A DNA stretch of 64,000 bases from Asanoa ferruginea (lineage in GTDB: Bacteria; Actinomycetota; Actinomycetes; Mycobacteriales; Micromonosporaceae). The stretch lies in assembly GCF_003387075.1 (NCBI RefSeq), contig NZ_QUMQ01000001.1, forward strand, positions 4,402,001-4,466,000. The letters run 5' to 3'. Below the pieces are notes generated by a model that saw nothing but the letters and a program-made list of their open reading frames with translations, ran no database searches and was not told the DNA's origin. The translations under genes were made by a program, and so were the position numbers. This document shows positions 1 through 64,000 of the stretch, in pieces (the stretch's first letter is position 1; every line of letters starts with the position of its first letter).

Positions 1-387
1 GCGGCCGGAGAGCTCGTGGCCGGCTTGCCGCAGGAGGGCTACGAACAGGTAGAGCAGCAGGAAGCCGACCACGGTCAGGTAGTCGCCGGCGGCGGTGTGG
101 AACGGTTCGCTCCCCGCTGCCCAGACGTTGCCGGCGAGCAGGGTTGCCATGGCGGCGCCCGCTGCTGTCCACGCGGCGCGTTGCGGGCCGCCGGCGTGCG
201 CGTGCAGCAGGCAGATGGCCGCGCACGCGGCAAAGGGGACGGTGGTCAGGACCAGCGTGACGGGTCCGGCGCCGAGGGTGCCGGTCGCCGCCATCAGCCC
301 GAGCAACACCACGACGCCAGCCGCGGACGCGCGAAGTGCCTGTCGCGCGGGGTAGCCGCGCAACTGCGGCGTCCGGGCTTTCGGCAC
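1..387 (-). CDS. Membrane protein, C-terminus outside the window
   Basis: A reading frame on the minus strand enters from the left edge and its start lies at 387 (GTG), with GGAG five bases upstream; another in-frame GTG at 441 follows a stop codon and is less well placed. The 129 visible residues begin with a short basic stretch (MPKARTPQLRGYPARQ), then give about four hydrophobic segments rich in Ala, Leu, Val and Gly, separated by short polar loops. This is the pattern of the N-terminal sensor part of many actinobacterial signalling proteins, but no catalytic domain is visible here, so the function is unknown. It is transcribed away from the DUF397/XRE pair. Confidence 0.6.
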   Translation of the reverse strand, partial: MPKARTPQLRGYPARQALRASAAGVVVLLGLMAATGTLGAGPVTLVLTTVPFAACAAICLLHAHAGGPQRAAWTAAGAAMATLLAGNVWAAGSEPFHTAAGDYLTVVGFLLLYLFVALLRQAGHELSGR

Positions 388-533
388 GGGAACTCCACGT
401 CGGATCGCAGGCTGGACCTTGGCTGGGCAGGTGGTGCGCACGCGTTGTCCGCCTTACGCGGCCATCAGCCCTTCACCACCGCGGTACATATAGAACATCT
501 TCCCGGTCTGGGCCCTCGCCTCGCAAGAGCAAA

Positions 534-606
534 TGCACGTGCAAATGCGCTGAGCGTACGTGCGTCGTCGCGTACGTGCATCTTCCTGTGAGAATGCACG
601 TGCATT
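534..606. promoter_or_regulatory. Cluster of TGCACGTGCA / CGTACGTGC palindromic sites
   Basis: The gap before the DUF397 gene holds TGCACGTGCA at 534-543, CGTACGTGC at 555-563 and 571-579, and a perfect 14-bp palindrome AATGCACGTGCATT at 593-606. The spacing and the position 50-125 bp upstream of the start at 659 suggest an operator array. The protein that binds it is not known; the adjacent XRE regulator is one candidate. Confidence 0.5.
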
Positions 607-658
607 AGGCTCCGGCCTGCGGGGGCCGGAGTGTCCTCACCGAACGTCGAAGGTGGAC

Positions 659-892
659 ATGAAGATCGAAAATGGCGTCGCGGCAACCGACCTCGACGGT
701 GTGACCTGGCAGAAGAGCCGCTACAGCGGGGCACAGGGCGACTGCGTCGAACTGGCCCGGCTGACCGACGGCGAGATTGCGGTGCGTAACTCACGCGACC
801 CGGGCGGCCCCGCGCTGGTCTTCACCCCGCGCGAGATCACGGCGATGTTCGCCGGCGTACGCGACGGCGAGTTCGACCACTTGGTCGACTAG
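659..892 (+). CDS. DUF397 domain-containing protein
   Basis: A 77-residue protein with the DUF397 signature: a W-x-K-S-x-Y-S-x-x-x-G-D-C-V-E-L core (WQKSRYSGAQGDCVELA), then VRNSRDP and a closing F-x-x-F/M-x-x-x-V region. The ATG at 659 follows AAGGTGG and fits the usual length of the family; in-frame extension upstream has no family similarity. DUF397 proteins are commonly encoded beside XRE/DUF5753 regulators and are thought to modulate them, sometimes in developmental or antibiotic control. The XRE gene lies 102 bp downstream on the same strand, so a functional pair is likely. Confidence 0.85.
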   Translation: MKIENGVAATDLDGVTWQKSRYSGAQGDCVELARLTDGEIAVRNSRDPGGPALVFTPREITAMFAGVRDGEFDHLVD

Positions 893-994
893 CACCGCCC
901 GGACGGGACATGGACCGGTAACGGCGCCGTCACGTACGCTAGCCGCCATCCCGTCGATCTCAGCCGCGGACGCTCGCCCAACCCGAGGAACGAT

Positions 995-1855
995 ATGACC
1001 TCCCCCGACGTCGGTCCTACGGCACGACGCATCGTCGTGGGCGCGCACCTGCGCCGCCTGCGTGAGGCGGCGGGGGTGTCCAGAGAGGACGCGGGCTACC
1101 ACGTTCGTGGCTCGGCGTCGAAGATCTCCCGGATGGAGCTGGGCCGGGTCAGCTTCAAGGAACGCGACGTAGCCGACCTGCTCACCCTCTACGGCGTCGC
1201 CGAGGAGTCCCAGCGCGAGCCGTTGCTGTCACTGGCGCGTGATTCGCGGTCCGACGGCTGGTGGCACCGTTACGACGACGTGCTGGAGAGCTGGTTCGGC
1301 ACCTACGTCGGTCTCGAGGAGGCGGCGTCGACGATCCGGGCGTACCAGGTGCAATTCGTTCCTGGTTTGCTCCAGACGGCCGACTACACGCGCGGTGTCG
1401 TGGTGTCCGGGCTGCCCGACACGCCGGCAGCCGAAGTGGACCGGCGGGTGAAGCTGCGGCTCGAACGGCAGCGGATCCTCGAGCGGACGCCGCCGGCGAC
1501 CTACTGGGTCGTGATGGACGAGGCGGCGCTGCGGCGGCCGGTCGGTGGGCGTGCCGCCATGCAGGGGCAGCTCAAGCACCTGCTCGAGGTGGGGCAGCGC
1601 CCGAACATCACCATTCAGGTGATGCCGCTGCGGCGGGGGACGCACACCGCAGATGGTGGTGCGTTCAGCATGCTGCGGTTCGCTGATCCCGATATTCCCG
1701 ACATCGTGTATGTGGAGCAGCTGGTGAGCGCCCTCTACATGGACAAGCCGGAACATGTGGAACGCTACCGCCAGGCGATGGAACGGTTGACGGTGGCTGC
1801 GTTGTCACCCGCCGACACCACCGACTTCTTCTCGAAGCTCCTCAAGGCCACCTGA
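995..1855 (+). CDS. XRE-family transcriptional regulator with DUF5753-type C-terminal domain
   Basis: A 286-residue cytoplasmic DNA-binding protein. Residues about 10-65 form the helix-turn-helix (LRRLREAAGVSREDAGYHV, then SKISRMELGR), typical of the Scr1/WhiJ-like XRE proteins of actinomycetes. The remaining 200 residues, with YQVQFVPGLLQTADYTR and later PNITIQVMPL and G-x-F-x-x-LRF, match the DUF5753 effector domain. It follows a DUF397 gene, its usual partner. ATG at 995 is preceded by AGGAACG. It probably regulates this locus through the palindromes at 534-606, but that is an inference. Confidence 0.9.
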   Translation: MTSPDVGPTARRIVVGAHLRRLREAAGVSREDAGYHVRGSASKISRMELGRVSFKERDVADLLTLYGVAEESQREPLLSLARDSRSDGWWHRYDDVLESWFGTYVGLEEAASTIRAYQVQFVPGLLQTADYTRGVVVSGLPDTPAAEVDRRVKLRLERQRILERTPPATYWVVMDEAALRRPVGGRAAMQGQLKHLLEVGQRPNITIQVMPLRRGTHTADGGAFSMLRFADPDIPDIVYVEQLVSALYMDKPEHVERYRQAMERLTVAALSPADTTDFFSKLLKAT

Positions 1856-1896
1856 GCGACTCCCCGGCCGGGCACCGGAACAGGCATCCTTGCCAC

Positions 1897-2211
1897 GTGC
1901 CGCCACTGCTGACCGAGGCCGAATACAAGGCGACGATGGGATCCCAGCCGATCAGCTTGGGTCTTGACGAAGAACCGCCCTTCGACTTCTGGCCCTACTG
2001 CGACTCCATCGCACCGGAGGACCTCGGCGACCACGACTTCTCAGCCGGGATAGTCGCGTATGTCTTCGACATGCCGGGCCGCGGATGTCAGCACGTCGCC
2101 GTCGCGTGTGAAACACCCAACGTGTTCCTCGTCCTCGTCCTCGACCTGAACGCCTCGTCCGTCCTGGGCCATCACTTACTCGATCTCAACCGGCTCTACG
2201 GACTCGCCTGA
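1897..2211 (+). CDS. Hypothetical protein, 104 aa
   Basis: A GTG-started frame of 104 residues beginning MPPLLTEAEYKATMG and ending NRLYGLA. It is acidic and soluble, with a short hydrophobic stretch NVFLVLVLDLN near the end that reads as a buried beta strand rather than a membrane helix. I recognise no family. It lies 41 bp after the XRE regulator on the same strand and may be co-transcribed. Codon third positions are G/C-biased as in the neighbours, which supports coding. Confidence 0.55.
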   Translation: MPPLLTEAEYKATMGSQPISLGLDEEPPFDFWPYCDSIAPEDLGDHDFSAGIVAYVFDMPGRGCQHVAVACETPNVFLVLVLDLNASSVLGHHLLDLNRLYGLA

Positions 2212-2235
2212 GCGGGTCTGGCTCAACGAGGAACC

Positions 2236-2538
2236 TCACACCAGCACCCACACCAAGCCGCCGACCGCGCCCAGGAATGCGAACGCGAGCAGACGCCAAT
2301 CTTTCAGGAAGAACGTCGTGGCGCCGAGTAGCCCCCCAACCAGCATGAGCAGGTTGCCCGCGAGGTCCGCGCGGCTGTCGAACAGTGCGAACAGGCCGAG
2401 GAGGCCGAGGAGGACGCAGGCCCCTGCGACCGACCACCGAAAGTTCCTTCGGGCGACCCACTGCCACTGCTGAACCTCGACGCGGTAATCCTCGACCGCC
2501 CGCCGGCGTTCCTCGTCGGATACCTCACGTCGGGCCAT
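2236..2538 (-). CDS. Small membrane protein, 100 aa
   Basis: The protein starts with about 30 charged residues (MARREVSDEERRRAVEDYRVEVQQ), then has two or three hydrophobic segments (WSVAGACVLLGLLGLFALF, LLMLVGGLLGATTFFL, LLAFAFLGAVGGLVWVLV). This suggests a small integral membrane protein with a cytoplasmic N-terminal tail. No family is recognised. It is convergent with the 104-aa hypothetical gene, 24 bp from its stop. Confidence 0.65.
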   Translation of the reverse strand: MARREVSDEERRRAVEDYRVEVQQWQWVARRNFRWSVAGACVLLGLLGLFALFDSRADLAGNLLMLVGGLLGATTFFLKDWRLLAFAFLGAVGGLVWVLV

Positions 2539-2576
2539 GCCGGCACGGTATCAACGAGCATCACGGTCTCTCAGGC

Positions 2577-2771
2577 CTAGAAGTTGAACATCGGTTCCCC
2601 GACGGTGGTTGGCTGCCAGTACGCGATCCCGGATCTCTCGGCGGGGCCGAGGGCGTCAAGGTTTGCGCTTGATAGCGGCGTGCTGAGTTGCCCGACGGTC
2701 AGGATTTCCAGCTCTGAGACTCGGCTGATGGCGGCTGCGAGGCGGGGATGATCGACAAAGGTCACCCGCAT
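2577..2771 (-). CDS. Short conserved-type protein ending in VGEPMFNF
   Basis: The likely ATG at 2771 gives 64 residues, MRVTFVDHPRLAAAISRV to the end YWQPTTVGEPMFNF. Upstream in-frame sequence runs into the tRNA genes, so the longer frame is not credible. From memory, many short actinobacterial proteins close with a similar Y-W-x-P-x-x-V-G-x-x-x-F-N-x-W-D tail; here the tail stops before the usual W-D. The function is unknown. Confidence 0.45.
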   Translation of the reverse strand: MRVTFVDHPRLAAAISRVSELEILTVGQLSTPLSSANLDALGPAERSGIAYWQPTTVGEPMFNF

Positions 2772-2859
2772 GTCGGACGGTTCGCGGGGCCCGGCGAACG
2801 CGTCGCTCCGGCTGGCACCTTCATGGCCGAATTCTCCGCGGTGGGCCCTGAGACGCAGA

Positions 2860-2893
2860 AGAGCCGGTCCCTCGCTCCGAGGAAACCGGCTCT
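2860..2893 (-). terminator. Stem-loop terminator of the tRNA operon
   Basis: AGAGCCGGT (2860-2868) pairs perfectly with ACCGGCTCT (2885-2893). The hairpin lies 16 bp beyond the 3' end of tRNA-Val, in the direction of tRNA transcription. Only a weak T run follows, as is usual in high-GC actinobacteria. Confidence 0.6.
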
Positions 2894-2909
2894 GACCTCC
2901 TGGTCTATC

Positions 2910-2984
2910 TGGTGGGCGATACTGGGTTTGAACCAGTGACCTCTTCCGTGTCAAGGAAGCGCGCTCCCACTGCGCCAATCGCCC
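2910..2984 (-). tRNA. tRNA-Val (anticodon GAC)
   Basis: The acceptor stem GGGCGAT pairs with ATCGCCC, followed by A and an encoded CCA. The anticodon loop TTGACAC sits on a CTTCC/GGAAG stem, and the T-arm carries GGTTCAAACCC. Third gene of a minus-strand cluster after tRNA-Gly and tRNA-Cys. Confidence 0.95.
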
Positions 2985-2997
2985 TCGCTTTAGTGCG

Positions 2998-3068
2998 AGG
3001 TGGAGACGGGATTTGAACCCGTGTAGACGGCTTTGCAGGCCGTTGCCTCGCCTCTCGGCCACTCCACC
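2998..3068 (-). tRNA. tRNA-Cys (anticodon GCA)
   Basis: The acceptor stem is GGTGGAG/CTCCACC with discriminator T. The anticodon loop CTGCAAA sits between GGC and GCC, and the T-arm has GGGTTCAAATCCC. CCA is not encoded. A small CCTCGC/GCGAGG hairpin (2983-3000) lies between it and tRNA-Val and may help processing. Confidence 0.95.
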
Positions 3069-3090
3069 GAGGTTTTCCCTCGACGTGCCG

Positions 3091-3163
3091 AGCGGACGAC
3101 GGGACTCGAACCCGCGACCCTCACCTTGGCAAGGTGATGCGCTACCAACTGCGCTACGTCCGC
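3091..3163 (-). tRNA. tRNA-Gly (anticodon GCC)
   Basis: The acceptor stem is GCGGACG/CGTCCGC with discriminator T. The anticodon stem-loop is CACCT-TGCCA-AGGTG with anticodon GCC, and the T-arm has GGGTTCGAGTCCC. CCA is not encoded. First gene of the Gly-Cys-Val operon. Confidence 0.95.
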
Positions 3164-3312
3164 ATGTCGCCTTGTTGTTCCTGGCGACGGATGTGAACTT
3201 TAGCCGAGCGCCCCGGCAACTGCCAACTCGGGGTACCCCTGGCGCGTCGTCGCGGCCAAGCGGGCAAAACGGGCACCGGGAAACCGGGTGACACGGTGGG
3301 GAGAATCGGGGT

Positions 3313-4041
3313 GTGACCGAGCATCGCTTCTACGGTGACCTCGCACCCTGGTGGCCGCTGATCTCCCCGGCCGAGCAATACGCCGAGGAGGCCGCCTTCG
3401 CGGCAACCCTGCTGGGCGATGACACCCGCACCGTGCTCGAGTTGGGGAGCGGCGGCGGGCACATGGCCGTACACCTGAAGAAGCAGTTTGAGATCACGCT
3501 TGTTGACCTTGCGCCGGGCATGCTGGAGCAGTCCCGGAAGATCAACCCGGAGCTGCCGCATCACCAGGGCGATATGCGCGACGTGCGGCTAGGTCGGACC
3601 TTTGACGCCGTGTTCATCCATGACGCGATCGGCTACATGATCACCGAGGATGATCTCCGGCGGGCGCTCGAGACCGCGGCGGTGCATGCCAGCAAGGTCG
3701 TGATCATTCCGGACGCGACCACGGAGATCTTCGAGCCCGACACCGACCACGGCGGCGTCGACGGCGATGACGGGCGGGCCGCCCGCTACCTGAGCTGGAC
3801 CTACGCGGGCGACGGCAACACGGTCAAAACCGACTACGCGTTCCTACTGCGCGAAGCCGACGCCGGCGCCGGCACTGACGTGACCGTGGCGCATGAGACA
3901 CACGTCAACGGGCTGTTCCCGCGCGACACCTGGCTGCGGCTGCTGCGGCAACAGGGGTTCAAGACAGCGGATGCGGTCACCGAGGAGACCTCGGATGGCC
4001 GCACCCCGCGCATCTGTTTCGTGGCAAGAAAAACGGACTAA
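3313..4041 (+). CDS. Class I SAM-dependent methyltransferase
   Basis: A 242-residue cytoplasmic enzyme. Motif I of the Rossmann-like SAM fold is [15 protein letters not shown] (about residues 38-52), followed by the acidic LVDLAPGML and [25 protein letters not shown], typical of Methyltransf_25-type enzymes. The substrate cannot be told. GTG at 3313 is preceded by GGTGGGGAGA. Its stop overlaps the stop of the convergent L36 gene by four bases. Confidence 0.85.
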
Positions 4042-4160
4042 CCCTGGCGGCCGCTCCAGCGCGGGTTCTTCCGGTTGAGCACCATGATCCGGTTGCGTCG
4101 CCGGACGACCTTCGCGCCTGGCTTGCGGCGGAGGGAGCGGAGCGAAGTGCGTACCTTCAT
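4038..4160 (-). CDS. rpmJ: 50S ribosomal protein L36, type B (cysteine-free paralogue)
   Basis: Forty residues beginning [21 protein letters not shown] and ending [13 protein letters not shown], the exact size and pattern of the alternative L36 protein of the large ribosomal subunit. The canonical L36 binds zinc through a C-x2-C-x12-C-x4-H type site; this one has no cysteine, so it is the zinc-independent form. In other actinobacteria this form is derepressed by Zur when zinc is scarce and replaces the zinc form. I could not identify a convincing Zur box in the upstream 260 bp. AGAAAGG lies nine bases before the ATG. Confidence 0.92.
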
Positions 4161-4342
4161 GATCAAAGCCTTTCTCTCGCGTGCCTCCAGCGCAACGCAA
4201 CGACCACTCTGCGCATTCCCGATAGCAATTGCAGTTCGGTTCTTGCAAGGCATCGATAAACTTCTTGCGTAGGTCTGCCGCAGACCGTACGGTGAGACAC
4301 CAACCGGACCACTGCGGCTGAGCCTCCGGCAGTCCGCATCAA

Positions 4343-4384
4343 GGGGCCCCTCTCCTGCGCTTGCACAGCCCGGGAAGGGGCCCC
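4343..4384. terminator. GGGGCCCC inverted repeat
   Basis: GGGGCCCC at 4343-4350 and again at 4377-4384 can pair as an 8-bp stem with a 26-nt loop. It lies between the divergent L36 and FUSC genes, so it may act as a regulatory hairpin in the FUSC leader rather than as a terminator. Confidence 0.3.
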
Positions 4385-4426
4385 GCCGGTAAACTCGATC
4401 AGTTGTGACCGCTGGTCGGGAGGGGC

Positions 4427-5785
4427 ATGTCAAGAGGCTCGCGACACGGAAGGTCGGGCGCGGTTGCTCGACCCACGGCCAAGGCACGCCGGATCGCGAC
4501 CGAGAGCGTGCGGATCACCGGTGACCTGCTGGCCCCCGCCGACCCCGCCGACATCGCACCCACCGCCTCCCGCACCCGCCGCTTCTGGGCCCGCGTACGC
4601 GGCCAGGAGCCCATTCCCGGCCTACGGACGATCAAGGTGGCGCTCGCCACGGTCCTGGCGTTCCTGCTGGCCGAGCCCTTGGCGTCGACCGACCCACCGA
4701 TCGTCGCCGCGCTGACCGCCCTGCTCGTCGTCCAGGTCAGCCCGATCAAGAGCATCCGCTCGGGTTGGGAACGGATCGGCAGCGTGCTCGCTGGCGTACT
4801 CGTCGCCGTCGTGCTATCCAGCGTCTTCGGTCTGCACTGGTGGAGCCTTGGCGTGACAGTCGTGGCATCCATGACAATTGCCTACGCGCTCCGGCTCGGT
4901 GACCACGCGCTCGAAGTGCCGATCTCAGCGATGCTCGTGCTCGCCGTCGCCGGCAACACCGACGTCGGCATGGAAAGGATCTACGAAACCTTCATCGGCG
5001 CCGGCGTAGCGGTCGTGGTGAGCGTGGCGCTGCCGAGGGTCTACGTCCAACCCGCCGGCGACGCGATCGGCAAACTCGCCGCGGAGATCGGTAAACAGTT
5101 GCGCGACATGGCGGGCTGGCTGCAAACGGACTGGACCGCCGACCGCGCCAACGACAGCCTGCGCCGCGCCCGCAACATCGAGCAACTGATCAACACCGCC
5201 CGCAAGGCCCTCACGCAAGCGGAAGACAGCGTGCGCCTCAACCCGCGCGCCATGCGTACCGCGCACATCCCGGTCACCATGCGCCCCGGCCTCACCGCGC
5301 TGGAGTTCTGCACGATCTCGCTGCGCGGCGTATCCCGCGCCCTCCTCGACCGCCGCTCCGGCGACTGCGCGCCACACCCGCCCGGCCAGTGGGTCACGCT
5401 GAGCCTGTCCCGCCTGCTCGACGCGATCGCCGACGCGGTCCTGGCGTTCGGCGTGGTGATCGCCTCCGACGTGAACGCGCCCCCGCCAAGCCCCGAACCG
5501 CTCCGCCACGCACTACGCCGCGCCCGCTTCCTCCGCGACGAGGCCACCTTCCAACTCCAGGAAGACGCCAAAACGGAGCCCGCAATCTGGCGCGTCAACG
5601 GCGCGCTGGTCGGCCACCTGGACCGCTTGATCAACGACCTCGATCCAGACACGGAGTCGGTCTCGCCGGCGATCACCCGCCCGCGCCCCGAGCCGGTCAA
5701 GCCGTTGCGCCGCTTCACGCCGGCGGTCATCCGGCAGCAGCTCGACGACGGCGCGCGGTCTATCCGCCGGCGCATCCGGCGATAA
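4427..5785 (+). CDS. FUSC family / aromatic acid exporter-like membrane protein
   Basis: A 452-residue integral membrane protein. After about 55 polar residues come hydrophobic segments in a block around residues 65-210, with [41 protein letters not shown] and [12 protein letters not shown]-type spacing (here [20 protein letters not shown]). This is the pattern of the FUSC/ArAE domain, whose members include efflux of aromatic acids. The C-terminal half is soluble and helical. Strong Shine-Dalgarno GGGAGGGG precedes ATG 4427. The substrate is unknown. No partner gene is nearby; the gene is followed by the non-coding repeat tract. Confidence 0.75.
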
Positions 5786-5944
5786 CCCCGATCGATCAGA
5801 TTTGCGCGCGTCCGTCGGGGGCGCGACCGCTTGCTCCCGCGCGCAACGGGCCGGTCCCTGGCGGGCCCGGCCCTGCCCGGTCCGCGGTCGCAAGACCGGT
5901 CGCGGGTCGGCGTCGGCCAGGAGTCGCGGTGGCCCAGGGCCGGG

Positions 5945-6650
5945 CTGGTTTGCCGCGGCCAGTCGGTCGGGTGAGTGCTGTTGGCGGTGGCCCGGGGCGG
6001 GGCAGTTTGCCGCGGCCCGGTCGGTCGGGTGAGTGCGGTGGCGGTTGGTCCGGGGCGGGGCCGGTGTGCCGCGGCTTGGTCGGTCCGCTGAGTGCTGGTG
6101 GCGGTTGGCCCGGGGTGAGGCCGGCGTGCCGCGCGGCGGTCGGTCGGGTGAGTGCTGGTGGGGCGGCCTGGGGCGGGGGCCGGTGGGCGCGCCGCGGTCG
6201 GTCAGGCGAGTGCTGGTGAGGTGGCCTGAGGCGGAGCCGGGGTGTCGCGGCCCGGTCGGTCGGGTTAGTGCTTGTGGCGGTTGGTCCGGTGCGGGGCCGG
6301 TGTGCCGCGGCTGGTCGGTCCGCTGAGTGCTGGTGGCGGTTGGCCCGGGGTGAGGCCCGCGTGCCGCGCGGCGGTCGGTTAGGCGATTCCTGGTCGTGGT
6401 GGCCCGGTGCGGGGCCGGTGTGCCGCGCGGCGGTCGGTCGGGTGAGTGTTTGTGGGGTGGCCTGGGGCGGGGCCGGCGTGCCGCGCGGTGGTCTGTCAGC
6501 GATTCCTGGTGGCGGTGGCCCGGGGCGAGGTCGGCGTGCCGCTGCGGCCGTCCGGCGACTGCTGGTCGTGGTGGCCAGGGACGAGGCTGGCTTGCCGCGC
6601 CTGGCCCCAGTCGAGCGACCGCTGGTCGCGGTCGAGGTGCGCGACCACGC
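5945..6650. repeat. Tandem array of about 12 degenerate 59-bp repeats
   Basis: Repeat units start near 5951, 6008, 6067, 6127, 6190, 6243, 6303, 6362, 6421, 6479, 6537 and 6593, that is every 53-63 bp and mostly 57-60. Each begins with TGCCGCG(C)GG, then GTCGGTCGGGTGAGTGCT, then GGTGGCGGTTGGCCC and a G-rich GGGGCGGGGCCGG. The period is not a multiple of three and changes frame, so the long open frames on either strand are not credible proteins. There are no unique spacers, so it is not CRISPR. One strand is strongly G-rich. The array degrades toward its right end. Confidence 0.85.
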
Positions 6651-6678
6651 CGCCCGGCTGCTTCGGGCCACCGGCCGG

Positions 6679-6824
6679 TGATCGTGTGCAGCTGGTCGAC
6701 ACGGGCAGGCCCCGTCTGCTTGATCGTGTGCAGCTCATCTGCAAGCAGCGCGGCGTGTCGTGCAGCCCTGGCACACATGATCTTGGGAAGGGGTCGGGAT
6801 CTTGCAGATCTCGTGCACCTGATC
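6679..6824. repeat. Direct and inverted GATC..GTGCA..ATCTGCAAG elements
   Basis: TGATCGTGTGCAGCT occurs at 6679-6693 and 6721-6735. The second copy continues to ATCTGCAAG (element 6722-6745). Its reverse complement, starting CTTGCAGATC and ending CCTGATC, lies at 6801-6824 with 18 of 24 bases matching. The set looks like a REP-like dispersed element in paired inverted orientation. The surrounding 5786-5944 and 6825-6939 hold nothing else I can name. Confidence 0.5.
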
Positions 6825-6939
6825 GAGAGCGTCCGGCGCTCACCCGATCGAGGCGATCCGGCGCTGGCCGGGGTTACGGCCGGCTGGCGACGGGCTTGGC
6901 GGAAGGCCTTCGCAGGTCGTGGCGGCCGTGCCTCGATCC

Positions 6940-6990
6940 GGGGCAGCACACGTGGGGAGTTGATCTTTCTTTTCCCACGTGTGCTGCCCC
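6940..6990. terminator. Perfect 17-bp stem-loop
   Basis: GGGGCAGCACACGTGGG (6940-6956) is perfectly complementary to CCCACGTGTGCTGCCCC (6974-6990), with a 17-nt loop that is T-rich on the plus strand. It could be a bidirectional terminator or a structured RNA element. Bases 6991-7250 downstream contain no gene; they are the leader of the secreted protein gene. Confidence 0.65.
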
Positions 6991-7250
6991 AGACCGGCCG
7001 CTTGCCCCCTCGCCTCGGCCCGCATCGCCCCGCTGGTCCGCACGGGGCGAAGACCGAGCGGCCAGCATTCGCGCGGCAGGCCTCGGGTTTCGCCCAAAAG
7101 CCGATCATCACGTGCCGGCTGGTCGACGTCGGCACCCGCCCCGTGCTTCCCGCGTACGTTGAACATCGTCTATCTTTATGTCGCCAGTTGGACGTTTGGG
7201 GCCAGCAGGATCCGACGTGTCCCTCCACTCCGGACGCGGGAGACGCAGAC

Positions 7251-8285
7251 ATGCGCGTAAGAAGTAGGTTCCTGGCCGTGGGCCTGGCCGTCACGCTGGC
7301 GGCGGCATCGCTGACAGTGGCCACGCCGGCCAGCGCTGCCGTCAGTCGGGCCGAGCTCGCCCTTCGTTGGGCGCCGATCCACTACCAGGATGTCGACGCC
7401 ACCGGGAGTCACGCGCTCGGTGGCAAGGCCGACCACATCACTGCGGTTGACTTCGATGGCAACCTCAACGGGCGCGACAACTGGGATCATGCCGGTGCGT
7501 CGGTCGCCGCGCACGCCTACTACTCCGTTGTCGAGACCAGCACTCACTGGTATCTGACCTACCTCTTCTTCCACCCGCGGGACTGGGTCGACCACCCGTT
7601 CTTCGAGACCGAGCACGAGAACGACGCCGAGGGTGTGTTGCTTGCCGTCGAGCGCGACGGGTCCACCTACGGCGCGCTGCGCGGGGCGGTGACGGTCGCG
7701 CACAGTGACTTCTTTTCCTACGCGCCGGCCGGTAGCACCTGGACCAGTGGCCGCGAAAGCATCGACGGGACCTTGCGGCTGGCCACGTCGCCGCATGACG
7801 GGTTCAGTCACCCGGTGACCGCCCAGGAAGCCAAAGGGCACGGGCTGAAAGCCCATCCACAGTACGACATCAACGGTGACGGCCTCGTCTACTATCCGTC
7901 CACAGTGGCCGAGTCGCCGAGCAACGGTGACGACCGCGACGTGCAATACAAGCTGGTCGACATCTTCGCCGCCGGTGGCCTGTGGGCGCAGCGGGCCAAC
8001 GCCAGTCTCTTCGCCAGCCTGGGTACGTTCGCCGGCGACACCACCGGTGGGTGCGGCTCCGGGACGTTCGGCTGCTCGGCCAACTCGGCCAATGCGCCGT
8101 GGGGCTGGGACGACGGCAACGACCTGCCCGGCCGCGGCGAGATTGCCAGCGACCCGGCCAAGCTGTCGGCCGAATACTTCACGATCCCCGGTGGCGTGTC
8201 GCGCGCCTACACCTACAACCCCTACAGCGGTGCGGCCGCGGCGCTGAAGGAAGCCGCCCGCACGGCACCGCCCACGGTCGACTGA
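7251..8285 (+). CDS. Secreted protein of unknown function
   Basis: A 344-residue protein with a clear Sec signal peptide (hydrophobic residues 8-28, cleavage after TPASA). The mature part begins LRWAPIHYQDVDA and contains a hydrated, His/Asp/Trp-rich core: HAYYSVVETSTHWYLTYLFF, HPRDW, and TEHENDAEGVLLAVERDG, followed by a C-terminal half rich in G, N and D. The EHENDAEGV stretch recalls the acidic His-Asp metal-binding loops of NPP1- and Vps62-like secreted proteins, but I cannot assign it to a family. The start is ATG 7251 after GGGAGACG. Cysteines in TGGCGSGTFGCSA may form a disulphide. Confidence 0.75.
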   Translation: MRVRSRFLAVGLAVTLAAASLTVATPASAAVSRAELALRWAPIHYQDVDATGSHALGGKADHITAVDFDGNLNGRDNWDHAGASVAAHAYYSVVETSTHWYLTYLFFHPRDWVDHPFFETEHENDAEGVLLAVERDGSTYGALRGAVTVAHSDFFSYAPAGSTWTSGRESIDGTLRLATSPHDGFSHPVTAQEAKGHGLKAHPQYDINGDGLVYYPSTVAESPSNGDDRDVQYKLVDIFAAGGLWAQRANASLFASLGTFAGDTTGGCGSGTFGCSANSANAPWGWDDGNDLPGRGEIASDPAKLSAEYFTIPGGVSRAYTYNPYSGAAAALKEAARTAPPTVD

Positions 8286-8299
8286 CGGTTAGCCGCAGT

Positions 8300-8337
8300 A
8301 GCCATGGTCGGCCACCGTAAGATGGTCGACCATGGCT
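8300..8337. promoter_or_regulatory. Inverted repeat covering the start codon of the PPOX gene
   Basis: AGCCATGGTCG (8300-8310) and CGACCATGGCT (8327-8337) are perfect inverted repeats with a 16-bp spacer. The spacer and right arm also contain a 12-bp palindrome ATGGTCGACCAT (8322-8333). The ATG of the next gene is at 8332, so a protein or an RNA hairpin here would block its start. Confidence 0.5.
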
Positions 8338-8823
8338 ACCTGGCAGGAGTTCGTCGACGAAGCGCCGCAGATCGCCGAGATCTTTCAACGGAGGCACGCC
8401 GCCACCGGCAAGTTGTGCATGCTCGGCACCATCCGGGCCGATGGTTCGCCACGGATCAGCCCGATCGAGCCGCGGGTTTTCGAGGGCCGGCTGACCCTCG
8501 TCGGGATGCCCAACACCACGAAGTTCCGCGACCTCGGCCGTGACCCGCGGTTCTGCCTGCACACGGCCACTGTGGACCCGCAGGTCGGCGATGGTGACGT
8601 GAAGCTGTTCGGTTCCGTCTACCACGATCCCGACCGGGCGATGCACCAGCGGTTCGCCGACGACGTCTTCGCCGAGATCGGCCTCGACCTGCGCGGCCAG
8701 GAGTTCGACCCGTTCTACGTGGCCGAGTTGCACAGCGCGTCGGCGGTCACCTACAACGACGCCCAGCTCGTCGTCACCATCTGGAAGCCGGGCCAGGGCG
8801 AGCGCGCGGTCGCCAAGTCCTGA
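8332..8823 (+). CDS. Pyridoxamine 5'-phosphate oxidase-fold protein
   Basis: A 163-residue split-barrel flavin or F420 binding protein. Residues 28-50 (LCMLGTIRADGSPRISPIEP) form the strand-turn-strand that opens the PNPOx-like domain, followed by TLVGMPNTTKFRDLGRDPRFCLHTA, the usual phosphate-binding K-x-x-D-L stretch. These proteins reduce or bind small heterocycles using FMN, F420 or haem; the exact cofactor is not visible. The gene is 46 bp after the secreted protein gene, and its start lies within an inverted repeat. Confidence 0.85.
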   Translation: MATWQEFVDEAPQIAEIFQRRHAATGKLCMLGTIRADGSPRISPIEPRVFEGRLTLVGMPNTTKFRDLGRDPRFCLHTATVDPQVGDGDVKLFGSVYHDPDRAMHQRFADDVFAEIGLDLRGQEFDPFYVAELHSASAVTYNDAQLVVTIWKPGQGERAVAKS

Positions 8824-8838
8824 AGCGCAGCCCGCCCG

Positions 8839-9918
8839 TCACGCCGCGTTCCACACCGGAGGCGCGTAACCGGCCGGCTTGTCGCCGATGCCCAGCCCGG
8901 GGCTGACGATCCACGACTGGTATTCAGGCGTGAACATCCCATACGGCAGGCCGAGCGCCGGCTTGCTGGCCTCGTCGAGCCGGGCGCGCAACTCCGCCGG
9001 AATCTCGAAGTCGAGCGCGGCGAGGTTGCTGTCGAGCTGCGCGGGCCGGCTGGCGCCGACGATCACCGAGCCGACCGCCGGTTGGGTGGCCGCCCAGTTG
9101 ATCGCGACCTGGGCCATGCTGCGGCCGAGTTCGCCGGCCACCTGGTCGAGTTCCTTGACCACCCGCCACTCGCGCTCGCCGACGGGGCGCTGCCCGTCGA
9201 GGGCCAGCCGACCGTCGCCGGCCACCCCGTCGCCGCTCGGGCGGTATTTGCCGGTGAGCAGGCCGCCGCCGATCGGGCTCCACGCGGTCAGGCCCAGGCC
9301 GAGGGACTGTGCCATCGACACGTACTCGGCCTCGATGTCGCGGGCCACCAGCGAGTAGGGGAGTTGCACCGTGATCATCGGGGTGAGCGCGTGCGCTTCG
9401 GCGAAGGTCTGGGCGCGGGCGGCGTACCAGGCGGGCACGTCGGAAAGCCCCGCGTAGCGGATCTTGCCGGCGCGCACGAGGTCGTCGAAGGTCCGCACGA
9501 CCTCCTCGACGGGAGTGATCCGGTCCCACGTGTGCAGCAGGTAGAGGTCGAGATAGTCGGTGCCGAGCCGGCGCAGCGACGCCTCGACGGCACGGATCAT
9601 GTGCTTGCGCCCGTTGCCGCCGGCGTTCGGGTCCGCCGGATCGACCGTGTTGGTGAACTTACTGGTCAACACCAGGCGATCGCGTACGCCGCCCGCGGCC
9701 ATCAGCTTTCCGAGGATGATCTCGCTCTGCCCGGCGGTGTAGAAGTCGGCGGTATCGATCAGGTTGCCGCCCGCCTCCACGTAGCGCCGAAAGATCGGCT
9801 CGGCCTCCGCCTCGGTCTTGCCGTATGCAGCGTGGAAGCCGTCAACGCCGAAGTTCATCGTGCCGAGCGCCAGCCGGCTCACCCGCAGCCCGGAGCGCCC
9901 CAACAGGTAGTAGTTCAT
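8839..9918 (-). CDS. Aldo/keto reductase
   Basis: A 359-residue NAD(P)H-dependent oxidoreductase with the (beta/alpha)8 aldo/keto reductase fold. It starts MNYYLLGRSGLRVSRLALGTMNFG, has the catalytic Asp-Tyr region NLIDTADFYTAGQSE, the Lys in LVLTSKF, and the His in DYLDLYLLHTWD. The late VIVGASRPAQLDSNL is the cofactor phosphate site. The substrate is unknown. It lies downstream of a TetR gene on the same strand and an inverted repeat identical in design to the one at the TetR start lies just upstream of this gene, so it is probably the regulator's target. ATG 9918 was preferred over the upstream alternative at 9954 because the conserved N-terminus starts there. Confidence 0.9.
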   Translation of the reverse strand: MNYYLLGRSGLRVSRLALGTMNFGVDGFHAAYGKTEAEAEPIFRRYVEAGGNLIDTADFYTAGQSEIILGKLMAAGGVRDRLVLTSKFTNTVDPADPNAGGNGRKHMIRAVEASLRRLGTDYLDLYLLHTWDRITPVEEVVRTFDDLVRAGKIRYAGLSDVPAWYAARAQTFAEAHALTPMITVQLPYSLVARDIEAEYVSMAQSLGLGLTAWSPIGGGLLTGKYRPSGDGVAGDGRLALDGQRPVGEREWRVVKELDQVAGELGRSMAQVAINWAATQPAVGSVIVGASRPAQLDSNLAALDFEIPAELRARLDEASKPALGLPYGMFTPEYQSWIVSPGLGIGDKPAGYAPPVWNAA

Positions 9919-9943
9919 GGCGCCAACCGTGCTTCGAGAAAAA

Positions 9944-9959
9944 TGGACCCGCAAGTCCA
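9944..9959. promoter_or_regulatory. TetR operator candidate upstream of the aldo/keto reductase
   Basis: TGGAC-CCGCAA-GTCCA is a perfect 5-6-5 inverted repeat, in the 45-bp gap between the TetR stop and the reductase start. It matches in arms and spacing the site at 10561-10576. Confidence 0.65.
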
Positions 9960-9963
9960 GAAA

Positions 9964-10560
9964 TCACCGGCGCAGGCTGGCGATCCCGATGTCGAGCGCG
10001 GCTTCGAGGTGCCCGATGTTGCCGGTGGCGAGCATCACCATCACCCCACCCTGAATGCCGGCGAGCAGAGCGGCGGCCGACCGGTCGGCGTCGAGGGCCG
10101 GGTCGATCTCGCCGATGCCCTGCATGTGCCGGATCCCGGCGGCGATCTCGCCCTGCCACTGTGCGATCAGCTCGGAGACCACCGCCTGCGCGCCGGGGGA
10201 GTTGCGGCCGAGTTGGGCGGTGAGGCCGCTGAGTGGGCAGTCGCAGCCCTGGGCCAGATAGCGGGCGACGACCCGGTCACGCCAGGCCTGCCAGGCGGGC
10301 CAGGAGGTGAGAGCGCCAAGTTGCGGCTGCTGGTCGCTCAGGACGCGGTCGGCCTCCTGCTGGGCGACCGCCAGCAGCAACTGGTCTTTGCCCTCGGGGA
10401 AGTAGTGGAAGAGCTGGCTCTTGCTGGTCCCGGTGCGGGCACGCACGTCGTCGAGAGTGGTGGCGGCAATGCCCCGCTCGCGGATCTCGGCCGCAGCGCC
10501 CTCGACGATCCGCTGCCGGGTCGCGGCACCCTTGCGGGTCAAGGTCCGCTCCGCACCCAT
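9964..10560 (-). CDS. TetR/AcrR family transcriptional regulator (LmrA/YxaF-like)
   Basis: A 198-residue repressor. The N-terminal helix-turn-helix is RIVEGAAAEIRERGIAATTLDDV then TGTSKSQLFHYFPEGKDQLL (residues about 18-62). The C-terminal ligand domain contains the CDCPLSGL motif typical of the LmrA/YxaF group. ATG 10560 follows GGTGAG; a GTG three codons upstream lies inside the operator. It precedes an aldo/keto reductase on the same strand and both have TGGAC-N6-GTCCA sites upstream, suggesting autoregulation and control of the reductase by a small ligand. Confidence 0.9.
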   Translation of the reverse strand: MGAERTLTRKGAATRQRIVEGAAAEIRERGIAATTLDDVRARTGTSKSQLFHYFPEGKDQLLLAVAQQEADRVLSDQQPQLGALTSWPAWQAWRDRVVARYLAQGCDCPLSGLTAQLGRNSPGAQAVVSELIAQWQGEIAAGIRHMQGIGEIDPALDADRSAAALLAGIQGGVMVMLATGNIGHLEAALDIGIASLRR

Positions 10561-10576
10561 TGGACTCACCGGTCCA
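10561..10576. promoter_or_regulatory. TetR operator candidate abutting the tetR start codon
   Basis: TGGAC-TCACCG-GTCCA lies immediately upstream of the TetR ATG. Both arms are identical to those of the site at 9944-9959, so the same dimer should bind both. Confidence 0.65.
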
Positions 10577-10693
10577 CTCTATCTCGGGCCCTGCCGGGGA
10601 GCGGCTCGCAGCGTGGCGTTCGCTGGGTCGTTGCTCACCATGATGTGTCATCGGGCTGGCGACCCACCCGATGATGCCAGGCGTCGATGAGAG

Positions 10694-11347
10694 ATGTGGA
10701 TCATGCGCTGGTGGACCCATGAGTCATCTCGACAGCTTGTCTCCGCACTGCCTGTCGCACTCTCCTTGCTGGTTCCCGGCGATCCGCTGGTGCGGGTGGT
10801 CGCCGGCTGGGACATCTACGCCGCCTGCTACATCGTGCTCACCTGGCTCGCCTACCGCAGGCGCGAACCGTCGGCCTTGCGGGCGCTGGCACTCGCGTCG
10901 AGGCGCCGGCGACTGGCCGACCGGCTGCTGGCCATCAGCCCGGAGCAGATCTCCCAGGGAGCGGCAGGTGTCGCGCTGATCGCCACGGTGATCGCGATGC
11001 CGCAGGCGCGGCGGCTGGGCACCTCGCCCTCCCTGGTGCTCGGGATCTGCATCTTCGCGGTGGTCAGCTGCTGGCTGATCCTGCAGATCGGCTTCGCCAT
11101 CACCTATCTGGGCCTGTGGGCGGAGGAAGGCGGGCTGACCTTCCCGGGCGACCACGAGCCGGGAGTGGTCGATTTCCTCTATTTCGCGGGCGGGGTCGGC
11201 ACCACCTTCGGTGCGACGGACGTCGTCGTCACCCAGCAGCGGGTGCGGCGCCGGGTGCTCGTGCACAGCGTGTTGGCCTTCTGCTTCAACACCCTCGTTC
11301 TCGCTGTCGCCGTCACGATCCTGACCACCTACATCCCCACGTCGTGA
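10694..11347 (+). CDS. DUF1345 family membrane protein
   Basis: A 217-residue integral membrane protein with about five transmembrane segments. The pattern LVPGDPLVRVVAGWDIYAACYIVLTW, ISQGAAGVALIATVIAMPQA and GLTFPGDHEPGVVDFLYFAGGVGTTFGATDV near the middle, then VLVHSVLAFCFNTLVLAVAV, is characteristic of DUF1345. The role is unknown. An in-frame ATG at 10703 is an equally possible start. It is convergent with the DUF4331 gene, 10 bp away. Confidence 0.85.
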   Translation: MWIMRWWTHESSRQLVSALPVALSLLVPGDPLVRVVAGWDIYAACYIVLTWLAYRRREPSALRALALASRRRRLADRLLAISPEQISQGAAGVALIATVIAMPQARRLGTSPSLVLGICIFAVVSCWLILQIGFAITYLGLWAEEGGLTFPGDHEPGVVDFLYFAGGVGTTFGATDVVVTQQRVRRRVLVHSVLAFCFNTLVLAVAVTILTTYIPTS

Positions 11348-11357
11348 CGGCATTCGG

Positions 11358-12335
11358 CTACGGATTCGGTGGGCCGAGGTAAGGGAACTGGGGCAGCATG
11401 TCGTCGTGTGGGCGCAGGCCCGTCGGGCCGATGCGGCCGTTGGTCAGCCACGCGAAGCGCATGCTGAAGACGTCGTCCGTCAGCTTGCGGCCGTTGGGGT
11501 AGGCGGCGGGCCTGGTGCGGTCGTAGCGCAGGATGTCGGGCAGGTCCTGCATCGCCGCCGTTTTGGCGTCTTCCGGCGAATAGCCGCCGTCTTCCAGCAC
11601 CTTCGACCACGGGCCCAGGTAGTTGGCCACGTCGTCGGACGGCTGGCGGGCGTTGTAGAGGTTCTTCTGCCCGTCGGGGTTGATGAACGGGTTGATCGTC
11701 GGGTTGCCGCCACGGTCCATCTGTTCCAGCTTGCCGTTGTTGCGGCGGCTGATCGTCGCCCAGATGCCGATGGTCGGGTCCGGCCCGAGCATCTCGCTCG
11801 GCACCTCGAGCGCGATGCAGTCGACGTTGTTGCCCGCGAAGTCGTCGTGGCCCGTCCAGGTGAGGTCGTGCAGGGCGCCCTCGACGTCGGCGAAGAACGG
11901 GTCGCTGCGCAGGCCCAGGAACAGGCGGATCTGGTCGGCCTCGACCGGCTTGACCGCGCCGTCGAAGGTGACCGGGACCGAATCGGCCAGCACCGAACCC
12001 GCGGGCTCGGGCTGGCGGGCGTCGGCGCCGGTGGCATACCAGGCCGTGCCGGTCTGCTGGCCGTTCTCGTAGTCGGAGAAGACGAACGTGAACGCCACGT
12101 CGCCCTGGGTGTCGCCGTCACTGTCCACATTGATGCGATAGACGGCGCCGGGGTAGAACTCCGGGCCCTGGTGTTGCTCGGGGATCGGCGGCGGTGCGCC
12201 GGTCGGGTTGGCGTCCATGATGAGCACGGTCTTGTCGGGGTTGCTGGACGACGTGAACGCGTAGACGTCGGTCAGGTCCAGGCGCCGGTCGTCGCCGGGG
12301 AACTTGAGGTTGTCAGCGCTGAAGTGGTTCGACAT
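11358..12335 (-). CDS. DUF4331 domain-containing protein
   Basis: A 325-residue protein starting MSNHFSADNLKFPGDDRRLDLTDVYAFTSSSNPDKTVLIMDANPT, the hallmark opening of DUF4331. No signal peptide is visible, unlike many members. Further conserved pieces are YRINVDSDGDTQGDVAFTF and the DFAGNNVDCIALEVPSEML stretch. The biochemical role of the family is unknown. The gene is divergent from the CPT-family gene with a 91-bp shared gap. Confidence 0.85.
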   Translation of the reverse strand: MSNHFSADNLKFPGDDRRLDLTDVYAFTSSSNPDKTVLIMDANPTGAPPPIPEQHQGPEFYPGAVYRINVDSDGDTQGDVAFTFVFSDYENGQQTGTAWYATGADARQPEPAGSVLADSVPVTFDGAVKPVEADQIRLFLGLRSDPFFADVEGALHDLTWTGHDDFAGNNVDCIALEVPSEMLGPDPTIGIWATISRRNNGKLEQMDRGGNPTINPFINPDGQKNLYNARQPSDDVANYLGPWSKVLEDGGYSPEDAKTAAMQDLPDILRYDRTRPAAYPNGRKLTDDVFSMRFAWLTNGRIGPTGLRPHDDMLPQFPYLGPPNP

Positions 12336-12426
12336 TCTCAGCCGATTCCCGTCGCCGGGGAAACTAACCGCGAACCCGGGCTGTGGCGGGCGGGGCCGCT
12401 GTTAACGGGCGTACTACCGTGACCTG

Positions 12427-12957
12427 GTGCAGGCGAAGGTGATTGTGCTCAACGGCGGTTCCAGTTCCGGCAAGTCGGGCATCGCGCGGTGTCTTCAGGC
12501 CGTCTTGCCGGAGAGCTGGCTGGCGGTGGGGACCGACACGTTCGTCGAGATGTTGCCCGCGACCAAGGGTCTGATCGAGTTTCCGCCCGACGGGACGGTG
12601 GTGATCGCGCCAGAGTTCCGCGCGTTGGAAGCCGCCTGGCGCGACGGCGTAGCCGCGATGGCGCGGCAAGGCGCCCGGGTCATCGTCGACGAGGTCTTTC
12701 TCGGTGGGGCAGACTCGCAGAACGAGTGGCGGCGGGCGTTGGGCGACCTGCCCGTCCTCTGGGTCGGCGTCAGGTGCGACGGCGCGGTCGCGGCCGGTCG
12801 GGAGACCGCCCGCGGCGATCGGGTCGCCGGCATGGCCCTGGATCAGGCCGAGATCGTCCATCGGGGGGTCGGCTACGACCTCGAGGTCGACACGACCCAC
12901 ACCGAGGCGATGGAGTGCGCCCGGGCCATCGCGGCCCGGGCGCAACAAACTAGCTGA
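12427..12957 (+). CDS. Chloramphenicol phosphotransferase (CPT)-family kinase
   Basis: A 176-residue P-loop kinase. The Walker A motif is [13 protein letters not shown] (residues 8-20), followed by [11 protein letters not shown] and the DEVFL Walker-B-like stretch at about residue 94. The later [21 protein letters not shown] matches the lid of the CPT family. The Streptomyces prototype phosphorylates the 3-hydroxyl of chloramphenicol, but many family members lie outside biosynthetic clusters and have unknown substrates; resistance should not be assumed. The start is GTG 12427. Its last eight bases overlap the end of the convergent peroxidase gene. Confidence 0.85.
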
Positions 12958-15175
12958 CCGCGCAGCGTTTGCCGTTGAGGCTGATGTTGGGTGGGATCCC
13001 GTTGGCCACATTGTCGAAGCTGGCGTTGAAGCCCACCCCCGACAGGGTCGCACCCGGTGCGAGCGTCGCGTTCCAACTCGCGTTCCGCACCGTCGCGGAC
13101 GGGCCGCTCTGGCTGAACGTGCCGTTCCAACCCTGGGTGACGTTCTGGCCGTTGGCGAACTGCCACTGCACCGTCCACCCGTTCACCGGCGCGCTCGTCA
13201 GGTTGGTGATGCCGAGATCGACCTGGAAGTTGCCGGTCCAGGTGGTCGCGACGGAGTAGGTGACCCGGCACGTCGCCGCGGGCAGGTCGTCGTCGGGCAC
13301 CAGGAAGACGTTCGGGTTGATGTCGGCGGCCGGTGTGTCGGTGTTGCGGGCGATGACCTGGGCCAGCGTGGTGTGGTAGTCGATGCCGTATTGACCCCGG
13401 ATCCAGGACAGCCCCATGTCGTTGCCGTAGAAGAACCGGTCGCCGTCGCGGAGGGCCTGGAACTGGCGGGTCCAGATGGCCCGTTGCAGCTCGCCGAACT
13501 CGCTGCCGGCCACGTGTGGCTCGGCGATCATGCCGACAAACGCATCGACATTGTCAACATTGCCATAGATAGCGCGGAGCCGGGCGGCGGCCGTCGAGCG
13601 GCGGACGCCGGACGTCGAGCCGTCGGCCTCGCCGACCACGGTCGGGTCGCCGTTGATGTCGGCGGTGCTCAGGAAGTCGAGGCTGTTGGGGTTGTCCACG
13701 CCGGTGCCGGACGGGAACGTGTCGGTGGACTCGCCGGTGATGGCCCGGAACGACGTCTTGCGCGACAACCCGTACGCCTGGCGCATCTGGTTGTAGCTCG
13801 GCATCCCGTGGTCACGCGCGCGTTCGATGTCGATCGCGCCCAGGTCGACCACGCCGCGGAAGCAGGCCGGCAGCGTCGGACCGTCCAGGCAGGTCGGATT
13901 GCCCGGCACCGGAATCTGGAAGAGCACGCTGCGTAGCTGGTTGTCGATCATCTCGTCGTTGCGGTATTGCGATTCCGACAGGCTGGTCATCAGTGGCCCG
14001 AGGCCGAGCGCCGGGAGCAGGCCCGGGTTGAAGAAGCCCACGTTGAGCGGGATGGTGATGGCGACGTCGGCCCCGTCGACCTCGACCTCGAGCCCCTGCG
14101 CGCGGAACGCGTCGAGCTGCGCCGCGGAGTAGCGCGCCGCCTGCGTCTCGGCCGTGAACTCGCCGTGGATCTGGCTGTGTGCCCGGTATCCGACGGTCGC
14201 GAACTCGTTGGACAGCGTCGTGTCGGTCGACGACTTATAACCGGTGTACGCGGGCAGGTTGACGCCCATCACCGGAAGGAACTCGTTGTAGGTGATGTAT
14301 TGCTGCTCGGCGACCACGATCCGCCGGGCGATCTGGAACCGGTCCTCGGCGCTCAGCGACGTGGGCAGCGACCGCGCGATCCGGTTGTGCTCGCGGGCGA
14401 AGAGCGTGTGGGTCGCGGTCAGCGCGACGTTCTCGTTGGCCCGCACGTCACCCGCGGTCACGGCGGCGGCGGAGTTGCCGGTCAGCCGGCCGTCGACGTC
14501 CATCGCCGGCGCGGTGGCCGCGTTGCCGCGGGCGTCGCGACGCGGCAGATAGTTGCCCGGCATCATCAGCGTTGCCGCGTTGTTGGCCAGGTTGTTGTCG
14601 ACCGGCCCGTCGCGCAGCCATTCGAGCCGCTGTGTGGTGCCGCCGTAGACGGCCCAGGCGTCGATGTAGGAGCTGACCGTGTTGACCGCCTGGCGCGGGT
14701 TGCTGACGCCGGTGCCGGTGGCCGCCCGGTCGCGGGTGAACGGGATCCCGCCGGCGGTGTCGACAAAGGATTCGAGCGGGTCGCCGGCGTTGAAGGGGAT
14801 CGGCGCCGACTCGGTGCCGCCGGCGGCGAGGCCGAAGGTGTGGTCGAGGAACTGGCCCCACGTCCAACCCCATTGGGTCACCCGGTGCTCGGAGAAGACG
14901 TTCTGATGTGCGTCGTTGAAGACGCGGTTGCTGACATACCGGCTGTTCGGGCCGGCCACCGGCTGCCCGCGCCCGTCGGCGTAGCGGGCCGCGGCCACCC
15001 GCGAATAGCTGCCGCCCACCTGCCCTTGCGCCGGCCGGGAAATGTTGTTGCCGCTCCCGTCGAGGCTCTCCACCTCGAAACCCACCGCGGCGTGGGCGTC
15101 CGGCATCACCACCAATACGGCCGCGGTCGCGACCACCAGGGCAAGGAACGACTTCGGTACGCGGGCTGTGGGCAT
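12950..15175 (-). CDS. Secreted haem peroxidase (animal-type) with C-terminal CBM2
   Basis: A 741-residue exported protein with a signal peptide (cleavage near DAHA-A, residue 29-30). Residues about 40-600 are an animal-type (peroxidasin/cyclooxygenase superfamily) haem peroxidase: distal His112 in WGQFLDH, the REHNRIA motif at 261-267, and proximal His333 in YRAHS. The distal site reads DHT rather than the common DHD, so the covalent haem ester from that Asp may be absent. The last 100 residues ([21 protein letters not shown] to the terminal GKRCAVS) are a type 2 carbohydrate-binding module with paired cysteines, expected to bind cellulose. This would place an oxidative enzyme on plant fibre. 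Confidence 0.88.
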
Positions 15176-15266
15176 GGTTCCTCCATGCGCGCTCGAAAAG
15201 AGACAGCAGAGATCGGATGATTGACCCTGTCACCGAGGGCCATCAGCGGCAGTGTGAGCCTTATAA

Positions 15267-15278
15267 TGACGTACGTCA
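15267..15278. promoter_or_regulatory. TGACGTACGTCA palindrome in a divergent promoter region
   Basis: A perfect 12-bp palindrome lies between the divergent peroxidase (start 15175) and EEP-fold (start 15366) genes. A TATAAT at 15262-15267 touches its left edge on the plus strand, which suggests an operator next to a -10 box, but no good -35 is seen at the right distance. Confidence 0.45.
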
Positions 15279-15365
15279 ATAGGTAAGATTGGATGTTTGA
15301 ACGCGCAACCATCCGGCGGCCCCGCAGCAACGAATGGAGGTCAGGCGACAACCGCGGAGGCGGCC

Positions 15366-16130
15366 ATGGCTCTTCATCGGATCGGCCGCACGCTCGCGGC
15401 GCTCGGGCTCGTGGCCGTCATGCTCGGCGTCAGCCCCGGCGAAGCACCGTTCAGCGTGTTGCAGATGAACCTGTGCAACAGCGGCTGGGCCGGCTGCTAC
15501 ACCGGACGGTCGGTCGCCGAGGCGGCCGCGGTCATCCGTGCGTCGAGCCCCGACGTGGTGACGCTCAACGAGATCTGCCGCGACGACGCCGAGGCGTTGG
15601 GCCGGGCCGTGGGCGCGGCCTACTCCTTCCAGCCCGCGATCGACCGCCGCATCGGCCGACCGATCCTGTGCCGCGACGGTTCGCCGTATGGCATCGGCCT
15701 GCTGGTGCGCCGGCCCGGCGCACGCGAGACGAGCGGTGCCACCTACCCGATCCAGGATCCGGGTGGCCCGGAGGGTCGGGCCTGGCTCTGCGCGGCGGCC
15801 GCGCGTGGCTTCGCCGCCTGCACCACGCACCTCGTCAGCACGAACCCGTTCATCGCCCTGGCACAGTGCCGCTATTTCTTCACGACCGTGGTCGCGGCGC
15901 TGCGCGGGCCGGTCGTGGTCGGCGGCGACTTCAACCTCGGCAACCTGTCAACGTGTCGGCCGCCCGGCGACACGGCCGAGTCGGACGGCGGCCTCCAGCA
16001 CGTGGCGATCTTCGGCGCGGCCGGCCCGCACCGGACCCGGGTGATCGACATGGCCGGGACGACGGATCACCCGGCGCTGTTGGTGGCTCTGCGCAGCACG
16101 AGCGTCGCGAACCCGAGCACGTCGCGGTAG
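15366..16130 (+). CDS. Secreted endonuclease/exonuclease/phosphatase-fold protein
   Basis: A 254-residue protein with a short hydrophobic N-terminus (TLAALGLVAVMLGVSPGEA) that reads as a signal peptide or anchor. The EEP fold is shown by VLQMNLCN (metal-binding Asn), PDVVTLNEIC (catalytic Glu), GGDFNLGN (Asp-x-Asn) and the final TDHPALLVAL (Asp-His). Substrate could be nucleic acid, phosphoinositide or sphingomyelin. ATG 15366 has GGAGG six bases upstream, so the longer frame from 15297 was not used. The 3' end overlaps the convergent methyltransferase gene by 64 bp. Confidence 0.8.
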   Translation: MALHRIGRTLAALGLVAVMLGVSPGEAPFSVLQMNLCNSGWAGCYTGRSVAEAAAVIRASSPDVVTLNEICRDDAEALGRAVGAAYSFQPAIDRRIGRPILCRDGSPYGIGLLVRRPGARETSGATYPIQDPGGPEGRAWLCAAAARGFAACTTHLVSTNPFIALAQCRYFFTTVVAALRGPVVVGGDFNLGNLSTCRPPGDTAESDGGLQHVAIFGAAGPHRTRVIDMAGTTDHPALLVALRSTSVANPSTSR

Positions 16131-16846
16131 CCGCGCAACCACCCCTCCCGGTGGGCGCGCGCGACAGCGAGCACCTCGGCCGCCTCGGGGTGACCGGGAT
16201 TGTCCAGGCCCCACCCGGTCAACGATCCGACCCAGGACCACTCGTAGTCGTTCCACTCTTCGGCGTCGCTGACGTGCGCGTAGACCGGCGTCCAGCCGTC
16301 GTGCTCGGCCGCGTCGACCAGGCCGGCCAGGTCGGTGTAGTCGCCGGGCTTCACGTCGAGCGCGGCCAGCGCCGCCGGGGTCGGCGGAACCTGCCAGAAC
16401 GCCTCGCCGACGAGCAGGATGCCGTCAGCGTTGACGTGCCGGCCGGCCTGCCGCAGGGTGCCGGCGAACCCGTCGAAGATGTGGGTCGCGCCGACACACA
16501 GCACGAGGTCGTAGTCGCCATCGGGCACATAGCTGCGTGCGTCGCGCTCGTGCAGGGTGAGCCGGTCGGCCAGGCCGCGCCCCTCGGCGGCGACGGCGGC
16601 GCGTTCGAGGACATGGGAGTTGAGGTCGACACCGTCGGCGTGGCCGTCGGGATAGTGGGCCAGGGCCTGCATCGCCCACGCCGCGTCGCCGCAGCCCAGG
16701 TCGAGGATGCGGGCGGTGGGTTCGCGGCCCGCCCGGCGCAGCAGCCGGTTGACGTTGACGCCGGAGACCGGCGCCGCGATCGGGTGGCGCGAGTGCGCGA
16801 TGCTGCTGAGCCGTTGACGGTCCACGACCCAAGTCAACACCGTCAT
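16067..16846 (-). CDS. Class I SAM-dependent methyltransferase
   Basis: A 259-residue cytoplasmic enzyme. Motif I is ARILDLGCGDAAWAM, then GVDLNSHVLERA, LTLHERDARSYVPDGDYDLVLCVGATHIF and VNADGILLVGEAFWQVPPT, the standard order of a Methyltransf_25-like fold. The C-terminal part, with EWNDYEWSWVGSL, resembles methyltransferases whose substrate is not known. The ATG at 16846 was chosen because upstream in-frame sequence is basic and non-conserved. It overlaps the end of the convergent EEP gene. Confidence 0.85.
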   Translation of the reverse strand: MTVLTWVVDRQRLSSIAHSRHPIAAPVSGVNVNRLLRRAGREPTARILDLGCGDAAWAMQALAHYPDGHADGVDLNSHVLERAAVAAEGRGLADRLTLHERDARSYVPDGDYDLVLCVGATHIFDGFAGTLRQAGRHVNADGILLVGEAFWQVPPTPAALAALDVKPGDYTDLAGLVDAAEHDGWTPVYAHVSDAEEWNDYEWSWVGSLTGWGLDNPGHPEAAEVLAVARAHREGWLRGYRDVLGFATLVLRRATNSAG

Positions 16847-16889
16847 GGCGTACGCGCTCACCTGAGTTTTTCGGCAGGTAATCGAGCGA

Positions 16890-16903
16890 ATCATTCTGAT
16901 GAT
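16890..16903. promoter_or_regulatory. ATCAT-N4-ATGAT inverted repeat
   Basis: ATCATTCTGATGAT is a 5-4-5 inverted repeat in the 180-bp gap between the divergent methyltransferase and M14 peptidase genes. It may be an operator; no regulator is suggested by the neighbours. Confidence 0.3.
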
Positions 16904-17028
16904 CCGCAAACGAAGGCTCAAGAGTTTCTCAAGATCGTTGCGATCGGCCCGTGAGGACAGTCAGGCTGACCGACACCGATGGCTTGATCTAGCAGTTGCC
17001 CCCGGGGTCCCCCCAACCTGGAGGATTC

Positions 17029-19131
17029 ATGAAACGACGACGGTCTACCGTCATCGCCCTCTCCGCCTTGCTCGCTGCCAGTTTCGCTCCGTTCGTGTCG
17101 TCCACCTCGGCGTTCGCGGCGGAGCCCAACCAGGTCACCAACCTCTCGATCACCCAGGCCGACGGGTTCGCCACCGTCGCCTGGACCCCGGTTGAGGGCG
17201 CCACCGACTACCAGATCGAGCGCACCGCGGTGGACGCCGCGAACGCGCCGACCGGCAACCCGACCATCGTCGGCGTATGGCGGCCGAACCGTCAGATCAA
17301 CAACGAGAAGCCCACCTTCGCCGACTCCGGGTTCAACCCCGGTGACCGGTTCGAATGGCGGGTACGGGCCCGGATCGGCACCGCCGAGCAGCCCTACTCG
17401 ACGCCGGTCTTCGACTCGACCCGCGAGCCCTGGGGTGACCTGAACACTCCCGGCCAGAACCTGCGTACCCAGTGGGAGACCACCCACGCGGCGCAGTTCA
17501 CCAGCGACGTCAACGAGTACGCGTACACCGCGGCCGTCGACGAGGCGAGCGACCGCGTGCGCGTCGTCGAGCTCGGCCGCACCGTGCTGGGTCGCCCGAT
17601 CAACATGTTCGTCATCGGTTACCCGACCCCGCCGGCCACCGCCGCCGCGGTCGCGGCCACCTCGCCGCTGGCCGTCAACTGCAACGTGCACGGCAACGAG
17701 CCCGGTGACCGCGAGGCCTGCCTGATCATGGCTCGCCAGCTCGCGTTCTCCAACGACGCCCGCACGCTCAACCTGCTCAAGGGCACGACCGTGCTGATCG
17801 TCCCGACGATCAACGGCGACGGCCGGGCCGCCAACACCCGGGGCAACTCGACCGGGCAGGACCTCAACCGCGACTACTCGCTGATCCGCCAGCCGGAGAC
17901 CGCGGCGTACGTGCGGATGCTGCGCGACTACCGCCCGGTTGCCGGCTACGACGGTCACGAGTTCGGCAACAGCCAGGCCGGTGACCTGCCGATGCTGCCG
18001 CCGCGTCACCAGAACGTGGCCCAGCCGATCTACGACGAGTCGCTCGACATGATCGAGAACCACATGTACGTCGAGGGCGCGAAGAGCGGCTGGTGGCCGT
18101 GCCCCTACGGCTGCCAGAACGGCGGCAGTGTTGGCCTGTCGGAGGAGACCATCCTCCGCAACACCCTGGGTCTGAAGAACACCATCAACTCGCTGCTGGA
18201 GCTGCGTAGCTCCGGTGGCCAGACCCGCCCCGACGAGGGCAACGCGGCCAACAACCGGCGCCGCAAGACGTTCTCCGCGCTGTGGACGTTCAACTCGTTC
18301 ATGGACTACCACCACGCGCAGCTCGGCGACATCAAGAAGGCGCGGACCGAGGCGATCGAGTGGCAGGCCGGCAACTCCGGCCGGATCGTCTTCCGCGGCT
18401 CGCGGATCATCCCGGCGCACCCCGCGCCGCACCCGGGTGAGGCACCGCCGCCGGCCGACCAGCCGGACGCGAGCGACATCCTCGACAACGCGCCGTGTGC
18501 CTACAAGCTCACCGAGGCGCAATACACCGGTGCCCGCACCGACGGCCCCGGTGGCGTCGGCGCGACCGTGGCACAGCGGATCGCCGACCACGGCTGGAAG
18601 GTCGTCAAGGTGGCCGACGGCTACATCGTGCCGCTGGCCCAGCCGGAGCGTGGTCTCATCCCGCTGCTGCTCGACGAGCAGGGCGCTGAGGAATGGGTCT
18701 CCGGCGAACGGGTCTACCCGACTCTGACCGGCCGCCACAACGGCCCGCTGACCGTCTCCGGCTTCGCCTGCATCGAGGACGCGACGATCAACGGCCCGGT
18801 CAACGTTCGTCCGGGTGCGACCCTGGTCGCCACCCACACGACGATCAGCGGTCCGGTCAACGCCGCCAACACGGCTGGTGTCTTCTTCGGCGACAGCACG
18901 GTGCGCGGCCCGCTCCAGGTCGCCAACACCAACGGCCCGGTGACGGTCATCGGCACGCAGGTGTCGGGCCCGGTCAACCTGGCCAACAACACCGGTGGTG
19001 GCGCGCCCTACCTGGCCGGCAACAGCATCAGCGGCCCGCTGAGCTGCTCGGGCAACAGCCCGGCGCCGACCAACCTCGAGGTCCGCAACTCGGTCAACGG
19101 ACCGAAGGCGGGTCAGTGCGCGACACTGTGA
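17029..19131 (+). CDS. Secreted M14-family zinc carboxypeptidase
   Basis: A 700-residue exported peptidase. The signal peptide (MKRRRSTVIALSALLAASF) ends near AFA-A at 30-31. Residues 33-130 look like a fibronectin type III module (ITQADGFATVAWTPVEGATDYQIER). The M14 domain follows from about 150: zinc ligands His221 and Glu224 in NVHGNEPG, substrate-binding NR in DLNRDYS (280-281), third ligand likely His310 in YDGHEFG, and SEETILRNT downstream. The last 115 residues (from about 586) are short repeats with I-S/N-G-P-V-N, suggesting a beta-solenoid tail. GGAGGA precedes ATG 17029. A strong terminator follows. Confidence 0.9.
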   Translation: MKRRRSTVIALSALLAASFAPFVSSTSAFAAEPNQVTNLSITQADGFATVAWTPVEGATDYQIERTAVDAANAPTGNPTIVGVWRPNRQINNEKPTFADSGFNPGDRFEWRVRARIGTAEQPYSTPVFDSTREPWGDLNTPGQNLRTQWETTHAAQFTSDVNEYAYTAAVDEASDRVRVVELGRTVLGRPINMFVIGYPTPPATAAAVAATSPLAVNCNVHGNEPGDREACLIMARQLAFSNDARTLNLLKGTTVLIVPTINGDGRAANTRGNSTGQDLNRDYSLIRQPETAAYVRMLRDYRPVAGYDGHEFGNSQAGDLPMLPPRHQNVAQPIYDESLDMIENHMYVEGAKSGWWPCPYGCQNGGSVGLSEETILRNTLGLKNTINSLLELRSSGGQTRPDEGNAANNRRRKTFSALWTFNSFMDYHHAQLGDIKKARTEAIEWQAGNSGRIVFRGSRIIPAHPAPHPGEAPPPADQPDASDILDNAPCAYKLTEAQYTGARTDGPGGVGATVAQRIADHGWKVVKVADGYIVPLAQPERGLIPLLLDEQGAEEWVSGERVYPTLTGRHNGPLTVSGFACIEDATINGPVNVRPGATLVATHTTISGPVNAANTAGVFFGDSTVRGPLQVANTNGPVTVIGTQVSGPVNLANNTGGGAPYLAGNSISGPLSCSGNSPAPTNLEVRNSVNGPKAGQCATL

Positions 19132-19154
19132 CGTCGCACTGACATAGAAATCGT

Positions 19155-19198
19155 TCGCACCGGCGGGTCGGACCGGGACCCCCGGCCCGCCGGTGCGA
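19155..19198 (+). terminator. Stem-loop terminator after the M14 peptidase gene
   Basis: TCGCACCGGCGGG (19155-19167) pairs perfectly over 13 bp with CCCGCCGGTGCGA (19186-19198). It separates the peptidase gene from the fasciclin lipoprotein gene on the same strand. Confidence 0.75.
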
Positions 19199-19224
19199 CG
19201 CCCCCAGTTCGTCTGGAGACTCTC

Positions 19225-19848
19225 ATGTGGACTGTCCTGCCCCGCCGCACAGCGCTCGCGCTGACCGCGGCGGCCGCGCTGTTGGTGACCGCGGGCTGCA
19301 CCGGCTCGGCCGAGGGCAAGGCGGAGGCTGGGGTGCAGGGCCCGCTCTGCGACGCGTTGCCCAGCGGCACCGAGCCCGGCAACCCGACCGCGCTGGCCAC
19401 CGAGCCGGTCGACAGCGCGCTGACCTGGATCACCGTGCTGACGACGTTCGAGGGCGCGATGCGGGCCTCCGACCTGCTGCCCGAGCTCAAGGGCAAGTCC
19501 GGGATCACCGTGTTCGCGCCGAGCGACGACGCGTTCGCCGCGAAGTTCTCCAGCGACAACCTCGACGAACTGATGATCAAAGACAAGGACACGTTGCGTA
19601 CGCTGCTCCGCGCGCACGTCGTCGACCGGTCGCTGAGCCTGGCTGAGCTGCGTGACGCCGGCTCGGTCAAGACGCTCGACGGGACCACCCTCACGGTGAC
19701 CGCGGCCGACTCGATGGCCCGGATCGGCCCCGACGCGCAGACCGTGTGTGCCGACTACCGGATCGCCAACGGCCGCATCCACATCATCAACCACGTGCTC
19801 GGCAACCTGCCGACCACCGCGGGCACGGGCAGCGACCCCGGGCACTGA
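19225..19848 (+). CDS. Fasciclin-domain lipoprotein
   Basis: A 207-residue surface protein. The N-terminus LALTAAAALLVTAGC is a lipoprotein signal with Cys near residue 28. The fasciclin (FAS1) fold is evident from LTWITVLTTFEGAM, LKGKSGITVFAPSDDAFAAKF, LLRAHVVDRSLSL, TLDGTTLTVT and the closing NGRIHIINHVLGNL, in normal order and length. FAS1 proteins mediate adhesion or act as accessory envelope proteins. ATG 19225 lies shortly after the terminator at 19198, so it has its own promoter or escapes termination. Confidence 0.88.
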   Translation: MWTVLPRRTALALTAAAALLVTAGCTGSAEGKAEAGVQGPLCDALPSGTEPGNPTALATEPVDSALTWITVLTTFEGAMRASDLLPELKGKSGITVFAPSDDAFAAKFSSDNLDELMIKDKDTLRTLLRAHVVDRSLSLAELRDAGSVKTLDGTTLTVTAADSMARIGPDAQTVCADYRIANGRIHIINHVLGNLPTTAGTGSDPGH

Positions 19849-19888
19849 ACGCGGGTATAAACGCGCCGATCGCGGGCACGGGCTGGCT

Positions 19889-20866
19889 ATGGAGTACTAC
19901 CTCGACCCGGAGCTCGCGGCGATGTTCGCGGGCGGCTTCCCGCGGACGGATCTCGCCGACCTGGCCACGGCCCGGAAGAACAGCGCAGCGGCACGGGAGC
20001 GGCTGCCGAGGTATGAGTCGCGGCGAGCGGTCACCGTGACCGACGTGGTGCTGCCGGGATACCAGCGCGACGATGGTGTGGGTGGGCGGCTCTATCGGCC
20101 CGACGGGGTCGCGGGGCCGTTGCCGGGCCTGATCTACCTCTTCGGCGGGGCGTTCGCGCTGGGCTCCATCGACGCGATCGACGGCCGGGCGCGGCAGATC
20201 GTCGACCGGGTCGACGTCACCGTGCTCACGGTCGCCTACCGGCGTGCGCCGGAACATCCCTATCCGGCGGCGCTCGACGACGCGTACGCGGCGCTGCTCT
20301 GGATTTCCGGCGCACCGGACATCGACCCCGCACGGGTCGGCGTGCTCGGTGAGAGTGCCGGCGGAGGGCTGGCCGCCGCGCTGGCCCTGATCACCCGCGA
20401 CCGCGGCGGGCCGCGGCTGATCGCCCAGTTTCTCGACGCGCCCACCATCGACGACCGGCTGACCAGCCGGTCCATCCGGACGCTGACCGACGTGCCGGTC
20501 TGGCAGCCGCGCAACTCGCTCTACAGCTGGCGCTACTACCTGCGGGGCACCGCCGAGCCGGGCGCCGCCTACGTGCCCATCTACGCGGCGCCGGCCCGCG
20601 CGTCGGTGGACGCGTTGGCCGGCCTGCCGCCGGCGTACGTGACGTCCTATGAGGTCGATCCGACCCGCGACGAGGGCCTCGACTACGGCGTCTCCCTCAT
20701 CCGCGCCGGCGTGCCGACCGAGTTGCACAGCTATCCGGGCGCGGTGCACGTCACCCACTCGATTCCCGGCACGGCCATCGGCGCTCGGATGACCGACGAT
20801 CGGATGGCCGCGATCGAGCGCCTGCTCAAGCCCGGCGCCTTCGTCGCGGTGGTCAGTGAGAGCTAG
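19889..20866 (+). CDS. Alpha/beta hydrolase, HSL (fold-3) esterase type
   Basis: A 325-residue putative esterase. The nucleophile elbow is GESAGGGLAAAL (Ser near residue 155), preceded by the family's VTVLTVAYRRAPEHPYPAALDD block. The acid lies in YEVDPTRDEGLDYG and the His in PGAVHVTHS. The oxyanion loop, usually HGGGF/W, reads LFGGAFALGS here, with the first His replaced by Phe. ATG 19889 fits the normal N-terminus (YYLDPELAAMF). It is 40 bp after the fasciclin gene and convergent with the pentapeptide gene, overlapping it by 14 bp. Confidence 0.85.
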   Translation: MEYYLDPELAAMFAGGFPRTDLADLATARKNSAAARERLPRYESRRAVTVTDVVLPGYQRDDGVGGRLYRPDGVAGPLPGLIYLFGGAFALGSIDAIDGRARQIVDRVDVTVLTVAYRRAPEHPYPAALDDAYAALLWISGAPDIDPARVGVLGESAGGGLAAALALITRDRGGPRLIAQFLDAPTIDDRLTSRSIRTLTDVPVWQPRNSLYSWRYYLRGTAEPGAAYVPIYAAPARASVDALAGLPPAYVTSYEVDPTRDEGLDYGVSLIRAGVPTELHSYPGAVHVTHSIPGTAIGARMTDDRMAAIERLLKPGAFVAVVSES

Positions 20867-21515
20867 CTTCGATCGTGATACCCAGCGCCGCCGCGAAGGT
20901 GTGTGACAGGGCCGCCAGGTCGGGCGCCGAGATGGTCGAGCCGGCCAGGCTGGTGACGCCGCCGAGGCCGGCCAGGTCGCACGCGGCGAAGCGGGTGCCG
21001 GCGCAGTTGGCGTTGGAGAGTTGGGCGCCGGTCAGGTCGCACCCGACGAACTCGGCGCGGCGCAGGTCGGCGTTGGTGAAGTCGGCGCCGGACAGGTTGC
21101 AGTCGACGAACCGCACGTGCGCGAACGAGGTGAAGCGGAACGCCACCAGGTTGGCGCGGCAGTCGGCGAACGTCACCTCGCGCAGCGTGCCGGCGGCCCA
21201 CTGGGCGCCGGTCAGTCGCACGTCCGCGAGGCGTACCCGAAGCATGGTTGGCTTGTTGAACCGGCTGTTGGCCCAGTCACCCTGGTCGGCGACGCAATCG
21301 GTGAAGCGCGGCTGGTCGAGCACCGTGGCCGCCAGGCTGGTGCGCTCGAAGCGGCACTGGTCGAACTCGACCACGTCGGCTTCCTGACCGGAGAGGTCGC
21401 GGCCGGCGAAGCGGAGCCGGCGGAAGAGCGCCTCGTGTTCGAGGTCGTCGTCGGTGTCGGCGAGGGTCGGCAGTTGCGGCTCGCGGAGAGCGGGACGACC
21501 GGGCACGCCGACCAC
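20853..21515 (-). CDS. Pentapeptide-repeat protein
   Basis: A 220-residue soluble protein. From about residue 48 to 180 it contains A-D/N-L-x-x repeats such as FDQCRFERTSLAATVL, VRLADVRLTGAQW, VRFVDCNLSGADFTNADLRRAEFVGCDLTGAQLSNANC, forming a right-handed quadrilateral beta-helix. Some members mimic DNA and protect gyrase from quinolones, but most have no known role and nothing here points to a specific one. The start is GTG 21515. It is followed after seven bases by the HelD gene's far end on the same strand. Confidence 0.88.
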   Translation of the reverse strand: MVGVPGRPALREPQLPTLADTDDDLEHEALFRRLRFAGRDLSGQEADVVEFDQCRFERTSLAATVLDQPRFTDCVADQGDWANSRFNKPTMLRVRLADVRLTGAQWAAGTLREVTFADCRANLVAFRFTSFAHVRFVDCNLSGADFTNADLRRAEFVGCDLTGAQLSNANCAGTRFAACDLAGLGGVTSLAGSTISAPDLAALSHTFAAALGITIEASSH

Positions 21516-21522
21516 CGTAACC

Positions 21523-23463
21523 TCAGCCGGCGATCGACCGGGGGAGGGGGCGGTGGTGCAGGATGTCGAGGCGGGACACGGCCCGGGTCAGCACCACATA
21601 GAGCCGGTGCGGGCCGCGCGGCTCGGCGGCCACGATGTCGGCGGGCTCGACGACCACGACGTGGTCATACTCCAGGCCCTTGGCGAGGCTCGCCGGCAGC
21701 ACCGTCACCCGGGGGTCCGGGGTGAGTGCTTTTTCGAGGCCGGCGACCGCCGCGTCCGCCGCGATGACGCCGATCGAGCCCGGCTGGCGCAGCGCCGTCC
21801 GGACCGCCTCGACCGTCGCGGCGGCCAGGTCGTCGACCCGCTCGATCCGGAGCACGCCGTCGTCGCGGACCGGCCGGGTCGCCGGCACGTCGACGTCGAG
21901 CGCCGCCAGCAGCCGGTTGGCGAGCGGCACCACCGCCGCCGACACCCGGAAGCCGGCGGTCAGCGCGATCACCGGGGTGCCGGGCTTGCCGAGGTGGGCG
22001 AGTTGGCTGGGCCAGTCGGTGGCGGCCCACGCGGTGGTGCCCTGGGCCAGGTCGCCGAGCACCGTGAGCGAGCCGTGGGTGCTGCGCCGCGCGACCGCCC
22101 GGCACTGCATCGGGGAGAGGTCCTGTGCCTCGTCGACGATCACGTGCCCGTAGCGCGGCGGATGGTCGATCAGCCCGGCGACCTCGTCGACGAGCAGCAG
22201 GTCGGCCGGCGTCCACCGGGGTGTCCGGCGCAGGATCGCCGCCTGCTCCGCGGCGTCGAGGACCCCGTCCGCGGCATCGGCCAGCGCGGCCGGGTCACTC
22301 AGCAGGGTGGCGACGAGCCGTTCCGGGCGTACGGGCGGCCAGAGGTGGTCGACGACGTCGCGGACCGCCCGGCTGCGACCGATCCGCTGGGCCCAGGCGG
22401 CACCGAGTTCGAGGCCGCGCAACTCGGCCTGGCGGCGGAGCCGGTCGACGATCCGGGAGCGCAGCCGTTCCCGCCCGATCCCGTAGAGCGGCGACTCGTG
22501 CCAGATCTGTGCCATCAGCCCGGCCAGCACGCCTTCGGACACGCGCCAGCGGAACGAGCCGTCGGGCACCGCCAGCGGCCCGGTCGGCTCGCCGAGGCCG
22601 GCGTAGAGAGCGCGGCTGAGCACGGTCGCCATCCGGGCGTCGTGCTTGACCGCGGCCGCCGCATCCGTGTCCATCGTGGAGGCTCGTCGGTAGGCGAGGA
22701 GCTGGTCGAGCGTGCGCTGCTCGACGTCGACCTCGCCGAGCGCGGGCAGCACCGCGCCGATGTAGGACAGGAACGCCGAGTTGGGCCCGAGCACCAGCAC
22801 GCCGCCGCGGGCCAGCCGCTGCCGGTGCGCGTAGAGCAGGTAGGCCGCCCGGTGCAGGCCGACGGCGGTCTTCCCGGTGCCCGGTGCGCCCTGCACGCAC
22901 AGCGACGCCCCCAGGTCGGCGCGGACCAACTCGTCCTGGTCGGGCTGGATGGTCGCGACGATGTCGCGCATCGGGCCGACCCGGGGCCGCAGGATCTCCT
23001 CGGTGAGCAGGCGGCTGGTCGTGTCGTGGTCGAGGGGCTCGTCTTCGAAGCCGGTCAGCTCGCCCCGGACCGACCAGCCGTAGCGCCGGCGGACGGCGAC
23101 ACCGAGCCGGTCGCGGGCGCTGGCCCGGTAGAACGCCCGCGACACCGGTGCCCGCCAGTCGACGACGAGCGGCTCCTCGGGCGGCTCGGCCACGTGCCGG
23201 CGGCCGATGTAGTAGCGCTGCCCCCGGTGCTCGCCCTCGCCGAACGAGAGGCGGCCGAAGAACAGCGGGCCGTCGGGCTCCGCCGCCAGTTCCTTGGCGT
23301 AGGTGCGCAGCATCCGGCCGAGCGTCTCGGCGGTGTAGCGGTCACCGGCGACCTGGGCGCCGGTGGCGACCCGCAGCCGGGCGGTGTCGAGCATCCGCGC
23401 CAACACGGCCCGCGAAGCGGCGAGATGTGCCCGCTCCTCGGCGAGCTGGCTGTCGAGGCTCAC
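21523..23463 (-). CDS. helD: HelD-family UvrD-like ATPase (RNA polymerase recycling factor type)
   Basis: A 646-residue superfamily-1 helicase-like protein. A helical N-terminus (VSLDSQLAEERAHLAASR) is followed by YYIGRRHV and VVDWRAPVSRAFYRA, typical of HelD. Walker A is QGAPGTGKTAVGLHR (192-199), and Walker B is VIVDEAQDLSPMQ; the final GLEYDHVVVVEP and LYVVLTRA are SF1 motifs V and VI. HelD proteins dislodge RNA polymerase from DNA and in some actinobacteria confer rifamycin tolerance. GTG 23463 follows GGAGGATGG; a TTGACA/CGGTTA promoter with 17-bp spacing lies at 23482-23510. Confidence 0.88.
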   Translation of the reverse strand: MSLDSQLAEERAHLAASRAVLARMLDTARLRVATGAQVAGDRYTAETLGRMLRTYAKELAAEPDGPLFFGRLSFGEGEHRGQRYYIGRRHVAEPPEEPLVVDWRAPVSRAFYRASARDRLGVAVRRRYGWSVRGELTGFEDEPLDHDTTSRLLTEEILRPRVGPMRDIVATIQPDQDELVRADLGASLCVQGAPGTGKTAVGLHRAAYLLYAHRQRLARGGVLVLGPNSAFLSYIGAVLPALGEVDVEQRTLDQLLAYRRASTMDTDAAAAVKHDARMATVLSRALYAGLGEPTGPLAVPDGSFRWRVSEGVLAGLMAQIWHESPLYGIGRERLRSRIVDRLRRQAELRGLELGAAWAQRIGRSRAVRDVVDHLWPPVRPERLVATLLSDPAALADAADGVLDAAEQAAILRRTPRWTPADLLLVDEVAGLIDHPPRYGHVIVDEAQDLSPMQCRAVARRSTHGSLTVLGDLAQGTTAWAATDWPSQLAHLGKPGTPVIALTAGFRVSAAVVPLANRLLAALDVDVPATRPVRDDGVLRIERVDDLAAATVEAVRTALRQPGSIGVIAADAAVAGLEKALTPDPRVTVLPASLAKGLEYDHVVVVEPADIVAAEPRGPHRLYVVLTRAVSRLDILHHRPLPRSIAG

Positions 23464-23481
23464 AGGCCATCCTCCAATGCT

Positions 23482-23544
23482 TAACCGAGTAAAGAATACG
23501 ACCTTGTCAAGAATTTGCCCAAGGCAATTGGGTGCGGATAGGCT
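23482..23544. promoter_or_regulatory. Divergent helD / tetR promoter region with overlapping inverted repeats
   Basis: On the minus strand TTGACA (23505-23510) and CGGTTA (23482-23487) have a 17-bp spacer and face helD. On the plus strand TTGCCC (23515-23520) and TAGGCT (23539-23544) could drive tetR, whose transcript would be almost leaderless. Overlapping repeats TTGCC-CAA-GGCAA (23515-23527) and CCCAA-GGCAA-TTGGG (23518-23532) cover the plus-strand -35. Confidence 0.5.
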
Positions 23545-23551
23545 CAACCGC

Positions 23552-24175
23552 GTGACCGAACAGGCGGGGCTCCGCGAGCGCAAGCGGCAGCGCACCCACG
23601 ACACGATCTCGGCGGCCGCGATCGCGCTCTTCCTGGAGCGCGGGTTCGATGCCGTTCCGGTGGCCGATGTCGCGGCGGCGGCCGAGGTGTCGAAGCCGAC
23701 CCTGTTCAAATACTTCCCGACCAAGGAAGACCTGGTGCTGCACCGGATCGCCGACCACAGCGGCGAGTCCGCCCGGGTGGTCGCCGGGCGGGCCGCCGGT
23801 GAGCGGCCGCTGGCCGCCCTCCGCCGGCACTTCCTCGACGGGCTGCGCGACCGCGACCCGGTGACCGGGCTCAACGACCACCCCCAGGTGCTGGCCTACC
23901 ACCGGATGGTGTTCGAGACGCCGAGCCTGGCCGCCCGGGTGGCCAGCTACACCGAGGCCGACGAGGCGGCGCTGGCCGGCGCGCTCGACCCGCGCGGCGG
24001 CCTCACCGCCCGCCTGGCCGCCGGCCAGGTCCTGGTCGTCCAGCGGATCCTGGCCCGCGACAACTGGCACCGGCTGATCGGGGGCCGCACCGCGGCCCAG
24101 GTCTACCGGCCGGCGGTCACAGCCGCCAACCGGGCTTTCGATCAGCTCGGGTCAGGACTGGCGGGTTCGTGGTAG
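23552..24175 (+). CDS. TetR/AcrR family transcriptional regulator
   Basis: A 207-residue regulator. The helix-turn-helix is RTHDTISAAAIALFLERGFDAVPVADVAAAAEVSKPTLFKYFPTKEDLV (residues about 14-62), followed by a ligand domain of the MftR-like group. It is divergent from helD, and its promoter has overlapping inverted repeats that may be its operator, so it could control helD, itself, and the downstream SnoaL-like gene (9 bp away). GTG 23552 starts the conserved region; longer in-frame extension overlaps helD and is not used. Confidence 0.88.
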   Translation: MTEQAGLRERKRQRTHDTISAAAIALFLERGFDAVPVADVAAAAEVSKPTLFKYFPTKEDLVLHRIADHSGESARVVAGRAAGERPLAALRRHFLDGLRDRDPVTGLNDHPQVLAYHRMVFETPSLAARVASYTEADEAALAGALDPRGGLTARLAAGQVLVVQRILARDNWHRLIGGRTAAQVYRPAVTAANRAFDQLGSGLAGSW

Positions 24176-24184
24176 GCATGAACG

Positions 24185-24691
24185 ATGCCAACGACTATCG
24201 CTGCCTGGCGCGCCGCACTCGAGGCCGGTGACGCCGAGGCCGCCGGCGGCTGCCTGGCGGAGAACGCCGTCTTCATCTCGCCCCTCACCGAGAAGTTCCG
24301 GTTCCACGGCCGGGAGCAGATCACCGAGGTGCTGCGCTCGGCCGTCGAGGTCTTCGACGACGTCCGCTACCACACCGAGGTCGGCGAAGGCTCGACCTAC
24401 GCCCTGTTCTTCCACTGCCGGGTCGGCGCGCAGGCCGTGGAGGAGGCGCAACTGATCCGGCTCGATGACGCCGGGCTGATCGGGGAGCTGACGTTCTTCG
24501 GGCGGCCACTGCCGGCGCTGACCGAGACCATGCTCGCGCTCGGGCCGCGGATGCTGCGGCGGCAGGGGCAGCCCGGGCTCGGCCGGCTGATCGGGTTCGC
24601 GGTGCGGCCGCTCGCGGCGATGACCCGGTTCGGTGAACGGCGGCTGGTGCCGCTCGGCGATCCCAATCGGCGACGTCGGATCGACGGCTGA
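24185..24691 (+). CDS. SnoaL-like / NTF2-fold protein
   Basis: A 168-residue protein with an NTF2-like cone fold: AAWRAALEAGDAEAAGGCLAENAVFISPL, FRFHGREQITEVLRSAVEVFDDVRYH and FHCRVGAQAVEEAQLIRLDDAGLIGELTFFGRPLPAL match the nuclear transport factor 2 family pattern. The C-terminal 60 residues are basic and specific to this subgroup. Members may be cyclases, isomerases or binding proteins, and none can be chosen here. It is nine bases after the TetR gene and probably co-transcribed. Confidence 0.8.
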   Translation: MPTTIAAWRAALEAGDAEAAGGCLAENAVFISPLTEKFRFHGREQITEVLRSAVEVFDDVRYHTEVGEGSTYALFFHCRVGAQAVEEAQLIRLDDAGLIGELTFFGRPLPALTETMLALGPRMLRRQGQPGLGRLIGFAVRPLAAMTRFGERRLVPLGDPNRRRRIDG

Positions 24692-24737
24692 CAGAGCCCT
24701 TACGTTCCTCGTACACCGTTGGCCTAGCGTCTCCGCC

Positions 24738-26039
24738 ATGCCTGACCGCGCAAGGATCGCCCACCTGCTGCGCCGTGCCACCTTCGGGCCGACGGCCGAG
24801 GAGGTCGACGCGGCCGAGCGGGCCGGATACGACGTGACCGTTTCCCAGCTGCTGCGGCCGACCGGCAGCGATTCGGGGGCGCCGAAGCCGCCGGTCTTCG
24901 CCGCCATCGCCGAACTGGGCAAGAACGCCAGCCGAGCCGACAAGCAGAAGGCCAACCAGCAGCGGCGCCAGCAGGTCACCGTGGCCATCGACTGGTGGCT
25001 CGACCGGATGGTCGCGGCCGAGCACCAGCTCACCGAGAAGATGGTGTTCTTCTGGCACGGCCACTGGGCGACCAGCGCGCAGAAGGTCAAGGCCGCTCCG
25101 CTGATGCTCGGCCAGCTGCAGACCTTCCGGGAGCACGGCCGGGGCGACTTCGCCGCGTTCACCACCCGGATGATCCGCGACCCGGCGCTGATCATCTGGC
25201 TCGACGGGCAGAAGAACACGGTGAAGGCGCCCAACGAGAATCTGGCCCGCGAGCTGATGGAGCTGTTCACGCTCGGCATCGGCAACTACGCCGAAGCCGA
25301 CGTCAAGGCCGGCGCCCGGGCACTCACGGGCTTTACCGTCGACCGGCGGGCCGGCACCGTGAAGTTCGTCGCGCGCCGGCACGACCGGGGCGCCAAGACG
25401 ATCCTCGGCCACACGGCGGCGTTCGACGCCGACCAGTTCGCCGAACTGGTCGCCACCCAACCGGCCGCGGCGGGCTTCCTCCCCCAGCGACTCTGGTTCC
25501 GCTTCGCCAGTGGCGAGCCGATGACCGACGAGGTGCTGGGCCGGCTGATCGGGGCGGGCCGCGACGTCGACGACCTGCTGCGCGCGCTGTTCACCGACCC
25601 GGGCTTCGACGACACCCGGGGCCAGCTCGTCAAGCAGCCGGTCGAGTGGGCGGTCGGCGCCATGCGGCAGCTCGGCATCCGTCCGGCCCGGCTCACCGAC
25701 CAGCAGCGCAAGCAGCTCGTCAGCGGCCTCAACGGGCTCGACCAGGTGCCGCTGCGGCCACCCAGCGTCGGCGGCTGGCCGGCCGGTGCGGCCTGGCTGA
25801 CCACCAGCTCGCTGCAGGCCCGGCTGCGGCTGGCCGAGCTGTTCGCCGGGGGTGCGGCGGCGCCGGTGCTCGACCGACTGAGGGCCGCGCCCACCGCCGG
25901 GCGCCCCGACGCGCTGGCGCGGCTGCTGGTCGTCGACGGCTGGACCGACCGCACCCGCAAGGTGCTCGCCGACGCGGCCGGCAAGCCCGAACGGCTGATC
26001 CAGCTCGGCCTGGTCAGCCCCGAATACACCATCCACTGA
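24738..26039 (+). CDS. DUF1800 domain-containing protein
   Basis: A 433-residue protein with the DUF1800 landmarks: HLLRRATFGPT near the start, WWLDRMVAAEHQLTEKMVFFWHGHW, and NENLARELMELFTLGIGNYAEADVKAGARALTGF, then the late PSVGGWPAGAAWLT. No signal peptide is visible. The family is nearly always encoded with a DUF1501 protein, as here (11 bp downstream), and is suspected to act with it at or beyond the membrane. ATG 24738 begins the conserved region. The role is unknown. Confidence 0.9.
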   Translation: MPDRARIAHLLRRATFGPTAEEVDAAERAGYDVTVSQLLRPTGSDSGAPKPPVFAAIAELGKNASRADKQKANQQRRQQVTVAIDWWLDRMVAAEHQLTEKMVFFWHGHWATSAQKVKAAPLMLGQLQTFREHGRGDFAAFTTRMIRDPALIIWLDGQKNTVKAPNENLARELMELFTLGIGNYAEADVKAGARALTGFTVDRRAGTVKFVARRHDRGAKTILGHTAAFDADQFAELVATQPAAAGFLPQRLWFRFASGEPMTDEVLGRLIGAGRDVDDLLRALFTDPGFDDTRGQLVKQPVEWAVGAMRQLGIRPARLTDQQRKQLVSGLNGLDQVPLRPPSVGGWPAGAAWLTTSSLQARLRLAELFAGGAAAPVLDRLRAAPTAGRPDALARLLVVDGWTDRTRKVLADAAGKPERLIQLGLVSPEYTIH

Positions 26040-26050
26040 GGAGCGGACCG

Positions 26051-27268
26051 ATGGACATGCTCACCCGGCGCAAGTTCCTCGTCGCGAGCGGGGTCGTCGG
26101 CGCGGGCGCGCTCGCGGCCGGCGCGACCGCCTACACGCTGGCCGACATCCTCGACACGGCGGAGTCCGGCGACCGGCCCCGGGACGCGGGCACGCTCGTG
26201 GTCGTCACGCTCTACGGCGGCAACGACGGCCTCAACACGGTCGTGCCCTACGCCGACGCGTCCTATCAGGACGCCCGACCGGACATCGCCTACGACGCCG
26301 GCGAGGTGCTCCGGCTCGACGACAGCACCGGGCTCAACCCGGCGCTGAAGGGCTTCCAGCGGCTCTTCACCGAGGGCCGGCTGGCGGTGGTCCGCGGCGT
26401 CGGTTATCCGAAACCGGATCGCAGCCACTTCCGCTCGATGGACATCTGGCAGACCGCCGATCCCGTGCGCCCGGGCACCACCGGCTGGCTCGGCCGCTGG
26501 CTCGACACGGCCGGCGGCGACCCCCGCCTCGCGGTCAGTTTCGAGCCCGCGCTGCCGCCGCTGCTGGCCGGCGCGACCAGTGCCGGCGCCGCCGTGCCGA
26601 CCAACGTCCGCCGGGGCGCGAAGGGCGTGACCGGGCTCGGCCTGCCGGCCGCGGGCGAGCCGCCGCTGCAGGCCCGGGCCGCGCGCTGCTTCGCCGACCT
26701 GGACAGCATCGAAGCGATGATCACGGGGGTACGCGACGCGCAGCCGACCGATCCGGACGCCGACGAGGGCGACGACCCGGCCACCGGCACCGGCGGCCGG
26801 GCCGAACTCGGCGCCCAACTCGACCTGGTCGCCCAGTGCGTCGAGGCCGGCGTGGCCACCCGGGCGTTCTCCGTGTCGCTCGGCGGCTTCGACACCCACG
26901 CCGACGAGAAGCAGCTACAGGAGATCCTGCTGGCCCAGGTCGACAAGGCGGTGACCGCGTTCGTCGACCGGATGGCCGGCCGCCCGGTGACGGTGGCGGT
27001 CTACTCGGAGTTCGGCCGCCGGGTGCGGGCCAACGCGAGCGACGGCACCGACCACGGCACCGCGTCGAACGTGTTCGTGCTCGGCTCCGGCCTGCGCGGC
27101 GGCCTGCACGGCGAGCAGCCGAGCCTGACCGACCTCGACGACGGCGACCTGAAATACACCGTCGACTTCCGTGACGTCTACGCCGGCCTGCTCGCCGACG
27201 TGCTGGCCACCGATCCGGAGCAGGTGTTGGGCGGCTGGAAGGGGAAGCTGTCGCTCACCGGCTCGTGA
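26051..27268 (+). CDS. DUF1501 domain-containing protein, Tat-exported
   Basis: A 405-residue protein. The N-terminus LTRRKFLVASGVVGAGALAAGA is a twin-arginine signal, so it should leave the cell folded. The DUF1501 core has TLVVVTLYGGNDGLNTVVPY, GYPKPDRSHFRSMDIWQTADP, SLGGFDTHADEKQ, YSEFGRRVRANASDGTDHGTASNVFVLG and GLHGEQPSL. The DH and SEFGR motifs resemble the alkaline phosphatase/sulfatase metal site, so a metal-dependent hydrolase is a reasonable guess. It forms an operon with the DUF1800 gene and is convergent with the next hydrolase (14-bp overlap). Confidence 0.9.
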   Translation: MDMLTRRKFLVASGVVGAGALAAGATAYTLADILDTAESGDRPRDAGTLVVVTLYGGNDGLNTVVPYADASYQDARPDIAYDAGEVLRLDDSTGLNPALKGFQRLFTEGRLAVVRGVGYPKPDRSHFRSMDIWQTADPVRPGTTGWLGRWLDTAGGDPRLAVSFEPALPPLLAGATSAGAAVPTNVRRGAKGVTGLGLPAAGEPPLQARAARCFADLDSIEAMITGVRDAQPTDPDADEGDDPATGTGGRAELGAQLDLVAQCVEAGVATRAFSVSLGGFDTHADEKQLQEILLAQVDKAVTAFVDRMAGRPVTVAVYSEFGRRVRANASDGTDHGTASNVFVLGSGLRGGLHGEQPSLTDLDDGDLKYTVDFRDVYAGLLADVLATDPEQVLGGWKGKLSLTGS

Positions 27269-28076
27269 GCCAGGCCATCGCCTCCGGGAAGCGGCGCAGG
27301 ATCGACACGTGCCCGTCCACAGCAGACGTCTGTAGCGTCGCGCCCGGGATCCGCTCGGCCAGCCAGGCGCTGTGTGCCGGGGGCACCATCCGGTCGAGTT
27401 GGCCGGCCAGCAGCAGCACCGGCGCCGTGACCTCGGCCGGGTCGAAGCCCCAGGGCGCCACGTAGGCGAGGTCGTCGTCGCCCGCGGCCACCGGGCCCTG
27501 GGCCAGCGCCGGCCGGACCACGTCGAGCACCCAGGCCCAGTCGGTCTCCAGGGCGTCGTTGTCGGCGTCGACGAAGCCGATGTCGGGGTCGCCGGGCGGG
27601 TTGTCGTCGTAGGCCGCCCGGGCCGCCGGCCCCGCGAGCGCGGCGTGCAGCGACGCCGCCGCGCCCGGTGCCATCCCGCCGAACCAGTCGAGGCCGGCCG
27701 CGCCCCAGGGCGCCAGGCTCGACCCGGTCAGCACCGCGCTGACCCGTTCCGGCAGCAGCGCCGCGACGGCGAGCGCGTGTGGCGAGCCGCCGGAGTGCCC
27801 GACCACGGCGAACCGGTCGAGCCCGAGCGCGCGGGCGACCGCGGTGGTGTAGGCCGCGGCGGAGGCGACGTCGCGCCCCGGCACCCGGGTCGAGCCGCCG
27901 TAGCCGGGTCGGTCGTAGGAGACCCAGCGGATCCCGTCGCCGAACAACGGAACCGGCGGTGCGCCGATGTTGGGTGTGCCGTGGTGCCAGAACGCGGTCA
28001 GCGGTGCGGCCTGGCCGGTGTCGTAGACGTGGAGGGTCTGCCCACCGCCGAGGTCGAGGTCGAACTCCTTGGTCAC
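27255..28076 (-). CDS. Alpha/beta hydrolase
   Basis: A 273-residue esterase-fold protein. The oxyanion region is FWHHGTPNIGAP, followed by RWVSYDRPGYGGSTRVPGR, the nucleophile elbow GHSGGSPHALA (Ser near residue 94), the acid in LLLAGQLDRMVPP and the catalytic His in VDGHVSILRRFP. This is the classic order of an alpha/beta hydrolase of the peptidase S33/lactonase type. The substrate is unknown. The start is GTG 28076; the gene is divergent from the epimerase gene. Confidence 0.85.
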   Translation of the reverse strand: MTKEFDLDLGGGQTLHVYDTGQAAPLTAFWHHGTPNIGAPPVPLFGDGIRWVSYDRPGYGGSTRVPGRDVASAAAYTTAVARALGLDRFAVVGHSGGSPHALAVAALLPERVSAVLTGSSLAPWGAAGLDWFGGMAPGAAASLHAALAGPAARAAYDDNPPGDPDIGFVDADNDALETDWAWVLDVVRPALAQGPVAAGDDDLAYVAPWGFDPAEVTAPVLLLAGQLDRMVPPAHSAWLAERIPGATLQTSAVDGHVSILRRFPEAMAWLTSR

Positions 28077-28186
28077 GGGCCGACCCTACCCACAACCGAT
28101 GGTTGGCGCAGGCGACAAACATTCGTTGGACCCGTCCCCGGCTCCGCTGGTCTGCTGTTCTCAGGTAGGCGAAGGGGGAGAGAGCG

Positions 28187-29128
28187 ATGCGAGTCCTGTT
28201 GGCGGGCGCTTCCGGCGTTCTGGGGCGGCACATGGCCGCCGCACTGATCGAGTCCGGGCACGAGGTGGTCGGGCTGACCCGCTCACCCGGGCGGCTGCAA
28301 GACGACGGCGTCGAACCGGTCGTCGCCGACCTGCTCGACCGCGACGGCCTGCTCCGCGCCGTCGAGGGGATGCGGGCCGACGCCGCGATCCACGCCGCGA
28401 CCGCGCTGCGCAAGGTGCCGATGCGCCATTCCGGGATGGCCGCCACCGACGAGTTGCGGGTGCGGGGGACCCGCAACTTCATCGAGGCGGTCCAGGCCGT
28501 CGGCGCCCGCCGGCTGGTCGTCGAGTCGATGCATTTCGGCTACGGGTACGGCGACTTCGGCGACCGGGTCATCACCGAGTCGAACACCCCGTTCGCGCCG
28601 CCCGGCCGGACCACCGCGCTGGAGCGCCACCTCGAAGGGTTCCGGGTCAAGGAGCACCTGGCTCTGCACACCGATGGCATCGAGGGCATCGCGCTGCGGT
28701 TCGGTGCCCTCTACGGCCCCGGCTACGGCGCCGGCGGCACCGACCAGATCGTGGCGATGCTGCGCAAGCGGGCGCTGCCGGTGGTCTCGGAGCGGGTCCG
28801 CGGGTCGCTGCCGTGGACCCACCTCGCCGACGCGGGCACGGCGACGGTGGCGGCGCTCGAACGCGGCCGGGCCGGCGAGGCCTACCACGTGGTCGACGAC
28901 GAGTCGGCCTCGATGACCGCGCACGTCCGGTTCCTCGCGCAGACCTTCGGCACGCCGGCGCCGATGACCGTGCCGCTGTGGTTGATCGGCGCCATCGGGC
29001 CCTACCTGCACGCGTTCCTCACGTCCTACGCGCACCTTTCCAACGCCAAGGCCCGCGACGAACTCGGCTGGGCGCCCGCCTACCCGACCTATCGCGACGG
29101 CATCAGGTCACTGGCGCCGGCACGTTGA
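28187..29128 (+). CDS. NAD-dependent epimerase/dehydratase family protein
   Basis: A 313-residue short-chain dehydrogenase-like protein. The Rossmann glycine motif is VLLAGASGVLGRH at residues 4-16, followed by DLLDRDGLLRAVEGMRADAAIHAAT and RLVVESMHFGYGYGD. The usual Y-x-x-x-K is not obvious at this last stretch, so it may be an atypical extended SDR that binds NAD(P) without classic catalysis. The late DELGWAPAYPTYRDGI tail is typical of the family. ATG 28187 follows GGGGGAGAG. The LysR gene begins 30 bp later. Confidence 0.85.
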   Translation: MRVLLAGASGVLGRHMAAALIESGHEVVGLTRSPGRLQDDGVEPVVADLLDRDGLLRAVEGMRADAAIHAATALRKVPMRHSGMAATDELRVRGTRNFIEAVQAVGARRLVVESMHFGYGYGDFGDRVITESNTPFAPPGRTTALERHLEGFRVKEHLALHTDGIEGIALRFGALYGPGYGAGGTDQIVAMLRKRALPVVSERVRGSLPWTHLADAGTATVAALERGRAGEAYHVVDDESASMTAHVRFLAQTFGTPAPMTVPLWLIGAIGPYLHAFLTSYAHLSNAKARDELGWAPAYPTYRDGIRSLAPAR

Positions 29129-29158
29129 CATCAGGGTGGGATCGGCCATCGTGGACGG

Positions 29159-30118
29159 GTGGACTTCGACCTGGCTCAGGTGCGCGCGTTCCTCGCCGTG
29201 GCCGAGTTGCGGCACTTCGGGCGGGCGGCCACCCGGCTCAACCTCACCCAGCAGGCGCTGTCCAAGCGCATCCAGCGGCTCGAACAGCTCCTCGGTGAGC
29301 CGCTGCTGGTCCGCGACAGCCGGGCCGTGGAGTTGACCGACGCGGGCGCGCGGTTCCTGCCGCACGCCCGCGCCCTGCTCATCGCCGCCGACAGCGCGGT
29401 GGCCGAGACCCGCTCGATCATCCGGCCGGTCCGGGTCGACGTCTGGGGCCACCTGCACGAGCCGCTGGCCTGGATGCGCCGGCTCAGCGCTGCGGAGGCC
29501 CGGCTGACCATCGAGGTCAGCATGCGGCGCGGGCTGCTGGCGGCCATCGACTCGCTCAGCCGAGGCGAGATCGACGTCGCGTTCGGCCGGGTGCACGACC
29601 TCGGCCAGCCGGTGCCGGCCATGCTCACCCACGATCTGGTCCGGCTGGCGCCGCTCGGTGCTCTCCTCGACGCCGGGCACCCGCTGGCCACGGCGGCCAG
29701 CGTCGCGCCGGCCGACCTGGCGGAGTGCGGCATCTGGCAGCCGATCTCCGACGCGGCGGCCGAGCTGACCGGCTACAACCAACGGTTCGCCAAGCATTTC
29801 GCGGTGCCGCTGGTCGGTGGCGGCTCCAACCTGGGCGCCGAGCACGCCGCCGACTATCTGCACGCCCATCCGGCGCACGCGGTCCTGGTGCCGGCCGACC
29901 TGGCCGTGCCGGCCGACGCGAAGGTGCGCGTCGTCCCGCTGACCGGGCCGGTGCCGCGGTGGCCGTGGTCGATGCTGTGGCGCGAAGACGACCACAACCC
30001 GGCGGTCGGCCTGCTCCGCCGCCGGCTGGTGGAGCTGTCCCGGGCTGAGAACTGGACCGGCTTCGACCCGGCCCGCGACTGGCTGCCGGAGCTCGACCTG
30101 GCCGGCCTCAGACCTTGA
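29159..30118 (+). CDS. LysR family transcriptional regulator
   Basis: A 319-residue regulator starting with the LysR winged helix-turn-helix: LAQVRAFLAVAELRHFGRAATRLNLTQQALSKRIQRLEQLLGEPLLVRDSR (residues 4-55). The remainder is a periplasmic-binding-type effector domain with VWGHLHEPLAWMRRL and a DV-AFGRV strand. The GTG at 29159 fits the family N-terminus. It lies 30 bp after the epimerase gene on the same strand, its probable co-transcribed partner, and converges on the Ser/Thr kinase with an 11-bp overlap. Confidence 0.88.
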   Translation: MDFDLAQVRAFLAVAELRHFGRAATRLNLTQQALSKRIQRLEQLLGEPLLVRDSRAVELTDAGARFLPHARALLIAADSAVAETRSIIRPVRVDVWGHLHEPLAWMRRLSAAEARLTIEVSMRRGLLAAIDSLSRGEIDVAFGRVHDLGQPVPAMLTHDLVRLAPLGALLDAGHPLATAASVAPADLAECGIWQPISDAAAELTGYNQRFAKHFAVPLVGGGSNLGAEHAADYLHAHPAHAVLVPADLAVPADAKVRVVPLTGPVPRWPWSMLWREDDHNPAVGLLRRRLVELSRAENWTGFDPARDWLPELDLAGLRP

Positions 30119-31733
30119 CCGGGCTGCCGCCGCGGCAGGCGATGCGGACCTTCAGCACGGGGTCGAGCAGGTTCAAGACCGGGTTGAGGGTGATCGTCAC
30201 GGTGTCCTGCGGCCCGCTGGGATAGTCGGCCTCATAGCCGAGCAGGCTCACGCCGAGCACCTCGGCCTGATCGCCCACGCAGCGGGCGGTGACTTTTACC
30301 CCGGGCAGCGGTCGCAGGTCGACGGAGCGGCCCGGCGTCGGGCCGGGGTTGGCGGGCGGTGGCGGCGCGCCACCACCGTTGTCATCGGGATCGTCGCCGC
30401 CCGAGCCGGAGCCCGAGCCTGAGCCGGTTCCGGTGCCGGTTCCCGTCCCGGTGCCCGCGCCTCGGGTCGACTCCGGTGCGCTGCCGCCGGTCGCCTGGCC
30501 GCCGCGGACGGTTCCGTCGTTGCCCACCGCGGTGGCGCTGGGTGCCGGGGCTGTGCTGGTGGGCTGTGTTCCGGTTGTCGTCGGCGCGACGGTCGCGGTG
30601 GGTGTCACGGTCCCGGTCGCGCCAGCGACGCCGCCTGGTTCGTCGCTGGGCACGACGAGCGCGGCGATCACCGCCCCGGCGACCAGCAGCGCGCCGGCGG
30701 CGCCGAGCAGCGCGCGCCGGCGCCGGTCGCCGGTGCGCACCGGCGCGGCCTTCACCACCTCGGTGGTCAGCTCGGGATCGGCCTTCGGGCGGCCGGCGTC
30801 GACCACGTCGGCCGCGACCGGCGCGGCGGCCGCCGCCTGGGTGGACGCGTCCATGGCGGCGACCAGGCCGACCAGTGCCGGGTCGTCGTCCTGCGGCGGC
30901 GGCACGATCCCGGCGGCCGTGGCGAGCACCGCGGCCACCTCCGCGGCGCCCGGCCGGTCGGCCGGCTCCTTCGCCAGGCACCGGTCGCAGATCGCGTTGA
31001 CCTCGGCCGGGATGTCGTCCAGCGGCGGCAGCGGCTCGGGCTCGACGTACACGTGTGCGTCGAGCATCTGGGTTGTGGTGTCGGCCTGCCAGGGCAACCG
31101 GTTGGTCAGCGCGCGGTAGATCAGCAGCCCCAACGCGTAGATGTCGGACGCCGGCGAGACCTGGCCGAGGGTGAGCCGCTCGGGTGCGAGGTAGGCCGGC
31201 GTGCCGAGGAGCAGCCCGTCGGCCTCGAGCTCGTCGCGGCCGACGACAGCGGCGATGCCGAAGTCGACGACCTTGGCGCCCGACGGCGTCAGCATCACGT
31301 TGCTCGGTTTCACATCGCGGTGCACGAGGTCCTGTGCATGGGCCGCGGCCAGGGCGGCGGCGACCTCCGACAGGATGCGCAGCGCGACCCGGGAGGGGAG
31401 TGGGCCATCCTCGAGGCGTTGCGCGAGGGTGCGGCCCGGCAGCAGTTCCATCACCACGTAGGGCACCTTGGTGCCGTCGTCGTCGACGGTCTCGCCGTAG
31501 TCGAAGACCCCGGTCACGTTGGGGTGCCAGAGCCGGGCGGCGGCCCGGGCCTCGGCGCGGATCCGCTGCCGCGCGGCGACACTGACGGCGTGCTTGGTGG
31601 CGAGCACCTTGATCGCGACCTGGCGCTGGAGCACCAGGTCCTGGGCACGCCAGACGACCGACATGCCGCCGGCGCCGAGTCGGTCGTCGAGCCGGTAGCG
31701 GCCGTCGAGGACCTGTTGGGAGCGCACGGGCAC
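30108..31733 (-). CDS. Transmembrane serine/threonine protein kinase (PknB-like)
   Basis: A 541-residue receptor kinase. The kinase domain (about 10-270) has LGAGGMSVVWRA (Gly loop), VAIKVLA (Lys), LVHRDVKPSNVML (catalytic loop), VDFGIAAVVG (DFG) and GTPAYLAPE (activation segment). After a juxtamembrane stretch comes one membrane helix (LLGAAGALLVAGAVIAALVV) and an extracellular tail rich in Thr/Pro and GT/GS dipeptide repeats, ending in a small domain with two cysteines (VTARCVGD, IACRGGS). No PASTA repeats are present, so the ligand is unlikely to be muropeptide. The start is GTG 31733 (or 31727). Confidence 0.9.
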   Translation of the reverse strand: MPVRSQQVLDGRYRLDDRLGAGGMSVVWRAQDLVLQRQVAIKVLATKHAVSVAARQRIRAEARAAARLWHPNVTGVFDYGETVDDDGTKVPYVVMELLPGRTLAQRLEDGPLPSRVALRILSEVAAALAAAHAQDLVHRDVKPSNVMLTPSGAKVVDFGIAAVVGRDELEADGLLLGTPAYLAPERLTLGQVSPASDIYALGLLIYRALTNRLPWQADTTTQMLDAHVYVEPEPLPPLDDIPAEVNAICDRCLAKEPADRPGAAEVAAVLATAAGIVPPPQDDDPALVGLVAAMDASTQAAAAAPVAADVVDAGRPKADPELTTEVVKAAPVRTGDRRRRALLGAAGALLVAGAVIAALVVPSDEPGGVAGATGTVTPTATVAPTTTGTQPTSTAPAPSATAVGNDGTVRGGQATGGSAPESTRGAGTGTGTGTGTGSGSGSGSGGDDPDDNGGGAPPPPANPGPTPGRSVDLRPLPGVKVTARCVGDQAEVLGVSLLGYEADYPSGPQDTVTITLNPVLNLLDPVLKVRIACRGGSPVKV

Positions 31734-31839
31734 AGCTTGCCAACATCGCGCGCAATCGGCATCCCGGCGACGGGACTGTTATCGACGGGCGTGATGACCG
31801 AATCATGCCGTCCTGGGTCAGACGAGGTAGGTTGGCCAG

Positions 31840-32412
31840 GTGATTCTCGACGCGCTGATCCGGCCGCTCCGCCGGATCGTGCGCCGATCTGCCCGGGTTC
31901 TAACTGGTTTGGCCGCTTTGGCGCTAGCCGTAGGGATCGGCGTGTCGACGCCCGCCGCGCCGGCCGCCGCAGCGCCGCCGGCAGCCGCTGCCGCGCCGGC
32001 CGCCGCCGTGCCGCCGGCACCCGTTGCCGCGCCGGCCGCCCGGGCGCTGCCGGCACCCGTGCCCGCCTCCGCCCGCGGCGGCGTTGACCGCGTCAGCGCC
32101 GTGCCCGCCTCCGCCCGCGGCGGCGTTGACCGCGTCAGCGCCGTGCCCGCCTCCGCCCGCGGCGGCGTTGACCGCGTCAGCGCCGTGCCCGCCTCCGCCC
32201 GCGGCGGCGTTGACCGCGTCAGCGCCGTGCCCGCCTCCGTCCGCGCCGGCGTTGACCGCGTCACCGCCGGGCCGGCCGTCGTCCCGCCGGCCGGCGCCAC
32301 CTCCGACCCGCAGCCAGCGGCCGCGGGCGACGCGCGCCGACCGCACCCGGCCGCATTCCCGGAGAAACCCGCGCCCCGGGCCCCACCGGCGGGCGACGAC
32401 ACCACCCGCTGA
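31840..32412 (+). CDS. Ala/Pro-rich secreted protein with perfect 14-residue repeats
   Basis: A 190-residue frame from GTG 31840. A basic start (IRPLRRIVRRSARV) and hydrophobic LTGLAALALAVGIGV look like a signal peptide, followed by Ala-Pro-rich sequence and then five 14-residue repeats of P-A-S-A-R-G-G-V-D-R-V-S-A-V, the last one degenerate. The tail is Pro-rich and disordered. No family is known. It is divergent from the Ser/Thr kinase. Coding is supported by the signal-like start and frame-preserving 42-bp period, but antisense frames are also open, so confidence is moderate. Confidence 0.5.
   Translation: MILDALIRPLRRIVRRSARVLTGLAALALAVGIGVSTPAAPAAAAPPAAAAAPAAAVPPAPVAAPAARALPAPVPASARGGVDRVSAVPASARGGVDRVSAVPASARGGVDRVSAVPASARGGVDRVSAVPASVRAGVDRVTAGPAVVPPAGATSDPQPAAAGDARRPHPAAFPEKPAPRAPPAGDDTTR
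32059..32268 (+). repeat. 42-bp tandem minisatellite, five copies
   Basis: Four copies are identical base for base (32059-32226) and begin GTGCCCGCCTCCGCCCGCGG. A fifth at 32227-32268 differs at a few bases. The period is 42 bp (14 codons), inside the Ala/Pro-rich secreted protein gene. Identity at synonymous positions points to recent expansion. Confidence 0.9.
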
Positions 32413-32461
32413 GCACCCCTCGGCTCCGTCGTCCCCTCTGTTCCCACCGGTGAGGCTTCCC

Positions 32462-33244
32462 GTGAATACCGTCATGCAACTCTTCTTCGTCGGCGTGCCG
32501 CGCGCCGCCGTCATCTGGTCGATCCTTCTGGGCCTGTCGATCCTGGCGATCGCGGGCCTGCACCTGGTCGGCCCGCGCGCCCCGAAGCGTCCCGGCGTGC
32601 GGGCCAAGCTGCGCGCCGCCCGGGCGCGTCAGCAGGAGCGCGTCGCGAGCGCCGCGGAGTTGGTGCGCTACGCCGACGAGGTCGGCATCGCCGCGCAGCG
32701 GGCGGAAGCGACCGCCCGCCGCCGGCACGACGCCTGGCTCGCCGCACAGGAGAGCGCGGAGAAGGCCTGGTCGGCCTTCGAATCGGCGGACCTGACCGCG
32801 AGCCGGATGTCCGCGGCCGCGCTGCTGCCGACCCCCACGACACCCCAGACGCCACAGGAGTACGCCGACCGCGAACGCTGGCTGCACCGCGCCGTGATGG
32901 CCGCGTGTGCCCACAATCTACTGTCCTTGATGGACCTCAACGACGCGCTCGCGCACCGCAACGGTTGGGACCCGCGCCGCCACCCGGTGGAGCAGGAGGC
33001 GATCCTGCGCCGGGCGATCCGCGACACGCTGCGCACCGCGGAGCGCACCACGGCCCGGGCCGAGCGCACCGCGTGGGAGTCGGCGGAGTCGGCCGCCGCG
33101 GCCGCACACAGCCTGCGGGCCGAGGCCCGCGCCGCCAAGGAGCGCGCCGACGCCGTGCGCCACCTGGTGCGACCGGAAACCGTGGCCGGCGCGGCACGCC
33201 GGCAGCACCGGCTGCGGGCGGCCGTGGCCCGGCAGGGGGTGTGA
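32462..33244 (+). CDS. Membrane-anchored helical protein, unknown function
   Basis: A 260-residue protein. One N-terminal membrane helix (AAVIWSILLGLSILAIAGLHLVG) is followed by a long Ala-, Arg- and Glu-rich helical region (residues about 35-110 and 150-260) with coiled-coil character. The middle has WLHRAVMAACAHNLLSLMDLNDALAHRNGWDP, which is more globular. No family is recognised. GTG 32462 follows GGTGAGG; ATG 32474 is an alternative. It is 49 bp after the repeat protein and three bases before the cupin gene. Confidence 0.7.
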   Translation: MNTVMQLFFVGVPRAAVIWSILLGLSILAIAGLHLVGPRAPKRPGVRAKLRAARARQQERVASAAELVRYADEVGIAAQRAEATARRRHDAWLAAQESAEKAWSAFESADLTASRMSAAALLPTPTTPQTPQEYADRERWLHRAVMAACAHNLLSLMDLNDALAHRNGWDPRRHPVEQEAILRRAIRDTLRTAERTTARAERTAWESAESAAAAAHSLRAEARAAKERADAVRHLVRPETVAGAARRQHRLRAAVARQGV

Positions 33245-33247
33245 CGA

Positions 33248-33733
33248 GTGTCCTATCCGGACCCGAGCTACTTCGGTGACAGCGGCGAGGTGAGCGGAAC
33301 GTTCCGGCCGGCCGGCGCCGAGCCCGACCTGCGCTTCGCGACCGGTGGCGGCGCCAGCTACCTGGCCACCGGCGCCTCGACCGACGGCCGCTTCGGCCTC
33401 TATCGCTGGGACATGGCAACCGCCCCGACCGGGCCGGGCCCGCATTTCCACCGCACGATGTCGGAGTCGTTCTTCGTGCTCTCCGGCACGGTGCGGCTCT
33501 ACGACGGCGCGGGCTGGCGGAGCGCGACAGCGGGCGACTTCCTCTATGTCCCACCCGGTGGCATCCACGGCTTCCGCAACGAGTCCGGCGAGCCCGCGTC
33601 GATGCTCATCCTGTTCGCGCCCGGCGCGCCGCGGGAGGCCTATTTCGAAGGGATTCGCGACGTCCCGTCGATGTCCGAGGAGGAGAAGGCCGCGTTCTAC
33701 CTGCGGCACGACAACATCTGGGTCGACGGCTGA
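33248..33733 (+). CDS. Cupin-domain protein
   Basis: A 161-residue single-domain cupin. The first cupin motif is GPGPHFHRTMSESFFVLSGTVRLYDG (metal ligands His, His and Glu), and the second is GDFLYVPPGGIHGFRNESGEPASMLILF (third His). It is soluble and probably binds a metal. The enzymatic activity, if any, is unknown. GTG 33248 lies just after the stop of the coiled-coil membrane protein gene, so the two are co-transcribed. Confidence 0.85.
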   Translation: MSYPDPSYFGDSGEVSGTFRPAGAEPDLRFATGGGASYLATGASTDGRFGLYRWDMATAPTGPGPHFHRTMSESFFVLSGTVRLYDGAGWRSATAGDFLYVPPGGIHGFRNESGEPASMLILFAPGAPREAYFEGIRDVPSMSEEEKAAFYLRHDNIWVDG

Positions 33734-33758
33734 AATCGCGGGGTGATCAGATAAGCGG

Positions 33759-34952
33759 ATGTTCCTCGACCACCTCGCCTGCCCCCGGTGCGGTCGCCGG
33801 CACGACGCCGACACGCTGACCAACCTCTGCGACTGCGGTTCGCCGCTGCTCGCCCGCTACGACCTCGACGCCGTCCGGGCCGCGGTGACGCCCGCCGCGA
33901 TCGCGGGCCGGGGCGCCGACCTGTGGCGCTACCGCGAGCTGCTGCCGGTCCGCGACGACACCCACCGGGTGACGCTGGGTGAGGGCTGGACGCCGCTGTG
34001 GCCGGCCGCGCGGTTCGGGGCGACGATCGGCCTCGACCGGCTGCTGATCAAGGACGAGGGCCTGGTGCCGACCGGCTCGTTCAAGGCCCGGGGCGCGGCC
34101 GTCGGCGTCTCCCGGGCCCGCGAGCTGGGCGCCCGGCACGTCGCGATGCCGACCAACGGCAACGCGGGCGCGGCCTGGGCCACCTACGCGGCCCGCGGCG
34201 GCCTCCGCTCGACGATCGCGATGCCGCTGGGCGCGCCGCTGATCACCCGCAACGAGGTGGTCGCCGCCGGCGGCGAGCTGATCCTGATCGACGGGCTGAT
34301 CAACGACGCCGGGCGGCGGATCGCCGAGCTGCTCGCGGCCGCCGGCGGCGCCATCTTCGACGCCGGCACCCTGCGCGAGCCCTACCGGCTCGAGGGCAAG
34401 AAGACGATGGGGTACGAGATCTGCGAGCAGCTCGGCTGGCGCGTCCCCGACGTGATCATCTATCCGACCGGCGGCGGGGTCGGCCTGATCGGCATCCACA
34501 AGGCCCTCGAGGAGCTGCGCGAGCTGGGCTGGATCGGCGACAAGCTGCCGCGGCTGGTGGCGGTGCAGTCGACCGGCTGCGCGCCGATCGTGCGGGCGTT
34601 CGCGGCAGGCGCCCGCCGGGCCGAGCCGTGGGTCGACGCCCGCACGGTCGCGTTCGGGATCACGGTGCCGACTCCGCTCGGCGACGAACTGATCCTCGAC
34701 GCGCTCGCCGCGACCGGCGGCACCGCGGTCGCGGTCGACGACAGCGAGATCCTGGCCGACGTGCGGGCGTTCGCCGAGAACGAGGGTCTGCTGCTCTGCC
34801 CGGAGGGCGCCGCCTGCCTGAGCGCCGCCCGCCGGCTGCGGGACAGCGGCTGGCTCTCCGCCGGCGACGAGGTGGTCGTGCTCAACACCGGTGCCGGGAT
34901 CAAATACCCGGAGACGGTGACCGTGGCCGGCGCGGAATCCGGCGTCAGCTGA
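33759..34952 (+). CDS. thrC: Threonine synthase (PLP-dependent)
   Basis: A 397-residue PLP enzyme that makes threonine from O-phosphohomoserine. The N-terminal zinc-ribbon-like CPRCG (residues 8-12) with CDCGS at 29-33 is seen in long threonine synthases. The PLP lysine is in PTGSFKARGA (near residue 110), the phosphate site is YPTGGGVGLIGI, and THRVTLGEGWTPLWPA opens the catalytic domain. The gene stands alone without hom or thrB, so it may be a second thrC or a related threonine synthase-like enzyme. The end overlaps the convergent GlxA-type gene by eight bases. Confidence 0.88.
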   Translation: MFLDHLACPRCGRRHDADTLTNLCDCGSPLLARYDLDAVRAAVTPAAIAGRGADLWRYRELLPVRDDTHRVTLGEGWTPLWPAARFGATIGLDRLLIKDEGLVPTGSFKARGAAVGVSRARELGARHVAMPTNGNAGAAWATYAARGGLRSTIAMPLGAPLITRNEVVAAGGELILIDGLINDAGRRIAELLAAAGGAIFDAGTLREPYRLEGKKTMGYEICEQLGWRVPDVIIYPTGGGVGLIGIHKALEELRELGWIGDKLPRLVAVQSTGCAPIVRAFAAGARRAEPWVDARTVAFGITVPTPLGDELILDALAATGGTAVAVDDSEILADVRAFAENEGLLLCPEGAACLSAARRLRDSGWLSAGDEVVVLNTGAGIKYPETVTVAGAESGVS

Positions 34953-35865
34953 GAGCGGGCTGGTCGCGGGCGCGTAGCCGGCGGAGCATCCGGGGGTCGT
35001 CGAAGCCGACCGCCCGGGCGGCGGCGTGCACGGTGCTGCCGTGCCCGATCAGGTGCTCGGCGCGCTCGAGCCGCAGCGCCTGCTGATAGCCGAGCGGGGT
35101 GAGCCCGGTGGCCCGGCTGAACTGCCGGGTCAGCGTGCGCTCGCTGACCCCGCCGGCGTCCGCCAGGTCGGCCAGTGGCAGGCGCTGGGCGTACCGCTGA
35201 TCAATCAGGTCCTGGATCTTGTGCACCGCGTCGCTGAGGTGGCCGCGGTGCCGCAGCATCGCGCTGCTCTGGTGTTCGTCGCCGTTGCGGCGGGCGTAGA
35301 CGACCATCTCGCGGGCGATCCGCGCGGCCGCCGCCGGCCCGTGCCGGACGGCGATCAGGTGCAGCGCGAGATCGATGCCGCTGGCGATGCCGGCCGAGGT
35401 GACCACCCGGCCGTCGACGACATAGAGCACGTCGCGCACCACCGTCGCCCGCCGGTAGCGCCGCGCGAGCTCGTCTTGCAGGTCGTGGTGGGTGGTGCAG
35501 CGGCGGCCGTCGAGCAACCCGGCCCGGCCCAGCACGTCGGCGCCGGAACACACGCTGGCGACGGTGCCGCCGGCCCGGTGGTGCGCGGCGACCCAGTCGA
35601 GGGTCCGCGTGGCCAGGCGGCCGGTGCCGCGCAGGGTCGGCGATCGCCACCCGGGCACCATCAGCAGGTCGGTCGATGCGAGCGCGGGCAGGTCGGTCTC
35701 GGCGTGGACGCGCAGGCCCTGCGCGGTCGGCACGTCCGGCTGCTCGGAGACATAGGTCAGCGAGTAGCCGTGGCCGAAGTCGGCCGCGGTAGAGAACACC
35801 TGCGCGGGCCCGGCCAGGTCGAGCAGATGCAGGCCGGGCACGAGCAGGAAACCAACGGTGGTCAC
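34945..35865 (-). CDS. GlxA family transcriptional regulator (DJ-1/PfpI plus AraC)
   Basis: A 306-residue regulator. Residues 1-165 form a DJ-1/PfpI domain (TVGFLLVPGLHLLDLAGPAQVFSTA, then GGTVASVCSGADVLGRAGLLDGRRCTTHH), and residues about 205-306 are an AraC helix-turn-helix pair (LPLADLADAGGVSERTLTRQFSRATGLTPLGYQQALRLERAE). The nucleophile Cys position SVCSGAD is present, but in this family the domain is a sensor. The ligand is unknown. It is divergent from nothing; the isochorismatase-like gene is 10 bp upstream on the same strand and is its likely target. Confidence 0.9.
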   Translation of the reverse strand: MTTVGFLLVPGLHLLDLAGPAQVFSTAADFGHGYSLTYVSEQPDVPTAQGLRVHAETDLPALASTDLLMVPGWRSPTLRGTGRLATRTLDWVAAHHRAGGTVASVCSGADVLGRAGLLDGRRCTTHHDLQDELARRYRRATVVRDVLYVVDGRVVTSAGIASGIDLALHLIAVRHGPAAAARIAREMVVYARRNGDEHQSSAMLRHRGHLSDAVHKIQDLIDQRYAQRLPLADLADAGGVSERTLTRQFSRATGLTPLGYQQALRLERAEHLIGHGSTVHAAARAVGFDDPRMLRRLRARDQPALS

Positions 35866-35875
35866 GATCCGGTCA

Positions 35876-36472
35876 TCATGCCACGAGCGCGGCGCCGACC
35901 ACCTCGGCCGACGTGCGGACGGTGGCGAACCGGCCGTCGAGGACCCGTTCGGTGCGCGCCACGATGTCGGCGTTCTGCAGCGTGCGGGGGTCGGCCAGGA
36001 TCGCGTCGACCCCGGCGTCGGCGGCGTCCCGGTGCGGGATCGGGAAGGTGAGCGTCGCGTCGGTGACGAACGTGACGGCGTACCCCAGATCGCCGCCGAC
36101 CCGTGCGGTGGTCTCCACGCACTGCTCGGTGCGGATGCCGGAGACGGTCAGGTCGAAGATCCGCCGCTCGGTGAGGAACTGGCCGGCGTTGGTGGTGGTG
36201 AAGACGTTGTGCGAGGTCTTGACCAGGGTGGGCTCGCCGGCGACGGGCTGGTTGATCCCGTCGAGCAGCCGGACGTGCCCGTTGGCGGGGTCGAAGACTC
36301 CGCCGGTGCCGGGCTCGCTGTGCAGGACCCAGATCACCGTGCCGCCGGTCGCGCGGAAGTGGTCGACCAGCCGGTTGACGTTGGCGACGAAGTCGGGGTT
36401 GGATCCGGCCCGCCAGATCTCGCGTTGCCGGAAGGACTCCTGTGCGTCGATGACGAAGAGTGCGCGGTTCAT
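35876..36472 (-). CDS. Isochorismatase-like cysteine hydrolase
   Basis: A 198-residue cytoplasmic hydrolase. The catalytic triad is Asp9 (LFVIDAQESF), Lys85 (TLVKTSHNVF) and Cys118 (SGIRTEQCVETTA), all in the family positions. Substrates range from nicotinamide to N-carbamoyl amino acids and cannot be chosen. It is upstream of the GlxA-type regulator with ten bases between, so the two form an operon, a common arrangement in actinobacteria. Confidence 0.88.
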   Translation of the reverse strand: MNRALFVIDAQESFRQREIWRAGSNPDFVANVNRLVDHFRATGGTVIWVLHSEPGTGGVFDPANGHVRLLDGINQPVAGEPTLVKTSHNVFTTTNAGQFLTERRIFDLTVSGIRTEQCVETTARVGGDLGYAVTFVTDATLTFPIPHRDAADAGVDAILADPRTLQNADIVARTERVLDGRFATVRTSAEVVGAALVA

Positions 36473-36609
36473 GTTTCGATCGTCGCCGCCGCGCGGGCCG
36501 TCGCGGAAGGCCGGATCGGGTCCGCGGGCGGACGGATCCGGTCATTCCCGGGGTGGCGTGGTAGACAGGAGGGGGCGATGCGCACTCGGTGAGTGCTTTC
36601 ATTGGGGGC

Positions 36610-38268
36610 ATGGCTAATCCGGCGATCCTCACCGTTGACGACGACCTTGCTGTCTCCCGGGCCGTCGCCCGTGACGTGCGCCGTCAATATGGCGACCGTT
36701 ACCGGGTCGTGCGGGCCAACTCCGGCGCCGAGGCGCTCGAGGCGCTCAAAGAGCTCAAGCTGCGCGGCGAGCAGGTGGCGATCCTGCTCGCCGACTTCCG
36801 CATGCCACACATGAACGGCATCGAGTTTCTCGAGTCGGCGATGGATCTCTACCCGCGGGCGCGGCGGGTGCTGCTCACCGCCTACGCCGACACCGACGCT
36901 GCCATCGACGCGATAAACCGGGTCGACCTCGACCACTACCTGCTCAAGCCGTGGAACCCGCCGGAGGAGAAGCTCTACCCGGTGCTCGACTCGCTGCTCG
37001 AGGCCTGGGCCTCGTCGCCCGAGGCGGCGGCGGCCGTGACCCGGGTGGTCGGCCACCGCTGGTCGGCGCCGTCGTTCAAGGTGCGCGACTTCCTGGCCCG
37101 CAACCTGGTGGCCTACCGCTGGTACCTGTCCGACGAGCCGGAGGGCGCCCGGTTGCTCTCGGCGGCCGGGCTGACCGAGGTCGACGTGCCGCTGGTGATC
37201 ACGTCCGAGGGCAAGTCGCTGGTCCAGCCGTCGGAGACCGACCTGGCCACCCACGTCGGGCTGTCCACGACGCCGGCCAAGGACTTCTACGACCTGGTGG
37301 TCGTCGGTGCCGGCCCGGCCGGGCTCGGCGCGGCGGTCTACGGCGCCTCCGAGGGGCTGCGCACCCTGCTGGTCGAGCGCCACGCCACCGGCGGGCAGGC
37401 CGGCCAGAGCAGCCGGATCGAAAACTATCTGGGCTTTCCCGACGGCGTCTCCGGCTCCCAGCTCGCCGAGCGGGCCCGCCGCCAGGCGGTGCGGTTCGGC
37501 GCCGAGCTGCTGACCACCCGCGAGGCCACCGAGCTCGACGTCCGCGGCACCACCCGGGTGCTCCGGTTCGGCGACGGCAGCCAGGTGGCGTCGCACGCGG
37601 TCGTGCTGGCCACCGGCGTCTCCTACCGCATGCTGGAGGCACCCGGCCTGTCCGACTTCCGCGGCCGCGGCGTCTTCTACGGTTCGGCGGCCACCGAGGC
37701 ACCGAGCTGTTCGGGGCAAGAGGTCTACATCGTGGGCGGGGCCAACTCGGCCGGGCAGGCCGCGGTCTACTTCTCGCGCTACGCCAAGAAGGTGCACATC
37801 CTGATCCGCGGCGACGGGCTCGACCGCACCATGTCCCGCTACCTGATCGACCAGATCGAGGGGCACGACAACATCGACGTGCACTCGTTCACCGAGGTCT
37901 GCCAGGCCAGCGGCGACGAGCACCTGGAGCAGCTCGTGCTCAAGGACACCCGCACCGGCGAGACCCGTCCCGCCGACACCTCCTGGCTGTTCATCTTCAT
38001 CGGCGCCGAGCCACGCACCGACTGGCTCGACGGCGTGATCACCCGTGACAACCACGGCTTCGTGATCACCGGTCCCGACCTCATCGCGAGCGGCAACCGC
38101 CCGGTCGGCTGGGACCTGCCGCGCGACCCCTACCACCTCGAGTGCAGCGTTCCCGGCGTGTTCGCCGCCGGTGACGTCCGCGCCGACTCGGTGAAACGGG
38201 TCGCCTCGGCGGTCGGTGAGGGCGCGATGGCCATCTCCTTGGTGCACCGTTATCTGGAGGCGCAATGA
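36610..38268 (+). CDS. Response regulator receiver fused to a glutaredoxin-like segment and FAD-dependent oxidoreductase
   Basis: A 552-residue fusion. The receiver domain (1-125) has the acidic pair in LTVDDD, phospho-acceptor Asp62 in LLADFRMPHMNG and Lys113 in LLKPWN. Residues 150-220 look like a thioredoxin fold without the active Cys (FKVRDFLARNLVAYRWY, VDVPLVITSEGK). From 228 comes a thioredoxin reductase-like FAD/NAD(P) domain: VVVGAGPAGLGAAVYGASEG, RIENYLGFPDGVSG, VYIVGGANSAGQAA and the late GVFAAGDVRADS. The redox C-x-x-C of thioredoxin reductase is missing (PSCSGQ). Its stop overlaps the next ATG, and an alternative GTG lies at 36589. Confidence 0.88.
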   Translation: MANPAILTVDDDLAVSRAVARDVRRQYGDRYRVVRANSGAEALEALKELKLRGEQVAILLADFRMPHMNGIEFLESAMDLYPRARRVLLTAYADTDAAIDAINRVDLDHYLLKPWNPPEEKLYPVLDSLLEAWASSPEAAAAVTRVVGHRWSAPSFKVRDFLARNLVAYRWYLSDEPEGARLLSAAGLTEVDVPLVITSEGKSLVQPSETDLATHVGLSTTPAKDFYDLVVVGAGPAGLGAAVYGASEGLRTLLVERHATGGQAGQSSRIENYLGFPDGVSGSQLAERARRQAVRFGAELLTTREATELDVRGTTRVLRFGDGSQVASHAVVLATGVSYRMLEAPGLSDFRGRGVFYGSAATEAPSCSGQEVYIVGGANSAGQAAVYFSRYAKKVHILIRGDGLDRTMSRYLIDQIEGHDNIDVHSFTEVCQASGDEHLEQLVLKDTRTGETRPADTSWLFIFIGAEPRTDWLDGVITRDNHGFVITGPDLIASGNRPVGWDLPRDPYHLECSVPGVFAAGDVRADSVKRVASAVGEGAMAISLVHRYLEAQ

Positions 38269-39731
38269 GCACCGAACTCGCCGGCCACGCCGAGGGCGAC
38301 CGGCTTTCCCCCGCGGAGCTGCGCAAGCTGTTCCTGTTCGAGAAGCTCGACGCCGAGCAGCTCGACTTCCTGGCCAGCCACGGCGCGGTCGAGACCCATT
38401 CCGGCGGCACCTACATCTACCGCGAGGGTGAGCCGGCGACGTGCTTCTACGTGCTGCTCAGCGGCACGGTCGCGCTCAGCCGCACGGTCCGCGGCGACGA
38501 GGTGGAGACCACCCGCACCGACCAGGTGGGTGCCTACGCCGGTGCCACCCAGGCCTACATCGAGCGGATCCCGCAGATCTACCTCAACAGCATGCTCGCC
38601 GTCTCCGATGTGGAGCTCTACCAGCTCCCCGCCGACCAGATGGCCGAGGCGCTGCGTGACTGGTTCCCGATGGCCATGCACCTGCTCGAGGGCCTGTTCT
38701 TCGGCATGCGGTCGATGCAGACCGCGGTCAGCGAGCGCGAGCGGCTGCTGGCGCTCGGTTCGCTGTCGGCCGGCCTGACCCACGAGCTCAACAACCCGGC
38801 CGCCGCCGCCGTCCGCGCGACCTCCGTCCTGCGCACCCGGTTCACCGGCATGCGAAACAAGCTCGCGCTGATCGCCGACGGCCGGGTCGACGGCACCCGG
38901 CTGCACGCGCTGGTCGGGCTCCAGGACGAGGCGATCAAGCGTGCGGCCAGCGCGCCCGAACTGACTCCGATGGAGACCAGCGACGCCGAGGACAAGCTCG
39001 GCGAGTGGCTCGAAGACCAGGACATCGCTGGTGCGTGGGACATCGCGCCGACGCTGGTCTCCGGTGCCATAGACAGCGAGTGGCTCCAGAAGGTGCGCGA
39101 CGAGATCGGCCCGGAAAACTTCGAGCCGGCGCTGCGGTGGCTGACCTACACGCTAGACACCGAGCAGTTGATGACCGAGATCGACGACGCGGTCACCCGC
39201 ATCTCGTCGCTGGTGGCGGCGGCCAAGCAATACTCGCAACTCGACCGCGCCCCGCACCAGACGGTCAACGTGCACGAGTTGCTGCACGCGACGCTGGTGA
39301 TGCTGCACGCCAAGTTCCCCAAGGGCATCAAGCTGGTCAAGGACTACGACCGGACGATCCCCGAGATTCCGGCGTACGCCGCTGAGCTCAACCAGGTCTG
39401 GACCAACCTGATCGACAACGCGATCAGCGCGATGGGCGAGACCGGCACGCTGACCGTGCGCACCTCCCGCGACGGCGACAATGTCGTCGTGTCGATCGGC
39501 GACACCGGCCCCGGCATCCCCAAAGACGTGCGGCCGCGCATCTTCGACCCGTTCTTCACCACCAAGCCGGTGGGCGAGGGCACCGGGCTCGGCCTCGACA
39601 TCTCCTACCGGATCGTGGTCAACAAGCACCACGGCGACATCCGGGTCGACAGCAAGCCGGGTGAGACCTGGTTCCACGTCGTCCTGCCGACGGACGGCAA
39701 GGAGCCCGACCAGCCCGGCGACGCCGGGTGA
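38265..39731 (+). CDS. Sensor histidine kinase with N-terminal cyclic-nucleotide-binding-type domain
   Basis: A 488-residue soluble kinase with no membrane segment. Residues 20-140 are a cNMP-binding-type beta barrel (LFEKLDAEQLDFLASHGAV, YREGEPATCFYVLLSGTVALSR). The phospho-acceptor is His173 in SAGLTHELNNPAAA, and the ATPase domain has LNQVWTNLIDNAISAMGE (N box), IGDTGPGIPK and GEGTGLGLDIS. Start and stop overlap (ATGA) with the receiver-oxidoreductase gene, so translation is coupled and the kinase is likely its cognate partner. The ligand of the barrel is unknown; the usual phosphate-binding R-A-A motif is not evident. Confidence 0.9.
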   Translation: MSTELAGHAEGDRLSPAELRKLFLFEKLDAEQLDFLASHGAVETHSGGTYIYREGEPATCFYVLLSGTVALSRTVRGDEVETTRTDQVGAYAGATQAYIERIPQIYLNSMLAVSDVELYQLPADQMAEALRDWFPMAMHLLEGLFFGMRSMQTAVSERERLLALGSLSAGLTHELNNPAAAAVRATSVLRTRFTGMRNKLALIADGRVDGTRLHALVGLQDEAIKRAASAPELTPMETSDAEDKLGEWLEDQDIAGAWDIAPTLVSGAIDSEWLQKVRDEIGPENFEPALRWLTYTLDTEQLMTEIDDAVTRISSLVAAAKQYSQLDRAPHQTVNVHELLHATLVMLHAKFPKGIKLVKDYDRTIPEIPAYAAELNQVWTNLIDNAISAMGETGTLTVRTSRDGDNVVVSIGDTGPGIPKDVRPRIFDPFFTTKPVGEGTGLGLDISYRIVVNKHHGDIRVDSKPGETWFHVVLPTDGKEPDQPGDAG

Positions 39732-40408
39732 GCCACCTCCTCTTCGACTTCTTCGGCACCCTGGTCGACTACGACGACGGTCACGCACAGTCACCGTCGT
39801 CGTCGGCCGCGCTCGCCGGCACCTTGCTCGGCGAGCCGCTGACGGTGGCCGAGTTCACCGCGCGCTGGGACGTGGAATGGATGTCCTGGGAAGAGCGCTG
39901 CGCGCCCAACCATCGAGAGTTCTCCATGCTCGACGTGGCGGGTTCGTTCCTGCCCGGGGTGCCGCAGTCGTCGGTCGAGGCGTTCATCGGGGTCTACATC
40001 GCTGAGTGGAACGCTGGGGTGCGTTACCTGCCGGGGATCCGCGATCTGCTCGGGTCGCTGGCCCAGACACACCGCCTGGCGGTCGTGTCCAACACGCACG
40101 AGCCCGACCTGGTGCCCGCCCACCTGGCGGCGATGGGCGTGGCCGACCTGGTCGACACGGTCGTGACCTCGGTCGAGGTGGGCGTCCGCAAGCCGGCGCC
40201 GACGATCTACGCGGAGGCGCTGTCCCGGCTGGGGATCAGGGCCGATGCCGCGGTGTTCGTCGGCGACAACCCGACGGCCGACTACTTCGGGCCGCGGGCG
40301 GTCGGCATGCGCGCCTACCTGGTCGACCCGGCGGCACGGCACTCGACCGTGCCGCCGGCGGATCGGCTCTCCTCCGTTTTCGATTTGCCGGCCGCACTGC
40401 TCAACTAG
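39728..40408 (+). CDS. HAD family hydrolase
   Basis: A 226-residue haloacid dehalogenase-like phosphatase. Motif I is LLFDFFGTLVDYDD, where the second Asp is replaced by Phe (D-F-F-G-T), as in DUF4743-type and haloacid-type enzymes; motif II is LAVVSNTHEP and motif IV is VFVGDNPTADYFGPRAVGM. The GTG start overlaps the histidine kinase stop (GTGA), so it is the third gene of the operon. Substrate unknown. The missing second Asp makes phosphatase activity less sure. Confidence 0.85.
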   Translation: MSHLLFDFFGTLVDYDDGHAQSPSSSAALAGTLLGEPLTVAEFTARWDVEWMSWEERCAPNHREFSMLDVAGSFLPGVPQSSVEAFIGVYIAEWNAGVRYLPGIRDLLGSLAQTHRLAVVSNTHEPDLVPAHLAAMGVADLVDTVVTSVEVGVRKPAPTIYAEALSRLGIRADAAVFVGDNPTADYFGPRAVGMRAYLVDPAARHSTVPPADRLSSVFDLPAALLN

Positions 40409-40418
40409 GACCGGGGTT

Positions 40419-41513
40419 CTAGCGGGCCGTCCACTCGTGGGCGGTGCCTTCGTGCAGGGCGGCGTAGACGCGGTCGCGGATCACGTTGGCCTCCATCGTG
40501 GACAGTGTGCGGTCGAGGTCGCGCAGCACCAGGCGGAGCAGCACGTTCTTCTGGCCCGGCCGCAGACCCATCCGGCGGCGGGCTGACTCCGGCAGCTCGT
40601 CGTGGCCGGTCTCGCTGCGCACCTCGATCTCCTCGATCGCGGTGGCGTCGTCGCCGAGCACCGCACGGACCCGGTCGCCGAGCTGTTCGGCGTCCTGATC
40701 GTCGGCCACGGCCAGGGACAGGTCGCGGCTGGTGGCCGGCATCGCCGAGACCGGGCGATATTTCGTCAGGTCGCCCATCTGGTCGGCGATCCGCGGGTCG
40801 CTGGCCCGCAGCAGGCGGATGTCGTCGATGTCCTTGACCAGCATGGTGATCCGGTCGAGGCCGAGGCCCATCGCCAGGCCGGTCACGGTGTCCGGCAGCC
40901 CGCTGCCGCGGAGCACATCGGGGTGGGCCAGGCCGCACTCGCCGATCTCGACACCGTCGACGTAGATCTCGCGGCCCTCCAGCGTGTAGGGGTGGAGGCT
41001 CTCCGGGGTCTCGATGCGGCGTCCCGGTAGCACGGCGGCCACGACGGTCCGGATCATCGCGTCGAGGTCGTCGCTGGTCAGGCGGTCGCCGTTGCTGATC
41101 CGCCAGAGGTCGTGCTGATGCGGTTCGCCGACGTGCTGCCGGTCGATCGCGTCCCGGCGGTAGCACATGCCGGGCACGCTGAGCAGGATGTCGGGGTCGT
41201 CGTCGAGGTTGTCCAGGAGCGCCGGGATCCGGGCGGTGGTGTGCGAGCGCAGCATCCGGTCGGCGTCGACATAGCGACTGTAGCGGCGGTCGCGGGTGAC
41301 GGCGGCACCGTCGTACCCCAGGCGATCGTAATTGTTCTTGACCGTGACGATGCGTGGCCCGGGGTCGCGGCGGACCGGGACGCCCCAGGCGTCGGCGAGC
41401 CCCTGCTCGATCCGGGCGATGACGAGCTGGATGGCGTGCTCGCCGGCGCTGGGGTCGGTGAGATCGCGGCGGGCGAGGGCGGCGTCGAGTTGGGCAGGCG
41501 TCAGGTAGCTCAT
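40419..41513 (-). CDS. PheS-related ligase with C-terminal FDX-ACB domain (SrmL type)
   Basis: A 364-residue protein of class II aminoacyl-tRNA synthetase type. Residues about 60-255 resemble the PheS catalytic core (LLRSHTTARIPALL as motif 2-like R-x-H-T, VPGMCYRRDAID, and AMGLGLDRITMLVKDIDDIRLLRASDPR as motif 3). The last 90 residues (KYRPVSAMPATSRDLSLAVADD) are the ferredoxin-fold anticodon-binding domain found in PheT. The combination, in one short chain and away from pheST, fits the family known as PheS-related mystery ligase; its substrate is not known. The start is ATG 41513. An attenuator-like leader precedes it. Confidence 0.85.
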   Translation of the reverse strand: MSYLTPAQLDAALARRDLTDPSAGEHAIQLVIARIEQGLADAWGVPVRRDPGPRIVTVKNNYDRLGYDGAAVTRDRRYSRYVDADRMLRSHTTARIPALLDNLDDDPDILLSVPGMCYRRDAIDRQHVGEPHQHDLWRISNGDRLTSDDLDAMIRTVVAAVLPGRRIETPESLHPYTLEGREIYVDGVEIGECGLAHPDVLRGSGLPDTVTGLAMGLGLDRITMLVKDIDDIRLLRASDPRIADQMGDLTKYRPVSAMPATSRDLSLAVADDQDAEQLGDRVRAVLGDDATAIEEIEVRSETGHDELPESARRRMGLRPGQKNVLLRLVLRDLDRTLSTMEANVIRDRVYAALHEGTAHEWTAR

Positions 41514-41546
41514 GGCTGGTGTCCTCACGGGCGAAGGGAGATGGAA

Positions 41547-41599
41547 ACGAAGAACCCCCGGCTCGCACCGGGGGTTTCGTGGTCTCCCGCATCCGCGGG
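41547..41599 (-). promoter_or_regulatory. Attenuator-like leader of the PheS-related ligase gene
   Basis: In the transcript direction a CCCGC-GGAT-GCGGG hairpin (41586-41599) is followed by a strong stem, AACCCCCGG/CCGGGGGTT in the arms (41553-41561 and 41568-41576), extended by ACGAA/TTCGT. This lies 35 bp before the start and resembles the terminator-type leaders of actinobacterial synthetase genes. A possible minimal leader frame (Met-Arg-stop) starts near 41623. Confidence 0.6.
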
Positions 41600-41697
41600 G
41601 CGCTCTGACGGGAATCAGCGCATGACAGACAACCCACCGGTGACCCGGGGGCAGCTAAATCGCATGTCCTGATGCCTCACGCCCACCATCCTAATGC

Positions 41698-42306
41698 CTA
41701 AGCGGCTGCCGCGCGGATCTCGGCTTCGAGGCGGCGGCGCAGGTCGGCGAGTTCGACGCCCGACTCGGTCAGCACGAGCACACCGAGGCCTTCGCCTTCG
41801 CGGATCATGCCCAGGAGCACGTGCTCGGTGCCGATGTATTTCTGCTTGAGCCGCAGGGCCTCGCGCAGCGACAGCTCCAGCACCTTCTTCGCCCGCGGCG
41901 AGAACGGGCCGCCCACGATGTAGCGCCGGCGGCGGAGGCCGAACAACCCTCGCGACGGCGGGGCGGTGCGCGGTCGCAACGCGCCTTCGCCGAAGGTGGC
42001 TTCGATCTTCTGGCGCACGGCGTCGAGGTCGATGCCGATCTGCCGCAGCGCCTCCGCGTCGGCTTCGTCGAGCACCCGCGGCCCCTTGTCGAGATGCGCC
42101 TTGATCCGCGCCCGGATGTCGTCGGCGCTGGCGCCGGCGTCGCGCAGGACCCGCCCGGCGACACCACCCCCGGCGCCTTGCGGGTCGTCGTCGAGCATCG
42201 CGAGCAGCAGGTGCTCGGTGCCGACCTTCTCCTGCTGCAACGTCTTGGCCTCGGTCACGGCGCCTTTGACAACTGACCGGGCCCGATCGGTGAACCGCTC
42301 GAACAT
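41698..42306 (-). CDS. Stand-alone double Clp N-domain protein
   Basis: A 202-residue protein with two Clp-N repeats and no ATPase domain. The first begins MFERFTDRARSVVKGAV and continues VGTEHLLLAMLDDD; the second is FSPRAKKVLELSLREALRLKQKYIGTEHVLLGMIREGEG. These modules bind substrates or arginine-phosphate marks in ClpC, so a free copy may act as an adaptor or competitor. ATG 42306 has AGGAGG eight bases upstream and overlaps by one base the stop codon of the HTH gene, indicating translational coupling. Confidence 0.9.
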   Translation of the reverse strand: MFERFTDRARSVVKGAVTEAKTLQQEKVGTEHLLLAMLDDDPQGAGGGVAGRVLRDAGASADDIRARIKAHLDKGPRVLDEADAEALRQIGIDLDAVRQKIEATFGEGALRPRTAPPSRGLFGLRRRRYIVGGPFSPRAKKVLELSLREALRLKQKYIGTEHVLLGMIREGEGLGVLVLTESGVELADLRRRLEAEIRAAAA

Positions 42307-42542
42307 CACGCCTCCTGTGACGGACGCACGACCGGACGCCCGGCGTGCTTCTTGTGGACGGCCTGCCGGCTCACTTCGAGCGCGGCGGCGATGTCCTGCC
42401 ACGACCACCCCTGCGCCCGCGCGTTGTCGACCTGCACCGTCTCCAGACTTTCCAGAAGCCGGCGCAACGCCAACACCGCACGCAGCCCGACCTTCGGGTC
42501 GGTGCTGCTAGCCGCCGCAGCGAGATCCACTGCCTGAGTCAT
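42306..42542 (-). CDS. Small helix-turn-helix protein, probable autoregulator
   Basis: A 78-residue DNA-binding protein. Residues about 44-66 (GWSWQDIAAALEVSRQAVHKKHA) are a clear helix-turn-helix, preceded by a helical LRAVLALRRLLESLETVQVDNARAQ segment that may dimerise. It is translationally coupled to the Clp N-domain gene. Paired GTCAA-N6-TTGAC sites overlap its promoter, so it may repress its own operon, and the pair looks like a stress-responsive unit. Confidence 0.85.
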   Translation of the reverse strand: MTQAVDLAAAASSTDPKVGLRAVLALRRLLESLETVQVDNARAQGWSWQDIAAALEVSRQAVHKKHAGRPVVRPSQEA

Positions 42543-42545
42543 GAT

Positions 42546-42589
42546 GTCAATGTACGTTGACAGCGCCAGCCTTGTCAACTCTGGTTGAC
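42546..42589. promoter_or_regulatory. Promoter with paired GTCAA-N6-TTGAC inverted repeats
   Basis: Two inverted repeats with the same arms and spacer length lie at 42546-42561 and 42574-42589, 28 bp apart. On the minus strand TTGACA (42573-42578) and GTACAT (42550-42555), 17 bp apart, would be the promoter of the HTH/Clp-N operon. The second site enters the 3' end of the ArsR-SRPBCC gene. Confidence 0.6.
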
Positions 42590-43381
42590 GGTCTCCCGCG
42601 TCTGGAGGACGTTGCCGGTCTCCAGCAGGGTCTTGAGGTTGGAGAGGATTTCGGGCCAGCCGCCGTTGATGGCGTCGAGCACCGCGCTGCCCGGCGGGAA
42701 GCCGTCGTGGATCACGGTGAGCTTGACGGCCGTGCCGGCCGGCTCGATCTCGAAGGTCACCTTGGAGCGCGGCTCGGCGGCGAAGGTGGCCCGGTCCTTT
42801 TCGCTGACGCCGGACGCTCTTGCCCAGTCGTCGGTGAACGTGTGCCAGGTGAGCGACAGCCGCCGGTAGGGCTCGGACTCCAGCACGACCTGCTCCGGGT
42901 CGGCGATCCGGGCGCCCTCCTGGGTCCAGACGACGGGGGAGCCGGCGGACCAGTCGGTCTCGAAGCCCACACCCCAGTAGCGGTTGGTGAAGGCCGGGTC
43001 GGTCAGTGCCTGCCACAGCTTTTCCGGCGTCGTGTTGATGTAGGTGGTGTAGACGAACTCGGGCCTGCTCATCGGGGTCAGCTCCAATGCGGTCTTGAGG
43101 TCGGCGAGGGCCTGGACGCGGCCGCGGTCGTAGCGGTTGATCCAGCGGTCGGCGATCGCGTTGACCGGCGCGGCGTTGAGGTAGTGCAGCTTTTCCCGGC
43201 CGCGCCGCACCGTCGTGACGAGCTCGGCCTCCGTCAGCACGGCGAGGTGCTTGCTCACCGACTGGCGGGCCATGTCGAGGCCCGCGCACAGCTCGCGCAG
43301 GGTCTGCCCGTTGTGCGCGTTGAGCGAGTCGAGCAACTGCCGGCGGGTGGGATCGGCCAACGCCTTGAACACCAGGTCCAC
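42575..43381 (-). CDS. ArsR-type regulator fused to an SRPBCC (AHSA1) domain
   Basis: A 268-residue fusion. Residues 1-85 are an ArsR/SmtB winged helix (LVFKALADPTRRQLLDSL, LRELCAGLDMARQSVSKHLAVLTEAELV); no metal-binding cysteines are seen. Residues about 105-260 are an AHSA1/SRPBCC cone (FVYTTYINTTPEKLWQALTDPAFTNRYW, VLESEPYRRLSLTWH, VIHDGFPPG) that should bind a hydrophobic ligand. The protein probably senses a small molecule and controls its own gene through the two repeats at 43399-43452. The start is GTG 43381. Confidence 0.9.
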   Translation of the reverse strand: MDLVFKALADPTRRQLLDSLNAHNGQTLRELCAGLDMARQSVSKHLAVLTEAELVTTVRRGREKLHYLNAAPVNAIADRWINRYDRGRVQALADLKTALELTPMSRPEFVYTTYINTTPEKLWQALTDPAFTNRYWGVGFETDWSAGSPVVWTQEGARIADPEQVVLESEPYRRLSLTWHTFTDDWARASGVSEKDRATFAAEPRSKVTFEIEPAGTAVKLTVIHDGFPPGSAVLDAINGGWPEILSNLKTLLETGNVLQTRETVNQS

Positions 43382-43398
43382 GGACTCTCACCTCACAT

Positions 43399-43414
43399 GC
43401 AGCCGTTTGGCTGC
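43399..43414. promoter_or_regulatory. ArsR operator candidate 1
   Basis: GCAGCC-GTTT-GGCTGC is a perfect 6-4-6 inverted repeat, 18 bp upstream of the ArsR-SRPBCC start codon. Its arms and spacing match the second site. Confidence 0.7.
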
Positions 43415-43436
43415 CTTTTCGATTTCTCGACAATAG

Positions 43437-43452
43437 GCAGCCTATTGGCTGC
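43437..43452. promoter_or_regulatory. ArsR operator candidate 2
   Basis: GCAGCC-TATT-GGCTGC, a perfect 6-4-6 inverted repeat with arms identical to site 1, centred 38 bp away. Both sites lie in the gap upstream of the fusion gene. Confidence 0.7.
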
Positions 43453-43500
43453 ATGTCAACGGCGCCTAAAACTGTCGTACGTACGTTCTAATCTGCCTGC

Positions 43501-43569
43501 ATGAATACAGCGATGGCCACCCGGGGTGGCGACGGCGGTCCGTGGGGCGATGGCCCCCAGTGGCGGTGA
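43501..43569 (+). CDS. Possible 22-residue peptide frame
   Basis: ATG 43501 opens a short frame, MNTAMATRGGDGGPWGDGP and three more residues, on the plus strand, divergent from the ArsR-SRPBCC gene and downstream of both operator candidates. It is rich in Gly, Asp and Trp. No ribosome binding site is obvious. It may be a chance frame or a regulated small protein. Confidence 0.2.
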   Translation: MNTAMATRGGDGGPWGDGPQWR

Positions 43570-43587
43570 CGTGACGTGACGACGCGG

Positions 43588-44484
43588 TCAGCGCAGGCGA
43601 GGCAGCAAAGCGGGCACCTCGCGCATGTGGTCGGCATAGCCGCTGCGGCGCTCCAGCGAGCGGCGGTCCATCAGCGGGATGCTCGCGGCCTTGAAGAGCA
43701 CCACCATGGCCACCGGGCCGACCACCGTCCACCACCAGCCAGGCGCGGCGGAGAGGCCAAACAAGAACAGGCCCCACCAGAACGCGATCTCACCGAGATA
43801 GTTCGGGTGGCGCGTGCGCCGCCACACCCCGGTCGCAAGGATGCGGCCGCGGTTCACCGCCGCGGCCGCGAAGCGGTGCATCTGCACGTCTGCCACGGCC
43901 TCGAGCGCGATCGCCGCGGCGGTCACCACCGTGGCGACGACATCGAGCCAACCGAAGGAGCGTGAGCCGGCGAGGGCGGGCCAGACGGGGAGCAGGCCGA
44001 GAAACACCACGAGCGTGGGCATGAGCTGGATGCCGCCCAGGCTGACCAGCCACCACGGCACCCGGCCGCGGGTCGCGCGCAGTTGGTCATAGCGCCAGTC
44101 GACGTGGTGCAGGCCTTTCCAGCCATACGCCCAGTTGCCGGTGAGCCGCACGGCCCAGATCACGATCAGCAGCAGCACCAGGGCCTGGCGCGGGCCGTCG
44201 CCGGTGTGGGTGGTGACGACCCACCACGCCGCGACCACGGGCGGGGCGACGCTCCAATAGGGGTCATAGAGGCTGGCGTTGTCGACGACCATCGACAGGC
44301 CGAACACGACGAGCGTGGCGACGACGTCGGCCACCAACGCGACCAGCAACGGATGCCAGGAAGAAGGTGACAGCGCGACGACGATCCAAGCCGCGCCGAG
44401 CGCGAGCAGGTAGGCGCCGAGGACGACGCACATCGACGCGGTGCGCGAGAAGCGCGACGTCCGTGAAACCGCAAGCCCGTCCAC
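43588..44484 (-). CDS. DUF1295 (steroid 5-alpha-reductase-like) membrane protein
   Basis: A 298-residue integral membrane protein with about six or seven hydrophobic segments. DUF1295 signatures are NASLYDPYWSVAPP, RLTGNWAYGWKGLHHVDWRYDQLR, and the C-terminal ATGVWRRTRHPNYLGEIAFWWGLFLF, which forms the NADPH-binding part of isoprenylcysteine methyltransferase and steroid reductase relatives. The reaction is unknown; lipid or steroid-like substrates are likely. The start is GTG 44484. It is divergent from the kinase-like gene at 44663. Confidence 0.9.
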   Translation of the reverse strand: MDGLAVSRTSRFSRTASMCVVLGAYLLALGAAWIVVALSPSSWHPLLVALVADVVATLVVFGLSMVVDNASLYDPYWSVAPPVVAAWWVVTTHTGDGPRQALVLLLIVIWAVRLTGNWAYGWKGLHHVDWRYDQLRATRGRVPWWLVSLGGIQLMPTLVVFLGLLPVWPALAGSRSFGWLDVVATVVTAAAIALEAVADVQMHRFAAAAVNRGRILATGVWRRTRHPNYLGEIAFWWGLFLFGLSAAPGWWWTVVGPVAMVVLFKAASIPLMDRRSLERRSGYADHMREVPALLPRLR

Positions 44485-44662
44485 GCGACCCCTTCCGCCA
44501 CCGGATCGAGATCATCGTAGGCGTCGATGGTGATCGCGCACCAGGCACGCGAAATCAGCCGGTCGTGCCCACGCCGCGCCGAAACGATGCCTGAAAGTGG
44601 GGATACGCACCCGAACGAGATCCGGGTCGCCGAAATCGTTGCGGTCCTGCACACTTTCCTGC

Positions 44663-45646
44663 GTGGAGGCGAGCCGGCAGGGGGTGCGCTCGGCTGTTGT
44701 GGTCAACCCGGCGAAGCTGGGCGACCTGGCCGAAATGCGCGCCACCGTGGGCCGGGCCCTGGCGAAGGCGGGCTGGCCGGCACCGGCGTGGTACGAGACG
44801 ACCGTGGAGGATCCCGGCCGAGGTCAGAGCCGGGCCGCGGTCGAGGCCGGCGCCGAGGTGGTGTTCGCCTGCGGCGGTGACGGCACGATCATGTCGTGCG
44901 CGTCCGGGCTGGTCGGCACCGACGCGGCGCTGGCGGTGCTGCCCAGCGGCACCGGCAACCTGCTCGCGGCCAACCTCGGGCTGTCCACCGACTTGGCGGC
45001 CGGCATCGCGGTCGCGGTCGAGGGCGGCCGCCGCCGGCTCGACCTGGGGCTGGTCAAGGGGCGCGACGAGAAGCGCTACTTCACGGTGATGGCCGGCATG
45101 GGCTTCGACGCGCAGATGCTGGGCTCGACCTCCGAGGTGACCAAGGCGCGGATCGGCTGGCTGGCCTACCTGTTCGGCGGCCTCAAGCACCTGCGCGGCC
45201 ACCCGATGCGCATCTCGGTGCGCATCGACGACCGACCCCCGATCCGGCGCCGGGCGCGCTCAGTGCTGATCGCCAACGTCGGGCGGCTACAGGGCGGCGT
45301 GCGCCTGTTCAAGGAGGCCGAGCCCGACGACGGCTGGCTCGACATCGCCATCCTGACGCCGCGCACGGTCGGGCACTGGGCCGCCCTGGGCTGGGCCGTC
45401 CTGAGCCGGCGGGGGCGGGTGCCCCGGATGGAGACCTACCGCGGCCACCGCGTGCAGGTCACCAGCAACCGGCCGCAGCCCCGCGAGCTCGACGGCGACG
45501 TCATCCCACCCGGCCGGACGCTGCGGATCGAGGTGCAGCCGCGCGCGATCTGGCTCTGCGTGCCGCGGCCCGACGATGCCGACGACCTCGCCTACGACGC
45601 CGATGCGGCTGCCAAACGCGGCCGGCGCCTGGTGGGCTCCGAATGA
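44663..45646 (+). CDS. Diacylglycerol kinase-like lipid kinase
   Basis: A 327-residue enzyme of the DAGK catalytic superfamily. Motifs are VVVNPAKLGD near the start, the ATP-binding ACGGDGTIMSCASGL (residues about 73-87), VLPSGTGNLLAANLGL, and YFTVMAGMGFDAQML. It should phosphorylate a lipid hydroxyl with ATP at the membrane. The start chosen is GTG 44663; GTG 44684 after CAGGGG is possible. It is followed after 22 bp by a YihY gene, and the group to 49090 is a same-strand run of lipid or envelope genes. Confidence 0.85.
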   Translation: MEASRQGVRSAVVVNPAKLGDLAEMRATVGRALAKAGWPAPAWYETTVEDPGRGQSRAAVEAGAEVVFACGGDGTIMSCASGLVGTDAALAVLPSGTGNLLAANLGLSTDLAAGIAVAVEGGRRRLDLGLVKGRDEKRYFTVMAGMGFDAQMLGSTSEVTKARIGWLAYLFGGLKHLRGHPMRISVRIDDRPPIRRRARSVLIANVGRLQGGVRLFKEAEPDDGWLDIAILTPRTVGHWAALGWAVLSRRGRVPRMETYRGHRVQVTSNRPQPRELDGDVIPPGRTLRIEVQPRAIWLCVPRPDDADDLAYDADAAAKRGRRLVGSE

Positions 45647-45668
45647 CGTCAGCGGCAGGAGCGTGGGG

Positions 45669-46661
45669 ATGAGCTCGACACGGATCGTTCCTGAGACCCG
45701 GCTGATGTCGGCCGACCAGCTCACCGCCGACGACGCGTGGCACACGCTGCGCCGGCACGGCGGTTGGCATCTGCTGCGCGACGCGTTCGTGCGGCTCCGC
45801 TACGGCGATGGGTTCAGCCACGCCCGGGCGTTCGCCTTTCAGCTCTGCCTTGCCGTGGTCCCGTTCCTGATCGCGCTCACCGGCCTCACCACCGACCTCG
45901 GCGTCGAGGCCGGCGGCCGGGTGGTCGCCGACACGGTGATCGCGCTGACCCCGGGTGCCAGCGTCGACGTCGTCCGCGAGTTGCTCACCGACAGCGATCG
46001 CACCGAAGACGCCGGTGAGCTGGCGCTGGCGCTCGGCCTGATCACCGGGCTGGTCGCGCTGACCATGGCGATGTCGCAGGTCGAACGCGGAGCCAACCGG
46101 ATCTACGGTGTCGAGCGCGACCGGCCGGCGCTGCTGAAATACCTGCGCGCCGCGGTGCTCGCGGTCGCCGCCGGCCTGCCGATGCTGCTCGGCTTCCTGA
46201 TCCTGGTCGCGGGCGGGCCGATCGGCGAGTCGGTGCAGCGCGAATACGGCTGGGGTGGCTGGGTGCACGACGTCTTCGACGTGGTCCGCTGGCCGCTCGG
46301 CATCGCGCTGACCGTGTTCGCCATCGCGGTGCTCTACCGGCACGCGCCGCGCCGGCGCCAGCCGAAGCTGTCCTGGCTGCTGTTCGGCGCCGGCATCGCC
46401 ACCGTGCTCTGGGTGGGTGCCAGCCTGCTGCTCGCCCTCTACGTCAGCCTGGCCGAGAGCTTCAACCAGACCTACGGCGCGCTGACCGGCATCATGGCCC
46501 TGCTCATCTGGGCCAACCTGACCGGCGTCGCGTTCTTCTTCGGGCTCGCCTTCACCGCTCAGCTCGAAGGACTCCGCGTCGGTGCGCCCGAGCCGGCCCA
46601 GCCCGACCGGTGGAAACCCCTCGAACAACGCGAGGGTGTGCACGAGGCCGCTTCCGGGTAA
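45669..46661 (+). CDS. YihY/BrkB family inner membrane protein
   Basis: A 330-residue protein with about six membrane helices. The YihY pattern is HARAFAFQLCLAVVPFLIALTGL, ALGLITGLVALTMAMSQVERGANRIYGVERDRPAL, LRAAVLAVAAGLPMLLGFLILVAGG and FNQTYGALTGIMALLIWANLTGVAFFFGL. These proteins are involved in envelope processes; an RNase BN activity once claimed for them is wrong. ATG 45669 follows GGAG and GGGG. It is 10 bp before the PAP2 gene. Confidence 0.88.
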   Translation: MSSTRIVPETRLMSADQLTADDAWHTLRRHGGWHLLRDAFVRLRYGDGFSHARAFAFQLCLAVVPFLIALTGLTTDLGVEAGGRVVADTVIALTPGASVDVVRELLTDSDRTEDAGELALALGLITGLVALTMAMSQVERGANRIYGVERDRPALLKYLRAAVLAVAAGLPMLLGFLILVAGGPIGESVQREYGWGGWVHDVFDVVRWPLGIALTVFAIAVLYRHAPRRRQPKLSWLLFGAGIATVLWVGASLLLALYVSLAESFNQTYGALTGIMALLIWANLTGVAFFFGLAFTAQLEGLRVGAPEPAQPDRWKPLEQREGVHEAASG

Positions 46662-46671
46662 CGAACGCCGC

Positions 46672-48348
46672 ATGACGGTCGGCACGACGAAGGACGACGA
46701 TGGCGGCGGCAAGCGGCACGACCCCGGCGAGCACGACCGCCGCGAGGCCGGTGACCGCGGGAACCAGCACGACCCCGCGCCGACCGCCGGCGGCGAGCGC
46801 GGCGATCGCGCACCCACCGAGCCCGGCGAGCGCGCCGATAGCGCACCCACCGACCGTGCCGACCGCGGCGACCGCGGGCAGACGGCCCTGGCGTCCCGTC
46901 CGCTCGAGCACTTCACTGCCCGCAGTCTCGGGGGTCTCGCCGCGGTTGTAGCCGCCGGTATCGCCTTCGGCGTGCTGCTCGCGCTCGTGCGGTTCCGCTT
47001 CGGGCCGCTCTACGACCTCGACCACGGGGTCGCCGCCGCGGCCAACCGGTATGTCGCCGACCACGAGGGGCTTCTGGGGATCATCCAGTTCGTCACTGGC
47101 ATCGGCGGCCCGCTCAAGGTGTGGGTGGTCGTCCTCGCCGTCGCCGTCCTGCTGATCCGGCGGCGGATCCGGTTGGCGGTCTTCCTGGTCGTCTCCGGGC
47201 TCGGCGCCCTGGCGCTAGATCCGACGATCAAGCTGCTGGTCGGCCGCCTCCGGCCGGTCGTCGACGTGCCGGTCGCGCACGCGCCCGGCAACAGCTTCCC
47301 GAGTGGACACGCGCTCGGGTCGTTCGTGGTCTACGGCGCGCTGCTGCTGGTCTTCCTTCCGGCGGTGCACAAGCGCTGGCGGCCCGTCGCCATCGCCGTC
47401 GTCGCCACGCTGGTCGTTCTCATCGGTGTCAGCCGGATCGCCCTCGGCGTGCACTTCGTTTCCGACGTGCTCGCCGGCTGGTTGCTCGGCGCTGCCTGGC
47501 TCGGGGTCACCCTCTACGCCTTCCGCCTCTGGCGCCGGGAAGACGGTCGCCGGGCGCCGAAGATCACCGAAGGGCTCGAACCCGAGGCGGCCGACGACCT
47601 GCAGCCGGCGCCCGACGAGCGGGCCGTCCTGCACCACCCCTGGGCCGAGACGGCGGAGGTGCTGGTCGGCTGGGTGCTCGTACTCGGAGCGCTCTTCGGA
47701 TTTGGCATGTATGCCAGTTATCACGCCGACGGCACCTTGCTCGCCACGCTGGACACGGCGGTGCCCCGCTGGTTTGCCGAGCACCGCGACCCGACCCTCG
47801 ACGGCTGGAGCTGGTGGGCCAGCAAGGCCGGTGACACGCACACGATCCTCGCCGTGTCGCTCGTCTTCTGCACGCTCGTTCTGGCACGCTGGCGGCAATG
47901 GCGGCCGATCCTGTTCCTGGCACTGGTGATGGTCGGCGAGTTGACGCTGTTCCTCGCCTCGGCCGCCGCGGTCGACCGGCCCCGCCCCGCCGTTTCGCAC
48001 CTCGATCAGAACCTGCCGACCTCGTCCTTCCCCAGCGGGCACATCGCCGCCACGCTGTGTCTCTGGACCACGATCTCGATCATTGTGCTGGCCCGCACCG
48101 ACCGTTGGTGGCGCTGGCTGCCGGTGGTGGCCGCGGTCGTCCTGCCGGTGATCGTCACCAGCGGTCGGTTCTACCGCGGCATGCACCATCCGAGCGACCT
48201 GCTCGGCGCGATGTTGCTGACCGGGCTCTGGATCAGCCTGCTCTACATCGTGGTCAAGCCCAATGCCGAGGCGGTGGCCAGCCATGCGGGTGATGACCTA
48301 CAACATCAAAACCGGGGGGTACGACGGCTCGCGCGGCACCCGTCTTGA
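46672..48348 (+). CDS. Double PAP2-domain membrane phosphatase
   Basis: A 558-residue protein with two PAP2 domains in tandem. After 80 disordered, charged residues comes domain 1, with KLLVGRLRPVV, NSFPSGHALGSFV and SRIALGVHFVSDVLAGW, and after a polar linker comes domain 2, with VDRPRPAVSHLDQNLPTSSFPSGHIAATL and FYRGMHHPSDLLGAML. Both have the K/R-x6-RP, PSGH and SR-x5-H-x3-D signatures, but domain 2 has D-R-P-R-P at motif 1 and GRFYRGMHH at motif 3. It dephosphorylates lipids such as phosphatidic acid or undecaprenyl-PP. It overlaps the next gene by 65 bp. Confidence 0.9.
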   Translation: MTVGTTKDDDGGGKRHDPGEHDRREAGDRGNQHDPAPTAGGERGDRAPTEPGERADSAPTDRADRGDRGQTALASRPLEHFTARSLGGLAAVVAAGIAFGVLLALVRFRFGPLYDLDHGVAAAANRYVADHEGLLGIIQFVTGIGGPLKVWVVVLAVAVLLIRRRIRLAVFLVVSGLGALALDPTIKLLVGRLRPVVDVPVAHAPGNSFPSGHALGSFVVYGALLLVFLPAVHKRWRPVAIAVVATLVVLIGVSRIALGVHFVSDVLAGWLLGAAWLGVTLYAFRLWRREDGRRAPKITEGLEPEAADDLQPAPDERAVLHHPWAETAEVLVGWVLVLGALFGFGMYASYHADGTLLATLDTAVPRWFAEHRDPTLDGWSWWASKAGDTHTILAVSLVFCTLVLARWRQWRPILFLALVMVGELTLFLASAAAVDRPRPAVSHLDQNLPTSSFPSGHIAATLCLWTTISIIVLARTDRWWRWLPVVAAVVLPVIVTSGRFYRGMHHPSDLLGAMLLTGLWISLLYIVVKPNAEAVASHAGDDLQHQNRGVRRLARHPS

Positions 48349-49090
48349 CGCCATCGCCGAGGTCATCGGGTCCGCACTGCCGGACGTGGTGGCCCTCCAG
48401 GAACTCCGGGGTGACTCGGGGCCCTGGCTGGCCGAGCGGCTCGGCATGCGGATGGTCCGCGCCCGCTCCTCCTGGGGCCAGCCGGTCGCGGTCCTGATCG
48501 GTCCGGAGTGGACGGTGCTGACCGAAGGCACCGTGGCCCGCCCGTTCCACCACGCCGCCGCCCGGGTCGAGATCGCCACACTCGGCGGCCCGCTCACCGT
48601 CATCTCCGCGCACCTGCACCCGCACTGGGGCTGGCGCCGGCTGCACGAGGCGCGCTGGCTGGTGACCGCGGTCGGCAAGGCGCGGCTGGCACTGGTGTTG
48701 GGCGACCTCAACACCCTCGACCCGTGGACCGATCACCAGGAACGGCTGCGCGCGCTGCCGCCGGCCTACCGGGTGCGGCACCTGCGCTGGCGCCCCCTCG
48801 GCCGCGAGCCCAGCGACCGCGACATCGGCACGGTCGCCCGCGTCGACACCCGGGCGGTCGCCGCGCTCGACGCCGCCGGCCTGGTCGACGTCTTCCGGGC
48901 CGTGGGGGAGGGGCCGGCCGAGACCGCGCCGACCGCCCTCGGCGGCGCCGAGTTCTCCGGCATGCGCCTCGACTACCTGTTCGCCACCCCGGGCCTGGCC
49001 GCGCACGTGCGTTCCTGCCGGATCATCAAGACGCCGGCGGCCGACCGGGCCAGCGACCACTACCCAGTGGTCGCGGAGATCGACATCTGA
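48284..49090 (+). CDS. Endonuclease/exonuclease/phosphatase family protein
   Basis: A 268-residue EEP-fold enzyme. MRVMTYNIKTGG carries the metal-binding Asn, VVALQELRGD the Glu, ALVLGDLNTLDPWTD the D-x-N, and ASDHYPVVAEIDI the terminal Asp-His. No signal peptide is present, so it should be cytoplasmic or associated with the membrane proteins encoded upstream. ATG 48284 gives the conserved N-terminus and overlaps the PAP2 gene by 65 bp in another frame, which suggests coupling; a start at 48263 is possible. Confidence 0.82.
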   Translation: MRVMTYNIKTGGYDGSRGTRLDAIAEVIGSALPDVVALQELRGDSGPWLAERLGMRMVRARSSWGQPVAVLIGPEWTVLTEGTVARPFHHAAARVEIATLGGPLTVISAHLHPHWGWRRLHEARWLVTAVGKARLALVLGDLNTLDPWTDHQERLRALPPAYRVRHLRWRPLGREPSDRDIGTVARVDTRAVAALDAAGLVDVFRAVGEGPAETAPTALGGAEFSGMRLDYLFATPGLAAHVRSCRIIKTPAADRASDHYPVVAEIDI

Positions 49091-49099
49091 CCGCAAGCA

Positions 49100-49163
49100 T
49101 TGCTCTGCTGCCACATACGCCCCGCCCTGGCGGCGGGGTGGGGCCTATCCGGCAGCAGAGCAA
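49100..49163 (+). terminator. Large stem-loop terminator after the EEP gene
   Basis: TTGCTCTGCTGCC (49100-49112) pairs perfectly with GGCAGCAGAGCAA (49151-49163). Within the loop CGCCCCGCC and GGCGGGG form a second stem. It ends the plus-strand run of lipid genes and isolates the cellulase operon. Confidence 0.75.
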
Positions 49164-49201
49164 GCACCGACATTGACAGCCGCCGAAACGCGATGGCAAC
49201 A

Positions 49202-49215
49202 TGGGAGCGCTTCCA
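49202..49215. promoter_or_regulatory. CebR-like operator upstream of the GH9 gene
   Basis: TGGGAGCGCTTCCA differs at one base from TGGGAGCGCTCCCA, the palindrome bound by the LacI-family cellulose regulator CebR in Streptomyces and relatives. It is 37 bp before the GTG of the GH9 cellulase gene, where it would block transcription until cellobiose or cellotriose binds the repressor. No cebR gene is in the window. Confidence 0.7.
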
Positions 49216-49251
49216 AGGATGACCATCGATCTCTGACGGTGAGGGAACCCC

Positions 49252-52200
49252 GTGATACGTAGCCGGATCGGCGCCGCAACCGTCCTCGCACTCGTCGCGG
49301 CCGGCCTGGTCGGGTCGGTGGGCAGCCCAGCGGCCGCCGCACCCGTGGAGCACATCACCAACGGCACCTTCGACAGCGGCACCGCACCGTGGTGGTCGAC
49401 CTCCAACACCACCCTCGAGGTCCGCGACGGCCGCCTCTGCGCCGACATCCCCGGCGGCACCGCCAACCCGTGGGACGTCGCCCTCGGCCACAACGGGATC
49501 CCGCTGGTCGACGGCGCGGCCTACACCCTCACGTTCACGGCGACCGCGCCGACCACGGTCACGGCCAACGTGCAGCTCAACGAGGCGCCATACACGACGG
49601 TCCTGTCGACCGCGGTCACCCCGGACGGCACCACACAAACACGCACCTTCACCAGCGGCCTGACCGCCGCCGACGGCACCTTCACCCTGCAACTCGGCGG
49701 CAAGCCCGACCCCTACACGTTCTGCCTCGACGACGTCAGTCTGACCAGCGAAAGCGAGCTGGCACCCGAGCAGATCGAGAACGGCGACTTCGGCGACGGC
49801 ACCGCCGGCTGGTACTCCTACGGCACCACGAGCACAGCGGTCGAAGACGGCCGGCTCTGCTCCGTCGTGCCCGGCGGGCTGGCCAACCCGTGGGACGCCG
49901 GCGTCGGGCAGAACGACGTGCCGCTGATCGCCGGGTCCGCGTACACGCTGAGTTTTGACGCTGAAGCCGACCCCGCCTCGACCGTGCGGGTCGCGGTGCA
50001 GCTCGGCGCCGACCCGTTCACCGGCTATTTCAGCCGCGACCTGGCGCTGACCGCGGCCGGTGACCACTACGAGTTCACCTTCACCGCACCCGACGACACC
50101 CCGGTCGCCCAGGTCGCGTTCCAGGTCGGCGCCAATCCGGCCGGCTACCGCTTCTGCCTCGACAACGTCTCGTTGCGCGGCGGCGAGGCCGAGCCGCCCT
50201 ACGTGCCGGACACCGGCCCGCGGGTGCGGGTCAACCAGGTCGGCTACCTCCCCGACGGCCCGAAGCGCGCGACGCTCGTCACCGACGCCACCACCGCCCT
50301 GCCCTGGCAGCTCAAGACCAGCACCGGCACCGTCGTGGCCAGCGGCACGACCACCCCGCGCGGCCTCGACGCCGCCTCCGGCCAGAACACCCACACCATC
50401 GATTTCACGGGGTACGCCGCACAGGCGCGCGACCTCACCCTCGTGGCCGACGGCGAGACCAGCCACCCGTTCGACGTGCAGAAGAACGTCTACGACCGGC
50501 TGCGCTCCGACTCGCTGCAGTTCTTCTACATCCAGCGCAGCGGCATCGCGATCGACGGCGGCCTGGTCGGCGCCCAATATGCCCGCCCGGCCGGCCACCT
50601 CGGCGTGGCGCCCAACCAGGGCGACACCGACGTGCCCTGCCAGCCCGGCGTCTGCGACTACCGGCTGGACGCCCGCGGCGGCTGGTACGACGCCGGCGAC
50701 CACGGCAAATACGTCGTCAACGGCGGCATCGCGACCGCCCAGTTGCTGAGCGCCTACGAGCGCACCAAGACCGCACCGACCGCGGGCTTCGGCACGGCGC
50801 TCGGCGACAACACGCTGCGGGTGCCCGAGCGGGGCAACGCCGTGCCCGACATCCTCGACGAGGCCCGCTGGGAGCTCGACTGGATGCTGCGCATGCAGGT
50901 CCCGGCCGGCAAGCCGCTGGCCGGCATGGTGCACCACAAGCTGCACGACCAGAACTGGACCGGCCTGCCGCTCGCGCCGACCGCCGACCCCCAGCCGCGC
51001 GAGTTGCACCCGCCGTCGACCGCCGCCACCCTCAACCTGGCGGCGACCGCGGCCCAGGGCGCCCGGCTCTGGGCACCTTATGACCCGGCCTTCGCGGCCC
51101 GGGCCCTCACCGCGGCCAAGACGGCCTACGCGGCAGCCAAGGCCCACCCGGCGGTCTACGCCAGCGGCGCCGACGGCAACGGCGGCGGCGCCTACAGCGA
51201 CAACGACGTCACCGACGAGTTCTACTGGGCCGCGGCCGAGCTCTACCTCACCACCGGCGCCGCGACCTACCGCACCGACGTCACGGCCTCGCCGCACCAC
51301 ACCGGCGACGTGTTCACCGCGACCGGCTTCTCCTGGGGCAGCACCGCCGCCCTCGGCCGCCTCGACCTGGCGACCGTCCCCAATGGACTGCCGAAGGCCG
51401 ACCGGGCCCGGATCCGCCAGTCCGTGCTGACCGCCGCCGACGCCTACCTCGCGACCGCCGGTGGCCAGGCCTACGGGCTGCCGATGCCGGGGACACCCGG
51501 TTCCTACTTCTGGGGCGGCAACAGCAACGTCATCAACAACGCCGTGGTGCTGGCGACCGCCTACGACCTGTCGGGCCGGGCCACCTACCGGACCGGGGCG
51601 GTCGAGGCGATGGACTACATCTTCGGCCGCAACGCGCTCAACCAGTCCTATGTGACCGGTTGGGGGGAGCACGCGTCGGAGAACCAGCACACCCGGATCT
51701 TCGCCAACCAGCTCGACCCGGCGCTGCCGCACCCGCCGGCCGGCTCGATCGCCGGTGGCGCCAACGCCGGCCTCGACGACCCCTTCGCCAAGCAGCTCCT
51801 CGACGGCTGCAAGCCGATGTTCTGCTACGTCGACGACATCAACTCCTACGCCACCAACGAGGTCGCCATCAACTGGAACTCGGCGCTGGCCTGGATCTCG
51901 TCGTTCCTCGCCGACCAGGGTGCCGCCGCCGCGCCCGCCGTGAGCTGCAAGGTGGTCTACACCGACTACGGCACCTGGCAGGGCGGCCAGGGCTTCACCG
52001 GCCAGCTCGACATCACCAACACCGGCCGCACGCCGATCGACGGCTGGACCGCGCGGTTCGCGTTCACCGGCGACCAGAAGCTCCGCGATGCCTGGCTGGC
52101 CAAGGCGACCCAGTCCGGCGCGGTGCTGACCGCCCGCAACGAGTCCTACAACGCCCGCATCCAACCCGGTTCCACCGTCATGTTCGGCTTCAATGCCACC

Positions 52201-52269
52201 CAGTCGTCCTCCTACGCCAATCCCGCGCCGGGCCTGGTGACCGTCAACGGAAACCAGTGCTCGTCATGA
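49252..52269 (+). CDS. Secreted GH9 cellulase with two CBM4-type modules, Ig domain and CBM2
   Basis: A 1005-residue exported enzyme. Signal peptide to about residue 30; two CBM4/9-type modules (about 33-165 and 170-305, each with N-G-D/T-F and W); Ig-like cellulase N-domain ([20 protein letters not shown], about 323-410); GH9 catalytic domain with [16 protein letters not shown] (catalytic Asp pair near 480) and [13 protein letters not shown] (acid Glu near 869); C-terminal CBM2 from about 900 ([17 protein letters not shown]). It should be an endo- or processive beta-1,4-glucanase on plant cellulose. GTG 49252. The stop overlaps the ATG of the lyase gene, so they form one operon under the CebR-like site. 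Confidence 0.92.
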
Positions 52270-54482
52270 GGAAGGTCGCGGTCGTGACGGCGACCGCACT
52301 CCTCGGCGCGAGCCTCGCCGCCGCGGTGGGCACCGCCACCGCGGCGGCGGGGTGCCGGGTCGACTACGCGGTCAGCAACCAGTGGCAGGGCGGCTTCGGC
52401 GCGAGCGTGACCGTGACCAACCTCGGTGACCCGATCACGGGGTGGACGCTGACCTGGAGCTACGCCGCCGGGCAGACCGTCACCCAGGCGTGGAACGCGA
52501 CCGTGACCCAGGCCGGCGCGGCGGTCACCGCGCGCGATGCCGGCTACAACGCGGCGCTGCCGACCAACGGCACGGCCACGTTCGGCTTCAACGGCGCCTG
52601 GACCGCCAGCAACCCGGCACCACAGACGTTCACCCTCAACGGGGCCGGCTGCACAGGCACGACACCGACCAACCCGCCAACGACCGAGCCGACGCCGCCC
52701 CCGACGACGCCGCCGCCGACCAACCCACCGGCCGCCGGTGCGAAACAGGTGGAAGACCTGGACCGCGGCGCGATCAGCGTCCGCTCCGGCAACGGCAACC
52801 TGGTCTCCTGGCGGCTGCTGGGCACCGAGGCCACCGACACCGGCTTCCACGTCTACCGCGGCACCACCCGGCTGACCGGCACCCCGATCACCGCCACCAC
52901 CAACTACCTCGACGCCGGAGCGCCGGCCGACGCGACGTACACCATCCGCGCTGTCACCGGCGGCGTCGAACAGCCGGCGAGCCCACCCGCGCTCCGCTTC
53001 GCCAACGGCTATTTCGACGTGCCGCTGCAACGGCCGCCCGGCGGCACGACCCCGACCGGCGAGGCGTTCACCTACAGCGCCAACGACGCGTCGGTCGGCG
53101 ACCTCGACGGCGACGGCGACTTCGAGATCGTGCTCAAGTGGGACCCGTCCAACAGCAAGGACAACTCGCAGTCCGGCTACACCGGGCCGGTTCTGGTTGA
53201 CGCCTACCGCCTCGACGGCACCCGGCTGTGGCGGATCGACCTCGGCCGCAACATCCGCGCGGGAGCGCATTACACCCAGTTCCAGGTGTACGACTACGAC
53301 GGCGACGGCGCCGCCGAGCTCGCGCTGAAGACGGCCGACGGCACCCGCGACGGGGCCGGCCAGGTGATCGGCAACGCGTCCGCCGACTACCGCAACAGCA
53401 GCGGCTACGTGCTGACCGGCCCGGAGTTCCTCACCATGTTCGACGGCCGCACGGGCGCCGTGCGCAGCACCATCGACTACGTGCCGGCCAGAGGCACCGT
53501 GTCGAGCTGGGGAGACAGCTACGGCAACCGGGTCGACCGGTTCCTGGCCGGCACCGCCTACCTCGACGGCACCCGGCCGAGCCTGATCGTCTCGCGCGGC
53601 TACTACACCCGCACGGTCATCGTCGCCTACGACTTCCGCGACGGCACCCTGCGCCGCCGCTGGACCTTCGACTCCAACGCGGCCGGGTCGGCCTACGCCG
53701 GCCAGGGCAACCACAGCCTGACCATCGGTGACGTCGACGCCGACGGCCGCGACGAGGTGGTGTTCGGCGCGATGGCGATCGACGACAACGGCGCTCCACT
53801 GTGGAACACCGGGAACGGCCACGGCGACGCCGCGCATCTCGGCGACCTCGACCCGGCCCGCGCCGGCCTCGAATACTTCAAGGTCTCGGAAGACGGCAGC
53901 AAACCGGCGTCGTGGTTCGCCAGCGCGCGCACCGGCCAGGTGCTCTGGTCGACCGCCCCGGCCGGCGACAACGGGCGCGGCGTGGCCGCCGACGTCTACG
54001 CCGGCAGCCCCGGCGCCGAGTCGTGGTCGGCCGCCGTCGACGGGCTGCGCTCCACCAGCGGCGCCAACGTCGGCCGCAAACCGTCGTCGACCAACTTCGT
54101 CATCTGGTGGGACGGCGACCCGGTGCGCGAGCTGCTCGACCAGACCCGGATCGACAAATACGGCACGGGCGGCGACACCCGGCTGCTGACCGGCTCCGGG
54201 GTGGCCAGCAACAACGGCACCAAGGCCACCCCGGCACTGGCCGGCGACATCCTCGGCGACTGGCGCGAGGAGGTGATCTGGCGGACCAGCGAGAGCACGG
54301 CGCTAAGGATCTACGCGACCCCTACGCCGACCGACCGCCGGATCCACACGCTGGCCCACGACCCGCAATACCGGGTCGCGCTCGCGTGGCAGAACACCGC
54401 CTACAACCAGCCGCCGCACCCCAGCTTCTTCATCGGAAACGGGATGGCGGCACCGCCGCGGCCCAACGTCTACCCGCGCTGA
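52266..54482 (+). CDS. Secreted PL11 rhamnogalacturonan lyase with N-terminal CBM2
   Basis: A 738-residue exported enzyme. Signal peptide to about residue 27 (ATAAA-G), then a CBM2 ([21 protein letters not shown] to LNGAGC, to about 130), a Pro/Thr linker ([15 protein letters not shown]), and the PL11 catalytic domain from about 160: [87 protein letters not shown] and [14 protein letters not shown]. The D-x-D-x-D-G sites are calcium ligands of the beta-propeller. It cleaves the rhamnose-galacturonate backbone of pectin by elimination. Coupled to the GH9 gene (ATGA). Confidence 0.92.
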
Positions 54483-55468
54483 TCGGCCAGCGACCGCACC
54501 AGCTCGAAGGAACGGATCCGGTCCTCCACGTCGTACACCATCGTGGTGAGCATCAGCTCGTTGGCCTGGGTCGCCTTGAGCAGGGCGGAAAGCTGTCCGG
54601 CCACGGTCTCCGGCGAGCCGACCGCCTGACCGACCTGGCGGTCGGCCATGAACGCCCGCTCGACGTCGCTGAGCGGGTAGGCGGCCGCCTCCTCCGGCGT
54701 GGCCAGCGGCTGTGGGCGGCCCTGGCGCATCCGCAGGAACGAGAGCCCGGCCGGACCGGTCAGATACTGGGCGCGCTCGTCGGTCTCGGCGCACACGGTG
54801 GAGACCGCGACCATCGCGTAGGGCTCGTCGAGCCAGCGCGACGGCGTGAACCGGTCGCGGTAGAGGGCCAGCGCCGGCAGCGTGTTCTGGGCGCTGAAGT
54901 GGTGTGCGAACGCGAACGGCAGCCCGAGCAGCCCGGCAAGCTGGGCGCTGAAGCCGCTCGATCCGAGCAGCCACACGTCGGGCGACTCGCCGGCACCGGG
55001 CGACGCGACGATCGGGCCCGGGCTGTCACCGGTGAAGTAGTTGATCAGGCTGGCCAACTCCTGCGGGAAGTCCTCCGCGGAGAGCCCCTCGACGGTCCGG
55101 CGCAGGGCCAGCGCGGTGGCCTGGTCGGTGCCGGGCGCCCGGCCGATGCCGAGGTCGATCCGGCCGGGGTGCAGCGCCGAGAGCGTGCCGAACTGCTCGG
55201 CGACGACCAGCGGGGCGTGGTTGGGCAGCATCACGCCGCCGGACCCGACCTTGATGGTCGACGTCGAGGCGGCGAGGTGGGCCAACAGGACGGCCGGTGC
55301 CGAGGAGGCGATCGCCGGCATGTTGTGGTGCTCGGCGACCCAGAACCGGCGGAAGCCGAGCTCCTCGGTGCGCCGGGCGAGGGCGGTGGTATGGGCGAGC
55401 GCCTCGGCCGGTGAGCCGTTGGCGGCGACGGGCGCGACATCGAGCACGGAAAGCGGAACGTCGATCAC
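54470..55468 (-). CDS. LLM class flavin-dependent oxidoreductase
   Basis: A 332-residue luciferase-like monooxygenase of the single-component bacterial luciferase group (MIDVPLSVLDVAPVAANGSPAEAL). The TIM-barrel markers are EELGFRRFWVAEHHNMPAIASSAPAVLLAHLAASTSTIKVGSGGVMLPNHAPLVVAEQFGTL and GRIDLGIGRAPGTD. It probably uses FMN or F420; the substrate is unknown. GTG 55468. It converges on the PL11 gene (13-bp overlap) and shares its strand with the next LLM gene, though the two are of different subgroups. Confidence 0.9.
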   Translation of the reverse strand: MIDVPLSVLDVAPVAANGSPAEALAHTTALARRTEELGFRRFWVAEHHNMPAIASSAPAVLLAHLAASTSTIKVGSGGVMLPNHAPLVVAEQFGTLSALHPGRIDLGIGRAPGTDQATALALRRTVEGLSAEDFPQELASLINYFTGDSPGPIVASPGAGESPDVWLLGSSGFSAQLAGLLGLPFAFAHHFSAQNTLPALALYRDRFTPSRWLDEPYAMVAVSTVCAETDERAQYLTGPAGLSFLRMRQGRPQPLATPEEAAAYPLSDVERAFMADRQVGQAVGSPETVAGQLSALLKATQANELMLTTMVYDVEDRIRSFELVRSLADQRG

Positions 55469-55507
55469 AAACTAACCACAACACCGGCGCCGCGGATTAG
55501 CTTCCCC

Positions 55508-56470
55508 CTACAGCTGCTTCAAACGCGGAATCAGCTCACTCGCCGCCCAGTCGAGGAACTCGGGCTGGCTCTCGTCGCCGACCTGGAGCAGCGAGACGTG
55601 GGTGAAACCGGCGTCGGCGAACCGCTTGACCGCTTCGACGTGCGCGTCGACGTCGGGCCCGCAGGGGATGCCGGCCGCCACGTCCTCCTCGCGGACGAAC
55701 TGCGATGCCTCCTCGAAGGCCGCCGGGTTCGGCAGGTTGGAGTTGACCTTCCAGCCCAGACCGAACCAGGGGAACTGTTCGTACGCCGTCTTCCGGCACG
55801 CCGCCTCGTCGGGCCCCCAGCACATCGGCTGCTGCCCGTAACGGGGCCGCCCGGCGCCGCCGGACTCGTCGAACAGCCGCATCAGCCGGGCCTCCGGCTG
55901 GGTCGCGATCGCGCCGTCGCCGTATTCGCCGGCCAGCGAGGCCGACTCCGGCCCGGAGAGCGCGACGGCGACCGGCACCCGGGTGTCCGGCCGGTCCCAC
56001 ACGTAGGCCTCCGGCACCTCGAAGTATTCGCCCGAGTAGGTGAGCGTCTCGCCGTCGAGCAGCGGCCGGATGATCTCCAGGGCCTCGGACAGCATCGCGT
56101 GCCGCTCGTGCACGTGCGGCCATGGCCCGACGATGTGCTCGTTGAGGTTCTCGCCGGCGCCGACCCCGAGCGTGAACCGCCCGTCGGCGAGGATCTGCGT
56201 GGTCGCCGCCTTCTGCGCGACCACGGTCGGGTGGTAGCGCCGGGTCGGGCAGGTGATGTATGTCATCAGGTCGGCCCGTGAGGTCGCGTGGGCTACGGCG
56301 CCGAGCACCGCCCAGGCATAGGGCGAATGCCCCTGCGCGTCGAGCCACGGGTAGTAGTGGTCGGAGATGGTGATCTGGTCGAACCCGACCTCCTCGGCCT
56401 GGATCGCGTAGTCGACCAGTTCCTTCGGCCCGGACTGCTCGCAGAGCAGTGAGTAACCCACGGCGACCAT
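55508..56470 (-). CDS. LLM class F420-dependent oxidoreductase (glucose-6-phosphate dehydrogenase-like)
   Basis: A 320-residue TIM-barrel enzyme. MVAVGYSLLCEQSGPKELVDYAIQAEEVGFDQITISDHYYPWLDAQGHSPYAWAVLGAVAHAT matches the TIGR03557-type F420-dependent family; CPTRRYHPTVVAQKAATTQI and FTLGVGAGENLNEHIVG are the F420-binding stretches. It transfers hydride from an alcohol, perhaps a sugar or related compound, to F420. ATG 56470 follows GGGGG; upstream frame is not conserved. It is divergent from the PPTase gene. Confidence 0.9.
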   Translation of the reverse strand: MVAVGYSLLCEQSGPKELVDYAIQAEEVGFDQITISDHYYPWLDAQGHSPYAWAVLGAVAHATSRADLMTYITCPTRRYHPTVVAQKAATTQILADGRFTLGVGAGENLNEHIVGPWPHVHERHAMLSEALEIIRPLLDGETLTYSGEYFEVPEAYVWDRPDTRVPVAVALSGPESASLAGEYGDGAIATQPEARLMRLFDESGGAGRPRYGQQPMCWGPDEAACRKTAYEQFPWFGLGWKVNSNLPNPAAFEEASQFVREEDVAAGIPCGPDVDAHVEAVKRFADAGFTHVSLLQVGDESQPEFLDWAASELIPRLKQL

Positions 56471-56555
56471 TGCTGCCCCCTTCGAAACGTCCCCTTTGCG
56501 CCGGTTACCCCGCTTCGCGGCGGCCAACCCCGCCCGGGCCGATATCGTCTGCCGG

Positions 56556-57206
56556 GTGCCCCCGCTGCTCACCGCGATCCTGCCGCCGTCGGCCGTGGCC
56601 GCCGAGCGCCGCGACGACGCCGACCCGGCCCCGCTGTTCCCCGGCGAGGCGGCCGCCGTGGCGGATGCGGTGGACAGCCGCCGGCGGGAGTTCGCCACGG
56701 GCCGGCTGTGTGCCCGCGAGGCGCTCCGCGCGCTGGGCCTGCCGGCAGCAGCGGTACCCCGCGGTGACGGTGGTGCGCCGGTGTGGCCGCCGGGCGTCGT
56801 GGGCAGCGTGACGCACTGTGCCGGCTACCGCGGTGCGGCCGTGGCCCGCGCCGGCGACCTCGCCGCGTTGGGCATCGACGCCGAGCCCGACGAGCCGCTG
56901 CCCGCCGGGGTGCTCGACCTCGTCGCCGGCGAGGGCGAACTCGCCGGCCTGCCCGACGGCGGCCCGCACTGGGACCGGCTGCTCTTCTGCGCCAAGGAGG
57001 CGCTCTACAAGGCGTGGTATCCGCTGGCCCGGCGCTGGCTGGGTTTCGAGGAGGCCTGGGTGACGCTCGCGCCGGACGGCACGTTCACCGCACGGGTGCT
57101 CGTCGAGGGCGCTCCGGTCGGCGGCGGCGTGCGCACCGAGTTCGCCGGGACCTGGCTCGCGACGCCCGGTCTCCTGCTCGCCGCGGTGGCCGTGCCGACC
57201 GGTTGA
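56556..57206 (+). CDS. 4'-phosphopantetheinyl transferase (EntD type)
   Basis: A 216-residue enzyme that transfers the phosphopantetheine arm from coenzyme A to a Ser on carrier proteins of polyketide, peptide or fatty acid synthases. It carries the EntD-type signature: REFATGRLCAREALRALG, GVVGSVTHCAGYRGAAVAR, LGIDAEPDEPL (magnesium-binding D-x-E) and LLFCAKEALYKAWYPL (K-E-x-x-x-K). No synthase is in the window, so it probably serves distant clusters. The start GTG 56556 was chosen at the conserved N-terminus. Confidence 0.9.
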   Translation: MPPLLTAILPPSAVAAERRDDADPAPLFPGEAAAVADAVDSRRREFATGRLCAREALRALGLPAAAVPRGDGGAPVWPPGVVGSVTHCAGYRGAAVARAGDLAALGIDAEPDEPLPAGVLDLVAGEGELAGLPDGGPHWDRLLFCAKEALYKAWYPLARRWLGFEEAWVTLAPDGTFTARVLVEGAPVGGGVRTEFAGTWLATPGLLLAAVAVPTG

Positions 57207-57257
57207 CCGGTCCGTGCCCGCGGCCCTACTGTGAGTCGACGCCCCAGGGAGCCGGGC

Positions 57258-57278
57258 GGCAGCTGTGGGCCAGCTGCC
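57258..57278. promoter_or_regulatory. GGCAGCTG-N5-CAGCTGCC inverted repeat
   Basis: An 8-5-8 perfect inverted repeat lies 43 bp before the mannanase start. It may be an operator of a LacI- or TetR-type regulator, or an RNA hairpin in the leader. It is unlike the CebR-type site at 49202. Confidence 0.4.
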
Positions 57279-57320
57279 AGCCCTTGTCACGTCTCCCTTG
57301 TGAAGGCAGGCACGATCCAC

Positions 57321-58700
57321 GTGAAGTTCCAAAAGCGACCCAGACTCCTCGCCGTGGTCACGGCACTGTCCGCCGCCGCGCTCGCGGCCATGTTCACCCT
57401 CACCATCGGTTCGCCGGCCCGCGCGGCCGCCGGCTTCACCGTCACCAACGGCCGCCTCTATGACGCCAACGGCACCGAGTTCGTCATGCGTGGCATCAGC
57501 CATGCGCACACCTGGTTCCCGAGCCAGACCCGCGCGTTCGCCGACATCAAGGCGACCGGCGCCAACACCGTGCGGGTCGTGCTGAGTGGCGGGCGCTGGC
57601 CGGCCAACAGCGCCAGCGACGTGTCCAATGTGGTCAACCTGTGCCGGCAGAACCGGCTGATCTGCGTGCTGGAGAACCACGACACCACGGGGTACGGCGA
57701 GCAGAGCGGCGCGGTCACCCTCGCCGCGGCCGTCGACTACTGGATCAGCCTGCGCGCGGCGTTGGCCGGCCAGGAGCGCTACGTCATCATCAACCTGGGC
57801 AACGAGCCGATCGGCAACAACGCCGTCAGTCCAACCTGGACCCAGGCGACGACCGCCGCGATCCAGCGGATGCGCGACGCCGGCTTCGACCACACGCTGA
57901 TGGTCGACGCGCCCAACTGGGGCCAGGACTGGCGGTTCGAGATGCGCGACAACGCGGCAGCGGTGTTCGCCGCCGACCCCGACCGCAACACGGTGTTCAG
58001 CATCCACATGTATGGCGTCTTCGACACCGCCGCCGAGATCACCGACTATCTCGGTCGGTTCCGCACGGCCGGCCTGCCGATCGTGGTCGGCGAGTTCGGC
58101 TTCAACCACTCGGACGGCAACCCCGACGAGGACACCATCATGGCGTACGCGCAGACCAACCGGATCGGTTACCTCGGCTGGTCGTGGAGCGGCAACGGCG
58201 GCGGCGTCGAGTATCTCGACATGGTGACCGGCTTCGACCCAACTAGGCCGACGAGTTGGGGACAGCGAATCATCGACGGTGCCAACGGGATCCGCTCGAC
58301 CTCGCGGGAGGCGACGGTGTTCGGCAGTGGACCGACGGGCTCTCCCACGGTCGGACCCACCCAGTCGCCCACCGCGCAGCCGACGACGCAGCCGCCCGCC
58401 CGAGGTTGCACTGCCGTCTACAAGGTGATCGGGTCGTGGCCGGGCGGCTTCCAGGGCGGGGTCACCGTGACCGCCGGCAGCGCGGCGATCAGCGGTTGGG
58501 CGGTCGGCTGGACGTGGGCCAACGGCCAGCAGATCAGCCAGTCCTGGAACACCACGCTGACCACCTCGGGCAGCGCGGTGACCGCGCGCAACGTCAGCTA
58601 CAACGGCACGCTCGGTGCCGGCGCCAGCGCGACGTTCGGCTTCCTCGGTTCGTCGACGGGCAGCAACACGTCGCCGGCTCCGACCTGCACCGCTAGCTGA
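57321..58700 (+). CDS. Secreted GH5 (subfamily 8-like) beta-mannanase with CBM2
   Basis: A 459-residue exported enzyme for beta-1,4-mannan hydrolysis. Signal peptide (about 1-36); GH5 barrel to about 345 with FVMRGISHAHTWFP, catalytic acid Glu162 (LGNEPIGN), VDAPNWGQDW, nucleophile Glu258 (VVGEFGFNHSDGNPDED) and LGWSWSGNGGGVEYLDMV. The Ala-His-Thr-Trp and SIHMYGVFDTA stretches match Streptomyces ManA-type mannanases from memory. A Ser/Thr/Pro linker leads to a CBM2 (CTAVYKVIGSWPGGFQGG, about 365-459). GTG 57321; an upstream in-frame GTG at 57300 is less likely. Confidence 0.9.
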   Translation: MKFQKRPRLLAVVTALSAAALAAMFTLTIGSPARAAAGFTVTNGRLYDANGTEFVMRGISHAHTWFPSQTRAFADIKATGANTVRVVLSGGRWPANSASDVSNVVNLCRQNRLICVLENHDTTGYGEQSGAVTLAAAVDYWISLRAALAGQERYVIINLGNEPIGNNAVSPTWTQATTAAIQRMRDAGFDHTLMVDAPNWGQDWRFEMRDNAAAVFAADPDRNTVFSIHMYGVFDTAAEITDYLGRFRTAGLPIVVGEFGFNHSDGNPDEDTIMAYAQTNRIGYLGWSWSGNGGGVEYLDMVTGFDPTRPTSWGQRIIDGANGIRSTSREATVFGSGPTGSPTVGPTQSPTAQPTTQPPARGCTAVYKVIGSWPGGFQGGVTVTAGSAAISGWAVGWTWANGQQISQSWNTTLTTSGSAVTARNVSYNGTLGAGASATFGFLGSSTGSNTSPAPTCTAS

Positions 58701-58721
58701 GCCGCGGCGCCGGGGTCGGCG

Positions 58722-59585
58722 TCAGTCGACCTCGGCGCTGCCGGTCACCCGGAGCTTGCGGCGGGCGCGCTCGGAGAACGTGGTGTGGCCGAGGCGGATC
58801 ACCCGGGCCGCGCCGGGCACCGCGTTGATCTCGATCCGGTCGCCCGGGCCGACGTAGGTGGCGACGCCGCCGTCGACCTCGACCGCCAGCCGGCCGCTGC
58901 GCTCGAGCACGTCCAGGCTGAGCGTCTCGTCGACGGAGAGCATCAGGGCCCGGTTGTAGGACGAGTGCGGCGACGACGGCACGACCAGCACGCCCTCCAG
59001 GTTGGGAGAGACGATCGGGCCGCCGGCCGAGAACGCGTACGCCGTGGAGCCGGTCGGGGTCGCCACGATCACCGCGTCGGCGGCGTATCGGACGAATGGG
59101 ACGCCGAGGATGCCGACGCCGATCGCGGCGGAGCCGTCGCCTGGTACGCGTACTAATGCGATGTCGTTGAAAGCCGTGACATCTCTGCCGTCGGGCAGGG
59201 TCGTGCGGATGGCGAGCCGCTCTTCCAGCGTGTATTCCCGGCCGTCGATCTTGGAGAGCGCCCACGGCAGGTCTTCGACGTCGATCTCGGCGAGGTAGCC
59301 CAGCTTGCCGAGGTTGACCCCGAGCACGCCGGTCTTGGTGTAGGCCGCCAGCCGCATGCTGCGCAGCATGGTGCCGTCACCACCGAGGCTGACCAGGATG
59401 TTGGACTTCTCGGCCAGCGTCTCCGCGTCGACCGGTATCGCGTTGCAGTCGATCCGGGCGATGTCGTCGGCCAGCCCCAGCACCGAGGCGCCGTGGTTGC
59501 CGGCCCACTGGAGGATCGTTTCCAGCGCAGGGGCCGAGTCGCGCTGCGGATGCAGCACGATCCCGACGGTATGCACCATTCCCAC
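58722..59585 (-). CDS. nadK: NAD kinase
   Basis: A 287-residue cytoplasmic enzyme that makes NADP from NAD and ATP or polyphosphate. Conserved elements are VGIVLHPQRDSA, the VSLGGDGTMLRSMRL ATP-binding motif, GVNLGKLGYLAEI, FNDIALVR, TPTGSTAYAFSAGGPIVSP and DGGVATYVGPGDRIEI. Length and order are normal for the family. GTG 59585 with an in-frame ATG at 59579. The usual actinobacterial neighbours tlyA and recN are not seen here; the gene instead follows a terminator. Confidence 0.92.
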   Translation of the reverse strand: MGMVHTVGIVLHPQRDSAPALETILQWAGNHGASVLGLADDIARIDCNAIPVDAETLAEKSNILVSLGGDGTMLRSMRLAAYTKTGVLGVNLGKLGYLAEIDVEDLPWALSKIDGREYTLEERLAIRTTLPDGRDVTAFNDIALVRVPGDGSAAIGVGILGVPFVRYAADAVIVATPTGSTAYAFSAGGPIVSPNLEGVLVVPSSPHSSYNRALMLSVDETLSLDVLERSGRLAVEVDGGVATYVGPGDRIEINAVPGAARVIRLGHTTFSERARRKLRVTGSAEVD

Positions 59586-59612
59586 AGGGCAACTGTAGTG
59601 GGTGCGGACGGC

Positions 59613-59644
59613 AGAGCGCCCGGTCCGCGTGGACCGGGCGCTCT
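59613..59644 (-). terminator. Stem-loop terminator after the LolA-like gene
   Basis: AGAGCGCCCGGTCC and GGACCGGGCGCTCT form a perfect 14-bp stem with a 4-nt loop, between the stop of the LolA-like gene and the start of nadK on the same strand. Confidence 0.85.
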
Positions 59645-59656
59645 GGTGGATCTTGG

Positions 59657-60760
59657 TCAGCGGTGGCTGGCCGCGACCTCGTAGAGCTTCTCCGGGCTGA
59701 CCGGGCCGATGAACACCCGGCCGTCATCGGTCAGCAGGCCGGTCACCAGCCGGCTGGTGAACAGTCGACCGCTGCCCCAGGCGCCACTGACCTTGGGAAG
59801 CTGGCCGAGCAGCCCGCTGATCTCCGGCGGTGCCTTGTCGGTGCTCTGGTCGAGCCTGGCCATCAGGACCGTGGTCCAGCCCTTGCCGATGACCGTGGGC
59901 TCAGCGCCCTTCTTGTCCGGCTGGGTCTGCTTCTCGGGCTGGGCCTTCTCCAGGTCCTTGAGCAGCTGGCCACCCTCGGTGACCTTGGTGCCGGCCGGCG
60001 GGTTGAAGGCGAACTGCGCGTCGTCGGGCCGGGCGAAGCTGACCATCGTGAAGGCGGCCTCGAACGCCGGCTTGTCGGAGGCGTTGGGGTAGACCCGGAA
60101 CCGCAGCGGCACGTGCTCCTTCGCGTCGATCGCGACGGAGATCTGGCCGACCAGCGAGTCGTGGTCACGCGGGGTCAGGTTGAGCTCGTAGGCGTCGCGG
60201 CCGGCGATCTTCGTCGAGCGCCCGACGCTCACCTGAGTGCTCGGGTCGATCGCCTTGAGCGCGAGGTCGGCCGCCTCCTGCGGAGTGGCCGGGAAGCCGG
60301 CAGGCGGCGCCCCGTGGTCGCCGCTGCCTTCCTTGATGGTCGTGTGGGTGGCCTGCTTGGCCTTGCTGCTCCAGGTCCAGGCGTCGGTGCCGTTGCGGAT
60401 CACGTCGGTCTGGGCGTTGGTGCCGACCAGGGAGATCCGGGCCTTGTCGGGGCCGGCGTACCAGACCCGCAGCGTGTGCTGGCCGTTGACCAGCGACATC
60501 AGGTTGTCGTCGCCGAGCAAGCCGGCCATGTTGAGGATCGGCGGCAGGCCCAGGTCGGCGCGCTGCACGACGGTGCCCGAGATGCCGTCGAGGCGGGCGG
60601 TCTGCAGGTCGACCAGGAGTTGGGCGGCGGAACGGTCGGGGAGGGTCGGGTCGGCCGCGCCGGCGACGGTGGCCACCGCGGCGCCGCCACCGATGACAGC
60701 GGCCGCGGCGGCCGCGGGCACCAGCCAGCGCAGCACCGGACGTTTGGTCAGAACAGACAT
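59657..60760 (-). CDS. LolA/RseB-like exported protein
   Basis: A 367-residue protein with a signal or anchor helix at the N-terminus (VLRWLVPAAAAAAVIGGGAAVATVAGA). The LolA/RseB-type beta-barrel pattern is AAQLLVDLQTARLDGISGTVVQRADLG, VWYAGPDKARISLVG, DAWTWSSKAKQATHT, GRDAYELNLTPRDHDSLVGQISVAID and FRVYPNASDKPAFEAAFTMVSF. A Lys/Gln-rich loop precedes a GSGRLFTSRLVTGLLTDDGRVFIGPV tail. It is encoded divergently from a two-component pair and may sense or carry a lipid for it. ATG 60760 follows GGAGG. Confidence 0.8.
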   Translation of the reverse strand: MSVLTKRPVLRWLVPAAAAAAVIGGGAAVATVAGAADPTLPDRSAAQLLVDLQTARLDGISGTVVQRADLGLPPILNMAGLLGDDNLMSLVNGQHTLRVWYAGPDKARISLVGTNAQTDVIRNGTDAWTWSSKAKQATHTTIKEGSGDHGAPPAGFPATPQEAADLALKAIDPSTQVSVGRSTKIAGRDAYELNLTPRDHDSLVGQISVAIDAKEHVPLRFRVYPNASDKPAFEAAFTMVSFARPDDAQFAFNPPAGTKVTEGGQLLKDLEKAQPEKQTQPDKKGAEPTVIGKGWTTVLMARLDQSTDKAPPEISGLLGQLPKVSGAWGSGRLFTSRLVTGLLTDDGRVFIGPVSPEKLYEVAASHR

Positions 60761-60856
60761 GGGTGGATACCTCCTGCGGAAGATGATGCCCGGTTGACGC
60801 TGTGACCCGGCTGAGAGTGCTGGGAACCGGTGGCCTCGGGATGGCACGCTTTGCTG

Positions 60857-61513
60857 GTGCGGTTGCTGGTGGTCGAAGACGAGGCGCGGCTGGCGTCGGC
60901 GCTCCAGCGCGGGCTCCAGGCGGAAGGCTTCGCGGTCGACGTCGCCGCCGACGGCCCCAGCGGCCTCGAGTTGGCCCGGCACGGCGAATACGACGCCATG
61001 ATCCTCGATGTGATGCTGCCCGGCCTGTCCGGCTATCGGGTGGTCCGCGCCCTGCGCGCCGAGGACCGCTGGCTCCCGGTGCTGATGCTGTCGGCCAAAG
61101 ACGGCGAATACGACCAGGCCGACGGGCTCGACTGCGGCGCTGACGACTATCTGACCAAGCCTTTCTCGTACGTCGTGCTGCTCGCCCGGTTGCGCGCGCT
61201 GTTGCGCCGGGGCGCACCGGCCCGCCCGGCGGTGCTGGAGGCCGGCGACCTGACCCTTGACCCGGCGCAGCGGACGGTGACCCGCGGTGGCAACCCGGTC
61301 GGGCTGACCGCGCGCGAGTTCGCCCTGCTGGAATACCTGATGCGGCGCACCGGCGAGGTGGTCTCCAAGACCGAGTTGCTCGACCACGTCTGGGACGCCA
61401 GCGTCGACACTGCGGAGAACGCGGTCGAGGTCTACGTCGGCTACCTGCGCCGCAAGATCGGCCGGGAGCGGCTGGAGACCGTGCGTGGCGCCGGCTACCG
61501 GTTGGCCTCGTGA
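60857..61513 (+). CDS. OmpR-family response regulator
   Basis: A 218-residue two-component regulator. The receiver domain has LLVVEDEARLASALQRG, the phospho-acceptor Asp in DAMILDVMLPGLSGYRV (near residue 51) and Lys in DDYLTKPFSYVVLLARL. The C-terminal winged helix has GLTAREFALLEYLMRRTGEVVSKTELLDHVWD and GRERLETVRGAGYRL. The start is GTG 60857. Its stop overlaps the GTG of the histidine kinase gene (GTGA), so the pair is co-translated. Confidence 0.93.
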   Translation: MRLLVVEDEARLASALQRGLQAEGFAVDVAADGPSGLELARHGEYDAMILDVMLPGLSGYRVVRALRAEDRWLPVLMLSAKDGEYDQADGLDCGADDYLTKPFSYVVLLARLRALLRRGAPARPAVLEAGDLTLDPAQRTVTRGGNPVGLTAREFALLEYLMRRTGEVVSKTELLDHVWDASVDTAENAVEVYVGYLRRKIGRERLETVRGAGYRLAS

Positions 61514-63309
61514 ACCCGCTCCGGTTCTGGCGGCGGCTGAGCCTGCGGGCCCGGCTGATGCTCATCGGCGTCACCGGCCTGGTCGGCGGCCTGCTGGTGG
61601 GCGGCATCCTGCTCGTCTCGGTGCTGGGCAACACGCTGCACCGCGGCGCCGAGGAAGACGCGGCCAACATCGCCACCGGAATGGCCGAGCTGATCGCCAA
61701 CGACTCGCTGCCGGACCCACTACCGGTCTCCGGCGACGACGTACGCGCCCAGGTGATCGACGGCCAGGGCCGGGTGGTGGCGGCGTCGCTGGAGGCCGAC
61801 CGCCTGGTCCCGTTCCTCTACCCTTCCGAGCGCCCTTCGTCCGGTGCCGAGAAGTCGACCACGGTCTACATCCCGGGCGACCGCATCGGCGTCAACGGCC
61901 CGGTGCAGGTGGTGGCGGTCCCGGCCGGCACGGCCGACCAGCCGCGCACGGTGCTGGTCGCCAAGTCGCTCAACGATCTCGTACGCAGCGTCAACCTGCT
62001 CAAAGAATCCCTGTTGGTCGCGTTCCCGCTGCTGGTGGCCCTGCTGGCGGCGATCGCCTGGCGAGTGATCGGTGCGACCCTGCGCCCGGTGGAAACCCTG
62101 CGCGTGGGCGCCGAGGCGATCGACGCCACCGCCGGCGCCGGCCGGCTGCCGTTACCGGAGTCCCGCGACGAGATCCACCGACTGGCGGTGACCCTCAACG
62201 GCATGCTGGCCCGGCTGGAGGGGGCGCGGGCCCGGCAGCGGGCGTTCATCGCCGACGCGGCGCACGAGTTGCGGTCGCCGCTGGCCAACCTGCGTACCCA
62301 ACTCGAAGTCGCACAGCGGATCGGCGACCCACCCGACACCGACGACCTGCTCGCCGACGTGGCGCGGCTCGGCCGGCTGGTCGACGACCTGCTCCTGCTG
62401 GCCCGCGCCGACGACCTGGCCGGGCGCCCTGACCCGGTGACCGGCCCGGTCGACGTCGGCGCCCTGCTCGCCGCCGTGGCGGCGCGCTATCCGACCAAGG
62501 TCGTCCTGCTCCCCGCTGAGGCAACGCTGTGGACGGTGGGCGACGAGTCGGCCCTCGACCGGGTGGTGGCCAACCTGCTCGACAACGCGGTCCGGCACGC
62601 CAACGCGCGGGTCGCCCTGGCCGCGACGGCGGCGGCCCGCGGCTGGGTCGAGATCACCGTGACCGACGACGGTCCGGGCGTGCCGGAGGCCGACCGCGAC
62701 CGGGTCTTCGATCGGTTCACCCGACTCGACGACGCCCGCGCCCGCGACGCGGGCGGCGCCGGGCTGGGGTTGTCGATCGTCCGGGAGCTGGTCGCCCAGC
62801 ACGGCGGCACGGTCGCACTCTCCGACGCCGGTCCAGGCTTAAGGGTCGCCGTCCGCCTGCCGGCGGCCGATCCCATGCTCGAACCCGCACCACCCCTGGA
62901 GTCCGCGCCGGTCGTGGAGCCCGCGCCCCGTCGCGCGGCACCGCCCGCCAAGGCGGCGCGGCCGGTCAGGCCGGTTGCCCTGGTAGAGGCCGCGCCACGG
63001 CTTGAAGCCGAGCCGGTGGCCGAGGCTTCAGAGCCGGTCGAGCCTGCCGCTGCGGTCGAGGCCGCGCCACGGCTTGAAGCCGAGCCGGTGGTCGAGGCTC
63101 CAAAGCCGGTCGAGGTCGCGCCACATCTGTCAGCCGTGCCGGATCTTGCGGCCGCGCCGTCGGTCGAGCCCGCCGCGCCGGTTGAGGGCAGTGCGGCGGT
63201 CGAGGCGGTGCGGCCGGTCGGAGCCGGCGCGGCGGTCGAGACCGCGCCGGCGGCTCAGCCGCGGTCGGTGCAGACCGGCTTGGCGTTGCCGACGACGCCG
63301 CCGGAATAG
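61510..63309 (+). CDS. Sensor histidine kinase with long Pro/Ala/Glu-rich C-terminal tail
   Basis: A 599-residue membrane kinase. Two membrane helices (about 17-42 and 170-190) flank an extracytoplasmic sensor; a HAMP stretch follows (RPVETLRVGAEAIDA). The phospho-acceptor His is in FIADAAHELRSPLANLRTQLEVA, with N box LDRVVANLLDNAVRHA, VTDDGPGVPEADRDRVFDRF and GGAGLGLSIVRELVAQHGG. The kinase core ends near residue 456, and 143 more residues follow, rich in Pro, Ala, Glu and Val with two copies of E-A-A-P-R-L-E-A-E-P-V. Such a cytoplasmic tail is unusual. The last 55 bp overlap the convergent gene. Confidence 0.9.
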   Translation: MNPLRFWRRLSLRARLMLIGVTGLVGGLLVGGILLVSVLGNTLHRGAEEDAANIATGMAELIANDSLPDPLPVSGDDVRAQVIDGQGRVVAASLEADRLVPFLYPSERPSSGAEKSTTVYIPGDRIGVNGPVQVVAVPAGTADQPRTVLVAKSLNDLVRSVNLLKESLLVAFPLLVALLAAIAWRVIGATLRPVETLRVGAEAIDATAGAGRLPLPESRDEIHRLAVTLNGMLARLEGARARQRAFIADAAHELRSPLANLRTQLEVAQRIGDPPDTDDLLADVARLGRLVDDLLLLARADDLAGRPDPVTGPVDVGALLAAVAARYPTKVVLLPAEATLWTVGDESALDRVVANLLDNAVRHANARVALAATAAARGWVEITVTDDGPGVPEADRDRVFDRFTRLDDARARDAGGAGLGLSIVRELVAQHGGTVALSDAGPGLRVAVRLPAADPMLEPAPPLESAPVVEPAPRRAAPPAKAARPVRPVALVEAAPRLEAEPVAEASEPVEPAAAVEAAPRLEAEPVVEAPKPVEVAPHLSAVPDLAAAPSVEPAAPVEGSAAVEAVRPVGAGAAVETAPAAQPRSVQTGLALPTTPPE

Positions 63310-64000
63310 ACCACGCCGACCACGAAGCAGTAGTCGCCCGTAGTGCCGAGGCCATAGACGACGTAGTTGTCGGTGCCGGCCGGCAATTCCTCGATCGCGC
63401 GGGGCTGCTGCCCGGTCGGCCCGGCCGAGATCACCACGGGTCCGGGGGCGCCGGCCGGGTAGGTCCAGCGCAGCGTGACCTGCTCGATTCCGTCGTCGAG
63501 AGAGACGCGCCCGGGCGCGGTGCCGGGCTTGGCGGTCGGCGGCGTCAGCGGAGCGCTGGACGTCGGCGGCGCGGCGCTCGGGCCGGCGGTCGGCGTCGTC
63601 GTGCGGCGGGCGGCCGGGGTGTCCGGGTCGACCAGCATGAAGCCGGCGATCACCGCGGCCGCGCCGAGCACCACGACCAGGAGGCCGGCGATCACCAGCG
63701 GGGCCACCCGGCGCTTGCGCGGCGGCTTGTAGGGGACCGGCAGCCGCTGGGGGAGCCGGCCCGGGTCGCCGCCGGACTCGATCTCGCGCGGGTATGCCGG
63801 TGCGGGCGGCGCGTCTTCGGGCCCACCGGGCAGCGAGGCCGCGCCCGGCGGGGAGCCCCACGCGTCGCGTTCCCAGCCGTCGTCGGGCGGGTCGGCGTCG
63901 GGGGCGGCCCAGCGTTCGTCGGCAGCACTCCGGCCGGACCACGCCTCGTCGGAGCCACGCCCGACCCCCCAGCCGTCGCCGCCCTCCCACTCGTCTCCGG
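63255..64000 (-). CDS. Membrane protein with extracellular Fn3-like domain, N-terminus outside the window
   Basis: A frame running in from the right edge gives at least 247 residues. The visible N-terminal part is disordered and rich in Asp, Gly, Trp and Pro, then a basic YKPPRKRRV stretch precedes one membrane helix (APLVIAGLLVVVLGAAAVIAGFML). A Thr/Pro/Ala linker leads to an Fn3-like domain (GRVSLDDGIEQVTLRWTYPAG to VCTDRG) with two cysteines. The orientation is cytoplasmic N-terminus, extracellular C-terminus. The function is unknown. Confidence 0.75.
   Translation of the reverse strand, partial: GDEWEGGDGWGVGRGSDEAWSGRSAADERWAAPDADPPDDGWERDAWGSPPGAASLPGGPEDAPPAPAYPREIESGGDPGRLPQRLPVPYKPPRKRRVAPLVIAGLLVVVLGAAAVIAGFMLVDPDTPAARRTTTPTAGPSAAPPTSSAPLTPPTAKPGTAPGRVSLDDGIEQVTLRWTYPAGAPGPVVISAGPTGQQPRAIEELPAGTDNYVVYGLGTTGDYCFVVGVVYSGGVVGNAKPVCTDRG

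Follow-up and report, generated by a model that had tools for sequence, protein, structure and literature searches.

A non-coding minisatellite within a species-specific intergenic insertion of Asanoa ferruginea, and a dispersed palindromic element associated with tandem arrays in Asanoa

Bacterial tandem repeat loci of the minisatellite type include those of Mycobacterium tuberculosis, whose MIRU units recur at many loci. A survey of satellites (PMC6749651) puts their density in Streptomyces coelicolor, on the definition used there, at 4.20 per Mb; the long-repeat satellites of Clostridium difficile are, according to that survey, all unique and without relation to one another. The tandem repeats of Borgs are presented (PMC9879509) as fast-evolving, independently formed and located in intergenic regions too; they are enriched in A and encode perfect amino acid repeats when they fall within reading frames. 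Here we describe an array from the chromosome of A. ferruginea. The window analysed, 64,000 nucleotides in length, comprises positions 4,402,001–4,466,000 of the single 9.07-Mb contig; feature coordinates within it are compiled in Table 1.

The original prediction of a tandem array of about 12 units at this locus was borne out. TRF identified a repeat with a period of 58 bp and 11.6 copies (77% matches, 5% indels, score 636), with higher-order periods of 235 and 294 bp; the array alone scored 785, whereas the highest score among 500 dinucleotide shuffles was 95 (period ≥20). After registration to the consensus, eleven of the units measure 55–60 bp, and the first one, which is degenerate, 63 bp. 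Units 3 and 7 share 95% and units 4 and 8 share 98% identity, and every other pair of units is at most 89% identical, indicating duplication of one four-unit block. Divergence is greatest in the edge units 1 and 12. Block duplication together with diverged edges is expected from slippage or unequal exchange. The locus thus combines head-to-tail units of tens of base pairs, repeated well above chance, with a non-coding character and with signs of growth by tandem duplication (the segmental duplication and the degenerate edges), as is typical of bacterial intergenic minisatellites.

Table 1. Features of the array and its surroundings (window coordinates).
Feature	Position	Strand	Basis
Upstream gene, aromatic-acid-exporter / FUSC-like membrane protein	4427..5785	+	PF06081 E 2.4e-17, PF13515 E 4.4e-9
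Species-specific insertion of ~1,261 bp between two conserved genes	5895..7155		junctions vs A. ishikariensis
Minisatellite, 12 consensus-registered units	5898..6602	+	TRF 5926-6599 + unit registration
Units 3-4, first copy of segmental duplication at 4-unit lag	6019..6137	+	pairwise unit identity
Units 7-8, second copy of segmental duplication	6254..6372	+	pairwise unit identity
Decayed coding-like fragment (PVERPLVAVEVRDHAARLL)	6594..6662	+	86% identity to own C1:7090540-7090608, E 6.7e-16
Palindromic element copy, inverted TGATCRTnTGCA-type sites	6672..6837	+	model 126.8 bits on +, 42.1 bits on -
Two-copy 25-bp direct repeat, overlaps end of palindromic element	6816..6865	+	repeat search
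Inverted repeat, 23-bp arms, 17 nt between, 91% complementary	6934..6996		repeat search
Downstream conserved gene, signal-peptide-like start	7251..8285	+	next to upstream gene in L010, L011, L012, L013

The array occupies the left part of the insertion and is followed by the coding-like fragment (69 bp), the copy of the palindromic element (166 bp) and a strong hairpin. The left junction of the insertion follows GGTCGCAAG and the right junction precedes ACGTTGAACATCG; the sequence of A. ishikariensis (L010) is nearly continuous across both, and no clear target duplication was found at the edges. The array is absent from the same gap in A. ishikariensis, A. hainanensis, A. iriomotensis and A. 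siamensis (L010–L013), the four named species covered by the gap comparison; in all four, the two flanking genes are adjacent, with a short gap between them. The upstream exporter gene is present in 5/5 other Asanoa genomes, the four named species included, at 84–87% identity. The downstream gene had no Pfam match at E 0.001. A search of phage and plasmid records for the whole insertion returned no match at E 1e-5. The inverted repeat near the right end is weakly repeated at two further places in the genome. The coding-like fragment, besides its match on the own chromosome, is 82% identical to a place in A. ishikariensis (G001). Its source protein had no Pfam match; since the source gene (C1:7.09 Mb) follows a sigma-factor-like ORF, it perhaps encodes an anti-sigma factor. 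An origin of the 58-bp unit from this adjacent fragment was considered and rejected: the array scores 47 against the source segment, a value reached by 877 of 2000 GC-matched genomic segments, and random segments did as well in 225/2000 cases for the last unit, 584/2000 for the consensus and 602/2000 for the fragment against the array. With a longer segment, a shuffle test gave 15/300.

Apart from one short match to the flanking fragment, the array locus is single in its own genome. Searches against 40 relatives retrieved short, weak matches only; 23 genomes reached E ≤0.001, with a best value of 1.5e-6 and a maximum length of about 140 bp. The 24-base core of the unit, allowing up to two mismatches, was found once, in one of 249 other genomes of the family; this near-absence from relatives favours the neutral minisatellite which the original prediction had named as the alternative to a functional array. 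The A. ferruginea chromosome contains further arrays. In 80 sampled 20-kb stretches, which cover 1.6 of the 9.07 Mb unevenly (nothing from 3.53–4.30 and 5.60–6.00 Mb, but densely at 4.47–4.61 Mb), 11 arrays with a period of at least 30 bp not divisible by 3, a length of at least 150 bp and at least 2.5 copies were detected, indicating that the window array is one of many in the genome. Samples of 0.4 Mb from G004, a fifth Asanoa relative, and from G008 contained one such array each. Within the window, a near-perfect 42-bp repeat is located at 32057–32277 (5.3 copies, 97% matches); its period is a multiple of 3, and it is perhaps coding. A degenerate 60/30-bp repeat at 20967–21112, also with a period that is a multiple of 3, resembles a coding stretch of the pentapeptide-repeat type.

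The palindromic element downstream of the array belongs to a dispersed family of about 165 bp, of which 25 copies were located in the A. ferruginea genome. One of them (L192) is partial and was excluded from the model alignment; the other 24 were aligned. The invariant positions are located in the TGATCRTnTGCA-type sites, which occur in inverted order, and the ends of the consensus are likewise inverted (TGATCGTTTGCA...TGCAAACGATCA). None of the 25 copies overlaps a called gene. At E ≤0.01 the model matched 56 of 121 family genomes, many of them with a single weak match. Four of the five other Asanoa genomes contain 13–23 matches among those listed (at least 13 each), and the A. siamensis-like G005 none; outside the genus, at least 17, 11 and 18 matches were obtained in G057, G059 and G080, which represent two other genera, with the proviso that these per-genome figures may count both strands of one place and that the initial scoring covered no more than 22 candidates for each genome. 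Comparison of 14 element loci of four other Asanoa genomes with those of A. ferruginea showed that what they have in common are many-locus repeats of 76–176 bp; no common flanking genes were found within 1.5–1.8 kb, and the positions differ between species. The element is scarce at 4.41–8.17 Mb of the A. ferruginea chromosome (41% of its length), with 1/25 copies strictly inside (binomial 3e-5, for limits set post hoc). With a view to the origin and terminus, the long ORFs of the first 5 kb were inspected and the first 20 kb scanned for exact peptide motifs; neither revealed a dnaA gene.

As regards the nature of the element, double changes were observed in 3 of 29 predicted RNA pairs, and Rfam searches of five element-bearing loci yielded no match except a tRNA. 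A RAYT-driven REP system was dismissed, as no Y1_Tnp (RAYT-type) transposase was found in the own genome; one of the five other Asanoa genomes has one partial match containing a stop. A candidate for the terminal inverted repeat of a large composite element, a 38-bp motif, was likewise dropped because it looks like a terminator-type GGGGC...GCCCC hairpin. The element family, multi-copy in several Micromonosporaceae and with invariant inverted motifs, looks like an uncharacterised protein-binding or mobile element. No description of it was found among the open-access papers listed by searches on minisatellites in actinobacteria, on repeats of Micromonosporaceae or Asanoa, or on minisatellites and palindromes.

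Three side observations concern its surroundings. At L106 16582–18020 (G000:C1:3076582-3078020), a species-specific insertion of about 1.44 kb contains the palindromic element and a 136-bp tandem array; the site is empty in G004 and G001, where the flanks are adjacent within 2 bp or overlap by 5, the possible 5-bp overlap at this C1:3.08 Mb site being that against G004. A second dispersed imperfect palindrome of about 145 bp (GATCTCCTCGTCGGGC...GCCCGACGAGGAGATC; e.g., L193 ~2750–3070), unrelated to the element, occurs at 16 or more genome places, 10 of them beside the element and 6 without it, and also in G004 (L251). A third repeated hairpin, AGATCTAGG...CCTAGAT (about 48 bp), lies 169–272 bp downstream of the element start in 12/25 copies.

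Tandem arrays accompany the element far more often than expected. Counting arrays of at least 100 bp with a period of at least 20 bp, we found arrays 175–1500 bp downstream of 16/25 copies in A. ferruginea, as compared to 6.4% of random positions (binomial 9e-14), and 15 of these 16 arrays start 242–536 bp from the element start. Upstream, arrays near 3/25 copies did not exceed chance (binomial 0.21). Only 8 terminator-like hairpins were available as control positions (4 with a nearby array on one side, 1 with an array on the opposite side), too small a set, and length-matched gaps were used instead. Among intergenic gaps with a net length of at least 400 bp, arrays are present in 17/24 with the element (the window included) and in 18/229 without it (Fisher 8e-12). 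The excess is retained when gap orientation is matched, with 11/13 vs 9/61 for convergent gaps and 6/11 vs 9/169 for other gaps, the two control runs differing by one gap (229 vs 230). The 24 gaps exclude L195, an element gap with a net length below 400 bp and no array. Gaps were derived from a home-made codon-position heuristic for gene calling, which missed the downstream gene at the window, so that the length of the window gap is overstated.

The association extends to other Asanoa genomes. In G004, an array lies within 1.5 kb, to one side or the other, of 9 of 14 copies, as compared to 4.7% of random positions per side; the 14 places tested come from 22 reported matches, which include cases of a single place matched on both strands. 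Most of the G004 arrays lie upstream of the element, as in the window, albeit with a weakly defined strand because the element is palindromic. The single element loci of G001 and G003 both have an array (2/2), and the truncated G002 locus has none (0/1). In other genera, 4/25 element-model loci have an array; every one of these arrays has a period divisible by 3 and is thus possibly coding. Head-less gaps (those without the element) that contain the 145-bp palindrome have an array within 1.5 kb in 4/6 cases, and a perfect hairpin with a 12-bp stem occurs in 9/20 head-less gaps with an array vs 35/248. For ten of the 11 arrays in the 1.6-Mb sample, the 20-kb stretch concerned contains no confident element (a weak match, E 0.0076, is present in one of these cases), indicating that the element is not needed for arrays to occur. 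In BLAST comparisons (E 1e-6), the arrays at L192, L196, L206, L207, L209 and the window have no match to the arrays of other copies; those of L193, L106 and L197 are mutually related, and the L194 array matches three others, so that joint movement of array and element may have occurred in some cases. The window unit was compared with arrays beside the element in other Asanoa genomes, several of these arrays likewise having units of 57–63 bp, and no homology was found: one of 30 comparisons (15 arrays on both strands) gave p 0.02, which is the chance level.

Taken together, we consider it probable (about 0.8) that the array is a neutral or nearly neutral, non-coding minisatellite which grew by slippage or unequal exchange within a species-specific insertion, in an Asanoa "repeat island". 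A GT-rich stretch inside the insertion would have been duplicated in tandem; growth by replication slippage or unequal exchange would have included the duplication of a whole four-unit block, and the array would now be diverging, its edges foremost. The insertion would belong to a class of intergenic islands in Asanoa that gather palindromic elements and minisatellites, with units that are often unrelated, and palindrome-induced fork stalling or breakage is proposed as the cause of array formation there. It is this last step that separates the preferred reading from co-tolerance, in which palindromes and minisatellites merely share selection-free gaps without any causal link; we regard co-tolerance as a serious contender, though at somewhat below even odds. 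It would account for the avoidance of called genes by the element and for the shared occurrence in convergent gaps, which hold 13/25 element copies (11 by a stricter caller) and 19/35 of the array-holding control gaps; moreover, island and array are net gains at both alignable sites, the window and C1:3.08 Mb, the flanks of a third array locus (L134) not being alignable. The persistence of the link after matching for gap length and orientation, and the narrow spacing of the downstream arrays from the element start, argue against it. A stronger causal version, in which the TGATC/TGCA element is a hotspot that seeds minisatellites, a bound protein or a stalled fork repeatedly duplicating in tandem whatever lies within about 1 kb and the window array, like its often unrelated counterparts at other copies, being a by-product, appears unlikely to us. 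It speaks against a causal reading that the window array lies upstream of its element, the minority side in the own genome, and that the side varies between genomes.

Functional readings of the array itself fare considerably worse. The original prediction had suggested that the units, each keeping the core GTCGGTCGGGTGAGTGCT, might be bound by a DNA-organising protein. Twelve near-regular copies about 58 bp apart and a strong strand asymmetry would suit such a role; however, the claim about the core was too strong, with exact copies only at 5962 and 6139 (2/12 units) and copies with up to two mismatches in 8/12, and the core is hardly more conserved than the remainder of the unit (majority frequency in units 2–12 of 0.859 vs 0.827; another stretch of 18 columns reaches 0.879). 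As the array is, in addition, confined to a single locus and, within the genomes searched, to one species, we judge a binding-site array very improbable. The same holds for a source of repeated small RNA, or a G-quadruplex or R-loop element acting on the flanking genes. Both of these genes are on the + strand, so that read-through would yield RNA of the G-rich sequence, and the G4Hunter |score| exceeds 1.2 at 12.6% of array positions vs 1% of the window. The predicted G-richness of one strand stands as far as asymmetry is concerned (GC skew of 0.33 on the + strand, about the maximum among 674-bp pieces of the window; 26 A and 124 T), but not as an excess of G-runs: runs of at least three G number 25, whereas dinucleotide shuffles average 37, and there is one canonical G-quadruplex (loops ≤7) vs 1.6 expected. 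The predicted RNA folds of the two strands do not stand out from those of shuffled sequences (z of -1.0 and 0.6, with 20 shuffles per strand). A scan of 5700–7400 detected neither a sigma-70-like promoter nor a terminator-like site, and Rfam gave no match at the array, its only hits in the window being three tRNAs elsewhere. A G-quadruplex or structured-RNA device thus finds no support. The least plausible reading is a remnant of a repeat-bearing protein gene. Long open frames cross the array (603 aa on the - strand), and a coding-derived fragment abuts it; the period, however, is not a multiple of 3, so that the frame shifts from unit to unit, GC contents by codon position are flat (0.80/0.79/0.75, as compared to 0.70/0.53/0.88 in the upstream gene), and derivation of the unit from the fragment could not be demonstrated, as random segments score as high. 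The non-coding assignment of the original prediction is thereby supported, and its interpretation as a whole is partly supported.

The window array, then, is a genuine but ordinary private minisatellite, of use mainly as a possible strain-typing marker. More notable is a by-product of the analysis, namely the family of palindromic elements, which in Asanoa shows a strong statistical association with arrays. If dispersed palindromes favour the formation of new, mutually unrelated minisatellites, the genus would provide a natural, replicated system for studying what starts a minisatellite in a bacterial chromosome, a long-open question.

Among known systems, REP/REPIN sequences offer a parallel for the element: like these (PMC3116915), it is dispersed, extragenic and multi-copy and contains an inverted pair of short motifs. 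It differs from them in the lack of a cognate RAYT, as no Y1_Tnp was found in the own genome, in its length of about 165 bp with several sites, and in the adjoining tandem arrays of other sequence. CRISPR loci resemble the array in having regularly spaced repeats of similar period; in the array, however, the whole unit is repeated and spacers are absent, in agreement with the original prediction that it is not a CRISPR. In contrast to the Borg repeats, the window array is GT-rich, degenerate and chromosomal, and unlike the dispersed units of the MIRU type, its unit occurs at one locus only. The closest likeness is to bacterial minisatellite or VNTR loci such as the MIRU-VNTR loci of M. tuberculosis, with which the array shares a non-coding unit of tens of base pairs, head-to-tail arrangement, divergent copies and locus specificity.
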